DNA of 46,881 nucleotides, taken from assembly GCF_002802985.1 (NCBI RefSeq), contig NZ_NVPT01000017.1, positions 1 through 46,881 of the forward strand, given 5' to 3'. How positions within the stretch are numbered: the stretch's first letter is position 1; each line of letters begins with the position of its first letter. The notes under the pieces are model-generated. The model saw only the letters and a program-made list of their open reading frames with translations, did not search any database and was not told the DNA's origin. Of the stretch, positions 1 through 46,881 are shown one piece after another. The DNA is from Geodermatophilus chilensis (GTDB taxonomy: Bacteria > Actinomycetota > Actinomycetes > Mycobacteriales > Geodermatophilaceae). A program made the position numbers and the translations under genes.

Positions 1-94
1 TGATTCTTTATACGTGTGAGTATAGATGGTACTGCATCTAAGGTGTTGTGCTTTGTGTTAACTACTATAGATCACTCCTTTATTTACTTGTTGA
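1..94. other. AT-rich contig end, probably chimeric or non-native
   Basis: Only about a third of these bases are G or C by hand count, against roughly three quarters in everything that follows, and the change is abrupt near position 95. No gene, tRNA or insertion-sequence end is recognisable. Because the opposite end of the contig carries adapter sequence, an assembly chimera is the simplest explanation. On the minus strand a short open frame (about 84-152) reads into this segment and stops at a TAA at 84-86, so the exact junction is uncertain. Confidence 0.55.
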
Positions 95-153
95 ACGCGG
101 CGACCACCGCAGTCTCCACGTAAGGAACCGGCGCCAGCGTCAGATCGAGGCGA

Positions 154-238
154 CCCGGAGAACGATCATGGACCTGCGGTGGCGACGCGCCGTCCATCGT
201 GGGTGTGTCGCCACCGCAGCTCCATGATCATCTCCGGG
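154..238. repeat. Long imperfect palindrome, GATCATGG family, copy 1
   Basis: Left arm 154-186 and right arm 207-238 are near-complementary, with about 20 bases between them. The arms share the core words GATCATGG and GGTGGCGAC. It lies 3' of the spermidine synthase-like gene, which ends at 275. A second copy with almost the same right arm is at 38098-38163, so this is a dispersed element and not a private hairpin. Transcribed, it would form a stem of about 30 bp, which could terminate transcription or protect the 3' end. Confidence 0.75.
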
Positions 239-274
239 TGCCGGGCACAGCTGGACGCGCCCGGCCCGGTCGGG

Positions 275-1825
275 TCAGCTGCCCGGCGCGGCGTACGGGG
301 TGAGCAGCTGGTCGACCGGCGCGTGGTCGTCGGTGAGCACCTCGGCGTCCCCGACGAACGCCGCCAGCTCCGCGCCGGAGGCCACCCGCCAGTCGAGGTG
401 CTGCTCACCCAGCGCGGTGCCGACCGCGTCGAGCGGCAGCGGCTGCTGCGAGGCCAGGACGACGACGTTGCCGCCGTCCTCCCCGGCCAGGACGGCGTCC
501 CGGGCGAGCAGCGCGACGTGCGGGAAGACCGCCTGCAGCGTGGCGAGCTCGGCGCGCACGAAGCCCAGCGGCGGGTGGTCGATGAGGTTGGCGACGTAGA
601 CGCCGTCGTCGGTGAGCGCGCGGTCGACCAGGCCCATCGCCTCCACCGTGGTCAGCTGCCAGGGCACCGAGAGCCCGCCGAACGCGTCGCCGACGACGAG
701 GTCGCGCTCCCCCGGCGGCTCCTGCTCCAGGCCGACGCGGGCGTCAGCGACCTCGACGCGCAGCCCGTCGGTCTCGGTCAGCCCGAGCTGCTCGCGGTCC
801 ATCGCGACCACTCCCGGGTCCACCTCGACCACCAGGCTCTCGGTGCCCGGGCGGACGGCGGCGAGGTAGCGCGGCACGGTCGCCCCGCCGCCGCCGAGGT
901 GCAGCGCCGAGAGCGGCTCACCCGCCGGCGCCATCGCGTCGGTGACCGCGGCGATCGCCCGGACGTACTCGAACTCCAGGTACGTGGGGTCGGCCAGGTC
1001 GACGTAGGAGTGCCGCAGCGTGTCGAGGACCAGCACCCGGCCGCTGTCCCGCTCGGGGTCGGCGACCACCCGCGCGCAGTGGTAGGCGGTCTCGGCCTGG
1101 CAGCGGCTGGGCGCGACCGCGGCGAGCAGCGAGCCCACCACGGCCAGCAGGAGCAGCGCCACGGGCACCCGTCCGGCGACACCGGCGGTCCGCCGCCGCA
1201 GCAGCACGCCGACCGCGATCCCCGTCAGCACGGTGACCAGGCCGGTGCCGACGAGGATGCCGCTGGTCGGGAAGACCGCGACCAGCAGGAAGCCGGTGAG
1301 GAAGGTCGCGGCGATCCCGCCGAGGGTGCCGATGCCCGACAGCCGGCCGACCACCGACCCGGTCTCGGCGAGGCTGGCCAGCTGCAGCTTGACCACCATC
1401 GGCGGCACCGCCGACAGCAGCGCCGCGGGGACGACGACGGCGACCGCGGCCAGCAGCAGCACGCTGCCGGCGTCGGCGCCCGTGAGCACCGACCCGGCGA
1501 AGCGCACCAGCGGCAGGACGGCGACCACGAGCGCGCCGCCGGCGACCAGCAGTGGCGCGATCAGCCGGTGCGGATCGGTGCGGTCGGCCAGCGCGCCGCC
1601 CATCCACGCCCCGACCGCGATGGCGGCCAGCGCGAAGCCGATGACCGCGGTGTTGGTCTGCAGGGTGATCCCGACGTAGGGCGCGATCAGCCGCAGCCCG
1701 GCGATCTCCAGCACCAGCACGGCGCCGGAGGACAGGAAGGTGACGGCAGCGGCCACCCAGTCCGGCAGCGCGTCCGGACGGGTGCGCTCCGCAGCCTCGG
1801 GCAGGGCCTCCTCGGTGCCGGCCAC
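275..1825 (-). CDS. Membrane-embedded spermidine synthase-like protein
   Basis: 516 aa. The first 220 or so residues contain about seven hydrophobic segments; the rest is a Rossmann-type spermidine synthase/methyltransferase fold with a glycine-rich loop (GGGGATVPRYL) followed by the acidic motif VVEVDP, and later GDAFGGLSVPW. This is the fused membrane/spermidine-synthase-like architecture common in actinobacteria, whose substrate is generally unknown; real polyamine synthesis is not shown here. The GTG start at 1825 lies one base after the stop of the SRAP gene, so the two are almost certainly co-transcribed. A large palindrome follows the stop codon. Confidence 0.85.
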   Translation of the reverse strand: MAGTEEALPEAAERTRPDALPDWVAAAVTFLSSGAVLVLEIAGLRLIAPYVGITLQTNTAVIGFALAAIAVGAWMGGALADRTDPHRLIAPLLVAGGALVVAVLPLVRFAGSVLTGADAGSVLLLAAVAVVVPAALLSAVPPMVVKLQLASLAETGSVVGRLSGIGTLGGIAATFLTGFLLVAVFPTSGILVGTGLVTVLTGIAVGVLLRRRTAGVAGRVPVALLLLAVVGSLLAAVAPSRCQAETAYHCARVVADPERDSGRVLVLDTLRHSYVDLADPTYLEFEYVRAIAAVTDAMAPAGEPLSALHLGGGGATVPRYLAAVRPGTESLVVEVDPGVVAMDREQLGLTETDGLRVEVADARVGLEQEPPGERDLVVGDAFGGLSVPWQLTTVEAMGLVDRALTDDGVYVANLIDHPPLGFVRAELATLQAVFPHVALLARDAVLAGEDGGNVVVLASQQPLPLDAVGTALGEQHLDWRVASGAELAAFVGDAEVLTDDHAPVDQLLTPYAAPGS

Positions 1826-1826
1826 C

Positions 1827-2573
1827 TCAGAAGAGCGCGGGCTGGTCGGCCGGGGCGGCGACCGACTCGACGCGGGCGGTCAGCTCGACGCCGTTGTGCT
1901 TGACGCTGTTGACCGCGGGGCTGACCGGGCGCAGCTCCAGCCCCTCCACCAGCTCCGGCGGGGTCGGCTCGGCCACCTCCGCGACGTCCTCCCGCGCCGG
2001 GTCGAGCCAGTCGGCCCAGCGCTCCCGCGGGAGCACCAGCGGCATCCGGTCGTGGATCTCGGTGAGCGCGCCGACGGCGGGCGCGGTGACCACGGTGCAG
2101 GTGTAGAGCCGGTCGTCGCCCTCGCCCCAGACCTCCCAGAGGCCGGCGAAGGCGAGCGCGGAGCCGTCCCGCGGGGTCATGTAGTACGGCTGCTTGCCGG
2201 GCCCGTCCAGCTTCTTGGCCCACTCGTACCAGCCGTCGGCCGGCACCAGGCAGCGGCGGGAGCGGGCCGCGCGGCGGAAGGCCGGCTTCTCGGTGAGCGA
2301 CTCGACGCGGGCGTTGAGCATCCGGTTGCCCACCGACACGTCCTTGGCCCACGAGGGCACCAGGCCCCAGCGGACGGCGCGCAGCTCCCGGTGCGTGGCC
2401 CCGGTGGGCGCGCCCTCCGGGTCGCGCTCCTTCTTGGTGCGCACGACGTAGACGTCCTTGGTCGGGGCGACGTTGTAGTCGGCCGGCAGCGGGGGCTGCC
2501 CCTCGGCGGGGACGGCCTCGAACTCCAGGACGAGGTCCTCGGGACGGCGGCTGGCGGCGTAGCGGCCACACAC
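1827..2573 (-). CDS. SOS response-associated peptidase (SRAP, YedK/HMCES family)
   Basis: 248 aa, the usual length. Proteins of this family crosslink through Cys2 to abasic sites in single-stranded DNA and shield them. The sequence begins MCGRYAAS, so Cys2 is exposed after removal of the initiator Met. Other family motifs are [18 protein letters not shown] and the catalytic-His segment [10 protein letters not shown]. The GTG start has a good Shine-Dalgarno (GGGAGG). It heads a two-gene unit with the spermidine synthase-like protein and is divergent from the aldehyde dehydrogenase across 134 bp that must hold both promoters. Confidence 0.93.
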
Positions 2574-2707
2574 GGTGGTACCTCCCGGTCGAGGGCCGGC
2601 TGATGCGGTCCCCTGCGACTCTAGGCCGGGTCGGGGACGGTTCCCGGCGGTGGGAGACGGGCAGGCAGGGTCGACGTCCCGACTCCCGAGAGACGAGGAT
2701 CACGCCC

Positions 2708-4171
2708 GTGACCGCGACCCAGAACCCACCCACAGAGCACCCGAAGACCGCCAGCGAGTCCGGCGAGCGCCGCTACGCGACGGTCAACCCCTTCACCGGC
2801 CAGACGGAGCAGGAGTTCGACTTCACGCCCACCGAGGCGATCGACGGCATCATCGAGCGCGCGCACGCCGCCTACCAGGAGTGGCGGCAGCGGTCGGTCG
2901 AGGACCGCGCCACCGTCGTCCGGCGCGCCGCGGAACTCATGGACGAGCGCCGCGAGGACCTCGCGAAGCTCATCACCACCGAGATGGGCAAGCGGCACGA
3001 CGAGGCCACGGGCGAGCTCTACCTGTGCTCGATGATCCTCAAGTACTACGCCGACAACGGCCCGGGCTTCCTCGAGCCCCAGCCGATCCAGCCGCTGATG
3101 GGCAAGGGTGAGGCGGTCGTCGAGACCCGGCCGATCGGCGTCCTGCTGGCCATCGAGCCGTGGAACTACCCCTTCTACCAGGTGGTCCGCGTGGCCGGCC
3201 CGAACCTGGTGCTGGGGAACACCGTCATCCTCAAGCACGCCGAGATCACGCCGCAGTGCGCGGTGGCCATCGAGCAGCTGTTCACCGACGCCGGCGCCCC
3301 CGAGGGGGTCTTCACCAACACCTTCCTGCGCATCGCCGACGTCGAGCAGGTCATCGCCGACCCGCGCATCCAGGGCGTGACGCTGACCGGCAGCGAGCGT
3401 GCGGGCAGCGCCGTCGGCGCCCTGGCCGGGAAGTACCTGAAGAAGTCGGTGCTCGAGCTGGGCGGCAGTGACCCGTTCATCGTGCTCGACGCCGAGGACA
3501 TGGCCGCCACGGTCAAGGCCGCGACCATGGGCCGGATGCAGAACACCGGTCAGGCCTGCACCGCGTCCAAGCGGCTGATCGTCCCCGAGGAGCTCTACGA
3601 GCCCTTCGTGGAGGGCCTCGAGCAGGCGTTCTCCACCTTCTCCCCCGGCGACCCGGCCGACCCGTCGACGACGCTGGCCCCGCTGTCGAGTGAGCGCGCG
3701 GCGCAGGACCTGCACGCGCAGATCCAGGACGCGATCGACAAGGGCGCCACCGTGGTCACCGGCGGGAAGCGCCCCGAGCACGACGGCGCCTTCGTCGAGG
3801 CCACGATCCTCACCGACGTCACCCCGGAGATGCGGGCCTACCGCGAGGAGCTGTTCGGCCCCGCGGCCGTCGTCTACAAGGTCAAGGACGCCGAGGAGGC
3901 CATCGCGCTGGCCAACGACAGCGACTTCGGCCTGGGCGCCACGGTCATGAGCAGCGACCTCGACCGGGCACGGGCGGTGGCCGAGCGGCTCGAGGCCGGC
4001 ATGGTGTGGATCAACCAGCCCACCGGCTCCTCCCCCGAGCTGCCCTTCGGCGGGATCAAGCGGTCCGGCTACGGCCGCGAGCTCTCCGAGCTGGCGGTGT
4101 TCGAGTTCGCCAACCGGCGACTGGTGCGCACGGTGCCGGCGAAGAAGGCCGCCAAGCCGGTCGGCGGCTGA
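2708..4171 (+). CDS. NAD(P)-dependent aldehyde dehydrogenase, succinate-semialdehyde type
   Basis: 487 aa from the GTG at 2708, chosen because GACGAGGA lies about a dozen bases upstream and the open frame before it does not look like ALDH. The protein oxidises an aldehyde to its acid. Visible ALDH landmarks are EPWNYPFYQ, the nucleotide-binding region [13 protein letters not shown], the general-base Glu in LELGGSDPF (about residue 250), the catalytic Cys in [10 protein letters not shown] (about 284) and the C-terminal [14 protein letters not shown]. The sequence is closest in style to succinate-semialdehyde dehydrogenases, but other aldehydes are possible. The gene sits between SRAP and aroA, which are neighbours in mycobacteria. 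Confidence 0.88.
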
Positions 4172-4212
4172 GCGTGCGCGGTGCGGTGTCCCCGACCGGG
4201 CAAGATGGGCGC

Positions 4213-5481
4213 ATGAGCCAGGTCTGGGCGACGCCGCACCGCGCCTCGCCGGTGGACGCCGTCGTGGCCCTGCCCGGGTCGAAGTCGCTGACGGCCCGGG
4301 CGCTGGTCCTGGCCGCGCTCGCCGACGGCCCGGGCCGGCTGGTCCGCCCGCTGCGCGCCCGCGACACCGACCTGATGGCTGCGGCACTGCGGGCCCTCGG
4401 CGTGCGGGTCGACGACGACGGCGAGGACTGGCTCGTCACCCCCGGCCCGCTGCGCGGCCCGGCCGAGGTGGACGCCGGCCTGGCCGGCACCGTGCTGCGC
4501 TTCCTGCCGCCGGTGGCCGCGCTCGCCGACGGCCCGGTGCGGGTGGACGGCGACCCGCGGCTGCGCGAGCGCCCCAACGCCGGGCTGATCGCGGCGCTGC
4601 GCGACCTCGGCGTGCAGGTGGACGACGGCGGCCGCGGCCGGGCGCCGTTCACCGTGCACGGCACCGGCCGGGTGCGCGGCGGCGCGGTGACCGTCGACGC
4701 GAGCGAGTCCTCGCAGATCGTCTCCGGGCTGCTGCTGGCCGCGGCCCGCTTCGACGAGGGCGTCGACCTGGCGCTCGCCGGCGGGGTGCCGTCGATGCCG
4801 CACGTGGAGATGACCGTGGAGTCGCTGCGCGAGCGCGGCGTCGACGTCGTCCGCACCGGGCGCGGGTGGCGGGTGGCCCCCGGCCCCGTCGCCGCGCGCG
4901 ACGAGGTGCTCGAGCCCGACCTGTCCAACGCGGCCCCCTTCCTCGCGGCCGCGCTGGTGACCGGCGGGCGCGTGACGGTCCGCGACTGGCCCCCGCAGAC
5001 CACCCAGCCCGGCGGCCGGCTGGGCGAGCTGCTCGGTGCGATGGGTGCCGACGTCGAGCGCACCGACGAGGGCCTCCGGGTCACCGGCACCGGGACGGTC
5101 CGGCCGCTGGTCGCCGACCTCGGCGAGGTCGGCGAGCTGACGCCGGTGCTGGCCGCGCTCTGCGCCCTGGCCGACGGGACCTCCCGGCTGACCGGCGTCG
5201 GGCACCTGCGCGGCCACGAGACCGACCGGCTGCAGGCGCTTGACGAGGTCCTCACGGCCGTCGGCGCCCGCGTCCAGCAGCTGCCCGACGGCCTGGTGAT
5301 CGAGCCGGGGCCGCACCGGGCGGCGCGCCTGGACAGCTACGCCGACCACCGGATGGTGCACGCCGCGGCCGTCCTCGGGCTCGCCGTCGAGGGGGTCGAG
5401 GTCCGCGACCCGGGCGCCGTGAGCAAGACGCTGCCGGACTTCGTGGACCGGTGGAACGCGATGCTGGGGGGCGAGCGCTGA
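4213..5481 (+). CDS. aroA: 3-phosphoshikimate 1-carboxyvinyltransferase (EPSP synthase)
   Basis: 422 aa. It transfers enolpyruvate from PEP to shikimate-3-phosphate in chorismate synthesis. Landmarks are PGSKSLTARALVLAAL at the N-terminus, AGTVLRFLPP, ERPNAGLIAALRDLG, SSQIVSGLLLA and the C-terminal DSYADHRMVHAAAVLGL. The ATG at 4213 has no Shine-Dalgarno; a CAAGAT hexamer ends six bases upstream, so this start may be leaderless. The stop codon at 5479-5481 overlaps a probable CTG start of rsgA. Confidence 0.95.
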   Translation: MSQVWATPHRASPVDAVVALPGSKSLTARALVLAALADGPGRLVRPLRARDTDLMAAALRALGVRVDDDGEDWLVTPGPLRGPAEVDAGLAGTVLRFLPPVAALADGPVRVDGDPRLRERPNAGLIAALRDLGVQVDDGGRGRAPFTVHGTGRVRGGAVTVDASESSQIVSGLLLAAARFDEGVDLALAGGVPSMPHVEMTVESLRERGVDVVRTGRGWRVAPGPVAARDEVLEPDLSNAAPFLAAALVTGGRVTVRDWPPQTTQPGGRLGELLGAMGADVERTDEGLRVTGTGTVRPLVADLGEVGELTPVLAALCALADGTSRLTGVGHLRGHETDRLQALDEVLTAVGARVQQLPDGLVIEPGPHRAARLDSYADHRMVHAAAVLGLAVEGVEVRDPGAVSKTLPDFVDRWNAMLGGER

Positions 5482-6497
5482 GTCCCCGCAGGCACGACTC
5501 CCGGTCGGACGAGGACGACGTCCGGGTCCGGCCCAGCCGGCGTGGCTCGCGGCCGCGCACCCGCACCCGGCCGACCCACTCCGACGCCGTCCCGGGGCTG
5601 GTGGTGGCCGTCGACCGGGGCCGGATGACGGTGCGGGTCGAGGGCCCCGACGGCGGGCCGGTCGAGGTGACCGCGATGCGCGCCCGCGAGCTCGGCCGGC
5701 ACGGCGTCGTCGTCGGCGACTGGGTGCGGCTGGTCGGCGACACCACCGGCCGGCCGGACACCCTCGCCCGCATCGTCGTCATCGAGGACCGGACGACGTC
5801 GCTGCGTCGCACCGCCGACGACACCGACCCCACCGAGCGGGTCGTGGTCGCCAACGCCGACCAGCTGGTCATCGTCACCGCGGTGGCCGACCCCGACCCG
5901 GCGCTGGGCTTCCTCGACCGCTGCGTGGTCGCCGCCTACGCCGGGGGGCTGGAGCCGCTGCTCTGCCTCACCAAGACCGACCTGGCCAGCCCCCAGCCGC
6001 TGCTCGACCGCTACGCGGGCCTGGACGTCGACGCCGTCCCGATGTCGCGGGAGGCGCCGCTGGAGCCGCTGCTGGAGCGGCTGGACGCGCGCATGAGCGT
6101 GCTGGTCGGCCAGTCCGGCGTCGGCAAGTCCACCCTGGTCAACCGGCTGGTGCCCGATGCCTACCGGGCCACCGGCGACGTGAGCAAGGTGGGCAAGGGC
6201 CGGCACACGTCGTCCTCCGCGGTGCTGCTCGACCTGCCCGGCGGCGGCACCGTCATCGACACCCCCGGCATCCGCTCGTTCGGCCTGGCGCACGTGACCG
6301 CCGAGGACGTCGTCGCGGCGTTCGACGACGTCGCCGAGGCCGCGGTCGACTGCCCGCCGGGCTGCGGACACACCGCCGAGGACCCCGACTGCGCCCTGGA
6401 CGCCTGGGCCGACGCCGGCCCGCCCGCCCGCCGGGAGCGGCTCGAGAGCCTGCGCCGCCTGCTCGACGCCGTCGGCCAGCTCGGCCCCGGCTACTAG
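5478..6497 (+). CDS. rsgA: Ribosome small-subunit GTPase RsgA
   Basis: About 339 aa. RsgA is a circularly permuted GTPase for late 30S maturation. An OB-fold is followed by motifs in permuted order: LTKTDLA (G4), VGQSGVGKSTLVNRL (G1), a GKGRHTSSSA segment (G2) and DTPGIRSFG (G3). The zinc cluster CPPGCGHTAEDPDC closes the domain. The start is unusual: the likely first codon is CTG at 5478, overlapping the aroA stop as CTGA, with GGGGGG six bases upstream. The only upstream ATG/GTG choice is the GTG at 5451, inside aroA, with a poorer context. The TAG stop lies inside the first unit of a hairpin repeat. Confidence 0.9.
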   Translation: MSPRRHDSRSDEDDVRVRPSRRGSRPRTRTRPTHSDAVPGLVVAVDRGRMTVRVEGPDGGPVEVTAMRARELGRHGVVVGDWVRLVGDTTGRPDTLARIVVIEDRTTSLRRTADDTDPTERVVVANADQLVIVTAVADPDPALGFLDRCVVAAYAGGLEPLLCLTKTDLASPQPLLDRYAGLDVDAVPMSREAPLEPLLERLDARMSVLVGQSGVGKSTLVNRLVPDAYRATGDVSKVGKGRHTSSSAVLLDLPGGGTVIDTPGIRSFGLAHVTAEDVVAAFDDVAEAAVDCPPGCGHTAEDPDCALDAWADAGPPARRERLESLRRLLDAVGQLGPGY

Positions 6498-6720
6498 AAG
6501 GACCCCGTCCTCCCCACCCTTCGCAGACTCAGGGCGGGGCCCGGGACGGGGCCAGTGGGACCCTGCAGAAGGGCCGCCGTCCTCCCCACCCTTCGCAGGC
6601 TCAGGGCGGGGCCCGGGACGGGGCCGGTGGGACCCTGCAGAAGGGCCGCCGTCCTCCCCACCCTTCGCAGACTCAGGGCGGGGCCCCGGACGGGGCCGGT
6701 GCGACCCTGCAAAGGGCCGA
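6496..6720 (+). repeat. Three tandem ~72-bp hairpin repeats starting on the rsgA stop codon
   Basis: AGAAGG words begin at 6496, 6567 and 6639, a spacing of 71-72 bases. Each unit contains CCCCGTCC and CCCCACCC, a loop around TTCGCAGRCTCA, then GGGCGGGG and GGACGGGG, so each folds into a long GC hairpin. The first unit includes the TAG stop of rsgA. Related single units lie at 17508-17619, 19097-19153, 27325-27436, 30166-30225 and 46814-46848. They probably act as transcription terminators or 3' stabilisers; there is no U tract. Confidence 0.8.
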
Positions 6721-6745
6721 CTGTCCCGCTCTCCGGAGGCGACCG

Positions 6746-7177
6746 ATGGACCAGCAGGTCCACTTCACCACCCTGGCCACCGCCGACCTCGACGCCGCCC
6801 GGCGCTTCTACGTCGACGGGCTCGGCTGGCACCCGCTGGTCGACGTCCCCGGCGAGATCGTCTTCTTCCAGATCGCGCCGGGCACGGTGCTGGCGTTCTT
6901 CGAGGCGGGGAAGTTCGCCCAGGACCTCGGCCGCGGTCCCGCGCGGCCCGAGGTCTCCGGGGTGACGCTGGCGCACAACGTGGCCGACCGGGACGCCGTC
7001 CATGCGGTCGTCGACGCCATGACCGCCGCAGGGGGCACGGTGCTCACCGCGCCGGAGGAGGGCGCCTTCGGCGGGGTCTTCCACGCGCTGGTCGCCGACC
7101 CGAACGGCGTCGTCTGGGAGGTCGCGCACAACCCGGGCTGGTCGGTCGACCCCGACGGCACCGTCCGCCTCGGCTAG
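6746..7177 (+). CDS. VOC (glyoxalase/bleomycin-resistance fold) family protein
   Basis: 143 aa, one VOC domain of two beta-alpha-beta-beta-beta modules. The N-terminal module contains HFTTLATADLDAARRFY and the C-terminal one has FHALVADPNGVVWEVAHNPGW, typical of lyase-like or dioxygenase-like VOC proteins. Its Glu and His positions could bind a metal, but the substrate cannot be read from sequence. The ATG at 6746 has GGAGGCG upstream. It follows the tandem hairpins that close rsgA, so it is probably transcribed on its own, and a palindrome lies between it and the convergent gene at 7261. Confidence 0.85.
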   Translation: MDQQVHFTTLATADLDAARRFYVDGLGWHPLVDVPGEIVFFQIAPGTVLAFFEAGKFAQDLGRGPARPEVSGVTLAHNVADRDAVHAVVDAMTAAGGTVLTAPEEGAFGGVFHALVADPNGVVWEVAHNPGWSVDPDGTVRLG

Positions 7178-7196
7178 CGCCCACCCCGACCCCGGT

Positions 7197-7260
7197 CACC
7201 GAGATGCGGACGGTGGCTGTCTCCGGCCCCGTCGAGACGACCGTCGTCGGCATCTCGGCG
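7197..7260. terminator. Long imperfect palindrome between convergent genes
   Basis: Arms 7197-7223 and 7234-7260 match at 21 of 27 positions around a 10-base loop, with the shared word GAGATGC. The right arm ends on the base before the stop codon of the minus-strand gene at 7261. Its place between convergent stops suggests a bidirectional terminator. The arms are longer and less perfect than a usual intrinsic terminator, like the palindromes at 8070, 28867 and 41946. Confidence 0.6.
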
Positions 7261-8004
7261 CTACACCCGGCCGTCGACGAAGAGTGCGTCGTCCATCGGT
7301 TCGTCGACCGCCTCGATCCGCAGGTCGTGACCGGTCCCCAGCGCCTCCGGGTCGTCGGCGAGCACGCAGACCCCCGTCTGCACGTCGAGCCGGACCCGCT
7401 GCACCTCGGGGTACGGCCCGCGGGTCGACCCGTACTCGGCCTCGTCCACCTCACGGGAACGCAGCAGCGGGCAGCAGCCGCACCGGGGCTCGTAGCGCGG
7501 CGTCGTGCGGACGTACGCCTCCCACGCCGGCCGCCCGCCGTGCGAGACCTCGGCGACCGTGTCGACGACGAGCGGGGGCCCGGCCGGCTCGCCCGGTCCG
7601 GGGCCGCGGCCGTCGGCGAGTTCGGCCGGGTCGAGCATCGCCACCCAGTGGTAGCTCTGGTACATCGGGTCGTCGTAGCAGCTGTTCCCCGGCCACGGAC
7701 GCTCGGCGACGAGCCCGTCCGGGCGCCACACCGGCCGGCGGGCGAGTCGATCGGCCGGCGTCTCCAGCCGCAGGCTGTACCCGCCGTCCACCCCGGAGAC
7801 GCCGACCCGGACGGGCCGTTCGCGAACGACCTGGAGCAGGTCGCCGTCGAGGGTCTCGACCCGCAGCACGTCCGGCCGGCGCAGCCACGCACGCACCGGC
7901 TGCTCCCGCCACGGGCCCTCGGCCCAGCGCACGGTGAAACGCAGGGTCGTCCAGCGCCACGGCGAGGACCGGGCGAGGGCACGGAAGACGTCGGCGTCGA
8001 TCAC
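7261..8004 (-). CDS. Conserved hypothetical protein
   Basis: 247 aa from the GTG at 8004; the frame upstream of it reads as noncoding. I do not recognise a family. The protein is Trp- and Pro-rich, with segments such as SSPWRWTTLRFTVRW, GNSCYDDPMYQSYHWVAML and a cysteine pair in RCGCCPLLRS. There is no signal peptide or membrane segment. Alternating hydrophobic positions (VGVSGVDGGYSLRLE) suggest a mainly beta structure. It is separated from the VOC gene by a palindrome and from the DUF2087 regulator by another, so it is probably monocistronic. Confidence 0.6.
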   Translation of the reverse strand: MIDADVFRALARSSPWRWTTLRFTVRWAEGPWREQPVRAWLRRPDVLRVETLDGDLLQVVRERPVRVGVSGVDGGYSLRLETPADRLARRPVWRPDGLVAERPWPGNSCYDDPMYQSYHWVAMLDPAELADGRGPGPGEPAGPPLVVDTVAEVSHGGRPAWEAYVRTTPRYEPRCGCCPLLRSREVDEAEYGSTRGPYPEVQRVRLDVQTGVCVLADDPEALGTGHDLRIEAVDEPMDDALFVDGRV

Positions 8005-8069
8005 CGGCCGAGTGTGGGACGTGGCCGCGGCGCGGACCACCGAGTTCTCGGCGGCCCCGCTGCGGGCAC

Positions 8070-8126
8070 CGAATGGCGACCTGTCGTGGTCACAGCGGCC
8101 GGGAGACCACGGGAACTCGCCACTCG
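8070..8126. repeat. Imperfect palindrome 3' of the DUF2087 gene
   Basis: Arms 8070-8091 and 8105-8126 match at 17 of 22 positions around a 13-base loop; shared words are TGGCGA and CGTGGTC. It lies just after the stop of the minus-strand regulator ending at 8145 and before the start of the gene at 8004. It may act as a terminator of the former. No second copy is evident in this window. Confidence 0.5.
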
Positions 8127-8144
8127 GCGTGGGGAGCGCGGTCC

Positions 8145-8702
8145 TCAGACGTCGACCCAGCCGCCGCTGCGCCAGTAGAGGCCGGCCTCGCGGGTCAGCA
8201 GCCCCTCGTCGACCAGGTAGCGGCGCAGCGCGGCGGTGTCGGGGTGCCACACCGCCAGCAGCGCGTTGACCTCGCGCTCGGGGTAGCGGACGCCGACGTC
8301 GAAGACGCGGACCAGGTGCTCGAGGACGATCCGCCGCTTGCTCTGCTGCGCCGGGATGCACACCAGCCGCCCGTCGCGCACGAACGCCGACAGGACGGCG
8401 TCCTCGGCGGGGTCGTCCGACAGCGGCTCGGGCGGCGGAGCGGCCTCGGCGGCGGCGCGGGCCGCGGCGCCGAACTGCTCGGTCAGCAGCTCCAGCTGGT
8501 GCCGGTCACGGCGGACGAGACCGGCCCGGCCCAGCCGGCGGGCGGCCAGGACGACGTCCCTGAGCGGCAGCCCGGCCGCCTCCGCGACCTCCTCCAGCGT
8601 GCCGGCGCCCAGGGCGAGGGCCGCGACGACCTTGAGCCGGGTGGGGTCGGCCAGCAGCCCGGCGATCGTCGCGGCACGCACTCCCCGACGGTATCCGCGC
8701 AT
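8145..8702 (-). CDS. ArsR-like winged-helix protein with DUF2087 domain
   Basis: 185 aa from the ATG at 8702 (GTG at 8681 is the alternative; neither has a well-spaced Shine-Dalgarno). The N-terminal 65 residues look like a winged helix (IAGLLADPTRLKVVAAL, then EVAEAAGLPLRDVVLAARRL), and the C-terminal part is a DUF2087 domain: FVRDGRLVCIPAQQSKRRIVLEHLV, then RYPEREVNALLAVWH and YLVDEGLL. A DNA-binding transcriptional regulator is likely but its targets are unknown. It is divergent from the DUF2795 gene, with 31 bp between starts. Confidence 0.82.
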   Translation of the reverse strand: MRGYRRGVRAATIAGLLADPTRLKVVAALALGAGTLEEVAEAAGLPLRDVVLAARRLGRAGLVRRDRHQLELLTEQFGAAARAAAEAAPPPEPLSDDPAEDAVLSAFVRDGRLVCIPAQQSKRRIVLEHLVRVFDVGVRYPEREVNALLAVWHPDTAALRRYLVDEGLLTREAGLYWRSGGWVDV

Positions 8703-8733
8703 CGCCCGTGGTGGACGGGGGTAGCCCGGAGTC

Positions 8734-8910
8734 ATGGTGAGCCCCATCGACATCCAGAAGGCCCTCAAGGGCATGGACTACCCGGCCACGAAGGAGCAGA
8801 TCCTCGACCACGCCAAGGGCGGCGACAAGGAGGTGCTCGACGCGCTGCAGAAGATCGACGACCGGGAGTACGAGGGCCCCAGCGGGGTCAGTGCCGCGGT
8901 CTTCGACTGA
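8734..8910 (+). CDS. DUF2795 domain protein
   Basis: 58 aa, a whole small DUF2795 domain: [20 protein letters not shown], then a helix with [22 protein letters not shown]. Family members are small soluble helical proteins of unknown function, frequent in actinobacteria. The ATG at 8734 is preceded by AGCCCGGAGTC, a modest Shine-Dalgarno. It is divergent from the DUF2087 regulator and lies 22 bp before hisN, which has its own -10-like box, so the two need not share a transcript. Confidence 0.85.
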
Positions 8911-8918
8911 GCGCCCGC

Positions 8919-8924
8919 TAGGTT
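8919..8924 (+). promoter_or_regulatory. -10 box of a probable leaderless hisN promoter
   Basis: TAGGTT matches the actinobacterial -10 pattern TANNNT and ends eight bases before the ATG at 8933. No Shine-Dalgarno is present. This is the geometry expected when transcription starts at the start codon itself. Confidence 0.5.
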
Positions 8925-8932
8925 CGGTGCCC

Positions 8933-9739
8933 ATGACACCGGGCCGGGACTACACGGGGGACATGCACCTGGCGCACGTGCTGGCCGACCAGGCGGACTC
9001 GATCAGCCTGGACCGCTTCCGCGCGCTGGACCTGCAGGTCGACACCAAGCCGGACCTCACGCCGGTCACCGACGCCGACCGGGCCGTGGAGGAGCAGCTG
9101 CGCATCACGCTCGCCCGCGCCCGCACCCGCGACGCGGTGCTGGGCGAGGAGATGGGCATGACCGGCCACGGCCCACGGCGGTGGGTGCTCGACCCGATCG
9201 ACGGGACAAAGAACTTCGTACGGGGCGTGCCCGTGTGGGCCACGCTCATCGCGCTGTTCGACGGTGACGAGCCGGTCGTCGGCCTGGTCTCCGCGCCGGC
9301 GCTCAACCGTCGGTGGTGGGCGGCCAAAGGCGTCGGCGCCTGGACCGGCCGGCGGCTGGAGTCCGCCACCCGCTGCACGGTCTCGGGGGTCGGCCGGCTG
9401 TCCGACGCGAGCCTGTCCTACTCGAGCCTCTCCGGCTGGGAGGAGCGCGGGCTGCTCGACGGCTTCCTCGACCTGACCCGGTCGGTGTGGCGCACCCGCG
9501 CCTACGGGGACTTCTGGAGCTACGTGCTGCTGGCCGAGGGGGCGGTGGACGTCGCCTGCGAGCCCGAGGTCTCGGTGTGGGACCTCGCCGCCCTCGACGT
9601 CATCGTGCGCGAGGCCGGCGGGACGTTCACCGACCTCTCCGGCGTCCCGGGCCCGGCCGGCGGCAGCGCGCTGGCCACCAACGGCCAGTTGCACGACGCC
9701 GCGCTGGGGCTGCTGCGCCGGCCCGACCCGGCCGCCTGA
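8933..9739 (+). CDS. hisN: Inositol-monophosphatase-fold histidinol-phosphatase
   Basis: 268 aa. HisN removes phosphate from histidinol phosphate in histidine synthesis; related family members act on inositol phosphate. Metal-binding motifs of the IMPase fold are visible: the Glu of VLGEEMG (about residue 71), [12 protein letters not shown] (about 86-97) and the C-terminal [18 protein letters not shown]. The opening [20 protein letters not shown] and [15 protein letters not shown] matches actinobacterial HisN well. The start is the ATG at 8933, probably leaderless. A strong hairpin follows the stop. Assignment as HisN over a general IMPase rests on sequence style only. Confidence 0.85.
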
Positions 9740-9746
9740 GACCGGA

Positions 9747-9794
9747 CGGACCGGGGGATCGCCTCCCGCGCGCGGAAGGTGATCCCCCGGTCCG
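9747..9794. terminator. Bidirectional terminator hairpin
   Basis: Perfect 14-bp arms at 9747-9760 and 9781-9794 (CGGACCGGGGGATC and its complement) surround a 20-base loop. It lies exactly between the stop of hisN (plus) and the stop of the small minus-strand gene at 9800. Confidence 0.8.
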
Positions 9795-9799
9795 GGTGG

Positions 9800-9964
9800 T
9801 CAGCGGCCGCGGCCGCCCTGGAAGCGACGGCGGGCATCGTCGATCTTCGCCCGGGTCTTCGGGTCCTTGGCCAGCTGCTGGGCCTTCTCGGTGGCCTGTG
9901 CGATGACCTGCCGGCCCTTCGGCGTGTTCGCGAACTGGGTCAGCTTGCTGAACAGCGACGCCAT
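9800..9964 (-). CDS. Small conserved basic helical protein
   Basis: 54 aa with a strong Shine-Dalgarno (GGAGGA) nine bases before the ATG. The sequence starts MASLFSKLTQFANTPKGRQV and ends in basic residues after AKDPKTRAKIDDARRRF. It is predicted to be helical and soluble, without cysteines. Similar short proteins with the PKGR and DPKTR words occur in actinobacteria, but I know no function. The gene lies 52 bp beyond the xylB stop and has its own ribosome site, so it may be read from its own promoter or by read-through. Confidence 0.75.
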   Translation of the reverse strand: MASLFSKLTQFANTPKGRQVIAQATEKAQQLAKDPKTRAKIDDARRRFQGGRGR

Positions 9965-10016
9965 CCCTGGTCCTCCTCCGCGTCCTCCGGGCGGCCGTTC
10001 CGCCCTCCTGTGCCGC

Positions 10017-11417
10017 TCAACGCGGCACCCGCGGTCCCCGTTCCGCACGCCACCGGTTCCGCGCGGCCGCCAGCTCCGGTACCGGCCGGGGCTCCACCGG
10101 CCGGCCCGGCTGCTGCCCCGTGGCGACCTCCGTGCCGGTGCCCCGGGCGGCGAGCAGGGCCGCACCGACCGCCGAGGCGCTGCGGATGGGCAGGAACCGC
10201 ACGGGGACGGCGAGGACGTCGGCGAGCAACTGCTGGACGACGGCCGCGCGCCCGCCGCCGCCGGTAAGGACGACCGGCCCCTCCCCGCCGAGCAGCTCCG
10301 CGGCGGCCGCGACCGCGAACACCACGCCTTCGACCGCGGCACGGGCCAGCTCGGCGCGGGTCGTGCCCGCGGACAACCCCGTCCACCCGCCGCGGTCGGC
10401 CGGCCCCGCGACGCCGCCGCGCTCGCCGGTGAGGAACGGGCGGAAGACCACTCCCCCGGCGCCGGGCCGGACCGCCGCCGCGGCGTCGAACAGCTCGGCG
10501 GGGGTCAGGCCGAGCACGCCGCACACCCAGGTCCACGCCAGGCCGCCGTTCTGCAGCGCGGCCATCGCGTACCAGCCGCCCTCGACGTCGGCGTAGCCGT
10601 GCACCGGCGGGTCGTCGGCGGGCGCCGGCGTCCACCCGGGGAGCAGGACCTGCGCGCCGGTGCCCAGGTTGACCTGCCGGCCGGCGCGCGTGCCCGCGGC
10701 CAGCAGGGCCAGGGGGGTGTCTCCGCCGCCGACGACCACGGGCACCTCGCCGACCGGGAGCGCGGTGCAGCCCACGACCTCCGCCGAGGGACGCACCCGC
10801 GGCAGCAGCCCCGGGTCGATGCCGGCGGCCGCGGTGGCCCCGGGCGACCAGCCGTCGGCGACGACGTCCCACAGCAGGGTGGCCGAGGCGTCGCTGCGGT
10901 CGGTCACCCGCGGGTCGGCGTCCGGCACGAGCGCGGCGCGCAGCGCGTCCTTGGGCAGCAGCACGGTGGCCGCCCGCTCCAGCAGCCCGGGCTCGTGCGC
11001 GGCCAGCCAGGCCAGCACGGGGCCGGTCATCCCCGGCACCAGCGGGTTGGCCAGCGCGGCGCGGACGGCGGCCGGCAGGGCGCGCCAGCGGTCCACCTCG
11101 GCGGCGGCCCGGCCGTCCGGCCAGAGCACCGCGGGCGCCAGCGGAGCGCCCGCGGCGTCGACGAGCACGGTGCCGTGCATCTGCCCGGACAGGCCGAGCC
11201 CGGCGACCCGGCGGCCGGCCAGCGCCGGTGCCACCTGCGCCAGCGCGTCGTCGAGGGCGGCCCGCCACACGGCCGGGTCGGTCTGCGCCCAGCCCGGCCG
11301 GGGCCGGTCGACGTCGTAGCCGCACTCCCCCTCGGCGAGGACCGTCCCGGCCCCGTCGAGCGCGAGCAGCTTCAGTCCGCTGGTGCCGACGTCGGCACCG
11401 AGCAGGACGTCGCTCAC
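10017..11417 (-). CDS. xylB: Xylulokinase (FGGY carbohydrate kinase)
   Basis: 466 aa, normal for the family. It phosphorylates D-xylulose to xylulose-5-phosphate for the pentose phosphate pathway. N-terminal FGGY domain: LLGADVGTSGLKLLALD, then LGLSGQMHGTVLVD and PAVLWPDGRAAAEVDRW. C-terminal actin-like domain: VGGGDTPLALLAAGT, NLGTGAQVLLPG and VVLTGGGGRAAVVQQLLADVL. The ATG at 11417 overlaps the stop of the XdhC-like gene by four bases. It is the last gene of a four-gene operon with two aldo/keto reductases, so the substrate could be a sugar made from a reduced or oxidised polyol. Another ketose is possible. Confidence 0.92.
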   Translation of the reverse strand: MSDVLLGADVGTSGLKLLALDGAGTVLAEGECGYDVDRPRPGWAQTDPAVWRAALDDALAQVAPALAGRRVAGLGLSGQMHGTVLVDAAGAPLAPAVLWPDGRAAAEVDRWRALPAAVRAALANPLVPGMTGPVLAWLAAHEPGLLERAATVLLPKDALRAALVPDADPRVTDRSDASATLLWDVVADGWSPGATAAAGIDPGLLPRVRPSAEVVGCTALPVGEVPVVVGGGDTPLALLAAGTRAGRQVNLGTGAQVLLPGWTPAPADDPPVHGYADVEGGWYAMAALQNGGLAWTWVCGVLGLTPAELFDAAAAVRPGAGGVVFRPFLTGERGGVAGPADRGGWTGLSAGTTRAELARAAVEGVVFAVAAAAELLGGEGPVVLTGGGGRAAVVQQLLADVLAVPVRFLPIRSASAVGAALLAARGTGTEVATGQQPGRPVEPRPVPELAAARNRWRAERGPRVPR

Positions 11418-11923
11418 CGCGGGCGGTGCGCGAACCCGCCGCTGCGGCCGTTGCGGTCGGCCAGCAGCCCGGCGAGCGTGCTCAGCGCGATCTCGGCCGG
11501 GGTCCGGGAGCCGATGTCCAGCCCGATCGGCCGGTGCACCCGCGCGACCTCCTCCGGCGGCACCCCGAGCGCGGCCAGCGCCGCGACGTGCGGGCCCTCG
11601 TGCCGCGGGTTGCCCATCACGCCGATCCAGCGCACCGGCCGGGCGAGCGCGTCGCGCAGCACCTCGCCGAGCTCGGGGCGGTGGTGGTCGGTGACGACGA
11701 CGGCGGCGTCCGAGAGGTCCTCGACGAGGTCCGCGAGGTCGACCACGCCGGCGCCCCGGGCCGGGTCGGGGTCGAGCAGCACCGTGCGGAAACCCAGCTC
11801 CGGGCCCCAGCGCAGCAGCACCTCGGCCACCGGCGAGGCGAAGACGGCGACCAGCACCCGCCCGGTGACCTCGGGGCCCGGGGCGCCGTGCGCGACCCCG
11901 CAGGCCGGGTCCGCGGCGGTCAC
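11414..11923 (-). CDS. XdhC/CoxI-type Rossmann-domain protein
   Basis: 169 aa. It corresponds to the C-terminal Rossmann half of Xdh[51 protein letters not shown] and the signature [26 protein letters not shown]. XdhC proteins deliver or modify molybdenum cofactor for xanthine dehydrogenase-type enzymes; the usual N-terminal XdhC domain with its conserved Cys motif is absent, and no molybdoenzyme gene lies nearby. The GTG start overlaps the upstream reductase stop (GTGA) and its own stop overlaps xylB, so translation is coupled along the operon. Its role in a sugar operon is unclear. Confidence 0.8.
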
Positions 11924-12927
11924 GCCACCTTCTCCGGGCTGTCGCCGTACGCGTAGGAGCTGTCGACGTACCGGCCGCCCTGCGCCACCCCGGGCGGGGC
12001 GATCTGCGACAGCCGCGCGAGGTCGTCGTCCGACAGCTCGACGGCGGCGGTCGCGACGTTCTCCTCGAGGTAGCTCCGCCGCTTGGTGCCGGGGATCGGC
12101 ACGACGTCGTCCCCCTGCGCGAGGACCCACGCCAGCGCCAGCTGACCGGGCGTGACCCCCTCGTCGGCCGCCATCTCCTTCACCGCCTCGACGAGCCGCA
12201 GGTTCGCCTGGAAGGCCTCGCCCGTGAACCGCGGGTGGCCGCGGCGGAAGTCGCCCTCGCCGAAGTCCTCCGGGCTGCGGATCGCGCCGGTCAGGAAGCC
12301 GCGGCCCAGCGGGCTGAACGGCACGATCCCGATGCCGTGCTCCCGCGCGACGGCGAGCACCTCCGACTCGAGGTCGCGGGTCCACAGCGACCACTCGCTC
12401 TGCAGGGCCGCGATGGGGTGGACGGCGACGGCGCGGCGGCTCGACGTGGCCGAGGCCTCCGACAGCCCGAGGTGCCGGACCTTGCCCTGCTGCACGAGCT
12501 CGGCCATCGCGCCGACGGTGTCCTCGATCGGCACCTCCGGGTCCACCCGGTGCTGGTAGTAGAGGTCGATCACGTCGACCCGCAGCCGGCGCAAGCTGGC
12601 CTCGGCGCAGGCCCGCACGTTCTCCGGTCGGCCGTCGATCCGCCGTCCGGCGTGCGACAGCGAGAACTTGGTCGCCAGCTGGACCTCGTCGCGCCGCCCG
12701 GCGATCGCCTCGCCGACGAGCTCCTCGTTGTGCCCGTCGCCGTAGACGTCGGAGGTGTCGAGGAAGGTGACGCCGAGGTCGAGCGCCCGGTGGATCGTCG
12801 CGACCGACTCGTCGCGGTCGGCGGCGCCGTACGACTGGCTCATGCCCATGCAGCCGAGGCCCAGGGCGGAGACGACCAGGCCGTCGCGGCCGAGCGTGCG
12901 GGTACCGACAGGAGAGGGAGAGGTCAC
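11920..12927 (-). CDS. Aldo/keto reductase
   Basis: 335 aa TIM-barrel NADPH-dependent oxidoreductase. The catalytic Asp and Tyr are in [21 protein letters not shown], the Lys in [16 protein letters not shown] and the His in [17 protein letters not shown]. The C-terminal cofactor loop is [18 protein letters not shown]. This set is typical of the AKR13-like, yajO/potassium-channel-beta-like group. It follows another aldo/keto reductase by 22 bp and overlaps the XdhC-like gene by four bases. The substrate is not predictable; the operon with xylulokinase suggests sugar aldehydes or ketoses. Confidence 0.9.
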
Positions 12928-12949
12928 CCCGGCATCCTCACCCCCGGGC

Positions 12950-13729
12950 TCAGACCTGCGCCAGGCCGTCGATGCGGGCGACCTCGTCGTCGGTGAGCGA
13001 GAACCCGCCGATCTCCAGGTTGGCCCGGATCCGCTCCGGGGTGGCCGACTTGGGGATGACGACGACGCCGTGCTCGAGGTGCCAGCGCAGCACCACCTGC
13101 GCGGGGGTGACGCCGTGGGCGTCGGCGACCTCGCGCAGCACCGGGTCGCCGAGGTCGGTGTTCTTGAACGGGCTGTAGCCCTCGAGGACGACGCCGCGCT
13201 CCCGGTGCCCTGCCTCGACGGCGGGGTCGTACCGCGACGGGGCCCAGCTGACCTGGTTGACCTGCGGGGTCACGCCGGTCGCCGCGGTCAGCTGGTCGAC
13301 CTGCTCCAGCGAGTAGTTGCTGACGCCGATCGCCCGCGCCCGGCCGGCCTCCCGGGCGGCGACGAAGCGCTCCCAGACGTCCGGCCGCGCGCCGCCGGGT
13401 GGCCAGTGGACCAGCCACAGGTCGACGGCGTCGACGCCCAGCGCCTCCAGGGACGCCGTCAGCACCTCGTCGGCCCGGTCCGCGCGGGGCGGCGGCAGCT
13501 TGGTGGTCACGAACACCTCGTCGCGGTCGACGCCGGAGTCGCGCAGGGCCCGCCCGACCTCGGGCTCGTTGCGGTAGATCGCCGCCGTGTCGAGGTGCCG
13601 GTAGCCGGCGTCCAGGGCGGTGCGGACGGCCTCGTAGCACTCGGCGCCGGTCATCAGCCAGGTGCCGAACCCGAGCAGCGGCATGCTGGGCCCGCCGTCG
13701 AGCGGCGCGGTGGGGACGGTCTCGGTCAT
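12950..13729 (-). CDS. Aldo/keto reductase, 2,5-diketo-D-gluconate reductase type
   Basis: 259 aa. Motifs of the AKR5-like bacterial group are [31 protein letters not shown] (Asp and Tyr), [11 protein letters not shown] (Lys), [11 protein letters not shown] (His) and the cofactor motif [19 protein letters not shown]. It is shorter than the next gene and from a different AKR branch, so the pair is not a recent duplication. It is the first gene of the operon that ends in xylB. The promoter must lie in the 113 bp shared with the divergent cystathionine beta-synthase gene. Confidence 0.9.
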
Positions 13730-13842
13730 ACCGCATGGTCCCGTCGGGCCGGGAGGGCCGACAACACCCGGCGGAGCCGCCTCCGGTCTGGTGGGATGGC
13801 CGTGACGGACGGCGAACGGCCGACCGCCGAGGAGGGCCTGCC

Positions 13843-15233
13843 GTGCAGTACGCCGAGCACGTCATCGAACTGGTCGGGAACACCCCGCTGGTCCGGCTGA
13901 CGTCCGTGACCCGCGACCTGGGGCCGGACGCGCCCCTCGTCCTGGCCAAGGTGGAGTACCTCAACCCCGGCGGCTCGGTGAAGGACCGCATCGCCGTCCG
14001 GATGGTCGACGAGGCCGAGGCCAGCGGCGCGCTGCGGCCGGGCGGGACGATCGTCGAGCCGACCAGCGGGAACACCGGCATCGGCCTGGCGCTGGTCGCC
14101 CAGCAGCGCGGTTACCGGTGCGTCTTCGTCTGCCCCGACAAGGTGGGCAAGGAGAAGATCGACGTGCTCAGGGCCTACGGCGCCGAGGTGCACGTCTGCC
14201 CGACCGCCGTCGACCCGGCCGACCCGCGCTCCTACTACTCCGTCTCCGACCGGCTGGCCCGCGAGACCCCCGGCGGCTGGAAGCCCGACCAGTACGCCAA
14301 CCCGGCCAACCCGCGGTCGCACTACGAGTCGACCGGTCCGGAGATCTGGGCGCAGACCGACGGTCGGGTCACCTGCTTCGTCACCGGCGTCGGCACCGGC
14401 GGCACGATCAGCGGCACCGGCCGCTACCTCAAGGAGGTCTCCGGCGGCGGGGTGCGCGTCGTCGGCGTCGACCCGGAGGGCTCGGTCTACTCCGGTGGCA
14501 CCGGGCGGCCCTACCTGGTCGAGGGCGTCGGTGAGGACTTCTGGCCCGACGCCTACGACCGCACGATCGCCGACGAGATCGTCGCCGTCAGCGACGGCGA
14601 CTCCTTCGCGATGACCCGGCGGCTGGCCCGCGAGGAGGGCCTGCTGGTCGGCGGCTCGTGCGGCATGGCGGTGGCCGGCGCGCTCCGCGCCGCCGAGCGC
14701 CTGACGAAGGACGACGTCCTGGTGGTGCTGCTGCCCGACGGCGGGCGCGGCTACCTCGGGAAGATCTACAACGACGAGTGGATGGCCGACTACGGCTTCC
14801 TCGAGCAGGCCACCCAGGGCACCGTCGGCGAGCTGCTCGCCGAGAAGGGCGGGGCGACGCCCGAGCTGGTGCACACCCACCCGAACGAGACGGTGCGCGA
14901 CGCCATCGACATCCTGCGCGAGTACGGCGTCAGCCAGCTACCGGTGGTGCGTGCCGAGCCCCCGGTGACCGCGGGCGAGGTCGTCGGGTCGGTGGAGGAG
15001 AAGACGCTGCTCGACGCGCTCTTCGCCGGGCGGGCCAACCTCTCCGACCGCGTGGAGCGGCACATGTCCCCGCCGCTGCCGATCATCGGCTCCGGCGAGC
15101 CGGTCAGCGCCGCGGTCGCGGCCCTGGGGACGGCGGATGCGCTGCTGGTGCACGAGGAGGGCAAGCCCGCGGGCGTCGTCACCCGGCAGGACGTCCTCGG
15201 CCACCTCGCGGGCCTGGCTCCTACGGTCGAGGC

Positions 15234-15237
<4 letters not shown>
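13843..15237 (+). CDS. cbs: Cystathionine beta-synthase
   Basis: 464 aa. It condenses serine and homocysteine to cystathionine (transsulfuration). The PLP fold comes first: ELVGNTPLVRLTSV, GGSVKDRIAVRM with the Schiff-base Lys at about residue 47, PTSGNTGIGLALVA and GTGGTISGTGRYLKE. A C-terminal CBS-domain pair covers about residues 335-460. No heme-binding N-terminal extension is present. The GTG at 13843 has GAGGAGGG about seven bases upstream. The stop overlaps the next start as ATGA, coupling it to cystathionine gamma-synthase as in the mycobacterial cbs-metB neighbourhood. Confidence 0.95.
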
Positions 15238-16382
<1,145 letters not shown>

Positions 16383-16386
16383 CCCC

Positions 16387-16680
16387 GTGAGCGAGTGGGA
16401 AGGCAAGCTGACCGCGAGCTACCGAGAACTGGTTGCCGAGCTCGAGGCGCTGCTGTACCGGCACGACCCCATCGGCATCGCGTTCGGCGACAACCCGGAC
16501 GAGTACGCACCTGAGGCGGGCACGATCGCCGCGCGCCTCCAGGACGTCCGTACGGTCGACGACGTCCGGGCAGTCGTGCACGCGGAGTTCATCCGCTGGT
16601 TCGACGAGGACACCGCCGGACCTGCAGAGCGGTACCGATCACTGGCCGAGGAGATCTGGACGCTGCTCGGCCGACAGTGA
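16387..16680 (+). CDS. Conserved hypothetical protein
   Basis: 97 aa, starting from a GTG four bases after the metB stop, so probably co-transcribed. It contains LVAELEALLYRHDPIGIAF, DNPDEYAPEAGTIAARL and HAEFIRWFDEDTAGP. It is acidic, soluble and mostly helical. The combination HDPIGI plus DEYxPE is familiar from short orphan bacterial proteins of unknown function; I cannot assign a role. Its third-position GC looks slightly lower than in metB, which might indicate recent arrival, but this is a visual impression. Confidence 0.7.
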   Translation: MSEWEGKLTASYRELVAELEALLYRHDPIGIAFGDNPDEYAPEAGTIAARLQDVRTVDDVRAVVHAEFIRWFDEDTAGPAERYRSLAEEIWTLLGRQ

Positions 16681-16712
16681 TCGCCGCCCTCGCGCCGCAG
16701 TCGCGAGGTCGG

Positions 16713-17482
16713 TCAGCGCGGCGCGGTCAGGATTCGGGGGCCGTCGTCGGTGACCGCCACCGTGTGCTCGACGTGCGCCGCGCGGCTGCCGTCGGCGCTG
16801 TACAGCGTCCAGCCGTCGGCGGCGACCCGGTAGTCGTCGCTGCCACCGGCCAGGAACCAGGGCTCGATCGCGATCACCAGACCGGGGCGCGCGGCAGCCC
16901 CCGGCCGGGGCGGCCCTCGTTCGGGACGGACGGCGGCTCGTGCATGCTCCGGCCCACGCCGTGGCCGCCCTGGTCGGTGTTGATGCCACAGCCCCCGGCC
17001 CTGCCCACGGCGCCGATCGCGGCCGAGATGTCGCCCACCCGGTTGCCGACGACGGCCGCGGCGATCCCGGCGGCCAGCGCGCGCTCGGTGGTCGCGACCA
17101 GCTCCAGGTCCTCCGGGCGCGGCGTGCCCACCGGGAAGGTGACGGCTGCGTCGCCCACCCAGCCGTCGAGGGTGGCGCCGGCGTCGACGCTGAGCAGGTC
17201 GCCGTCCTCCAGCTCCTGCGGGGTCGGGATGCCGTGCAGCGCGACGTCGTTGACCGACAGGCAGACGACGCCCGGGAACGGCGGCGTGGTCGACAGCGGC
17301 GCGTACCCGAGGAACGGCGAGGAGGCGCCGGCGTCGGCGAGGACGGCGCGGGCCACCTCGTCCAGCTGGGTCAGCCGGACGCCCGGGGCCGCGGCCGCAC
17401 GGACGGCGGCCAGCATGTCCGCCACGACGGCCCCGGCGGCGCGCATCGCGTCCAGCTCGCCGGGGGTGCGGAGCTCGATCAC
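16713..17482 (-). pseudogene. map: Methionine aminopeptidase type I, single-base frameshift
   Basis: The N-terminal part (start GTG at 17482, good GAGGAGG site) reads [17 protein letters not shown] through the metal ligands [19 protein letters not shown], then [21 protein letters not shown], and hits a stop at 16874. The missing C-terminus continues in another frame as [16 protein letters not shown] and ends [17 protein letters not shown] at 16713. Restoring one T on the coding strand between 16890 and 16891 gives LPLRPGLV and an intact enzyme of about 256 aa. It is either a real recent mutation or a sequencing error. The start overlaps the upstream gene by four bases. Confidence 0.85.
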
Positions 17483-18486
17483 CGGTCCTCCTCGGGCGGC
17501 GAGATCGGATGGCCCCCTCCAGGGCGTCCCGGAGCCTCGGATGGCCCCCTCCAGGGCGTCCCCGAGCCTGCGAGGGGACCGAGGAGGGGGTCCTTCTGCC
17601 AGGAGGGGGTCCTTCTCCAGTCGGCCATCTGCTCCTCGAACCAGGCCCGCGCCCGGGCGGTGCCCGCCCGGCCGCGCTCCCCCGCCGCGCGCACCCGCTC
17701 GGCCAGCTCACCGGACAGGCAGCGCGCCAGGGCGGCGTCGAGCGCCTCGGCGCCGATCTCCTCGGCGGGGACGACGAGCGGCCACTCCAGCGCCGCGGCC
17801 TGGCTGGTGACCTTGGCGCCGCCGGCGATCGGGTCGCAGGCGACGACCGGCCGGCCGTGCTTGAGGCCGAGCACCAGCGCGTGCAGCCGCATGCTGACGA
17901 CGACGTCGGCCCGGCACACCAGCGCCTCGACCTGCGCCGGACGGCGCGCGTGCGGCTTCTCGTAGAGGTCCATGTCGAGCTCGAACCAGGGCAGCGCGCG
18001 GTCGGCGAGCCACTCCTCGATGGCACCGCGGACCCGCTCGGCCTGGCTGCGCTCCCCGTACTCCCCCTGCACCGGCGTGAACGCGACCGCGAGCACCGGC
18101 ACCTGCGGCTCCGGCCCCTCGACGGCCAGGTCCGGACGGGCCAGCCCCGGGGCGTCGCGTTCCCACACGCGGTCGAACAGCGCCCGTGCGGACTCCTGCA
18201 CCACCGACACGTTGACCGCCCAGCGCTGCACGCCGGCGAAGGCCTCGGTGAGCTCGCGCAGCAGCGGCCGGTCGGCCAGCGGGCCGCTGACGAAGACCAG
18301 GTGCGTGTAGGCGGCCGGGTCGACGTCCCGCCAGTCGACGCCGCGCTCCAGGTACGGCGCCCAGGCGACGTCGTGGTCGATGCCCAGGTCGGTGAGCCAC
18401 CGGGCCACCACGTCGGCACCCAGTTCGTCGCCGACGGTGGCGATCACCTCGTCGAAGGAGAACCACCCGGCGAGCAGGACACGCAT
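17479..18486 (-). CDS. Polysaccharide pyruvyl transferase family protein
   Basis: 335 aa from the ATG at 18486 ([14 protein letters not shown]). The family transfers pyruvyl groups to exopolysaccharide or cell-wall glycans, or is found in related glycan-modifying roles. Landmarks are the N-terminal [55 protein letters not shown] (the typical SxRxHA motif) and [14 protein letters not shown]. The last 45 residues or so ([19 protein letters not shown] onward) are encoded by a copy of the hairpin repeat, so the true domain ends near residue 290. It overlaps the start of map by four bases. Confidence 0.8.
17508..17619 (-). repeat. Hairpin repeat units inside a gene 3' end
   Basis: On the minus strand AGAAGGACCCCCTCC occurs twice, followed by GTCCCC, the loop TCGCAGGCT and CGGGGAC, then two copies of GGAGGGGGCCATCC. 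The orientation matches the host gene. These are the same elements as at 6496 and 19097, but here they are read as codons of the pyruvyl transferase-like protein tail. Confidence 0.75.
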
Positions 18487-18589
18487 GGCCGCCAGCCTCG
18501 CACCCACGGGTGACCGGGATCCGTCGGGGGAACGAGATCCTGGTCGCAGCGGTTGTGCCGACCGTCGGCCGACCCCGAGGAGACCCACC

Positions 18590-19099
18590 GTGAGCGACAC
18601 CGCCAGCGACCTGGACCTGTCCGCCATCGAGCAGGAGCGCACCCGGATCCGGGAGACGTACCTCAAGCCCTCGGGCGAGCGGCCCCCGTCCACCGCCCGC
18701 GGCCTGCACCACACCGCGCTGATCAGCAGCGACGTCGAGCGGACCGTCCGCTTCTACCAGGCCGTGCTCGGCTTCCCGCTGACCGAGCTGATCGAGAACC
18801 GCGACTACCCCGGCTCCTCGCACTTCTTCTTCGACATCGGCAACGGCAACCTCGTCGCCTTCTTCGACTTCCCCGGCCTGGACGTCGGCCCCTACGCCGA
18901 GGTGCTCGGCGGGCTGCACCACATGGCCATCAGCGTCGACCCCGAGCGCTGGCAGGAGCTGGTGCAGCGGCTGACCGACGCCGGCGTCGAGCACGAGGTG
19001 CACAGCGGCGTCTCGGTGTACTTCCGCGACCCCGACGGCGCGCGCATCGAGCTGATCGCCGACCCGCTGGGCGAGATGTACGGCCACCACGTCCTCTGA
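18590..19099 (+). CDS. VOC family protein
   Basis: 169 aa from the GTG at 18590, preceded by CGAGGAGA. One vicinal-oxygen-chelate domain: ARGLHHTALISSDVERTVRFYQ, then SSHFFFDIGNGNLVAFFDF and GGLHHMAISVDP, ending YFRDPDGARIELIAD. His and Glu in HHTAL, HHMAI and IELIA are the usual metal ligands, and the layout resembles ring-cleavage dioxygenase or lyase relatives. The substrate is unknown. It is divergent from the pyruvyl transferase-like gene. The stop codon TGA is the beginning of a hairpin repeat. Confidence 0.87.
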   Translation: MSDTASDLDLSAIEQERTRIRETYLKPSGERPPSTARGLHHTALISSDVERTVRFYQAVLGFPLTELIENRDYPGSSHFFFDIGNGNLVAFFDFPGLDVGPYAEVLGGLHHMAISVDPERWQELVQRLTDAGVEHEVHSGVSVYFRDPDGARIELIADPLGEMYGHHVL

Positions 19100-19153
19100 A
19101 GGACCCCGTCCTCCCCACCTTTCGCAGGCTCAGGGCGGGCCCGGGACGGGGCC
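19097..19153 (+). repeat. Hairpin repeat starting on the VOC stop codon
   Basis: TGAAGGACCCCGTCC starts exactly with the TGA stop, followed by CCCCACC, the loop TTCGCAGGCTC, GGGCGGG and GGGACGGGGCC. It folds as two stacked GC stems. It is nearly identical to the first unit at 6496 and has the same relation to the stop codon. Confidence 0.75.
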
Positions 19154-19168
19154 GTTTCGGACGCGGCT

Positions 19169-19456
19169 TCAGCCCTGCTGGTCGACCAGGTCGGCGTAGT
19201 CGGGGTGCCGCTCGACCCAGCCGCGGACGAACGAGCACAGCGGCACCACCCGCAGCCCGTGCGCACGGACGTCGTCGAGGGCGCCGCCGACCAGCGTGCT
19301 GCCCACGCCGCTGCCCTCGGCGTCGGGGTCGACCTCGGTGTGGGTGAAGACCACCCGGTCGCCCCGCCGCTGGTAGGCGGCCAGGCCCAGCACCCGGTCG
19401 CCGGCACGGGCCTCGTAGCGGCCGGCCTCGGGGACGTCGGTGACGGTGAGCTCCAT
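19169..19456 (-). CDS. GNAT-fold N-acetyltransferase, short YjdJ type
   Basis: 95 aa, a minimal acetyl-CoA-binding GNAT domain (COG2388-like). It shows YEARAGDRVLGLAAYQRRGD, the strand VVFTHTEVDPDAEGSGVGSTLV with the acetyl-CoA loop, and VVPLCSFVRGWVERHPDYADLV. Short GNATs of this group are widespread and mostly uncharacterised. It begins 36 bp after the ferredoxin stop on the same strand, so it may be the third gene of the P450 unit, although a link in function is not evident. A hairpin repeat lies beyond its stop. Confidence 0.85.
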   Translation of the reverse strand: MELTVTDVPEAGRYEARAGDRVLGLAAYQRRGDRVVFTHTEVDPDAEGSGVGSTLVGGALDDVRAHGLRVVPLCSFVRGWVERHPDYADLVDQQG

Positions 19457-19492
19457 GCCGGCGCCAACCCCGCGGGGGACGACGGTGTTCCG

Positions 19493-19678
19493 TCAGTCGG
19501 CGAGCCCCAGCGCCCCGGTCGGACACTGGGCGGCGGCGTCCCGGACGGCGCCCTCGTCGGCCTGCCCGGGCTGCAGCACGCGGACGACGCCGTCCCCCCC
19601 CACCTCGAAGACGTCCGGCGCCAGGAGCTCGCAGGTGCCCGAGCCGACGCAGAGGTCGCGATCGACCTCGACGCGCAT
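19493..19678 (-). CDS. 3Fe-4S-type ferredoxin for cytochrome P450
   Basis: 61 aa. Cluster ligands are Cys10 and Cys16 in CVGSGTC and Cys52 in AAQCPTGAL; the position of the second Cys of a 4Fe-4S site (13) is Ser, so a 3Fe-4S cluster is expected. Such small ferredoxins carry electrons from an NAD(P)H reductase to actinobacterial P450s. Its ATG overlaps the P450 stop by one base (TGATG), a direct partner relationship. No ferredoxin reductase gene is in the window. Confidence 0.92.
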   Translation of the reverse strand: MRVEVDRDLCVGSGTCELLAPDVFEVGGDGVVRVLQPGQADEGAVRDAAAQCPTGALGLAD

Positions 19679-20958
19679 CAGCGCACCCCGCCCAGCCGGG
19701 CCGGCAGCCGCTTGACGCCGTTGACGAACGACGACCGCAGCCGGTTCGGCTCGCCGGTGACCTCGAGGTCGGGCAGCTGGTCGAACAGCGCCCGGAAGGT
19801 GACCGCCAGCTCGCGGCGGGCCAGGTGCGCGCCCAGGCAGAAGTGCGGCCCCTTCGACCCGAACCCGACATGCGGGTTGGGGTCCCGGGCCAGGTCGAGG
19901 ACCTCCGGGTCCCGGAACACGGCGGGGTCGCGGTTGGCGGCGGCGTAGAGGAGCAGGAACTTGTCGCCGGCCCGGAACCGGTGGCCGTTCACCTCGCCGT
20001 CCCGCGTGGCGGTGCGCCGCATCCAGGTGACCGGGCTGGTCCAGCGCACGAGCTCCTCGACGGCCGTGCGGTCCAGGCCTGGGTCGGCCGCCCACCGCGC
20101 CCGCTGGTCGGGGTGCTCGTGCAGCGCCAGCACGCCCTGGGAGATGGCGTTCCGGGTGGTCTCGTTGCCGGCGATCAGCAGCAGGATGAAGAACGAGGCG
20201 ATCTCCTGGGAGGACAGCCGCTCGCCGTCGACCTCGGTGGTGACCAACGCGGTGGTGAGATCCGCCTGCGGGTGTGCCAGCCGCTCGGCGGCCAGCCGCT
20301 CCATGAGCCCGGCCAGCTCCATCCCGGCCAGCAGGAAGGCGCTGACCGGGTCGTTCTCGTCCTCGATGAGCTCGGGGTCCCCGCCGGAGAGGATGACGGT
20401 CGACTGCGCGAGGACGCCGGCGCGAGCGTCCTCCGGGACGCCCATCATGTCGCAGATGACCCGCAGCGGGATCGGCGCGGCGATGTCGGTGACGACGTCG
20501 ATGACGCCGTCCTGCGCCTCCGCCGTCCGGCGGGCCCGCGCCAGGACGTCGTCGACGACCGCCCGGACCTGGTCGAGCAGCACGCGCGGGGTGAACGCCT
20601 TCGACACGATCCGCCGGATCTTGGCGTGCCGGGGGTCGTCCATGCTGATCAGCGAGCCGTAGAACTCGTTGAGGTCGGCCGGGACGTCGGGGATGGACAC
20701 CGCGCCGCGGCCCGAGCAGAACAGCGCCGGCTGGGAGCTGATGGCGTCGAGGTCGGCGTAGCGGGTGACGGCCCAGCAGCCCGGCCCGACCGGGATCCCG
20801 GGCAGCTCGGGTTCGGCGAAGAAGGCGAAGGGCCGCTCCCGGCGCAGTGCCGCGAAGGCCGCGTACCGGACCGACGGTGGCCCGGCCCACCAGTCCCGGT
20901 CCGAGAGGTCGAGCGCGTCCAGGTCGACGGGTGCGGGTGAGGCGGCCTCGACGGTCAC
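19678..20958 (-). CDS. Cytochrome P450, CYP124/125/142-like
   Basis: 426 aa, the usual bacterial length. The I-helix oxygen motif is LLLIAGNETTRNAI, the ExxR is EELVRWTSP and the heme site is VGFGSKGPHFCLGAHLARREL, with the extra residue between FG and G seen in the mycobacterial CYP124/125/142 group. Those enzymes hydroxylate methyl-branched lipids or sterol side chains, so a lipid or terpenoid substrate is a reasonable inference, no more. The GTG start has GGGAGGG upstream. The adjoining ferredoxin is the likely electron donor. Confidence 0.9.
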   Translation of the reverse strand: MTVEAASPAPVDLDALDLSDRDWWAGPPSVRYAAFAALRRERPFAFFAEPELPGIPVGPGCWAVTRYADLDAISSQPALFCSGRGAVSIPDVPADLNEFYGSLISMDDPRHAKIRRIVSKAFTPRVLLDQVRAVVDDVLARARRTAEAQDGVIDVVTDIAAPIPLRVICDMMGVPEDARAGVLAQSTVILSGGDPELIEDENDPVSAFLLAGMELAGLMERLAAERLAHPQADLTTALVTTEVDGERLSSQEIASFFILLLIAGNETTRNAISQGVLALHEHPDQRARWAADPGLDRTAVEELVRWTSPVTWMRRTATRDGEVNGHRFRAGDKFLLLYAAANRDPAVFRDPEVLDLARDPNPHVGFGSKGPHFCLGAHLARRELAVTFRALFDQLPDLEVTGEPNRLRSSFVNGVKRLPARLGGVR

Positions 20959-21052
20959 GGTTGCCCTCCCTGGCGAGCGGAGCGTCGGTGACCACGACGC
21001 TAGGGAGCCGGCCGGTGACGCACAACACCCCACGCAGCCGGTGGCACGACGA

Positions 21053-21088
21053 CGAGGGGCCCGGTCACCGTGGTGACCGGGCCCCTCG
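21053..21088 (-). terminator. Terminator of the first initiator tRNA gene
   Basis: Perfect 17-bp arms 21053-21069 and 21072-21088 (CGAGGGGCCCGGTCACC and its complement) with a two-base centre. It begins five bases beyond the tRNA 3' end on the minus strand. Confidence 0.85.
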
Positions 21089-21092
21089 TGCG

Positions 21093-21169
21093 TGGTAGCG
21101 GGGACAGGATTCGAACCTGTGACCTCTGGGTTATGAGCCCAGCGAGCTACCGAGCTGCTCCACCCCGCG
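21093..21169 (-). tRNA. Initiator tRNA-fMet (CAT), copy 1
   Basis: 77 nt including an encoded 3' CCA. The acceptor strand is CGCGGGG opposite CCCCGCT, leaving position 1 unpaired with 72, and the anticodon stem has the three G-C pairs GGG/CCC around CTCATAA; both are marks of initiators. The T stem is ACAGG/CCTGT. A TATGGT box is 11 bases upstream and a strong terminator lies just downstream, so it is its own transcription unit. Confidence 0.97.
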
Positions 21170-21180
21170 TCGGTGACACC

Positions 21181-21186
21181 ACCATA
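21181..21186 (-). promoter_or_regulatory. -10 box of tRNA-fMet copy 1
   Basis: TATGGT on the minus strand, 11 bases before the tRNA 5' end. The same hexamer at the same spacing precedes copy 2. Confidence 0.6.
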
Positions 21187-21272
21187 CACGCCCCGCCCCG
21201 CCCTCCGACGGGACCGGTGCCGACGGCCCGCTCGACGACCTGTGCCGGCCGGACGTTCCGCCGCATGCTCTC

Positions 21273-21656
21273 CTACCGGAGGAGCTCGAAGGCCTGCTCC
21301 TCGGTGACGTGCAACCGCTCGATCAGGATGCCGATCGCCATGCCGATGCGGCGGTTGCTCGCCAGCGCCCGCTCGGGGACGTCGGTCCGGTTCTCGGCCG
21401 CCTCCGCCCGGGTGTGCAGCTCGGCCAGGGGCGGACCGGCGGTCGGCTGCTCCACCCGGGACGAAATCTCCAGGTACTGCCGCCGCCGCTCCTCCGACTG
21501 CGCCCTCAGCCGGACGGCGCGGGCCCGCGCCTCCCACTTCAAGGCCCGCTTGGCGCCGACGTCCACGGCCGCGGGACCGGCACCGGGTGGCGCTGTCGGG
21601 CACTCGGTGGTGTCGATGGTCAGTCCCCCCTCTCGCGGGACGGTTCCGTTCGACAC
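21273..21656 (-). CDS. ANTAR-domain protein truncated by an in-frame TAG
   Basis: 127 aa as written. A Glu/Arg-rich helical region (about residues 35-95, coiled-coil-like) leads into an ANTAR RNA-binding domain: ALASNRRIGMAIGILIERLH and VTEEQAFELLR, then TAG at 21273. In the same frame after the stop the codons read ESMRRNVRPAQVVERAVGTG, which fits the missing third ANTAR helix. ANTAR proteins bind paired hairpins in leader RNAs to prevent termination, and loss of the third helix would probably inactivate it. The frame then runs towards the tRNA promoter without an early stop. The GTG start is weakly supported. Confidence 0.7.
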   Translation of the reverse strand: MSNGTVPREGGLTIDTTECPTAPPGAGPAAVDVGAKRALKWEARARAVRLRAQSEERRRQYLEISSRVEQPTAGPPLAELHTRAEAAENRTDVPERALASNRRIGMAIGILIERLHVTEEQAFELLR

Positions 21657-21719
21657 GATGGTGCACCACCGAGCGGAGCGCCTCCGTGTGGCGGCGGCCA
21701 GCTGCTCTCGACCTCCCCG

Positions 21720-22409
21720 TCAGCTGGTCGTGCGGGCCGGCTCGCCGGGCCGGGGAGCCGGCACCCCCGCCTCCTCGCGAGGCGGCGTCCGGCGGATGCG
21801 GGGGCGCAGACGCGACAGGGCCGTGGGGTGCCCGAACGCCGCCGTCAGCCGGTCGAGGAAGACCGCCAGCAGGACGACGGCGAGCCCACCCTCGAACCCG
21901 GAGCCGACGTCGAGCTGGGTCACCGCCCGCACCACCACCGCGCCGAGCCCGGCGGCGCCGAGCAGGCCGGCCGTGACGACCATCGACAGCGCCAGCATGA
22001 TCACCTGGTTGACGCCGGCCATGATCGACGGCAGCGCGAGCGGCAGCTGGACCTCCCGCAGCACCTGCCCGGGCCGGGCGCCGAAGGCCTGCGCGGCCTC
22101 CACCACCTCCCGGTCGACCTGGCGGATGCCGAGCTCGGTCAACCGGACGCCCGGCGGGATGGCGAACAGGATCGTCGCCACGACGCCCGGTACGACCCCG
22201 ACCCCGAAGAAGAAGACGGCCGGGATCAGGTAGACGAAGACCGGTGTCGTCTGCATGAAGTCCAGCACCGGGCGGACGACGACGCTGACCGCCCGGTTCC
22301 GGGCCGCCAGGATCCCGATCGGCACCGCGACCGCCGTGGCGACGACCGCCGCCACGAGGACCAGCGCGAGGGTCTGCATCGTCTCGACCCACAGCTCCAG
22401 CGACACCAC
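21720..22409 (-). CDS. ProW-type ABC transporter permease, N-terminally truncated
   Basis: 229 aa from the first available GTG. It has about five membrane segments and the permease coupling loop EAAQAFGARPGQVLREVQLPLALPSIMAG. Other ProW words are LDFMQTTPVFVYLIP, FAIPPGVRLTELGIRQV and GAAGLGAVVVRAVTQLDVGSGFEGG. Such permeases import glycine betaine, proline or choline with a ProV ATPase and a ProX binding protein; neither is present. Full-length relatives have roughly 70-100 more N-terminal residues. A hydrophobic stretch (WLALYTVLAFLLVVSLELW) continues upstream in frame until about 22450, where it abuts a dioxygenase remnant. Probably nonfunctional. Confidence 0.8.
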   Translation of the reverse strand: MVSLELWVETMQTLALVLVAAVVATAVAVPIGILAARNRAVSVVVRPVLDFMQTTPVFVYLIPAVFFFGVGVVPGVVATILFAIPPGVRLTELGIRQVDREVVEAAQAFGARPGQVLREVQLPLALPSIMAGVNQVIMLALSMVVTAGLLGAAGLGAVVVRAVTQLDVGSGFEGGLAVVLLAVFLDRLTAAFGHPTALSRLRPRIRRTPPREEAGVPAPRPGEPARTTS

Positions 22410-22439
22410 CAGCAGGAACGCCAGGACCGTGTAGAGCGC

Positions 22440-22644
22440 CAGCCAGGCTCCTGCGCCCGGTCTCCGGGTGGACGCGGACGACCGGGTGCTCGACCGGGAC
22501 GAGGGCGCGGATCTCCTCCCGCTCCCACCGGGTTCGCTCCTCGCGCTGGGACGGCGTCAGGCCGGACGGAGCGCCCGCGCACCGCAGCAGGTCGACGTGC
22601 CGGCGCTCCACGAGCGCGAACCGCACGATCCCGGCCAGCTGCAC
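22440..22644 (-). pseudogene. TauD/TfdA dioxygenase remnant
   Basis: From a GTG at 22644 the frame reads MQLAGIVRFALVERRHVDLL and then EERTRWEREEIRALVPVEHP followed by VVRVHPETGRRSL. The words EHPVVRVHPETGR are typical of the central part of alpha-ketoglutarate-dependent TauD/TfdA family dioxygenases, just before the family's LLLG or LYVN segment. Here the match ends and permease sequence in another frame begins. No HxD iron-binding motif or C-terminal half is present, so it is a fragment left by a deletion or recombination. Confidence 0.55.
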
Positions 22645-22914
22645 AGAAATTGCCGTAGTGGCTGTCCCCGCTCCCTCGTCGGAGGGTCACCCCGTGGCCG
22701 CGCCGGCTCGTCCCTGCCGAAGGTGGCCGGACACCTGCGCTCCCCGTCTTGGACCCGTGCGGCAAGTCGCCCGTCGCCGCGCGGGGAGCGGTCAGGCCCT
22801 GAGGGCCGCGGGCCGCGTGGCACTTCCTGCCCACGGGGCCGAGGGGGCACCGCGAGAGGAGCAGGTGCGGCTGCACGCACGCCGGGCGGCAGCCGCTGAC
22901 CGGGCCCCTACGAC
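22645..22914. other. Interval without recognisable gene
   Basis: I see no gene on either strand. The open frames here have no familiar sequence, codon bias or ribosome site. An unusual small AT-richer patch lies at 22645-22663. Part of it might be leader of the decayed minus-strand genes, but no riboswitch fold is convincing. Confidence 0.5.
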
Positions 22915-22951
22915 GAGAGAGGCCCGGCGCACACTGCGCCGGGCCTCTCTC
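22915..22951 (-). terminator. Terminator of the second initiator tRNA gene
   Basis: Perfect 17-bp arms 22915-22931 and 22935-22951 (GAGAGAGGCCCGGCGCA and its complement) around the loop CAC, starting four bases beyond the tRNA 3' end. The stem sequence differs from that of copy 1. Confidence 0.85.
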
Positions 22952-22954
22952 CTG

Positions 22955-23031
22955 TGGTAGCGGGGGCAGGATTCGAACCTGCGACCTCTGGGTTATGAGC
23001 CCAGCGAGCTACCGAGCTGCTCCACCCCGCG
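22955..23031 (-). tRNA. Initiator tRNA-fMet (CAT), copy 2
   Basis: 77 nt with encoded CCA. It is identical to copy 1 except in the T stem, where the outer pair is G-C (GCAGG/CCTGC) in place of A-U, a compensatory pair of changes. It has the same unpaired 1-72 and GGG/CCC anticodon stem. The same TATGGT box is 11 bases upstream. Confidence 0.97.
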
Positions 23032-23042
23032 TCGGTGAGACC

Positions 23043-23048
23043 ACCATA
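23043..23048 (-). promoter_or_regulatory. -10 box of tRNA-fMet copy 2
   Basis: TATGGT on the minus strand, 11 bases before the tRNA 5' end. The bases between box and tRNA are almost the same as in copy 1, so the promoter was duplicated with the gene. Confidence 0.6.
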
Positions 23049-23125
23049 CCCCGCTGCTCCCGCCACGTGCAGCGGGGGCCGGCGTGGGCCCCACCACAGC
23101 GGGTGGGGCCCACGCCGGCGCGGCC

Positions 23126-26086
23126 TCAGCCACCCGGCGTCGCCGCCGGCTGCGCGGCCTGGACCTGCGCGGTCTGGTAGGCGGTGACGGCGGCCTGCAG
23201 GTCCTCGAGGGCCTGCCCCTGCCCGGCGAAGTCGCCGTTGCGCTGCGCGGTCTCCAGCGCCGCCAGGGCGTCGTTGATCGCCTCGACCGCCTGCTGCATC
23301 TCCGGCGTGCTCGGGGTGTCCGTCCCGCCGTCGGCCGGCGGGACCGGGGTCGCCGGAGCGTCCGGCTGGTCGGCCGGCTCGGAGGCGTCCTCGGTGAGGT
23401 CGTCGCTGTCGACGGCGGCCTCCCCCGCCCCGGCGCCGAACACCTGGTCCAGGGCCTCGGCGAGCGTGTCGGCGTAGCCGACCCGGTCGCCGTAGTTGAC
23501 CAGCACCTTCTGCAGCAGCGGGAAGGAGTTCTCCCCCGTGCCCTCGACGTACAGCGGCTCGACGTAGAGCAGGCCGTTGTCGCCGATCGGCAGGGTGAGC
23601 AGGTTGCCGAACACCGCTCGCGACTCGGCGCTGTTGAACAGCGTGAGGTCCGGTCGCACCTGGTTGTTGGTGATGAACGACTGCTGCACCTGCTGCGGAC
23701 CGCGGAAGGGCGTGTTGCCCGGCAGCGTCAGCACCTGGATCTGCCCGTAGGTCTCCGGTGCGCTGGACGCCGACACGAACGCCGACAGGTTCTCCCGGCG
23801 GAACGCGTTGAGCGCGCTGGTCAGCTGGAAGCTCGCCTGCGGGTCACCCGGCCGCTGGGCCAGGATGTAGTACGGCGGCTGCGGCTCCTGGGTGTCCTGC
23901 GTCGGGTCGGCCGGGACCGCCCAGCGGTCGTTCTGGCTGTAGAAGTCGCCCGGGTCGCTGACGTGGTAGCGGGTCAGGATGTCCCGCTGCACCTTGAACA
24001 GGTCCTCCGGGTAGCGCACGTGGCCCTCCAGCTCCGTCGGCATCGCGTCGCGCGGCTCCACCAGGTCCGGGAAGGCCTTCATGTAGGTCTGCAGGACCGG
24101 GTCCCGCTCGTCCCACTCGTAGAGCGTGACCGTGCCGTCGTAGGCGTCGACGGTGGCCTTCACCGAGTTGCGGATGTAGTTGAAGGTCTCGTTCGGCAGC
24201 GCCGTCGTCCCCGTGCCGGTCAGCGCGTCGGTGGCCGCCTCGCCCAACTCCATCTGCTCGGAGTAGGGGTAGGAGCCCGAGGTGGTGTAGCCGTCGAGGA
24301 TCCACACGACGCGGCCGTCGATGACCGCCGGGTACGGGTCGCCGTCCACCGTGAGGAAGGGCGCGGCCTTCTCCACGCGGTCCATCGGGTCGCGGACGTA
24401 CAGCACCTTGGAGGCCTCGTTGACGGCGCTGGAGAGCAGGAAGTTCCGCTCCCGGTAGAAGATCGCGAAGGTCAGCTGCCGGAAGAAGCTGCCGATCTCG
24501 ACGCCGCCCTGGCCGCCGTAGGTGTTGTTGATCTGGCCCTCGCCGTCGCTGCCCTCGGGCAGGTCGAACTCGCGCGGCTCGGCACCCTCCGGCGCACCGA
24601 CGACCGAGTAGTCCTGCATCAGCTCGCCGTAGTAGATGCGCGGCTGCTCGACCTCGATGTCGCCGACCGTCGGCAGGTCCCGGGTGGTGAAGCGCGGCTC
24701 GCCACCCTCCTGGCCGGCGACGACCTCGTTGGCCGGCGCGGCCACGAACCCGTTGCCGTGGGTGTAGACGGTGTGCCGGTTGATCCAGGTGTCCTGGTTC
24801 TCGCTGAGCCCCTCGCTGTTGAGCTCGCGGACGGCCACCACGTAGTCCTGCGTCTCGCCGCCGATCCTGTAGCGGTCGATGTCGAGCTTCTCGGGGAAGC
24901 CGTAGACGTTGCGGATCTGCTGGCGCGCGGTGAACGTGGCCGACAGGACGTTGGGGTCCAGCAGCCGGGCGTTGGGGATCGTCTCGGTGTCGTTGCGCAG
25001 CTCGGCCAGGGCCGCGGCCGGGTCGACCTGCTCGCCGGTCTCCTGCTGGGCGTACTGGACGTACTCCACGTCGGTCAGGTCGTAGGCCTCGCGGGTCGAC
25101 TCGATCGCTCGGGCGATGTAGTCGGCCTCGCGCTGGTCGGCGCTGGGCCGGACGACGAACTGCTGCACGATCGCCGGGTAGGCCACGCCGATCACCAGGC
25201 TGGAGATGAGCAGCAGCACCAGCGCCGCGGCCGGCAGCCGGAAGTTGCGGACGACGACGTTGGCGAAGAACGCGACCGCGCAGACGGCCGCGGCGAAGAC
25301 CAGGATCGTCTTGGCCGGCATTAGCGCGTTGACGTCGGTGTAGCTGGCGCCGGTGAACAGCCCGCCGCGGTCGGAGTAGACCAGCGCGTAGCGGTCCAGC
25401 CAGTAGGCGACCGCCTTGAGCGCGACGAACAGCCCGAGCAGCACCGACAGCTGCACCATCGCCGCGCTGGTCAGCTTCTGCCCCGGGGTCTGCAGCCGCA
25501 GGCCGCCGAAGACGTAGTGGGTCAGCAGCGAGCCGATCAGCGCGAGGATCACGATCGCGAAGCCGAAGCTCAGCAGCAGCCGGTAGAAGGGGTAGTCGAA
25601 GACGAAGAACGAGATGTCCAGGCCGAACTGCGGGTCGGTCTGCCCGAAGTCGGTGCTGTTGCGGAACTGCAGCCAGGTCTCCCAGCTGCCCTGCGCAGTG
25701 AAACCGGCGAACAGGCCCAGCACGACGGCGACCGAGGTGAGCACCAGGGTGCGGCGCGGCTCGAACGACTGCCGGTAGCGCTCGAGGTTCTGCTGCTCCA
25801 GCGACATCGGCCGGAACGTGGGGCGGAACCGGTAGGCCAGGTAGATCGCCAGCGCGGTGAGCCCGCCGGTGGCCACCCCGGCCACGGCGAAGAGCAGCGC
25901 GCGGGTCTGCAGCTCGGTCCAGAAGACCTCGGTGAAGCCGGTCTCGTCGAACCACAGGTAGTCGACGTAGACGTTGGTGAGGGTCCCGATAGCCGTGAAC
26001 AGCACCAGCAGGACGGCGATGGCCCCGATGACCACCTTCGCGCGCCGCGACAGGGTCGGCACGGACACGGGGGGCCGCATGGCCAC
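23126..26086 (-). CDS. UPF0182 family large membrane protein
   Basis: 986 aa. About seven transmembrane segments occupy residues 15-310, with the conserved VDYLWFDETGFTEVFW after the first. A large extracytoplasmic domain follows, with family words such as ADYIARAIESTREAYDL, NARLLDPNVLSATFTARQQI, YGFPEKLDIDRY and VYTHGNGFVAAPANEV; the C-terminus is a Pro/Ala/Asp-rich linker and a helical tail. Function is unknown (mycobacterial homologue Rv3193c). The GTG at 26086 was preferred because GAAGGAGAC lies seven bases upstream; ATG at 26080 is the alternative. It follows the PDZ/Lon-like protease gene as in mycobacteria. Confidence 0.92.
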   Translation of the reverse strand: MAMRPPVSVPTLSRRAKVVIGAIAVLLVLFTAIGTLTNVYVDYLWFDETGFTEVFWTELQTRALLFAVAGVATGGLTALAIYLAYRFRPTFRPMSLEQQNLERYRQSFEPRRTLVLTSVAVVLGLFAGFTAQGSWETWLQFRNSTDFGQTDPQFGLDISFFVFDYPFYRLLLSFGFAIVILALIGSLLTHYVFGGLRLQTPGQKLTSAAMVQLSVLLGLFVALKAVAYWLDRYALVYSDRGGLFTGASYTDVNALMPAKTILVFAAAVCAVAFFANVVVRNFRLPAAALVLLLISSLVIGVAYPAIVQQFVVRPSADQREADYIARAIESTREAYDLTDVEYVQYAQQETGEQVDPAAALAELRNDTETIPNARLLDPNVLSATFTARQQIRNVYGFPEKLDIDRYRIGGETQDYVVAVRELNSEGLSENQDTWINRHTVYTHGNGFVAAPANEVVAGQEGGEPRFTTRDLPTVGDIEVEQPRIYYGELMQDYSVVGAPEGAEPREFDLPEGSDGEGQINNTYGGQGGVEIGSFFRQLTFAIFYRERNFLLSSAVNEASKVLYVRDPMDRVEKAAPFLTVDGDPYPAVIDGRVVWILDGYTTSGSYPYSEQMELGEAATDALTGTGTTALPNETFNYIRNSVKATVDAYDGTVTLYEWDERDPVLQTYMKAFPDLVEPRDAMPTELEGHVRYPEDLFKVQRDILTRYHVSDPGDFYSQNDRWAVPADPTQDTQEPQPPYYILAQRPGDPQASFQLTSALNAFRRENLSAFVSASSAPETYGQIQVLTLPGNTPFRGPQQVQQSFITNNQVRPDLTLFNSAESRAVFGNLLTLPIGDNGLLYVEPLYVEGTGENSFPLLQKVLVNYGDRVGYADTLAEALDQVFGAGAGEAAVDSDDLTEDASEPADQPDAPATPVPPADGGTDTPSTPEMQQAVEAINDALAALETAQRNGDFAGQGQALEDLQAAVTAYQTAQVQAAQPAATPGG

Positions 26087-26285
26087 GAGGGTCTCCTTCA
26101 GTCGCGGTCGTGACGCCAGCGCCACGGACGGTGTCGGCCACGGACGGTCGGGCCGACCCGGCTCGGGCCCCTGGGCACCGATCCGGTCGCCCAGACCAAC
26201 GATCGGGACCGTGCCGGGTTCCCCGGACGCCCGCTCCGGCCGACAGCTTCCCCCAACCGGCGACGCTCGTGTCGCCGCGGCGACG

Positions 26286-27308
26286 TCAGCAGGACTGCGG
26301 GGTCCGTCCGGCGCGGAGGTCCTCGAGCGCGGCGAGCGCGTCGCCGAGGTCCGACACCCGGGCGAGGGCGAGGCCCGGTTGCGGGGCGGCGAGGGCGTCG
26401 GCGCAGTTGTCGGCCGGGACGAGGAAGAGCTCGGCGCCGATCTCCTCCGCCGCGATCATCTTCAGCTGGATGCCGCCGATCGGGCCGACCTGGCCGTTGG
26501 CGTCGATTGTCCCGGTACCGGCCACCGTGGCCCCGCCGGTCAGGTCGGTGTCGCCGACCAGGTCGAGGATGCCGAGGGACAGCATCAGCCCGGCCGAGGG
26601 GCCGCCGACGTCCTCGACGGCGATGTCGATGTCGAAGGGTGCCGCGGGCTGCTCGCGGACCAGCACGCCGAGCAGCGAGCCCTCCCCGTCCTCCGCGGCC
26701 CGCGTGGTGACCGTCGCCGTCCCCTGCTGTCCCAGGCGCGTGTACGCGACCGGCACGGTCGTGCCGCCGGGGACCGAGGCCAGGACGGCGTCCAGCGTGG
26801 CGAGGTCGGGCGTCGGGCGGCCGTCGACGCTCTCGATCGCGTCGCCCTCCTGCAGCTGCCCCTCGGCCGGCGAGTCCTCGGAGAGCCCGCGCACGACCAC
26901 CTTCACCGGGTAGCCGAGCTCGGCCAGCGCCGCGGCCTCCGCCGCCTCCTCGGAGGTGAGGAAGGCCTGCCGGTTGGCGTCGCGGGTCTCCTGCTCGGTG
27001 CGCCCCGGCGGGTACACGGTCTCGGTGGGGACGACGCTGACCTCGCTGTCGAACCAGCCCTGCACCGCCTCGACCAGGCTGAGCCCGGCCCGGCTGACGC
27101 CGACGGTGGTGAGGGTCAGCTCCCCCTCGGTCTCGTTCCGCTCCCTGCCCTCGACGCTGATGATCGGCTCGCCGTCGATCTCGCCCAGCGTGTTGAAGGT
27201 GGGCCCGGGGACCTGCGCGACGTACGGCACCGGCACCGCCGCGCCGAGCACGCCGAAGACCACCAGCAGCACCACACCGACGCTGAGGACGGCCATCCGA
27301 CGGGTCAC
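26286..27308 (-). CDS. PDZ and Lon-type (S16) membrane protease, YlbL family
   Basis: 340 aa. One N-terminal membrane anchor (RMAVLSVGVVLLVVFGVLGA) is followed by the family segment VPYVAQVPGPTFNTLG, a PDZ domain (GLSEDSPAEGQLQEGDAIES) and a Lon-like proteolytic domain with the Ser in VGGPSAGLMLSLGILD and the Lys in GGIQLKMIAAEEIGAELFLV. It acts outside the membrane; relatives cleave misfolded or signalling proteins. GTG at 27308 is the start, with ATG at 27296 possible. It is equivalent to mycobacterial Rv3194c and divergent from the zinc-metalloprotease-family gene. Confidence 0.92.
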   Translation of the reverse strand: MTRRMAVLSVGVVLLVVFGVLGAAVPVPYVAQVPGPTFNTLGEIDGEPIISVEGRERNETEGELTLTTVGVSRAGLSLVEAVQGWFDSEVSVVPTETVYPPGRTEQETRDANRQAFLTSEEAAEAAALAELGYPVKVVVRGLSEDSPAEGQLQEGDAIESVDGRPTPDLATLDAVLASVPGGTTVPVAYTRLGQQGTATVTTRAAEDGEGSLLGVLVREQPAAPFDIDIAVEDVGGPSAGLMLSLGILDLVGDTDLTGGATVAGTGTIDANGQVGPIGGIQLKMIAAEEIGAELFLVPADNCADALAAPQPGLALARVSDLGDALAALEDLRAGRTPQSC

Positions 27309-27324
27309 GACCGGCGAGCTTAGG

Positions 27325-27436
27325 AGAAGGACCCCCTGCCCCCCGCCGCTCGCAGGCTCGCGGCGGGGCCCTGCCGGGGACCGCCCGTCCGCTCCCGGCG
27401 GCGGGACCCTGCAGGGGGCCGCCCGTCCGCTCCCGG
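27325..27436 (+). repeat. Hairpin repeat in a divergent promoter region
   Basis: AGAAGGACCCCCTGCC starts at 27325, then CCCCGCCGC, the loop TCGCAGGCTC and GCGGCGGGG form a stem; a second part repeats CCGCCCGTCCGCTCCCGG twice. This copy is the exception in the family: it does not follow a gene stop but lies between two divergent genes. Confidence 0.7.
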
Positions 27437-27468
27437 CGGACGAGGGGTCCACGGGGAGATCACGCGTC

Positions 27469-27474
27469 TACCGT
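27469..27474 (+). promoter_or_regulatory. -10 box of a probable leaderless promoter
   Basis: TACCGT, a TANNNT-type -10, ends six bases before the ATG at 27481. The G-run between them could also serve as a weak ribosome site. Confidence 0.45.
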
Positions 27475-27480
27475 GGGGGC

Positions 27481-28854
27481 ATGAGCGATGTCCCGTTCGG
27501 CTTCGGCCTCCCCGACCGCGACCCCGAGCGTCGCGACCAGTCCGGGTCAGGCGCCGGGAACGACCCCTTCGGGCTCGGCGCCCTCTTCGGCGGCGCCGGT
27601 GGCGCGGGTGCCGGTACGCCGGAGGAGCTGCTCGCCAAGATGCCGCTGTTCGCCGAGCTGCAGAAGCTGATGACCTGGTCCGGCGGGCCGGTCAACTGGG
27701 ACCTCGCACGGCAGGGCGCGATCAGCTCGCTGGCCGCCGGGTCGCAGCCGACCTCCGACGCCGAGCGCGCCGCCGTCGCCGACGCCCTGCGCCTGGCCGA
27801 CCTGTGGCTGGACCAGGTCACCGAACTGCCCTCCGGCGTGGACCGGCCGCTGGCCTGGTCCCGCGTGGAGTGGGTGGAGCAGACGCTGCCCGCCTGGAGC
27901 ACCCTCATCGACCCGCTCGCCGAGCGCGTCGTCGGCGCGATGACCAGCGCGCTGCCCGCCGAGGCGGCCGCGATGGCCGGCCCGCTGGCCGGGATCATGG
28001 GCCGGATGGGCGGCATGATGTTCGGGGCCCAGGTCGGCCAGGCCCTCGGCCGGCTCTCCGGCGAGGTCCTCACCAGCAGCGAGATCGGCATCCCGCTGGC
28101 CCCGGCCGGCGCCGGCGTCCTGCTGCCGCAGAACGTCGCCGAGTTCGCCGCCGGCCTCGACCGCCCGGCCGATGAGGTGCGGCTGTTCCTGGCACTGCGC
28201 GAGGCGGCCTCCCAGCGGTTGTTCGTGCACGTGCCGTGGCTGCGCCAGCAGCTGCACGACGCCGTGCACGCCTACGCGCGCGGCATCCACGTCGACCGGG
28301 AGGCGATCGAGCGCGGCCTCAACGAGGCGATGAGCTCGATGGGCGGGATCGACCCGACCAACCCCGAGGGCATCCAGGCGCTGCTGGGCAGCGGCCTGCT
28401 CGAGCCCGAGGAGACCCCCGAGCAGCAGGCGGCCCTGCGCCGGCTGGAGACGCTGCTGGCCCTGGTCGAGGGCTGGGTCGACAGCGTGGTGGCCCAGGCC
28501 GCCGGCGACCGGCTGCCCGGGCACGGGGCGCTGGCCGAGACGATGCGCCGCCGTCGGGCCTCCGGCGGTCCGGCCGAGCAGACCTTCGCCACCCTGGTGG
28601 GCCTGGAGCTGCGGCCGCGGCGGCTGCGCGACGCGGCGACCGTGTGGGGCGCGATGGCGCAGCGGCACGGCAACGCCGAGCGCGACCGGCTGTGGTCGCA
28701 CCCCGACCTGCTGCCCACGTCGGACGACCTCGACGAGCCGCTGGACTTCGTCGCCCGCCAGGGTGCCGACGACGAGCTGCGCGCCCTCACCGCCGACGAC
28801 GCCGAGAAGAAGCCGACGGACGAGGACGACAGCCGGGACGACGACCCGCGCTGA
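27481..28854 (+). CDS. Zinc-dependent metalloprotease family protein (TIGR03624/DUF2342)
   Basis: 457 aa. The N-terminus is a Gly-rich low-complexity region (FGLGALFGGAGGAGAGT). The conserved domain follows: SGGPVNWDLARQGAI, PLAWSRVEWVEQTLPAW, AGIMGRMGGMMFGAQVGQALG, EVRLFLALREAASQRLFVHV and PWLRQQLHDAVHAYARGI. The C-terminus is highly acidic. Despite the name, no ordinary HExxH motif is visible in the helix that should carry it. It is equivalent to mycobacterial Rv3195 and is conserved next to the PDZ/Lon protease, so a shared role in envelope proteolysis is plausible but unproven. Confidence 0.9.
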   Translation: MSDVPFGFGLPDRDPERRDQSGSGAGNDPFGLGALFGGAGGAGAGTPEELLAKMPLFAELQKLMTWSGGPVNWDLARQGAISSLAAGSQPTSDAERAAVADALRLADLWLDQVTELPSGVDRPLAWSRVEWVEQTLPAWSTLIDPLAERVVGAMTSALPAEAAAMAGPLAGIMGRMGGMMFGAQVGQALGRLSGEVLTSSEIGIPLAPAGAGVLLPQNVAEFAAGLDRPADEVRLFLALREAASQRLFVHVPWLRQQLHDAVHAYARGIHVDREAIERGLNEAMSSMGGIDPTNPEGIQALLGSGLLEPEETPEQQAALRRLETLLALVEGWVDSVVAQAAGDRLPGHGALAETMRRRRASGGPAEQTFATLVGLELRPRRLRDAATVWGAMAQRHGNAERDRLWSHPDLLPTSDDLDEPLDFVARQGADDELRALTADDAEKKPTDEDDSRDDDPR

Positions 28855-28866
28855 AACCGATCCCGT

Positions 28867-28932
28867 CCGGCGACTTCGGGGAATTGGCGCTCCGACGCGG
28901 CTGTCCGGCCGCATCTTCCCCGGAGTAGCCGG
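28867..28932. terminator. Palindrome between convergent genes
   Basis: Arms 28867-28883 and 28916-28932 match at 15 of 17 positions around a 32-base loop, and share CCGG and GGGGAA. It lies between the stops of the metalloprotease-family gene (plus) and the M48-type gene (minus), so it may end both transcripts. Confidence 0.5.
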
Positions 28933-28970
28933 GTGCCGCGGTGGCGTCCGGAGGACGCCGATGTGATCCC

Positions 28971-29501
28971 TCAGTCGACGAGGTCGTCGGCGTCGGTGCC
29001 CGTCGGCGCACCGCTGCTCGCGGCACCCAGCTCGACGCCCTCGAGGAAGCCGCGGGCCCGCTCGGCGCGCGGGTAGCGGGCCACCAGCGACCAGAAGTGC
29101 GCGTCGTGACTCGGCTCCACCAGGTGCGCCAGCTCGTGCACCAGCACGTAGTCGACGACGTACGCCGGCATCGCGCGCAGCCGGCTGGACAGCCGGATGG
29201 TGCGGTCGGCGGGGGTGCACGACCCCCAGCGGCGGTTCTGGTTGTCCACCCACCGGACGCTGGCCGGCTGCGGCACCCCGTCGAGGTGCGCCGCCGACAG
29301 CGCCCGCGCGCGAGCCATCAGCTCGTCGTCCCCACCGAGGGACCGGCGTCGCCGCTCCTCACGGGTCTGCAGCTTGGCGACCATCTGCGCCACCCAGCGC
29401 TGCTCCTCGGCCGGGCTGAACGCCGCCGGGATCAGCACGACCGTGCGCCCGGACTCCCGGTAGGCGGTCACCGTCCGCCGGCGCCGGCTGCTGCGCCGCA
29501 C
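28971..29501 (-). CDS. YgjP-like M48-type zinc metallopeptidase
   Basis: 176 aa from the GTG at 29501, chosen because GGAGGGGGA lies about nine bases upstream. Longer starts exist at 29534 and 29627 but without ribosome sites. The catalytic motif is VLVHELAHLVEPSHDAHFW (HExxH plus a downstream His), preceded by VRWVDNQNRRWGSCTPADRT and IRLSSRLRAMP. This is the YgjP/SprT-like WLM group, small soluble zinc peptidases with unknown substrates. It is on the opposite strand to the genes either side, and is an addition to the order known in mycobacteria. Confidence 0.87.
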   Translation of the reverse strand: MRRSSRRRRTVTAYRESGRTVVLIPAAFSPAEEQRWVAQMVAKLQTREERRRRSLGGDDELMARARALSAAHLDGVPQPASVRWVDNQNRRWGSCTPADRTIRLSSRLRAMPAYVVDYVLVHELAHLVEPSHDAHFWSLVARYPRAERARGFLEGVELGAASSGAPTGTDADDLVD

Positions 29502-30012
29502 CTCGACGTCCCCCTCCGCGCCCGCCGTCCGCACCGACCGGCCGGCAGGGACGGCACGGGTGCCCCGCACGTCCGCTCGCGCTGAGGGGTCGGGGTGACG
29601 CTGGGTGTCGGGAGGCGTTCCGGGCACGGGGGAACCGTAGTCACCCCCACCCCGGCGCGCTCCGGCAGCCGCACCGACGCGGACGCATGTCGCACGGACG
29701 GTGGACACCGGGCCGCCCGGTCCGGGGACGGGCCCGGCGGGTCGTCGTCCACAGGAGCGCAACGGGCGTTCCCGCAGGTGGGAGGGCGCGTCGCCGGGCA
29801 CCTCCGGGAGGCCGTCCGGAGCGTCGTCCCCCGACCGCGCACAGCGACACGCCGCCGGGTCCCCACGCGCTCCACAGGTCTGTCCACAGGCTGTGGGAAG
29901 TGCGCGGGACCGCGGCCGCCGTCCCGCGGGGAACCGCGGTGCGCCCCGGTAGCGTTCGGCAGGACGGCACCCCGCGCGGGGACGCCGAGCGGACCGGAGA
30001 CGAGGAGGCACC
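29502..30012. other. Long intergenic region with TCCACAGG cluster
   Basis: 511 bp without a credible gene. It contains the 8-mer TCCACAGG at 29748, 29871 and 29883, and in reverse at 30274 just beyond the next small gene. The copy at 29883 is in CTGTCCACAG, one base from the actinobacterial DnaA box TTGTCCACA. Promoters for the M48-type gene and the DUF5679 gene must lie here; TAGCGT near 29950 is a possible -10 for the latter. Confidence 0.45.
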
Positions 30013-30165
30013 GTGGCGGAGAGCTACAACGGCTACTGCGTGAAGTGCAAGGAGAAGCGCGACTTCGACGGCGAGGTCAAGGTCAGCGAGTCCGGCCGTC
30101 GCATGGCGCAGGGCACCTGCCCCGTCTGCGGCACCAAGATGAACCGGATCCTCGGCAAGGCCTGA
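30013..30165 (+). CDS. DUF5679 zinc-ribbon small protein
   Basis: 50 aa. Two cysteine pairs, YCVKC (residues 9-12) and CPVC (36-39), form a small zinc ribbon; in between is a basic and acidic stretch (KEKRDFDGEVKVSESGRR). It ends GTKMNRILGKA. This is the standard DUF5679 layout, of unknown function; a nucleic-acid or protein-binding role is plausible. The GTG has GAGGAGG about seven bases upstream. A hairpin repeat begins immediately after the stop codon. Confidence 0.92.
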   Translation: MAESYNGYCVKCKEKRDFDGEVKVSESGRRMAQGTCPVCGTKMNRILGKA

Positions 30166-30225
30166 GAGAGGTCCCTGTCCTCTCCACCCCTCGCCAGCTC
30201 GGGGCGGGACCCGGCGAGGGGCCGC
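30166..30225 (+). repeat. Hairpin repeat after DUF5679 gene
   Basis: A diverged member of the stop-anchored family: after the TGA come GAGAGGTCCCTGTCC and CCACCCC, the loop TCGCCAGCT, and CGGGGCGGG. It has the same orientation as the upstream gene. It probably serves as terminator. Confidence 0.6.
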
Positions 30226-30323
30226 GGACGGCGGTGCCCGCACAGCGGGCGCCGCCGTCCGTCGTCTCCGGCGCCTGTGGACGGACGGAGCGCGCCGGGC
30301 CCGTGCGCTGGCACCCTGCGCCG

Positions 30324-31394
30324 GTGGCCGACACCGCACACCCCCTGCTGCCCCCGAGCGTCCCGCTGCTGCGCCTGGCCGGGCCGGACGGCGCCGAGGA
30401 CGTCCAGATCGGCGGCGCCGACTCCACCGACGGACTGCGCGTCTCCCCCGGCACCGCCGCGCTCACCACCCTGTTGCGCGGCCTCGACGGCCGCCGCACG
30501 CAACGCGCCGTCCTCGCCGAGGCGGCAGGCGCCGGCCACGACCCCGCGGCGCTGAGCGCGGTCCTCGACGGCCTGCGGGCCACCGGGCTGCTGGTCGACC
30601 TGCACCCCGGCGACCTGCTGGCCTCCGTCGCCGGGCCGGCCGCCGCCGCCCGCGCGCAGACCGAACTTCCCACCGCCACGGACCGGGACTCCGGCTCCCG
30701 CTGGCGGACCCGGCGGGCCGCGACGGTCGTCGTCGACGGCGCGACGCGGGTCGGCGTGCCGCTCGCCGCCGTGCTGGCCGCGAGCGGCGTGGGCCGGGTG
30801 AGCGTCCGGGACGACGGACTGGTCACGGCCGGGGACGCCGTCGTCGGTGGGCTCGGCGCCGACGACGAGGGCCGCCCGCGCGCGCTGGCCGCCGCCGACG
30901 CCGTGCGCCGCGCCAGCCCGCTCACCGACCTGCGCCCCCTCCCGGCCGGCGCACCGGCCGACCTGGTGGTGCTCACCCGGCCCTGGGCGGCGTCCGACCC
31001 GCTCGCGGCCGACCTGCAGCGGCGCGGGGTGCCGCACCTGGTGGCGACGGTGCGCGGGGAGACCGGCGTGGTGGGGCCCCTGGTCGTGCCCGGCGCGACC
31101 GGCTGCCTGCGCTGCGCGGACCTGCACCGCCGGGACGTCGACCCGCGCTGGCCGGCGCTGGCCGCCCAGCTCACCGCCGGCGAGGCCCCGCCGGGTGGGG
31201 CCACGGTGACCTGCCTGGCGACCGTGGTGACGGCGGCCGTGCAGGTCCTGGCGCTGCTCGACGGCACCGGTGCGCCGCTCACCCTCGGGACGACGCTGGA
31301 GCTCAGCCCGCCGGACCTGCTCCCCCGCACCCGTCGCTGGCCGGCCCACCCCGACTGCGGGTGCCTGCCGGAGAGCGGTGACGGGGTCTCCTGA
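30324..31394 (+). CDS. ThiF/E1-like protein, TOMM leader-binding family
   Basis: 356 aa from the GTG at 30324 (GTG 30303 is possible; no ribosome site is clear for either). The N-terminal third is a winged-helix-like region (TDGLRVSPGTAALTTLLRGL, AALSAVLDGLRATGLLVDL). The E1-like domain follows, but its nucleotide loop is degenerate (VVVDGATRVGVPLAAVLA). A zinc site is formed by GCLRCADLHRRD and the C-terminal DCGCLPE. Proteins of this type are annotated as TOMM precursor leader-binding, yet no precursor peptide or cyclodehydratase is near. It corresponds to mycobacterial Rv3196 in position. Confidence 0.82.
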   Translation: MADTAHPLLPPSVPLLRLAGPDGAEDVQIGGADSTDGLRVSPGTAALTTLLRGLDGRRTQRAVLAEAAGAGHDPAALSAVLDGLRATGLLVDLHPGDLLASVAGPAAAARAQTELPTATDRDSGSRWRTRRAATVVVDGATRVGVPLAAVLAASGVGRVSVRDDGLVTAGDAVVGGLGADDEGRPRALAAADAVRRASPLTDLRPLPAGAPADLVVLTRPWAASDPLAADLQRRGVPHLVATVRGETGVVGPLVVPGATGCLRCADLHRRDVDPRWPALAAQLTAGEAPPGGATVTCLATVVTAAVQVLALLDGTGAPLTLGTTLELSPPDLLPRTRRWPAHPDCGCLPESGDGVS

Positions 31395-31512
31395 TCGCTC
31401 CCTCGGCGGCACCGCCGCCGATCGGGGGACAATGGTCCGCGAGTGCGCCTCCGGGCCCGGACGGGGCCGGTGCCGCCGCGACCGCGGACGACTGAACGCC
31501 GAGGAGGAGTAC

Positions 31513-32835
31513 GTGACCGAGCCTGGTCGGGGGATCCCACGAGGCTCGGTCTCACGGACCGCACGCCTGGCCTCGCTGCCGCTGGGGGCGGCCGGCCGGG
31601 CCACCCTGGGCATCGGCAAGCGGTTGTCCGGTCGCCCCGCCGACGCGGTGAACGCGGAGCTGCAGCAGCGCACCGCCGAGCAGCTGTTCGCCGTCCTGGG
31701 CCAGCTCAAGGGCGGGGCGATGAAGCTCGGGCAGACCCTCTCGGTGTTCGAGGCGGCCGTGCCCGAGGAGGTCGCCGCCCCGTACCGCGAGGCGCTGGTC
31801 AAGCTGCAGGAGGAGGCGCCGCCGATGCCGGCGCGCACCGTCCACGCGGTGCTGGCCCAGCAGCTCGGCGGCACCTGGCGCACCCGCTTCAAGGAGTTCG
31901 ACGACGCGCCGGCGGCCGCGGCCAGCATCGGGCAGGTGCACCGCGCGACCTGGCGGGACGGCCGGGACGTCGCCGTGAAGATCCAGTACCCGGGTGCGGC
32001 CACCGCGTTGATGGCCGACCTCAACCAGCTGGCCCGCTTCGCCCGGCTGTTCGCCGCGCTGTTCCCCGGCATGGACGTCAAGCCGCTGATCACCGAGCTC
32101 AAGGCCCGCGTGGTCGAGGAGCTGGACTACGGCCTGGAGGCCGACGCGCAGCGGACCTTCGCCGCCGCCTACGCCGACGACCCGCAGATCGTCGTCCCCC
32201 GGGTGGTGGCCAGCGCGCCCAAGGTGATCGTCTCCGAGTGGCTCGAGGGGACGCCGCTGTCGAAGGTGATCGCCTCGGGCAGCCGCGAGGAGCGCGACCG
32301 GGCCGGGCATCTGCTCGCCGTGCTGCACTTCTCCGGGCCGCAGCGGGCCGGGCTGCTGCACGCCGACCCCCACCCGGGCAACTTCCGGCTGACCCCCGAC
32401 GGGCGCTTCGGGGTCATCGACTTCGGCGCCACCGCCCGGCTGCCCGACGGACACCCCGAGCCGATCGGCCGGCTGGTGCGCTGGGCCCTGGAGGGCCGGG
32501 CCGAGGACGTGCTGGCCGACCTGCGCACCGAGGGGTTCGTCCGCCCCGGCGTGGAGGTCGACGCGCAGGGGGTGCTCGACTACCTGCGACCGCTGCTGGC
32601 CCCCATCGAGAGCCACCACTTCCACTTCACCCGGGCGTGGATGCAGGAGCAGGCCACCCGGATCGCCGATCCCCGGACCGAGGCCAACCGGCTCGGCCGG
32701 ATGCTCAACCTGCCGCCGGCCTACCTGCTCATCCACCGGGTGACCATCGGGTCGATCGGCGTGCTCTGCCAGCTCGACGCGGCCGACGACTACCGCAGCG
32801 TGCTCGAGGAGTGGCTCCCCGGCTTCACCACCTGA
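31513..32835 (+). CDS. ABC1/UbiB-family atypical protein kinase
   Basis: 440 aa. ADCK/UbiB hallmarks are the KxGQ motif in LKGGAMKLGQTLS, the Ala-rich loop AAAASIGQVHRA in place of a Gly loop, VAVKIQYPG with the catalytic Lys, LLHADPHPGNF as catalytic loop and VIDFGATARL as metal-binding DFG. In other bacteria the family supports quinone synthesis; in actinobacteria it may act on menaquinone or lipids. The GTG has GAGGAGGAG upstream. It corresponds to mycobacterial Rv3197, next to whiB7. A bidirectional terminator follows. Confidence 0.93.
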   Translation: MTEPGRGIPRGSVSRTARLASLPLGAAGRATLGIGKRLSGRPADAVNAELQQRTAEQLFAVLGQLKGGAMKLGQTLSVFEAAVPEEVAAPYREALVKLQEEAPPMPARTVHAVLAQQLGGTWRTRFKEFDDAPAAAASIGQVHRATWRDGRDVAVKIQYPGAATALMADLNQLARFARLFAALFPGMDVKPLITELKARVVEELDYGLEADAQRTFAAAYADDPQIVVPRVVASAPKVIVSEWLEGTPLSKVIASGSREERDRAGHLLAVLHFSGPQRAGLLHADPHPGNFRLTPDGRFGVIDFGATARLPDGHPEPIGRLVRWALEGRAEDVLADLRTEGFVRPGVEVDAQGVLDYLRPLLAPIESHHFHFTRAWMQEQATRIADPRTEANRLGRMLNLPPAYLLIHRVTIGSIGVLCQLDAADDYRSVLEEWLPGFTT

Positions 32836-32843
32836 GACGGCAG

Positions 32844-32886
32844 GAGGCCGGGTCCGGACGCACCGGGAGCGTCCGGACCCGGCCTC
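32844..32886. terminator. Bidirectional terminator
   Basis: 16-bp perfect arms 32844-32859 and 32871-32886 (GAGGCCGGGTCCGGAC and its complement) around an 11-base loop. It separates the ABC1 kinase gene from the convergent whiB7 unit. Confidence 0.85.
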
Positions 32887-32927
32887 GGCCGGGCGGCGGC
32901 GCGGTCACGCCGCCGCAGGAGGTGCCG

Positions 32928-33092
32928 TCAGCGGACGGCGGCGCTGGCCCGAGCCGCACGCCGCGCGGCGTACTCGGCGCGGCGGGCCCAGCGGCGGGCG
33001 GCACGCAATCGGCGGGCGCGTGCCGCGGCGTCGGCCTCGGCGCGCAGGTCGCGCAACCGGTCGACGGCCAGGTCGTACTCGAAGCTGTACAT
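32928..33092 (-). CDS. Very basic 54-residue protein downstream of whiB7
   Basis: 54 aa: MYSFEYDLAVDRLRDL, then an Arg/Ala-rich amphipathic helix (RARRLRAARRWARRAEYAAR). GAGGA is seven bases before the ATG, and the start is nine bases after the whiB7 stop, so it shares the whiB7 transcript. I recognise no family. The strongly positive helix suggests nucleic-acid or ribosome binding, or simply a small Arg-rich protein; no membrane segment is present. It could be relevant to the antibiotic response because of its position. Confidence 0.65.
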   Translation of the reverse strand: MYSFEYDLAVDRLRDLRAEADAAARARRLRAARRWARRAEYAARRAARASAAVR

Positions 33093-33101
33093 GTCAGGTC
33101 C

Positions 33102-33515
33102 TCACGTCGTCGTGGGCGGTCTACTCACCGGCGGCCTGTTGCCGGCGACTCGCTCGGCTCGGCCGGCTCCCTGCAGGGGGTCCTTCTCCTTGCGGGGGCG
33201 ACCGCGCGGGCGCTTGCGCGGGATGACCACACCCCGCTCGAAGATCTCCCCGCCCCAGACGCCCCACGGCTCGCCGCGGCGCAGCGCACCGGCCAGGCAG
33301 GCGTCACGCACCGGGCACTCCGCGCAGCGGACCTTGGCCTCCTCCAGCCCGGCCGGGGTCTCGGCGAACCACAGGTCCGGGTCGGTTCGGCACGGCAGGG
33401 GGCGCCGCACCGGCGCCGGCGCCGGCGGGGGCGCCGGCCGTCGGGGAAGGGAGCCGCCGGTCCGGGGGAGCCCGGTTCGGCGGTGGGACGTCGGACGGTC
33501 GGCCGTCGACTGCAC
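33102..33515 (-). CDS. whiB7: WhiB7 transcriptional regulator of intrinsic drug resistance
   Basis: 137 aa. The four cluster ligands are in LPCRTDPDLWF, VRCAECPVRDACLAGAL; the turn GEPWGVWGGE and the AT-hook KRPRGRPRK follow, the hook being the mark of WhiB7. With its 4Fe-4S cluster it binds the primary sigma factor and activates resistance genes, including its own, on AT-rich sites next to -35 boxes. The GTG at 33515 has GGAGGAG six bases upstream. The C-terminal tail (EKDPLQGAG onward) is encoded by part of the hairpin repeat. Position between ABC1 kinase and uvrD2 equals mycobacterial Rv3197A. Expression is likely controlled by the attenuation-type leader described separately. Confidence 0.95.
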   Translation of the reverse strand: MQSTADRPTSHRRTGLPRTGGSLPRRPAPPPAPAPVRRPLPCRTDPDLWFAETPAGLEEAKVRCAECPVRDACLAGALRRGEPWGVWGGEIFERGVVIPRKRPRGRPRKEKDPLQGAGRAERVAGNRPPVSRPPTTT

Positions 33516-33654
33516 TGCCGCTCCTCCTCGTACTCGTCGTCTGCGACCGGCGGGGGCCCGCCGACCGGGAGTCGGGGCGGGTGCCGCGGCGGAGATGAGA
33601 GAGGCCGCGGAACCCGGTTCGGGTTCCGCGGCCTCGAGGAGGTCCTGTCGAGCG
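33516..33654 (-). promoter_or_regulatory. whiB7 leader: terminator and competing hairpins
   Basis: On the minus-strand RNA a perfect 15-bp stem (plus 33601-33615 with 33621-33635, loop of five) is followed by a U-rich stretch CTCTCATCTC, an intrinsic terminator upstream of whiB7. Just before it, a 6-bp hairpin (33648-33653 with 33658-33663) contains the TAG stop of the upstream ORF in its loop. The word CTCGAG at 33659-33664 can pair either in that hairpin or with CTCGAG at 33633-33638, which overlaps the terminator arm. So the folds are mutually exclusive, as attenuation requires. Confidence 0.7.
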
Positions 33655-33978
33655 CTAGCTCGAGGGTCTGCCCGAGGAGTGGATCCCGAGAGTGGTGCCG
33701 TTGTGCTCGGTGGTGCGCTTGGCGGTCTGCCCCGCGTAGCCCGCGGTGCCGAAGAGGCCGGCGGTGCCGAAGACGCCGATCGCCGGGGCGACGGAGACGC
33801 CGGTGCCGATCAGGTCGAGACCGGGGACACGGGTGCCGGGACGCTGGGCGACGGGGGTCGCCGGGACGGCGCGCAGGCGCGCGGCGACGGGCGACTCGAC
33901 GCAGGCAGCCGTGCGCACGGCGAGACCCACCGGGCCACGGGCCCCGGCGGGGGCGAGGGTCCACATCGTGCTGATCAC
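33655..33978 (-). CDS. Upstream ORF in the whiB7 leader
   Basis: 107 aa from the GTG at 33978, eight bases after GGAGGAGG (a GTG at 33987 is too close). It starts MISTMWTLAPAGARG and includes GVFGTAGLFGTAGYAGQTAK. It matches no family I know. It lies between the whiB7 promoter and the terminator, and its stop codon is inside a leader hairpin, so ribosome stalling here should alter the RNA fold. It may be purely regulatory; the good ribosome site and long frame leave room for a functional peptide. Mycobacterial whiB7 also has an upstream ORF, generally shorter. Confidence 0.6.
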   Translation of the reverse strand: MISTMWTLAPAGARGPVGLAVRTAACVESPVAARLRAVPATPVAQRPGTRVPGLDLIGTGVSVAPAIGVFGTAGLFGTAGYAGQTAKRTTEHNGTTLGIHSSGRPSS

Positions 33979-34066
33979 GTCGCCCACCTCCTCCGGGGGT
34001 CGGACCGCGGCCGTGCGGCCGGTCTCAGGTCTGGCGCGCTCGAGGTGTCTCCCGAGCGCGATCAGG

Positions 34067-34107
34067 ACAGTAGGGGGCCGCCGCGGAGGCGGTCAACGCA
34101 ATTAGCC
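34067..34107 (-). promoter_or_regulatory. whiB7 promoter with AT-rich WhiB7 site
   Basis: On the minus strand, TTGACC (34091-34096) and TACTGT (34067-34072) are separated by 18 bp. Directly upstream of the -35 is GGCTAATTGCG (34097-34107), an AT-rich patch that is rare in this genome. WhiB7 is known to contact AT-rich DNA just upstream of -35 boxes through its AT-hook, so autoregulation is likely. Confidence 0.7.
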
Positions 34108-34161
34108 GACCCGGGTCGCGGCGACCTGCAGCGGCCGACCGCCGTGACGCACCGGAACGGC

Positions 34162-36186
34162 TCAGGAGCCGAGGGTGCTCAGCACGTCCTCGCCGTAGAG
34201 CTCCAGCTTGCGGGCACCGATGCCCGGCAGGGCGGCCAGCTCGCGCAGCGAGCCCGGCCGGGTCTCCGCGATGGCCTGCAGCGTCGCGTCGGTGAAGACG
34301 ACGTAGGCAGGGATCGACGCCGACGCGGCCGTCTCGCTGCGCCAGGCCCGCAGTCGCTCGAACAGCTCGCCCGCCTCCCCCTCGAGCACGACCTTGGCGC
34401 GCTTCTGCCGCCGCTGCGGGGGCGCTGCCGTCGGCGTGGACCCGGGGACCAGCCCGTCGAGGAAGCGGCTGCGTGGCCGGGTCCGGCGTCCGCCGGGGTT
34501 GCGCGCCAGCGACCACGACAGCGTCAGCTGCTCGCGGGCGCGGGTGACGGCGACGTAGAGCAGCCGCCGCTCCTCCTCCACCGCGTCCGGCCGGGACAGC
34601 GACTGGGAGATCGGCAGCACGCCGTCGACCAGCCCGACGACGAAGACGGCGTCCCACTCCAGGCCCTTGGCCGCGTGCATCGAGGCCAGCGTGACCCCCT
34701 GCACGGTGGGGGCGTGCTGGGCGTCGGCGCGGGCGGCCAGGTGCTGCACGAAACCGGCGAGGTCCATCGTGGGGTCCTCGGCGACCAGGTCGACGGCGAG
34801 GTCGACCAGCGCGGTGAGGGACTGCCAGCGGTCCCGGGCCGCTCCCCCGGGCGGCGGGCGGTGCTCCACCCAGCCGGTGGAGGCGAGCACGTCGCGCACC
34901 GTGGGCACCAGCGCGCCGGGGTCGGTGCCGCCGGCCGCGGCGCCGCGCAGCAACAGGATCGCCTCGCGCACCTCCGGCCGCTCGAAGAACCGCTCGCCGC
35001 CGCGCAGCACGTAGGGCACGCCCACGGCGGCCAGCGCGTTCTCGTAGACCTCGGACTGCGCGTTGATCCGGAAGAGGACGGCGATCTCCGCGGCCGGCGT
35101 CCCTGCCTCCACCAGGGCGCGGCAGGCCTGGGCGACCGCCGCGGCCTCGGTGGGCTCGTCGGGGTGCTCGAAGAAGCGGGGCGCGGGGCCCTCGGCGCGC
35201 TGGCCCAGCAGCCGGAGCCCGGGCAGCCCCTTGCGCGGCGGCGCCTGCCCGATCAGCTTGTTGGCCAGAGCCACGACCTGCGGCGTGGAGCGGTAGTCGC
35301 GCTCCAGCTTGACCACCTCGGCGTCCGGGTAGCGGTCGGCGAAGCCGAGCAGGTAGTCGGGGTCGGCACCGGTGAACGAGTAGATGGTCTGGTTCGGGTC
35401 CCCGACCACGCAGACGTCGGCGCGGCCCCCGAGCCAGGCGTCGAGCAGCCGCTGCTGCAGCGGGTTGACGTCCTGGTACTCGTCGACCACGAAGTGCCGG
35501 TACTGCCCGCGCACCTGACGGGCGACGTCCGGGTGCTCCTCGAGGGCGAAGGCGGTGACCAGCAGCAGGTCCTCGAAGTCCAGCGCGCCGTCGCGCTGCT
35601 TGGCCGACTCGTAGCCGGCGTAGACCCGCGCCACCACCGCGGGCTCGAACGGCGGCTCGCGGCCGGCGGCCTGGGCACGGGCCGGGTAGTCGTCGGGCGT
35701 GGCCAGCGTGGTCTTGGCCCACTCGATCTCGCTGGCGAGGTCGCGCAGGCTGGTGCGGTCGGTGGACAGCCGCGACCGGGAGGCGGCGGCCGCCACCAGA
35801 CGCAGCTTGTTCTCGACCAGCTGGGGCATCGGCCCGCCGAGCACCCGGGGCGCGAAGTAGCGCAGCTGGCGCATGGCCGCGGCGTGGAAGGTGCGGGCCT
35901 GGACGCCGCCCACCCCGAGCCCGGCCAGCCGGGTCCGCAGCTCGCCGGCGGCGCGGGCGGTGAAGGTGACGGCGAGGACCTGTTCGGGCGCGAACGCCCC
36001 GGTGTGCACGCCGTAGGCGATCCGGTGGGTGATGGTGCGCGTCTTGCCGGTGCCCGCACCGGCGAGGATGCAGACCGGCCCGGACACCGCCTGGGCCGCG
36101 GCGCGCTGCTCGTCGTCCAGCTGCGCGAGCACCGCCTCGGCGCCCTGCACCCGGACGTCCCCGGGCGCACCGGCGATCTGCGACAT
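34162..36186 (-). CDS. uvrD2: UvrD/PcrA-family superfamily 1 helicase with HRDC domain
   Basis: 674 aa. Helicase motifs: LDDEQRAAAQ (Q), CILAGAGTGKTRTITHRI (I), VLAVTFTARAAGELRTRL (Ia), VVDEYQDVNPLQQ (II), VCVVGDPNQTIYSFTGAD (III), LERDYRSTPQVV (IV), TLASMHAAKGLEWDAVFVV (V) and LLYVAVTRAREQLTLSW (VI). A C-terminal HRDC domain (AYVVFTDATLQAIAE then LAALPGIGARKLELYG) and the length are those of mycobacterial UvrD2 (Rv3198c), an essential ATP-dependent helicase. The linker RPRSRF-TPTAAPPQRRQK is basic. ATG at 36186 with GGGGAGG upstream. It lies upstream of whiB7 and divergent from mycoredoxin. Confidence 0.94.
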   Translation of the reverse strand: MSQIAGAPGDVRVQGAEAVLAQLDDEQRAAAQAVSGPVCILAGAGTGKTRTITHRIAYGVHTGAFAPEQVLAVTFTARAAGELRTRLAGLGVGGVQARTFHAAAMRQLRYFAPRVLGGPMPQLVENKLRLVAAAASRSRLSTDRTSLRDLASEIEWAKTTLATPDDYPARAQAAGREPPFEPAVVARVYAGYESAKQRDGALDFEDLLLVTAFALEEHPDVARQVRGQYRHFVVDEYQDVNPLQQRLLDAWLGGRADVCVVGDPNQTIYSFTGADPDYLLGFADRYPDAEVVKLERDYRSTPQVVALANKLIGQAPPRKGLPGLRLLGQRAEGPAPRFFEHPDEPTEAAAVAQACRALVEAGTPAAEIAVLFRINAQSEVYENALAAVGVPYVLRGGERFFERPEVREAILLLRGAAAGGTDPGALVPTVRDVLASTGWVEHRPPPGGAARDRWQSLTALVDLAVDLVAEDPTMDLAGFVQHLAARADAQHAPTVQGVTLASMHAAKGLEWDAVFVVGLVDGVLPISQSLSRPDAVEEERRLLYVAVTRAREQLTLSWSLARNPGGRRTRPRSRFLDGLVPGSTPTAAPPQRRQKRAKVVLEGEAGELFERLRAWRSETAASASIPAYVVFTDATLQAIAETRPGSLRELAALPGIGARKLELYGEDVLSTLGS

Positions 36187-36336
36187 CGGCCTCCCCGTCT
36201 CCCGTCGATGGCCGGGACCCATTCTCCCAGCCACCACCGACAGACGGGGGAAGCATCCCCGGGGGCGCGGCGTTGTCGCCCCGTGACGGCCGGGCACGCG
36301 TGCCCGGACCCCGGACCAACCAGGAGGAACGCCTCG

Positions 36337-36600
36337 ATGACCGCCGCTCCCGCCGCCGTGACCATGTACACCACCACCTGGTGCGGGTACTGCGCGCGGC
36401 TCAAGAAGCTGATGCAGCGCGAGGGCATCGAGTACGCCGAGGTCGACATCGAGCAGGAGCCGGCCGCGGCCGACCTGGTCATGCAGGCGAACGGGGGCAA
36501 CCGCACCGTCCCCACGCTGCTCTTCCCCGACGGCAGCGCCCTGACCAACCCCAGCATCGACCAGGTGAAGGCCCAGCTGGCGCAGTCCACCGGGGCATGA
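36337..36600 (+). CDS. mrx1: Mycoredoxin (glutaredoxin-like)
   Basis: 87 aa. It reduces mycothiol mixed disulfides on proteins. The active site is WCGYC (Cys16, Cys19), with the cis-Pro loop NRTVPTLLFPDGS and the C-terminal helix TNPSIDQVKAQLAQ. This CGYC motif and the neighbour uvrD2 match Mrx1 of mycobacteria (Rv3198A). The ATG has CAGGAGGA about six bases upstream. Confidence 0.95.
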   Translation: MTAAPAAVTMYTTTWCGYCARLKKLMQREGIEYAEVDIEQEPAAADLVMQANGGNRTVPTLLFPDGSALTNPSIDQVKAQLAQSTGA

Positions 36601-36636
36601 CGGCGGGTGATGCCTCCGCGTCGTTGCGCGAGGGGG

Positions 36637-36655
36637 CATAGTCGTCCAGGACGAC
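36637..36655 (+). promoter_or_regulatory. Possible promoter with overlapping palindrome
   Basis: CATAGT (36637-36642) resembles a -10, and the palindrome GTCGTCC-A-GGACGAC (36641-36655) overlaps its end. A repressor bound here would cover the transcription start before the ANTAR gene. The palindrome could instead be a weak terminator of mrx1. Confidence 0.3.
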
Positions 36656-36785
36656 CAGTCCCGTCGCCGTCCCGACCCGGCTGCCCGCCGGGCCCAGCCC
36701 CTCGCGGAGGCCGCCCAGTGAGTGAGCGCAGCACGCCAGCGGAGTGCCCGCCGACGTCGGCGTCGTCCGGTCCCGAGGACGCCTC

Positions 36786-37385
36786 GTGAGTGCCGGACTG
36801 GAGCAGGGGACGGCGGCGGACGACTCCTCCGGCTCGGAACAGCCCACCGTCGTGGTGGCCCGGACCGGCCGCGGCTGGTCGGTGTTCGCTCCCGGGCGGG
36901 CCGAGGACGTCGACGACCTCGTGGAGGGCATGACCCTCGCCGACCTGGTCAGCGAGGAGCTGGGTGCGCAGGTCGAACCCGACCGCGGCACCCGCCGGGC
37001 CGCCCGTGGCGCCACCGGGGACGCCGACCCGGACGCCGATCCGCGCGACGTCCGGCTGGCCGCGCTCGAGCGCACCGTCGCCCAGCTCGAGCACGCGCTG
37101 GCCGCCCGGGTCTCCACCGAACGCGCCATCGGCGTCCTCGCCGAACGACACGGCACCACACCCCAGGCCGCGTTCGAGCAGCTGCGGCGGGACGCCCGAT
37201 CGCAGGGCCGGCCGGTGCCCGAGCTCGCCCGCGAGGTGCTCGACGGCCTGGGCCGGTCCGTCCCGGTGGAGGCCGAGGTCACGGCTGCGCTGACACCGGC
37301 CCCGCGGATGGCGGTGCGGGACGCCGGCCGGGCACCCCGCACGCGGACCCGGGCCGGACGCGGCCCCGCGGAGGGCCGGTCCTGA
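36786..37385 (+). CDS. ANTAR-domain protein
   Basis: 199 aa from the GTG at 36786, which has GAGGA seven bases upstream; GTG at 36744 is the alternative. The N-terminal part (VVVARTGRGWSVFAPGRA, LVEGMTLADLVSEELG) is not a known domain. The ANTAR domain is at about residues 107-160: LEHALAARVSTERAIGVLAE, HGTTPQAAFEQLRRDARSQG and VPELAREVLDGL. The C-terminus is basic and Arg-rich. ANTAR proteins act in RNA by anti-termination. No receiver or GAF sensor domain is attached. The TGA stop overlaps a probable CTG start of the next gene, so the two are coupled. Confidence 0.85.
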   Translation: MSAGLEQGTAADDSSGSEQPTVVVARTGRGWSVFAPGRAEDVDDLVEGMTLADLVSEELGAQVEPDRGTRRAARGATGDADPDADPRDVRLAALERTVAQLEHALAARVSTERAIGVLAERHGTTPQAAFEQLRRDARSQGRPVPELAREVLDGLGRSVPVEAEVTAALTPAPRMAVRDAGRAPRTRTRAGRGPAEGRS

Positions 37386-38032
37386 CCCGACCGGAACCGC
37401 TGACCCCCGAGGCGCTGGCCGACCGGCTGGCCGCACTGCTCGCCGGAACCGACCCCGAGCCCGGGGCGGCCGCCCTGCGCGTGGCCGTGGACGGGCCCGA
37501 CATCGCCGCCCCCACCGAGCTGGCGGCCGCGGTCGCCGAACGGCTGCCGCCGCTGGGGCGCCCTGCCGAGGTCGTCCCGGCCGGCGGGTTCCTGCGCCCG
37601 GCGTCCCTCCGGTTCGAGCACGGCCGCACCGATCCCGACGCCCGCTACACCGACTGGCTGGACTCCGGCGCGCTGGCCCGCGAGGTGCTCGCCCCCCTCG
37701 GTCCCGGCGGCTCGGGGCAGTACCTGCCGGTGCTCTGGGACGTCGACCGCAACCGGGCCGCCCGCGCCGTCCCCCGGCCGATGCCGCCCCGCGGGGTGCT
37801 GCTCGCCCCGGGCGCGCTGCTGCAGGGGATCGGGCTGGCCTTCGACGTCGTCGTCCACCTGCGGGTGGCCCCGGCGGCCCGCCGGCGGCGTACGCCCGCG
37901 GAGCAGGCGTGGGAGCTGCCGGCGTTCGACCGCTACGACGACGAGGTGGACCCGCTGTCCCTGGCCGACGCCGTGGTACTGGCCGACTCCCCCGACCACC
38001 CGGCGCTGGTGCTGCAGGGCCGCTGGGCCTGA
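37382..38032 (+). CDS. Uridine-kinase-like protein with a lost P-loop
   Basis: About 216 aa. The fold resembles actinobacterial uridine kinase-like proteins: RVAVDGPDIAAPTELAAAV, VVPAGGFLRPASLRFEHGRT, YTDWLDSGALAREVLAPLG and PPRGVLLAPGALLQGIG, then LVVHLR-type and RRRRTPAEQAWELPAFDRYDDE segments. Where relatives have GxxxxGKT, this one has GPDIAAPTE, without Lys or the Gly pair, so ATP binding in the usual way is unlikely. The start appears to be CTG at 37382, six bases after GGAGGG and overlapping the ANTAR stop as CTGA; the next ATG/GTG would remove the core strand. Confidence 0.65.
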   Translation: MTRPEPLTPEALADRLAALLAGTDPEPGAAALRVAVDGPDIAAPTELAAAVAERLPPLGRPAEVVPAGGFLRPASLRFEHGRTDPDARYTDWLDSGALAREVLAPLGPGGSGQYLPVLWDVDRNRAARAVPRPMPPRGVLLAPGALLQGIGLAFDVVVHLRVAPAARRRRTPAEQAWELPAFDRYDDEVDPLSLADAVVLADSPDHPALVLQGRWA

Positions 38033-38097
38033 AGCCGGATCCCCTGCCACTCGCCTCGTGGTAGGGCCTCGTCCGCATCCCGATCCCGTTCGCCGAC

Positions 38098-38163
38098 GAT
38101 CATGGGGTCCGGGTGGCGACACGCCATGTGCATCCGGCGTGTCGCCACCACAGCTCCATGATC
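38098..38163. repeat. Long imperfect palindrome, GATCATGG family, copy 2
   Basis: Arms 38098-38125 and 38136-38163 are near-complementary around the 10-base loop ATGTGCATCC. The words GATCATGG, GGTGGCGAC and ACGCC are those of copy 1 at 154-238; the right arms of both copies differ at about one position over 25 bases. It lies between convergent genes (kinase-like and nudC), thus 3' of both. Confidence 0.8.
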
Positions 38164-38240
38164 ATCCGGAGGTGCGGCCGGAGGTGGGGAATGAGCACCC
38201 GGGCCCGGGAGGGGGCCGAGGGCTCGGGGAGGGTGTCCTC

Positions 38241-39206
38241 CTACAGCTCCCCGTCGACCCAGCGGTCGATGATGTGCCGGGCGATGGAGACCGCCGGGGG
38301 CAGTGCCCGCGGGCCGGCGCCGGAGCGCAGCTCGTCGCGGGTGAACCAGCGGGCCTCCTCGATCTCGGTGGGGTCCAGCCGCAGCGTCGGGTCGCCCTCG
38401 ACGCGGGCGGTGTAGCCGAGCATCAGCGACTGCGGGAACGGCCACGGCTGGCTGCCCACGTACCGGATGTCGGTGACCTGCAGCCCGACCTCCTCGGCCA
38501 CCTCCCGTGCAACGGCGCCCTCCGCGGACTCCCCCGGCTCGACGAAGCCGGCGAGGATGGAGAAGCGCCCCGGCGGCCACACCGCCTGGCGACCCAGCAC
38601 GCAGCGGTCCCCGCCGTCGTGGACCAGCATGATCACGGCCGGGTCGGTGCGCGGGAACAGCTCCGCACCGGTCTCCGGGTCGCGCCGCACCCAGCCGGCC
38701 CGCTCGACCGTCGTCGGTGCGCCGGACAGCGGGCTGAACCGGTGCCGCGCGTGCCACTCCACCATGGCGACCGCCTCGGCGAGCAGGCCGGCGTCGAGGT
38801 CGTCGAGGTCCGCGCCGAGGTCACGGAGGCCGGCCCAGGTGTCGACCGGACGGCCACCGATGGTCAGCCGCCGGTCGCCGCGGACGGCGGCGTAGGGCAC
38901 GCCGTCGGCCTCGCCGAGGTAGATGGCGCCCTCGGGCAGCCCGGCCCGTTCCTCCCACACCAGCCGCGGCCGGCCGTCGGCCTCGTCGACCGGCACGGTG
39001 CGCCGCTCGTCGACCGTGAGCACCCGCACCGGACGGCCGCCGGTCGGGTCGGGCAGCGACCGGGCCAGGTGGCTGCGGTCGTGCGCCGAGCGGGACAGCA
39101 CCGGCACCGCCCCGGCCCGCGAGGGGCTGCTCTCCGGCCAGCGGACGCCGTCGCCGGACGGCGGCGGGTTGTCCGCCGGGGTGCTGCCGCCGTCGGGGAC
39201 GCTCAT
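38241..39206 (-). CDS. nudC: NAD+ diphosphatase NudC (Nudix hydrolase)
   Basis: 321 aa. NudC splits NAD(H) and can remove NAD caps from RNA. The Nudix box is GFVEPGESAEGAVAREVAEEVG, and the NudC signature SQPWPFPQSLMLGY follows. The segment that normally holds four zinc cysteines reads HRFSPLSGAPTTVERAGWVRRDPETG: all four are replaced, so no zinc is expected. The N-terminal NADH-pyrophosphatase-like domain is present. The ATG overlaps the stop of the M16 gene by four bases (ATGA). It corresponds to mycobacterial Rv3199c. Confidence 0.92.
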   Translation of the reverse strand: MSVPDGGSTPADNPPPSGDGVRWPESSPSRAGAVPVLSRSAHDRSHLARSLPDPTGGRPVRVLTVDERRTVPVDEADGRPRLVWEERAGLPEGAIYLGEADGVPYAAVRGDRRLTIGGRPVDTWAGLRDLGADLDDLDAGLLAEAVAMVEWHARHRFSPLSGAPTTVERAGWVRRDPETGAELFPRTDPAVIMLVHDGGDRCVLGRQAVWPPGRFSILAGFVEPGESAEGAVAREVAEEVGLQVTDIRYVGSQPWPFPQSLMLGYTARVEGDPTLRLDPTEIEEARWFTRDELRSGAGPRALPPAVSIARHIIDRWVDGEL

Positions 39207-40555
39207 GCCGGGTCCGCCGGCGCGACCTCGACCGGGCCGAACGCGCGCAGGGGGTCGGCGACCTGACCGGCGTCGCCGACGACGACGGCGGCGAGCCCAC
39301 CCGGCTGCAGGAACCGGCGGGCGGCCTCCTGCACCTCCTCGACGGTGACCCGGGCCAGCGCCTGCTGGTGCTCGGCCAGCCACTGCGGCGGCAGGCCCGA
39401 GCCCGTGAGCGCCGACAGCGTGCTGGCCAGCCCCGCGTGGGTGGCGGTGGACAGCGCCATGCTGCCGAGCACGTAGCGGCGGGCGGCGTCGAGCTCCTCC
39501 ACTGTGACCGGCGTGAGCGCCATGCGGCCCAGCTCGTACCAGGTCTCCAGGAACGCCGGCCCGGTGACCTCGGTCGCGACGTCGGCCTCGACGAGGAAGG
39601 AGGAGGCAGCCGCCAGGTGGTCCACCGAGCTGCGCGGGCTGTAGCTGTAGCCCCGCCGCTCGCGGATGTTCTCCACCAGCCGGGAGGAGAAGTAGCCGCC
39701 GTAGACCATGTTGGCCAGCCGGACCGCGGGCAGGTCCGGGTCGGTGCGGCTCGGCGCGGGGCCGCCCAGGCGCAGGTTCGACTGCACCGCGCCGGGCCGG
39801 TCGACCACCTGCAGCGCCCCGGGTGCCAGCTGCGGCACCGGCGGAGCGGCGACCGCCGTCCCCTCGCCGGTCCAGCCGGCCAGCGCGGTGCCGACGGTGT
39901 CGACGGCGGCGGCCGGGTCGAGGTCGCCGACCAGCACCAGCGTGCTGCCGGCGGGCAGCACCCGCTCGCGGTGCAGCTTGCGCAGCGCCTGGCTGCGGAC
40001 GGCGGTCACCAGCTCGGCCGCGGGCAGCTGCTCGGCGTACGGGTGGGCGCCGTAGCGGCGGGCCGCCAGCGCGGTGCGCGCGATGATGCCGGGCTGGGAG
40101 CGGGCGATGGAGATCCGCTCGGCGACGCGCGCCCGCTCGGCCTCCACCCGGTCGGCCGGGTAGGTGGCGTCGGTGAGCACCTCGGCGAGCACGCCCAGCA
40201 CCGGGGCGAGCCCCTCGGCGAGCAGCGTGGTGGCGAACAGCAGCCGGTCGGGATCGGTGGAGACCGCCAGCTCCCCGCCGTGGGCCTGCAGGGCCTCGGC
40301 GATGCCGGTGGCGTCGTGCGTCCCGGTGCCGAGCAGGACGGCGCCGGAAAGCACCGAGGCGCGGGCGGTGTGCTGGGCGGCGGCCCGCGCCGTCGCCGCG
40401 GCGAACGGCACCCGCAGGCGCAGCTCGACCAGCGGGACGCCGGGCCGCGGGACGACGACCAGCCGCAGGCCGTTCGGCAGCGTCTCCTCGGTGACGGCCA
40501 GCTCGGGCTGGGGCCGGGGCTCGCCCAGCGGCGGGATCAGCACGGGGGCGGTCAC
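39203..40555 (-). CDS. M16-family protein, presumed noncatalytic partner
   Basis: 450 aa with the M16 fold (PNGLRLVVVPRPGVPLVELRL, GGYFSSRLVENIRERRGYSYS near the C-terminal half). Where catalytic members have HxxEH, this protein reads AAQHTARASVLSGAV, so it should not bind zinc. It directly follows a catalytic M16 gene with a GTGA overlap, and such pairs form heterodimeric peptidases of the mitochondrial-processing type. It also overlaps nudC. A structural or substrate-gating role beside the active subunit is the likely function. Confidence 0.9.
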   Translation of the reverse strand: MTAPVLIPPLGEPRPQPELAVTEETLPNGLRLVVVPRPGVPLVELRLRVPFAAATARAAAQHTARASVLSGAVLLGTGTHDATGIAEALQAHGGELAVSTDPDRLLFATTLLAEGLAPVLGVLAEVLTDATYPADRVEAERARVAERISIARSQPGIIARTALAARRYGAHPYAEQLPAAELVTAVRSQALRKLHRERVLPAGSTLVLVGDLDPAAAVDTVGTALAGWTGEGTAVAAPPVPQLAPGALQVVDRPGAVQSNLRLGGPAPSRTDPDLPAVRLANMVYGGYFSSRLVENIRERRGYSYSPRSSVDHLAAASSFLVEADVATEVTGPAFLETWYELGRMALTPVTVEELDAARRYVLGSMALSTATHAGLASTLSALTGSGLPPQWLAEHQQALARVTVEEVQEAARRFLQPGGLAAVVVGDAGQVADPLRAFGPVEVAPADPA

Positions 40556-41862
40556 CGACGTCCTCCCGTGGCCCGCAGCTCGAGGACCGCGACGGTGCCG
40601 GGGTCCAGGCCCCGGGCGGCGCTCCGCACCTGCTCGGGGGGAACGGCGGCCAGCCGGGCGGCGAGCTCGCCGGCCAGCTCGGCGCGGCCGTGGACGAGCT
40701 CGGCGGTGGCGAAGGCCAGCGTGCGGCCGAGCACCGAGTCCGCCTGGCGCAGCAGCTGGGCCTCGGTGCGCGCCTGCACGCGGGCCAGCTCGTCGGCGCC
40801 GACGCCGTCCTCGGCGATCCGGCCGATCTCCTCGTGCACCGCGGTGACCACCTTCTCCGTCGGGACCGACGGCGGGTGGTGCACCTGCGTGGTCAGCAGC
40901 GTGGCGTCCCGGACGTCGAAGGGGTCGCCGAACAGGCCCACGTAGCTGCTCTGCGCGATGGCGAGCTGGTCGTCGTGGACCAGCCGGCGCTCGAGCCGCG
41001 AGGCGTCGCCCTCGCTGAGCAGCTCGGCGAGCAGCACCGTGCCGAGGTAGGTGTCGAGGTCGCCGACCGGGTCGGGCACCCGCCAGCCGAGGGCCACCGC
41101 GGGCGCGGGGGCGAGCGGGTCCTCGACCACGCCGGAGCGGACGGTGGTCGGCGAGGGCTCGCCGGTGGGCGGGGTCGGTGGCACCTCGCGGGCGGCGATG
41201 GGGCCGAACCAGCGGCGCACCAGCTCCTCGGTCTGCTCGACGGCGAGGTCGCCCCCGAGGCACAGGACGGCGTTGCCGGGCGCGTAGTAGCGGTGGAAGA
41301 AGTCCGCGGCGTCGTCGACGGTCGAGGACTCCAGGTCGACGAAGGAGCCGTAGCCGTCGTGGGTGTTGGCGAAGCTCTCGAAGGCGATCGCGGGCAGCTG
41401 CAGCCACGGGAAGGCGCCGTAGGGGCGGTTGAGCACGTTGACCCGGATCTCCTCCTTCACCACGTCGATCTGGTTGCGGAGGTTCTCCTCGGTGATGGCC
41501 GGCGCTGCCATGCGGTCGGCCTCGAGGAAGAGGGCGCGTTCGAGGGCCTCGGCGGGGAGTGCCTCGTAGTAGTTCGTGTAGTCCTGGTGGGTCGAGCCGT
41601 TGAAGGTGCCGCCCGCGGCCTGGACCAGGCGGGCGTGCTCCATCTTCGGGACGTTGGCCGAGCCCTGGAACATCAGGTGCTCGAAGAGGTGGGCGAAGCC
41701 GGTGCGGCCCTGGGGCTCGTTGCGCATCCCGACGCCGTAGGAGACGGTCACGGCGACGACGGGGACGCTGCGGTCGGGCGCCAGCACGACGCGCAGCCCG
41801 TTCTCGAGTCGGAAGCGCTCCACCGGGTGCCGGAGGGTGAGGTCGGCCCCAGCTGCAGTCAC
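40552..41862 (-). CDS. M16-family zinc metallopeptidase, catalytic subunit
   Basis: 436 aa. The inverted zinc motif is HLFEHLMFQGSANVP (HxxEH), with the distal Glu in VVKEEIRVNV and the family sequence GFAHLFEHLMF. The N-terminal VERFRLENGLRVVLAPDRSVPVVAV and the mid-region YYAPGNAVLCLGGDL are typical of processing-peptidase-like bacterial enzymes. No signal peptide is seen, so it is probably cytoplasmic. The gene overlaps the noncatalytic partner by four bases; nudC follows that, giving a three-gene overlapping operon. Confidence 0.93.
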   Translation of the reverse strand: MTAAGADLTLRHPVERFRLENGLRVVLAPDRSVPVVAVTVSYGVGMRNEPQGRTGFAHLFEHLMFQGSANVPKMEHARLVQAAGGTFNGSTHQDYTNYYEALPAEALERALFLEADRMAAPAITEENLRNQIDVVKEEIRVNVLNRPYGAFPWLQLPAIAFESFANTHDGYGSFVDLESSTVDDAADFFHRYYAPGNAVLCLGGDLAVEQTEELVRRWFGPIAAREVPPTPPTGEPSPTTVRSGVVEDPLAPAPAVALGWRVPDPVGDLDTYLGTVLLAELLSEGDASRLERRLVHDDQLAIAQSSYVGLFGDPFDVRDATLLTTQVHHPPSVPTEKVVTAVHEEIGRIAEDGVGADELARVQARTEAQLLRQADSVLGRTLAFATAELVHGRAELAGELAARLAAVPPEQVRSAARGLDPGTVAVLELRATGGRR

Positions 41863-41945
41863 GTGCCCGACCCTAGCCGCGCCCGGGGACGCCGCGCCGG
41901 GCGACGGCGGAGGGTGCGACGGCCGTCACCCGCGGCTCCCCTGGC

Positions 41946-42013
41946 CGAGTGCGCAGTTGCGGTCGCCGACACGCGCGCACACGCCGCGCCGACCGACCCC
42001 AACTGCCCACTCG
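41946..42013. repeat. Imperfect palindrome 3' of the DUF2510 gene
   Basis: Arms 41946-41965 and 41994-42013 are complementary at 18 of 20 positions (CGAGTG, GCAGTTG and GGTCG shared), with a 28-base loop. It lies after the stop of the minus-strand gene ending at 42044 and before the start of the M16 gene. A separate small hairpin (GCGGTCC at 42023-42029 with its complement at 42033-42039) is nearer to the stop. Confidence 0.55.
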
Positions 42014-42043
42014 ACGCAGGAAGCGGTCCGGAGGACCGCCATG

Positions 42044-42898
42044 TCACAGCACGTCGACGCCGTCGATGACCCGGTCGATGACGCCGTACAGCTCGGCGTG
42101 GGTGTTGGGGATCGAGAGGTAGAGCAGCGCCGGGGCGGGCCGGCCGACGTCGACCAGCAGCAGCGCGGCCCGCTCCCCCGTCGCGTCGTAGCCCTCGACG
42201 TCCCAGGAGAGGTCGAACTCCAGCAGGTGTGCGGGGGCGCCGTCCACGGTGCGCGCCTCGTCGCGCAGCACCTCCTGCTCGTGGGGGCTCGGGTAGTAGT
42301 TCAGCCGCACGCTGTCGGCGACCTGGGCGAGGGTCGGCTGCAGGCCGGCCGCGGGGTCGAACAGCGGCGACAGCGGCCCGGAGGTGCACTGGGCGATGAA
42401 CGGCCCGCCGTCGGGCGTCACCTCCTGGGTGACCAGGTACTGCCCGGCCACCGAGGTCGTCTCGACGACGTCCTGCAGGTCGTACTCGAGCCAGCCCTGG
42501 CCGAGGTACGGGTAGGCGATGCCGGCGGCCTCGTCGACGATGCGCAGCGTGCCGGGTGGGAAGGCCGACCCGCTGGGCAGCGGGAGCGCGGTCGGGCCCG
42601 CGTCGTCGTCCACGCCGGTGGGCCGGCCGACGAGGAAGCCGATGAGGACGACGAGCACCAGCCCGAGCACCGACAGCCCGACCACCCACCCGGTGCGCCG
42701 CGGCGGCCGTCCCGGGCCCGGCGGCGGGGTGGGCGCGGGCGCGGACGTCGACTCGGCGGCGGGCGCCTGCACCGCCACACCGGGGCCGACGGGGGTGGTG
42801 ACGTCGGACCAGCCGGCGCCGTTCCACCAGCGCACCATCCCGGGGGCGCCGTCGGGGTCGGGGTACCACCCCGGCGGCGCACTCGACGTACCGGTCAC
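42044..42898 (-). CDS. DUF2510-containing membrane-anchored protein
   Basis: 284 aa. It opens with a DUF2510 motif, PPGWYPDPDGAPGMVRWWNG, then a Pro/Ala-rich linker, a single transmembrane helix (GWVVGLSVLGLVLVVLIGFLVG) and an extracytoplasmic domain of about 190 residues with YPYLGQGWLEYDLQDV and LNYYPSPHEQEVLRDEA. The exported domain is not one I recognise. DUF2510 proteins are common actinobacterial surface proteins with unknown roles. It is 35 bp downstream of the protein kinase gene on the same strand, so it may be part of the same unit and a candidate substrate. Confidence 0.82.
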   Translation of the reverse strand: MTGTSSAPPGWYPDPDGAPGMVRWWNGAGWSDVTTPVGPGVAVQAPAAESTSAPAPTPPPGPGRPPRRTGWVVGLSVLGLVLVVLIGFLVGRPTGVDDDAGPTALPLPSGSAFPPGTLRIVDEAAGIAYPYLGQGWLEYDLQDVVETTSVAGQYLVTQEVTPDGGPFIAQCTSGPLSPLFDPAAGLQPTLAQVADSVRLNYYPSPHEQEVLRDEARTVDGAPAHLLEFDLSWDVEGYDATGERAALLLVDVGRPAPALLYLSIPNTHAELYGVIDRVIDGVDVL

Positions 42899-42933
42899 GG
42901 CGCCACCCTAGGTGCGCCGGCTGGGAGCCCCGG

Positions 42934-44538
42934 TCAGCGACGGTCGGCCGCGTCGTCCCACCACGAGACGAGCTCCCGCAGGCCGTCGTCCCCGCCGCCG
43001 CGCACCTCGGCGACGGCGAGGGTGCCCGTGTCGTCCCAGGTCCAGCGCAGCTGCGCGTCGCCCTCGGCGTCGACGGAGCAGGCCAGCCGGCCGACCACGC
43101 GGTCGTCGTCGCGCAGCTGCAGCCAGCCCTCCGGGTCCTCGCCGTTGCCGCACTCGTACTCGCTGTCGAGCAGGCGCAGCCCCTCCGCCTCCACGTGCGC
43201 GGCGAGGGCGGTGGTCGCGCCGTCCCCGGCGTAGAGCGTGTGGGTGCTCGCCAGGGCGCCGTCCTCGTCGGGGTCCCCGGCCGGGCAGTCGAGCCGTCCC
43301 AGCGTCCCGCCGTCCGCCGGTCCGGCCGTGCAGTCGGCGGGGTCGACCTCCTCGGGCAGGCTCACGGCGAGCAGCCGCTCGGCGACGCCGGAGACGTCGT
43401 CGGCGGCCGCGTCGGCCCGGCGGTCGGCGGTGACGAACAGCCCGGCGAGCACCAGCGCCGCGACGGTCGCGGCCGCGGCGAGCACCCACGGCAGCCAGCC
43501 GAGCCGGCGCCGGGACCGGCCGGCAGGCGTCGCGCCGACGAGGGTGGGCGCGGACGGCGTCGGGGCGGCGGTCGGCACCTGCCGGGTGGTCGATCGGCCG
43601 CCGTCGGCCGGGAGGGGCCCGATCGCCGTCGGGGCGTCGTCCCGCGGGGGCACCGGGACGCCGCTGCCGGTCAGCGCCGCCCGCGCGGCCTCGGCCAGGT
43701 CGCCGGCGCGCTGCCAGCGCCGGTCGGGGTGCTTGGCCAGGCCGCGCAGCACCACCTCGTCGAGGGCCGCGGGCAGCCCCGGGCGCAGGGACGACGGCGC
43801 CGGCGGGGGCTCGTGCAGGTGCGCGGCCATCACCCGCGCCGGGTCGCCCGGGGCGAACGGACGGCGGCCGGTGAGCAGCTCGAAGAGCAGGCAGGCCAGC
43901 GAGTAGACGTCGGCGCGGGCGTCCGGTGGCGTCGGGCCGAACCGCTCGGGGGCCATGTACTCGGTGCTGCCGACCGCGGTGCCGACGGCGGTCAGCGCCG
44001 GTCCGGGGCCGTCGTCGGCACCGCGGGCGACACCGAAGTCGGCGAGGTAGGCGAAGTCCTCCCCGGCGGCCGAGGTGGCCAGGTCCCACCCGTCGGCGCG
44101 GCCGACCAGCAGCACGTTCGACGGCTTGACGTCGCGGTGCACCAGTCCCCCGGCGTGGGCGGCGTCCAGGGCGCGGGCGACCTGGCCGACCAGGTCGACG
44201 GCGCGGGCGGGGTCCAGCGGCCCGGTGCGCCGCAGCAGCGAGTCGAGGTCCTCGCCGTCCACCAGCCGCATGTCGAGGAAGAGCTGGCCGTCGATCTCCC
44301 CGTACCGGTGGATGGGGATGACGTGCGGCTCGGTGAGGCGCGCGGCGATGCGGGCCTCGCGCCGGAAGCGGTCGCGGTACCCCTCGTCCTGGGCCCACTG
44401 CGGGTGCAGCACCTTGAGGGCGACGTCCCGCTGGTGGTCGTCGTCGTGGGCCCGCAGCACCTGCCCCATACCGCCGCGGCCGAGCACGCCGAGGACCCGG
44501 TAGGGGCCGAAGCGCCCGCCGTCCTGCTGCCCGGTCAC
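42934..44538 (-). CDS. Transmembrane Ser/Thr protein kinase (PknB type)
   Basis: 534 aa. Kinase domain, about residues 12-270: GRGGMGQVLRA (Gly loop), VALKVLHP (Lys), HRDVKPSNVLL (catalytic loop), LADFGVARG (DFG), GSTEYMAPERF (activation segment) and DVYSLACLLFELLTG. A Pro/Thr-rich linker follows, then one membrane helix (WLPWVLAAAATVAALVLAGLF) and an external domain with four cysteines that probably form disulfides. It lacks PASTA repeats, so the signal sensed is not peptidoglycan by that route. The start GTG overlaps the stop of the M20 gene by four bases. Confidence 0.94.
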   Translation of the reverse strand: MTGQQDGGRFGPYRVLGVLGRGGMGQVLRAHDDDHQRDVALKVLHPQWAQDEGYRDRFRREARIAARLTEPHVIPIHRYGEIDGQLFLDMRLVDGEDLDSLLRRTGPLDPARAVDLVGQVARALDAAHAGGLVHRDVKPSNVLLVGRADGWDLATSAAGEDFAYLADFGVARGADDGPGPALTAVGTAVGSTEYMAPERFGPTPPDARADVYSLACLLFELLTGRRPFAPGDPARVMAAHLHEPPPAPSSLRPGLPAALDEVVLRGLAKHPDRRWQRAGDLAEAARAALTGSGVPVPPRDDAPTAIGPLPADGGRSTTRQVPTAAPTPSAPTLVGATPAGRSRRRLGWLPWVLAAAATVAALVLAGLFVTADRRADAAADDVSGVAERLLAVSLPEEVDPADCTAGPADGGTLGRLDCPAGDPDEDGALASTHTLYAGDGATTALAAHVEAEGLRLLDSEYECGNGEDPEGWLQLRDDDRVVGRLACSVDAEGDAQLRWTWDDTGTLAVAEVRGGGDDGLRELVSWWDDAADRR

Positions 44539-45953
44539 TGTGCGCGCAGCGGCACGGTCGCGAGCTCCCGCCACAGGTGCGCGGCGGCCTCGGCGCCGCG
44601 GTACAGCATGGGCAGCAGCACCCGTTCGTTCGGCGAGTGGATGCGGTCGGTGGGCAGCCCGGCGCCGAGGAAGACCAGCGGCGCGCCCAGGACGTCGACC
44701 AGGTCGGCCTCCGGGCCGCTGCCGCCCTCGCGGGTGAACAGGACGTCGGCGGGGTCGCGGTCGAACGCCTGCCCGATGGCGGCGAGCAGCGCGGCCATCG
44801 CCGGGGAGTCCAGGTCGCTGGAGCACGGAGAGACGCCGCCGGCCGGGACGTGCACGTCGGCCTGGATCCCCGCCGGCAGGTTGGCGGCCACCCAGCCGCG
44901 CACCTGCTCGGCCAGGTCGGCGGGGCGCTGGTCGGCGACCAGCCGGAAGGTGATCTTGGCATGCGCCTCGGCGGGGATGATCGTCTTGTGGCCGGGGTCG
45001 GTGTAGCCGCCCCACATCCCGTTGACCTCCGCGGTCGGCCGCGCGCCGATCCGCTCGAGGGTGCTGAAGCCCTCCTCGCCGGTGGCGACGCGGGAGGCGG
45101 CGGGCCCGGCCAGCCAGGCGGCCTCGTCGAACGGCACGCGGGCCATGAGCTCGCGCTCGCGGTCGGTCAGCGGCCGGACCTTGTCGTAGAAGCCGGGCAG
45201 GGTGACCCGCCCGTGCTGGTCGTGCAGGCTCGCCAGCAGGGTCGCCATCGCGTGCAGCGGGTTGGGGACGCCGCCGCCGAACGAGCCCGAGTGCAGGTCG
45301 ACGGCCGGGCCGCGCAGCGTGATCTCGGCGTCGGCCAGCCCGCGCATGGCGACCACGGCACTGGGGACGTCGGGGGCGGCCATCCCGGTGTCGCTGACCA
45401 CCACGACGTCGCACCGCAGCCGGTCGGCGCGCTCGCGCAGCAGCGCGGCGAAGTGCGGCGAACCGGACTCCTCCTCGCCCTCCACCAGGACCTTGACGGT
45501 GACCGCCGGGGTGTCGCGGCCGGTGGCGACCAGGTGCGCGCGCATGCCGAGCAGGTGCATCGCGACGTTGCCCTTGTCGTCGATGGCGCCGCGGGCGTGC
45601 AGCTCCGGGCCGTCGGCGCCCTCGACGCGGGTCGGCTCGAACGGGGGGTGCTCCCACAGCCCCAGCGGGTCGACCGGTTGCACGTCGTGGTGGCCGTAGA
45701 CGAGGGCGACCGGCGCACCGTCGTCGGCCGAGGGCCACTCGGCGTAGACGGCGGGGGCGCCGGGGGTCTCCCAGACCTCCACGACGGGGAAGCCGGTGCG
45801 GCGCAGCGCGGCGGCCAGCCACTCGGCGCTGGCAGCGACGTCGGGGGCGTGCGCGGGGTCGGCGGAGATCGAGGGAATCCGCAACCACGCGTCGAGGTCG
45901 GCGTGCAGGTCGTCGAGGTGCGCGCGGACGAAGTCGCGTTCCGGGCTGCTCAC
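44535..45953 (-). CDS. M20-family dipeptidase/metallopeptidase
   Basis: 472 aa. Metal ligands and catalytic acids are visible in LVYGHHDVQPVDPLGLWEHP, ARGAIDDKGNVAMHL, VKVLVEGEEESGSPHF and VVVSDTGM, with the dimerisation-lid region around GGGVPNPLHAMATLLASLHD. The C-terminal SPNERVLLPMLYRGAEAAAH completes the family pattern. It hydrolyses dipeptides or related amides in the cytoplasm. The start is GTG at 45953, eight bases after TACCGT, so leaderless initiation is likely. It overlaps the kinase gene, an unusual partnership. Confidence 0.92.
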   Translation of the reverse strand: MSSPERDFVRAHLDDLHADLDAWLRIPSISADPAHAPDVAASAEWLAAALRRTGFPVVEVWETPGAPAVYAEWPSADDGAPVALVYGHHDVQPVDPLGLWEHPPFEPTRVEGADGPELHARGAIDDKGNVAMHLLGMRAHLVATGRDTPAVTVKVLVEGEEESGSPHFAALLRERADRLRCDVVVVSDTGMAAPDVPSAVVAMRGLADAEITLRGPAVDLHSGSFGGGVPNPLHAMATLLASLHDQHGRVTLPGFYDKVRPLTDRERELMARVPFDEAAWLAGPAASRVATGEEGFSTLERIGARPTAEVNGMWGGYTDPGHKTIIPAEAHAKITFRLVADQRPADLAEQVRGWVAANLPAGIQADVHVPAGGVSPCSSDLDSPAMAALLAAIGQAFDRDPADVLFTREGGSGPEADLVDVLGAPLVFLGAGLPTDRIHSPNERVLLPMLYRGAEAAAHLWRELATVPLRAQ

Positions 45954-45961
45954 GACTCCCG

Positions 45962-45971
45962 ACGGTAGCGT
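45962..45971. promoter_or_regulatory. Two overlapping -10 boxes of divergent leaderless promoters
   Basis: On the plus strand TAGCGT (45966-45971) ends seven bases before the ATG at 45979. On the minus strand TACCGT (45962-45967) ends eight bases before the GTG at 45953. The two hexamers share the central TA, and the divergent start codons are only 25 bp apart. Transcription of the two genes should be mutually exclusive on one DNA molecule. Confidence 0.55.
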
Positions 45972-45978
45972 CGCGACC

Positions 45979-46815
45979 ATGGCCGGACAGCTGCTGCGGG
46001 TGGACGTCGGCGACCTCACGTTCGACGTCCGGGCCGACGGGCCGGACGACGGCCGCCCGGTGCTGCTGCTGCACGGCTTCCCGGAGACCTCGGCGTCGTG
46101 GGCCGCGGTGACCCCGCAGCTGACCGCGGCGGGGCTGCGCACCTACGCCGTCGACCAGCTGGGCTACTCCCCCGGCGCCCGCCCGCTGGACGTCGACTCC
46201 TACGCGCTGACCAACCTCGCCCAGGTCACCGCCGACCTGATGACGGCGATGGACGTGCCCGTGGCCGACGTCGTCGGGCACGACTGGGGCGCCAACGTCG
46301 CCTGGGCCCTGGCCGCGTGGCACGAGGACCGGGTGCGCTCGCTGACCGCCGTCTCGGTGCCGCACCCCACGGCGTTCACCACCGCCTTCCGCTCCGACCC
46401 GGAGCAGAGGGAGCGGTCGGCCTACATCCAGCTGTTCTGGCAGGAGGGCAAGGCCGAGGAGGTGCTGCTGGCCGACGACGCCCGGCGGCTGCGGCGGATG
46501 TTCGGGGACGCCGTCCCGGCCGAGGCCGTCGACGAGTACGTGGCCGTGCTGTCGGCTCCGGGCGCGCTGACCGCCGCGCTCAACTGGTACCGGGCGATGA
46601 GCTCGGCCACGCCGGTGGACGACGTGACCGTGCCGACCACCTACGTCTGGAGCGACGACGACGTCGCGATCGGACGGCGGGCCGCGGAGGGCTGCGCCGA
46701 GCACGTCGCCGGCGACTACCGCTTCGTCGAGCTGGCCGGGGTCTCGCACTGGATCCCCGAGCAGGCCCCGGAGCAGCTGGCGGTCGCGATCCTGGACCGC
46801 ATCGCCTCCACCTGA
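45979..46815 (+). CDS. Alpha/beta hydrolase, epoxide-hydrolase-like
   Basis: 278 aa. Oxyanion loop LLLHGFPETSASW, nucleophile elbow VVGHDWGANVAW with an Asp nucleophile, and the C-terminal His in LAGVSHWIPEQAPEQL. The Asp in GHDWG and the lid residue pattern NWYRAM are typical of epoxide hydrolases and haloalkane-dehalogenase-like proteins, so hydrolysis of an epoxide is a reasonable hypothesis; an ester substrate is less likely. The start is a probable leaderless ATG. The stop codon begins a hairpin repeat that is cut off by adapter sequence. Confidence 0.88.
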   Translation: MAGQLLRVDVGDLTFDVRADGPDDGRPVLLLHGFPETSASWAAVTPQLTAAGLRTYAVDQLGYSPGARPLDVDSYALTNLAQVTADLMTAMDVPVADVVGHDWGANVAWALAAWHEDRVRSLTAVSVPHPTAFTTAFRSDPEQRERSAYIQLFWQEGKAEEVLLADDARRLRRMFGDAVPAEAVDEYVAVLSAPGALTAALNWYRAMSSATPVDDVTVPTTYVWSDDDVAIGRRAAEGCAEHVAGDYRFVELAGVSHWIPEQAPEQLAVAILDRIAST

Positions 46816-46848
46816 GAGAGGCCCCCCTGCCCCCCGCCACTCGTAGAA
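46814..46848 (+). repeat. Hairpin repeat cut by the contig end
   Basis: Starting on the TGA stop, GAGAGAGGCCCCCCTGCC and CCCCGCCACTCG match the first arm and loop of the repeat family. The second arm is missing because the sequence changes to adapter at 46849. Confidence 0.6.
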
Positions 46849-46881
46849 CTGTCTCTTATACACATACCCGAGCCCACGCGA
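46849..46881. other. Nextera transposase adapter read-through
   Basis: CTGTCTCTTATACACAT (46849-46865) is the Nextera mosaic end, followed by a slightly erroneous CCGAGCCCACG of the index adapter. The complementary strand gives the well-known contaminant peptide VYKRQ. It is not genomic. Confidence 0.95.

Follow-up and report, generated by a model that had tools for sequence, protein, structure and literature searches.

The DNA upstream of whiB7 in Geodermatophilus chilensis raises the question of why this gene is preceded by a leader with an upstream open reading frame (uORF) of 107 codons, and what in that frame matters. We analysed a window of 46,881 nucleotides, the whole stretch of DNA under study, and compared its whiB7 leader with those of the family and of other members of the class. 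The gene 3' of the leader is whiB7, as indicated by the Pfam Whib domain and an AT-hook, RGRPRK, C-terminal of it in the translation; the product had no match in NCBIfam.

Anatomy of the whiB7 leader

All elements could be read directly from the minus strand, in the order that the original prediction had claimed, from the AT-rich site to the terminator:

34100 to 34104, minus strand: AT-rich element TAATT just 5' of the -35 hexamer, resembling the TTAATT-like consensus of family leaders, which we take to be a WhiB7 site
34091 to 34096, minus strand: -35 hexamer TTGACC, from sequence and conservation
34067 to 34072, minus strand: -10 hexamer TACTGT, 18-nt spacer to the -35 hexamer, from sequence and conservation
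33987 to 33994, minus strand: uORF Shine-Dalgarno site GGAGGAGG, 8 nt 5' of the GTG
33655 to 33978, minus strand: uORF of 107 codons, GTG start at 33978, TAG stop at 33657-33655, from the ORF translation
33658 to 33689, minus strand: antiterminator 5' strand (final uORF codons), from predicted fold and covariation
33655 to 33657, minus strand: TAG stop of the uORF, apical loop of the predicted antiterminator
33619 to 33653, minus strand: 3' strand of the predicted antiterminator, shared in part with the terminator 5' arm
33601 to 33635, minus strand: intrinsic terminator hairpin of perfect 15 bp, stem GAGGCCGCGGAACCC / GGGTTCCGCGGCCTC, -35.1 kcal/mol
33591 to 33600, minus strand: weak pyrimidine/U tail TCTCATCTCC
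33521 to 33529, minus strand: whiB7 Shine-Dalgarno site, read from the sequence
33102 to 33515, minus strand: whiB7 coding sequence with C-terminal AT-hook (Pfam Whib, E 1.8e-13)

The TTGACC and TACTGT hexamers 18 bp apart (34096-34067) and the ribosome site GGAGGAGG (33994-33987), which had been pointed out before, are all present. A generic sigma-70 scan did not find the promoter of the whiB7 leader; its assignment rests on conservation across the family: among 98 family leaders examined, 85 fit the promoter pattern, and all 85 of these carry TTGACC with the TTAATT-like consensus 5' of it. An alternative upstream GTG at 33987 would extend the uORF to 110 codons and overlaps its Shine-Dalgarno site.

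Comparison of leaders

We examined 252 loci, consisting of 90 whiB7 loci of the family and 162 further loci (6 among the matches listed in a contig search of named relatives, 29 from a class search, 27 from an order search and 100 taken by coordinates), the latter including some family members or repeats. The whiB7 coding sequence had matches at E <= 0.001 in all 112 family genomes. The best whiB7 match was only 5e-6 to 4e-9 in five of them (G068, G069, G072, G074 and G098), and these matches are probably other Wbl genes.

A fixed rule was applied to all loci: a terminator hairpin 5' of whiB7, together with a Shine-Dalgarno-preceded ORF of at least 40 codons that ends 9-32 nt before the terminator. 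This arrangement was found in 222 of the 252 loci. The other 30 were dropped for having no terminator by the scan or no uORF of at least 40 codons ending at that distance; L076 and L085, two of the dropped loci, nevertheless carry uORFs. The 222 loci gave 212 distinct uORF peptides, 98 from the family and 114 from others, where the 114 (and the 67 left after thinning) include one family locus, L244 of genome G070. The family alignment consisted of 45 leaders thinned for similarity.

A uORF of at least 60 codons, preceded by the Shine-Dalgarno site that the rule demanded and ending about 130-170 nt 5' of the whiB7 start, was present in 89 of the 90 family loci, and the sole exception, L034, is interrupted by a contig end. 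The occurrence of such a frame before whiB7 is thus not due to chance.

Mutually exclusive hairpins at the end of the uORF

The perfect 15-bp terminator with a pyrimidine tail, as originally predicted, was recovered at 33635-33601, albeit with a weak tail. A generic terminator scan did not list this hairpin, in our reading because its tail has 4 T in 8 bases and 5 are demanded. The region from 33720 to 33590 folds with -57.4 kcal/mol, compared with -40.9 +/- 3.9 kcal/mol in 200 shuffled sequences, none of which equalled it (z -4.2). In the 45 family leaders, 99.1% of the cells of the terminator stem are paired and 12 of the 15 pairs are invariant; a stem so close to invariant yields no covariation.

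The alternative structure was predicted by folding the last 45 nt of the uORF with its stop codon and the DNA 3' of it as far as the terminator midpoint. In the window, the predicted antiterminator runs from 33689 to 33619: TCGGG-A-TCC pairs with GGA-A-CCCGA, followed by CCTCGGG-(C)-AG with CT-(C)-CTCGAGG, and the tip is CTCGAGC-TAGC-GCTCGA. The hairpin CGAGC-TAGC-GCTCG within this tip holds the stop codon in its loop, just as the original prediction stated. Because the antiterminator takes up most of the terminator 5' arm, the two structures are mutually exclusive.

A predicted fold that encloses the stop codon with at least 8 pairs was obtained for all 212 distinct leaders (98 family, 114 others), a threshold that is lax by itself, as control 5' arms from elsewhere in the same uORF also pass it in 73-79 of 98 family leaders and 78-96 of 97-114 others. 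The antiterminators have a median of 26 pairs in the family and 23.5 in the others, with means of -41.5 and -40.4 kcal/mol; for the control arms the values were 13-16 pairs and -28.7 to -33.8 kcal/mol. When arms were swapped between species among the thinned leaders, own arms paired better in 31 of 45 family leaders (p 8e-4) and in 64 of 67 leaders from other lineages (p 7e-12), both p values ignoring relatedness. The compensatory pattern was also visible in the letters: of the 212 leaders, 61 could be classified, and in these 5' TGGAG occurred with 3' CTCCA in 24 and with CTCGA in 2, and 5' TCGAG with CTCCA in 0 and with CTCGA in 35.

The alignment of 45 family leaders gave a similar picture. 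With the structure taken from one aligned leader, which biases the comparison in its favour over slid versions, 82.1% of the antiterminator cells were paired, and at most 57.1% in the slid versions. Cells with double changes numbered 24, compared with 8.8 after shuffling. The number of pair types in this alignment showed no excess (20, compared with 21.0 in shuffles). Taken together, the folding predictions and compensatory changes indicate that a single long antiterminator, common to the sampled class, has the stop-in-loop hairpin as its tip. The design had been thought distinct to this locus; its prediction in all 212 filtered leaders, with compensatory changes, speaks against that. The stop codon in the loop of a class-shared antiterminator is one of three points that the comparison of 212 leaders brings out, the others being the drift of the uORF peptide and two short signals within it.

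The original prediction had further placed the alternative pairing in CTCGAG. Both copies do exist in the window (33664-33659 and 33638-33633), but their pairing is not conserved, and we rejected it: the first copy is limited to 6 of the 98 family leaders and is absent from all 114 others. Unlike in that proposal, the conserved antiterminator pairs a segment farther upstream (33689-33671) with the terminator 5' arm.

The antiterminator of the window, at -36.0 kcal/mol, is weaker than those of three near relatives (-42.9 to -43.8 kcal/mol). At equilibrium the terminator fold of the full region is the more stable one (-57.4 kcal/mol), so the antiterminator would have to win kinetically.

Could whiB7 instead be controlled chiefly at translation, by masking of its Shine-Dalgarno site rather than by termination? 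The tlrB and vmlR antibiotic leaders mix both modes, according to the accessible part of PMC12288461. Here, however, the conserved alternative folds centre on the 15-bp terminator, which ends 71 nt 5' of the whiB7 Shine-Dalgarno site and has a nearly invariant stem; we consider control chiefly by masking very improbable.

A known attenuator and its proposed operation

Burian and Thompson in 2018 and Lee, Lee and Roe in 2022 reportedly described a uORF-dependent attenuator of whiB7/wblC. In the portions accessible, transcription attenuation by a uORF at whiB7/wblC is described in a review (PMC11550727) and in PMC13236596, PMC13393426, PMC10727445 (mycobacteria) and PMC12421871 (Streptomyces). 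The features of that system are found here as well: a WhiB7 gene downstream, a Shine-Dalgarno-preceded uORF in a long leader, an antiterminator that overlaps the uORF end and shares sequence with the terminator, and a Rho-independent terminator before whiB7. The locus differs from the described ones in its sequence alone, as the uORF length and the stop-in-loop hairpin lie inside the range of the class. We are therefore highly confident that this Geodermatophilus locus holds the uORF transcription attenuator known from whiB7/wblC. The antibiotic-sensing RNA switch that this soil actinobacterium has ahead of its resistance regulator whiB7 is thus of a standard kind, and as a discovery it is ordinary.

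From this anatomy and the conserved alternative folds we infer translation, stalling and drug response as follows. The promoter with its AT-rich element 5' of the -35 hexamer, judging from the conserved sequence, would produce a leader of about 545 nt, on which a ribosome would translate the uORF of about 107 codons behind RNA polymerase. As prediction and covariation show, the long antiterminator hairpin is formed by the terminator 5' arm together with the final uORF codons and their stop codon. A ribosome that reaches the stop codon would open the antiterminator, allowing the terminator to form and transcription to end near 33600. If a ribosome were stopped anywhere before that point, whether by a drug or by lack of an amino acid, or had never loaded, the antiterminator would form first and whiB7 would be transcribed. 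That stalled ribosomes on the ORF prevent termination had been part of the original prediction, and the agreement of the anatomy with the published mechanism, as far as the accessible texts describe it, supports this attenuator reading.

A uORF kept in length while its peptide drifts

The uORF had been called unusually long. In the family the length ranges from 63 to 132 codons with a median of 102, and 29 of 98 uORFs have at least 107 codons; in other class members it ranges from 43 to 172 with a median of 84, and 20 of 114 reach 107, where the counts cover uORFs of 40 or more codons and this floor trims the lower end of the range. The 107 codons of the window are thus ordinary.

The long frame could alternatively encode a small protein that is functional, conserved and transcribed together with whiB7, and attenuation would then be incidental. 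A long Shine-Dalgarno-preceded frame, codon-like composition (uORF GC3 0.91) and alike N-terminal (MISTTWT-like) and C-terminal ends would suit such a protein. However, in 83 close family pairs, which are mutually non-independent, dN/dS was 1.01 for the uORF body and 1.07 for its N-terminal codons, compared with 0.27 for the first 110 codons of whiB7. Moreover, the uORF product has no match in Pfam or NCBIfam, and the antiterminator RNA accounts for the conservation of the C-terminal end. A functional small protein is accordingly a very unlikely explanation. By these substitution rates, the uORF peptide shows no detectable purifying selection in the family; length is kept, not identity. The frame of the attenuator uORF stays open as its peptide drifts freely, which suits a runway better than a protein.

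Tandem-like repeats of Gly-Thr-Gly/Asp-Val-Phe codons lengthen the middles of the uORFs of L015, L021, L023 and L024 and of the window (33807-33730), and changes in runway length probably stem from them. The uORF bodies of the 212 leaders are rich in threonine (12.4% in the family and 9.5% in the others, compared with 4.4% in flanking ORFs) and poor in glutamate and leucine. Rfam contained no family for the leader: its matches in the window were tRNAs only, and two weak leader matches fell far under the gathering scores.

Arg-X-Arg in the uORF peptide

The peptide drifts, yet two short signals resist the drift. The first is a pair of basic residues separated by one residue (Arg/Lys-X-Arg/Lys), a motif known for macrolide arrest, represented in the window by:

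33871 to 33879, minus strand: Arg-Leu-Arg, uORF codons 34-36, candidate macrolide-arrest motif by its recurrence in the family

With the last 18 codons of each uORF removed, 92 of 98 family bodies contain Arg/Lys-X-Arg/Lys (33 +/- 4.5 in shuffles), and 58 of 98 contain Arg-Leu-Arg (2.2 in shuffles). Other spacings were not enriched in the family bodies, with 32 against 28.9 shuffled for adjacent arginines, 14 against 28.3 for R-x-x-R and 28 against 27.6 for R-x-x-x-R. Taking one uORF per cluster of 60% identity, the motif remained in 39 of 44, with 13.9 expected, and against real protein windows matched for arginine and lysine content it was found in 90 of 96 family uORFs, with 60.9 expected. 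Arginines were retained between relatives in 66% of cases inside R-x-R and in 50% elsewhere, comparisons that are not mutually independent, and the codons changed alike (50% and 49%).

In other lineages, R-x-R was strongly enriched over shuffled peptides (56 of 114, compared with 27.3). Against matched protein windows the enrichment of Arg/Lys-X-Arg/Lys was weak (53 of 78, compared with 46.4), and we therefore set aside a class-wide enrichment and claim it for the family only.

As far as the accessible text of PMC8298421 goes, the ErmDL leader peptide arrests the ribosome at Arg-Leu-Arg with erythromycin and with telithromycin; the motif is essential for the latter and dispensable for the former, and not every Arg/Lys-X-Arg/Lys stalls. 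Both leaders have Arg-Leu-Arg within a regulatory uORF. They differ in that ErmDL, as that text describes, controls ermD by mRNA refolding with the motif at residues 6-8, whereas the motif of the whiB7 uORF lies at codons 34-36 of 107, its output would be termination, and its arrest is a candidate put forward from sequence. The retained Arg/Lys-X-Arg/Lys is probably a stopping place for macrolide-bound ribosomes. According to an accessible passage of PMC12121999 (2025), whether antibiotics stall ribosomes in the whiB7 uORF has yet to be tested, and the Arg-X-Arg sites indicate where to look for macrolide stalling in it.

A pause-like element within the uORF

The second signal is an element GG[GC]AC[CG]-NNT-NTG-[CT]CC inside the uORF, located in the family between codons 20 and 68 and 127-262 nt 5' of the terminator. 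The leader of a relative has it in the intact form GGGGACCGGTCTGCCC; the window has two degenerate copies:

33823 to 33837, minus strand: first degenerate copy GGCACCCGTGTCCCC, T kept at -3, C at +1
33793 to 33807, minus strand: second degenerate copy GGCACCGGCGTCTCC, the best profile match in the window, no T at -3, C at +1

In peptide terms the element reads GTx[LVM][SP], which we rejected as a peptide signal: residue x varies and the T in the third position of its codon stays. The NNT codon specifies Gly, Arg, Ala, Ser or Thr, yet it ends in T in 62 of 68 family instances and 25 of 27 others, compared with 13% (1318/9890) of comparable uORF codons. Where the same peptide pattern occurs in long flanking ORFs outside the uORF, this base is C in 13 of 13 cases and T in none; in the uORF region it is T in 8 of 9. 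Between relatives, the T of the motif is retained in 72% of cases, T elsewhere in 21% and C elsewhere in 72%. A third-position T kept under a varying residue points to a constraint on the nucleotides.

The consensus of elemental pausing by RNA polymerase has G at -11 and T at -3 as well as three further bases. These are G at -10, a pyrimidine at -1 and G at +1 in the accessible part of PMC12288461. All five bases were present in 57 of 73 family instances and 26 of 31 other instances of the motif; both copies in the window deviate from the pattern by the C at +1. No clear copy was found in 21 of 98 family leaders and 81 of 114 others. In these leaders the longer YCC pattern was in excess (9 against 2.8 in the family and 26 against 7.4 in the others), and the short pause consensus was not (8 against 8.2 and 39 against 35.1). 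By its resemblance to the consensus, the element is a candidate for an RNA-polymerase-pause-like signal.

We give slightly better than even chances to a different reading, in which GGnACnnnTnTGYCC is not an RNA polymerase pause but serves for binding, for pairing with RNA or as a signal at the level of the ribosome. In frame 0 lie 35 of 37 profile matches from other lineages, which common descent explains equally well, and in some leaders the element is a perfect complement of the antiterminator 3' arm. Furthermore, pause sites of Mycobacterium tuberculosis located 200-500 nt after the start had no strong consensus motif in the accessible part of PMC10937400, where the polymerase is described as resuming once coupled to a ribosome. 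Against this reading, a peptide motif is contradicted by the varying codon that keeps its third-position T. Pairing is not general: its mean rank over 93 leaders was 0.40, where 0 is best and 0.5 is chance, and the mean best score was 19.0, compared with 16.4 for other uORF segments. Pairing with downstream arms, seen in some leaders, was consequently rejected as a general property.

The pause-like reading has a parallel in Bacillus. In the tlrB leader, as the accessible part of PMC12288461 describes, a polymerase pause buys time for translation of the leader peptide before the decision. The pauses of vmlR and tlrB are given there as NusG-dependent with a T-rich motif, whereas the candidate element of the whiB7 uORF is rich in G and C, similar to the elemental pause consensus and degenerate in the window. 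No pause in a whiB7 leader is described in the accessible literature on whiB7, pausing and uORFs, a body of text that excludes the main primary papers.

Seven leaders of one family (f21: L098, L103-L107 and L119) have the peptide TGEVRP where the usual element would stand. In L098, L103, L106 and L107 the DNA there is ACGGG[T/A]GAAGTGCGTCCG, which also reads as a pause consensus.

Putting both signals together, the uORF might be a neutral runway in which an Arg-X-Arg arrest at the peptide level makes macrolide-bound ribosomes stall and a polymerase pause, constrained at synonymous sites, holds the polymerase until the first ribosome is aboard. We hold this combined reading only tentatively and regard it as rather unlikely as a whole; the pause sites of M. 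tuberculosis lowered our estimate, which the cleaner control for T in flanking ORFs partly offset. If true, it would account for the sensing of sequence-selective as well as general translation inhibitors by a single uORF, and the pause-like element hints at a way in which polymerase and ribosome might stay in step.

Genes around whiB7

The gene convergent with whiB7 (31375-32832, plus strand) scored 534 bits to the NCBIfam model "macrolide-binding ATPase MABP-1", below its cut-off of 800, and its product has an ABC1 kinase-like domain; a link of this adjoining gene to the macrolide response is possible. Directly 3' of whiB7 lies an Arg/Ala-rich ORF of 54 residues (32928-33092, minus strand). 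By tblastn at E <= 1e-3 it was present in 23 of the 90 family loci, one of these being that of the window, and in 6 of the 162 further loci. It may be a small protein encoded on the whiB7 transcript. Elsewhere in the window, a pair of tRNA-Met (CAT) genes is located at 21093-21169 and 22955-23031 on the minus strand, about 1.8 kb apart.
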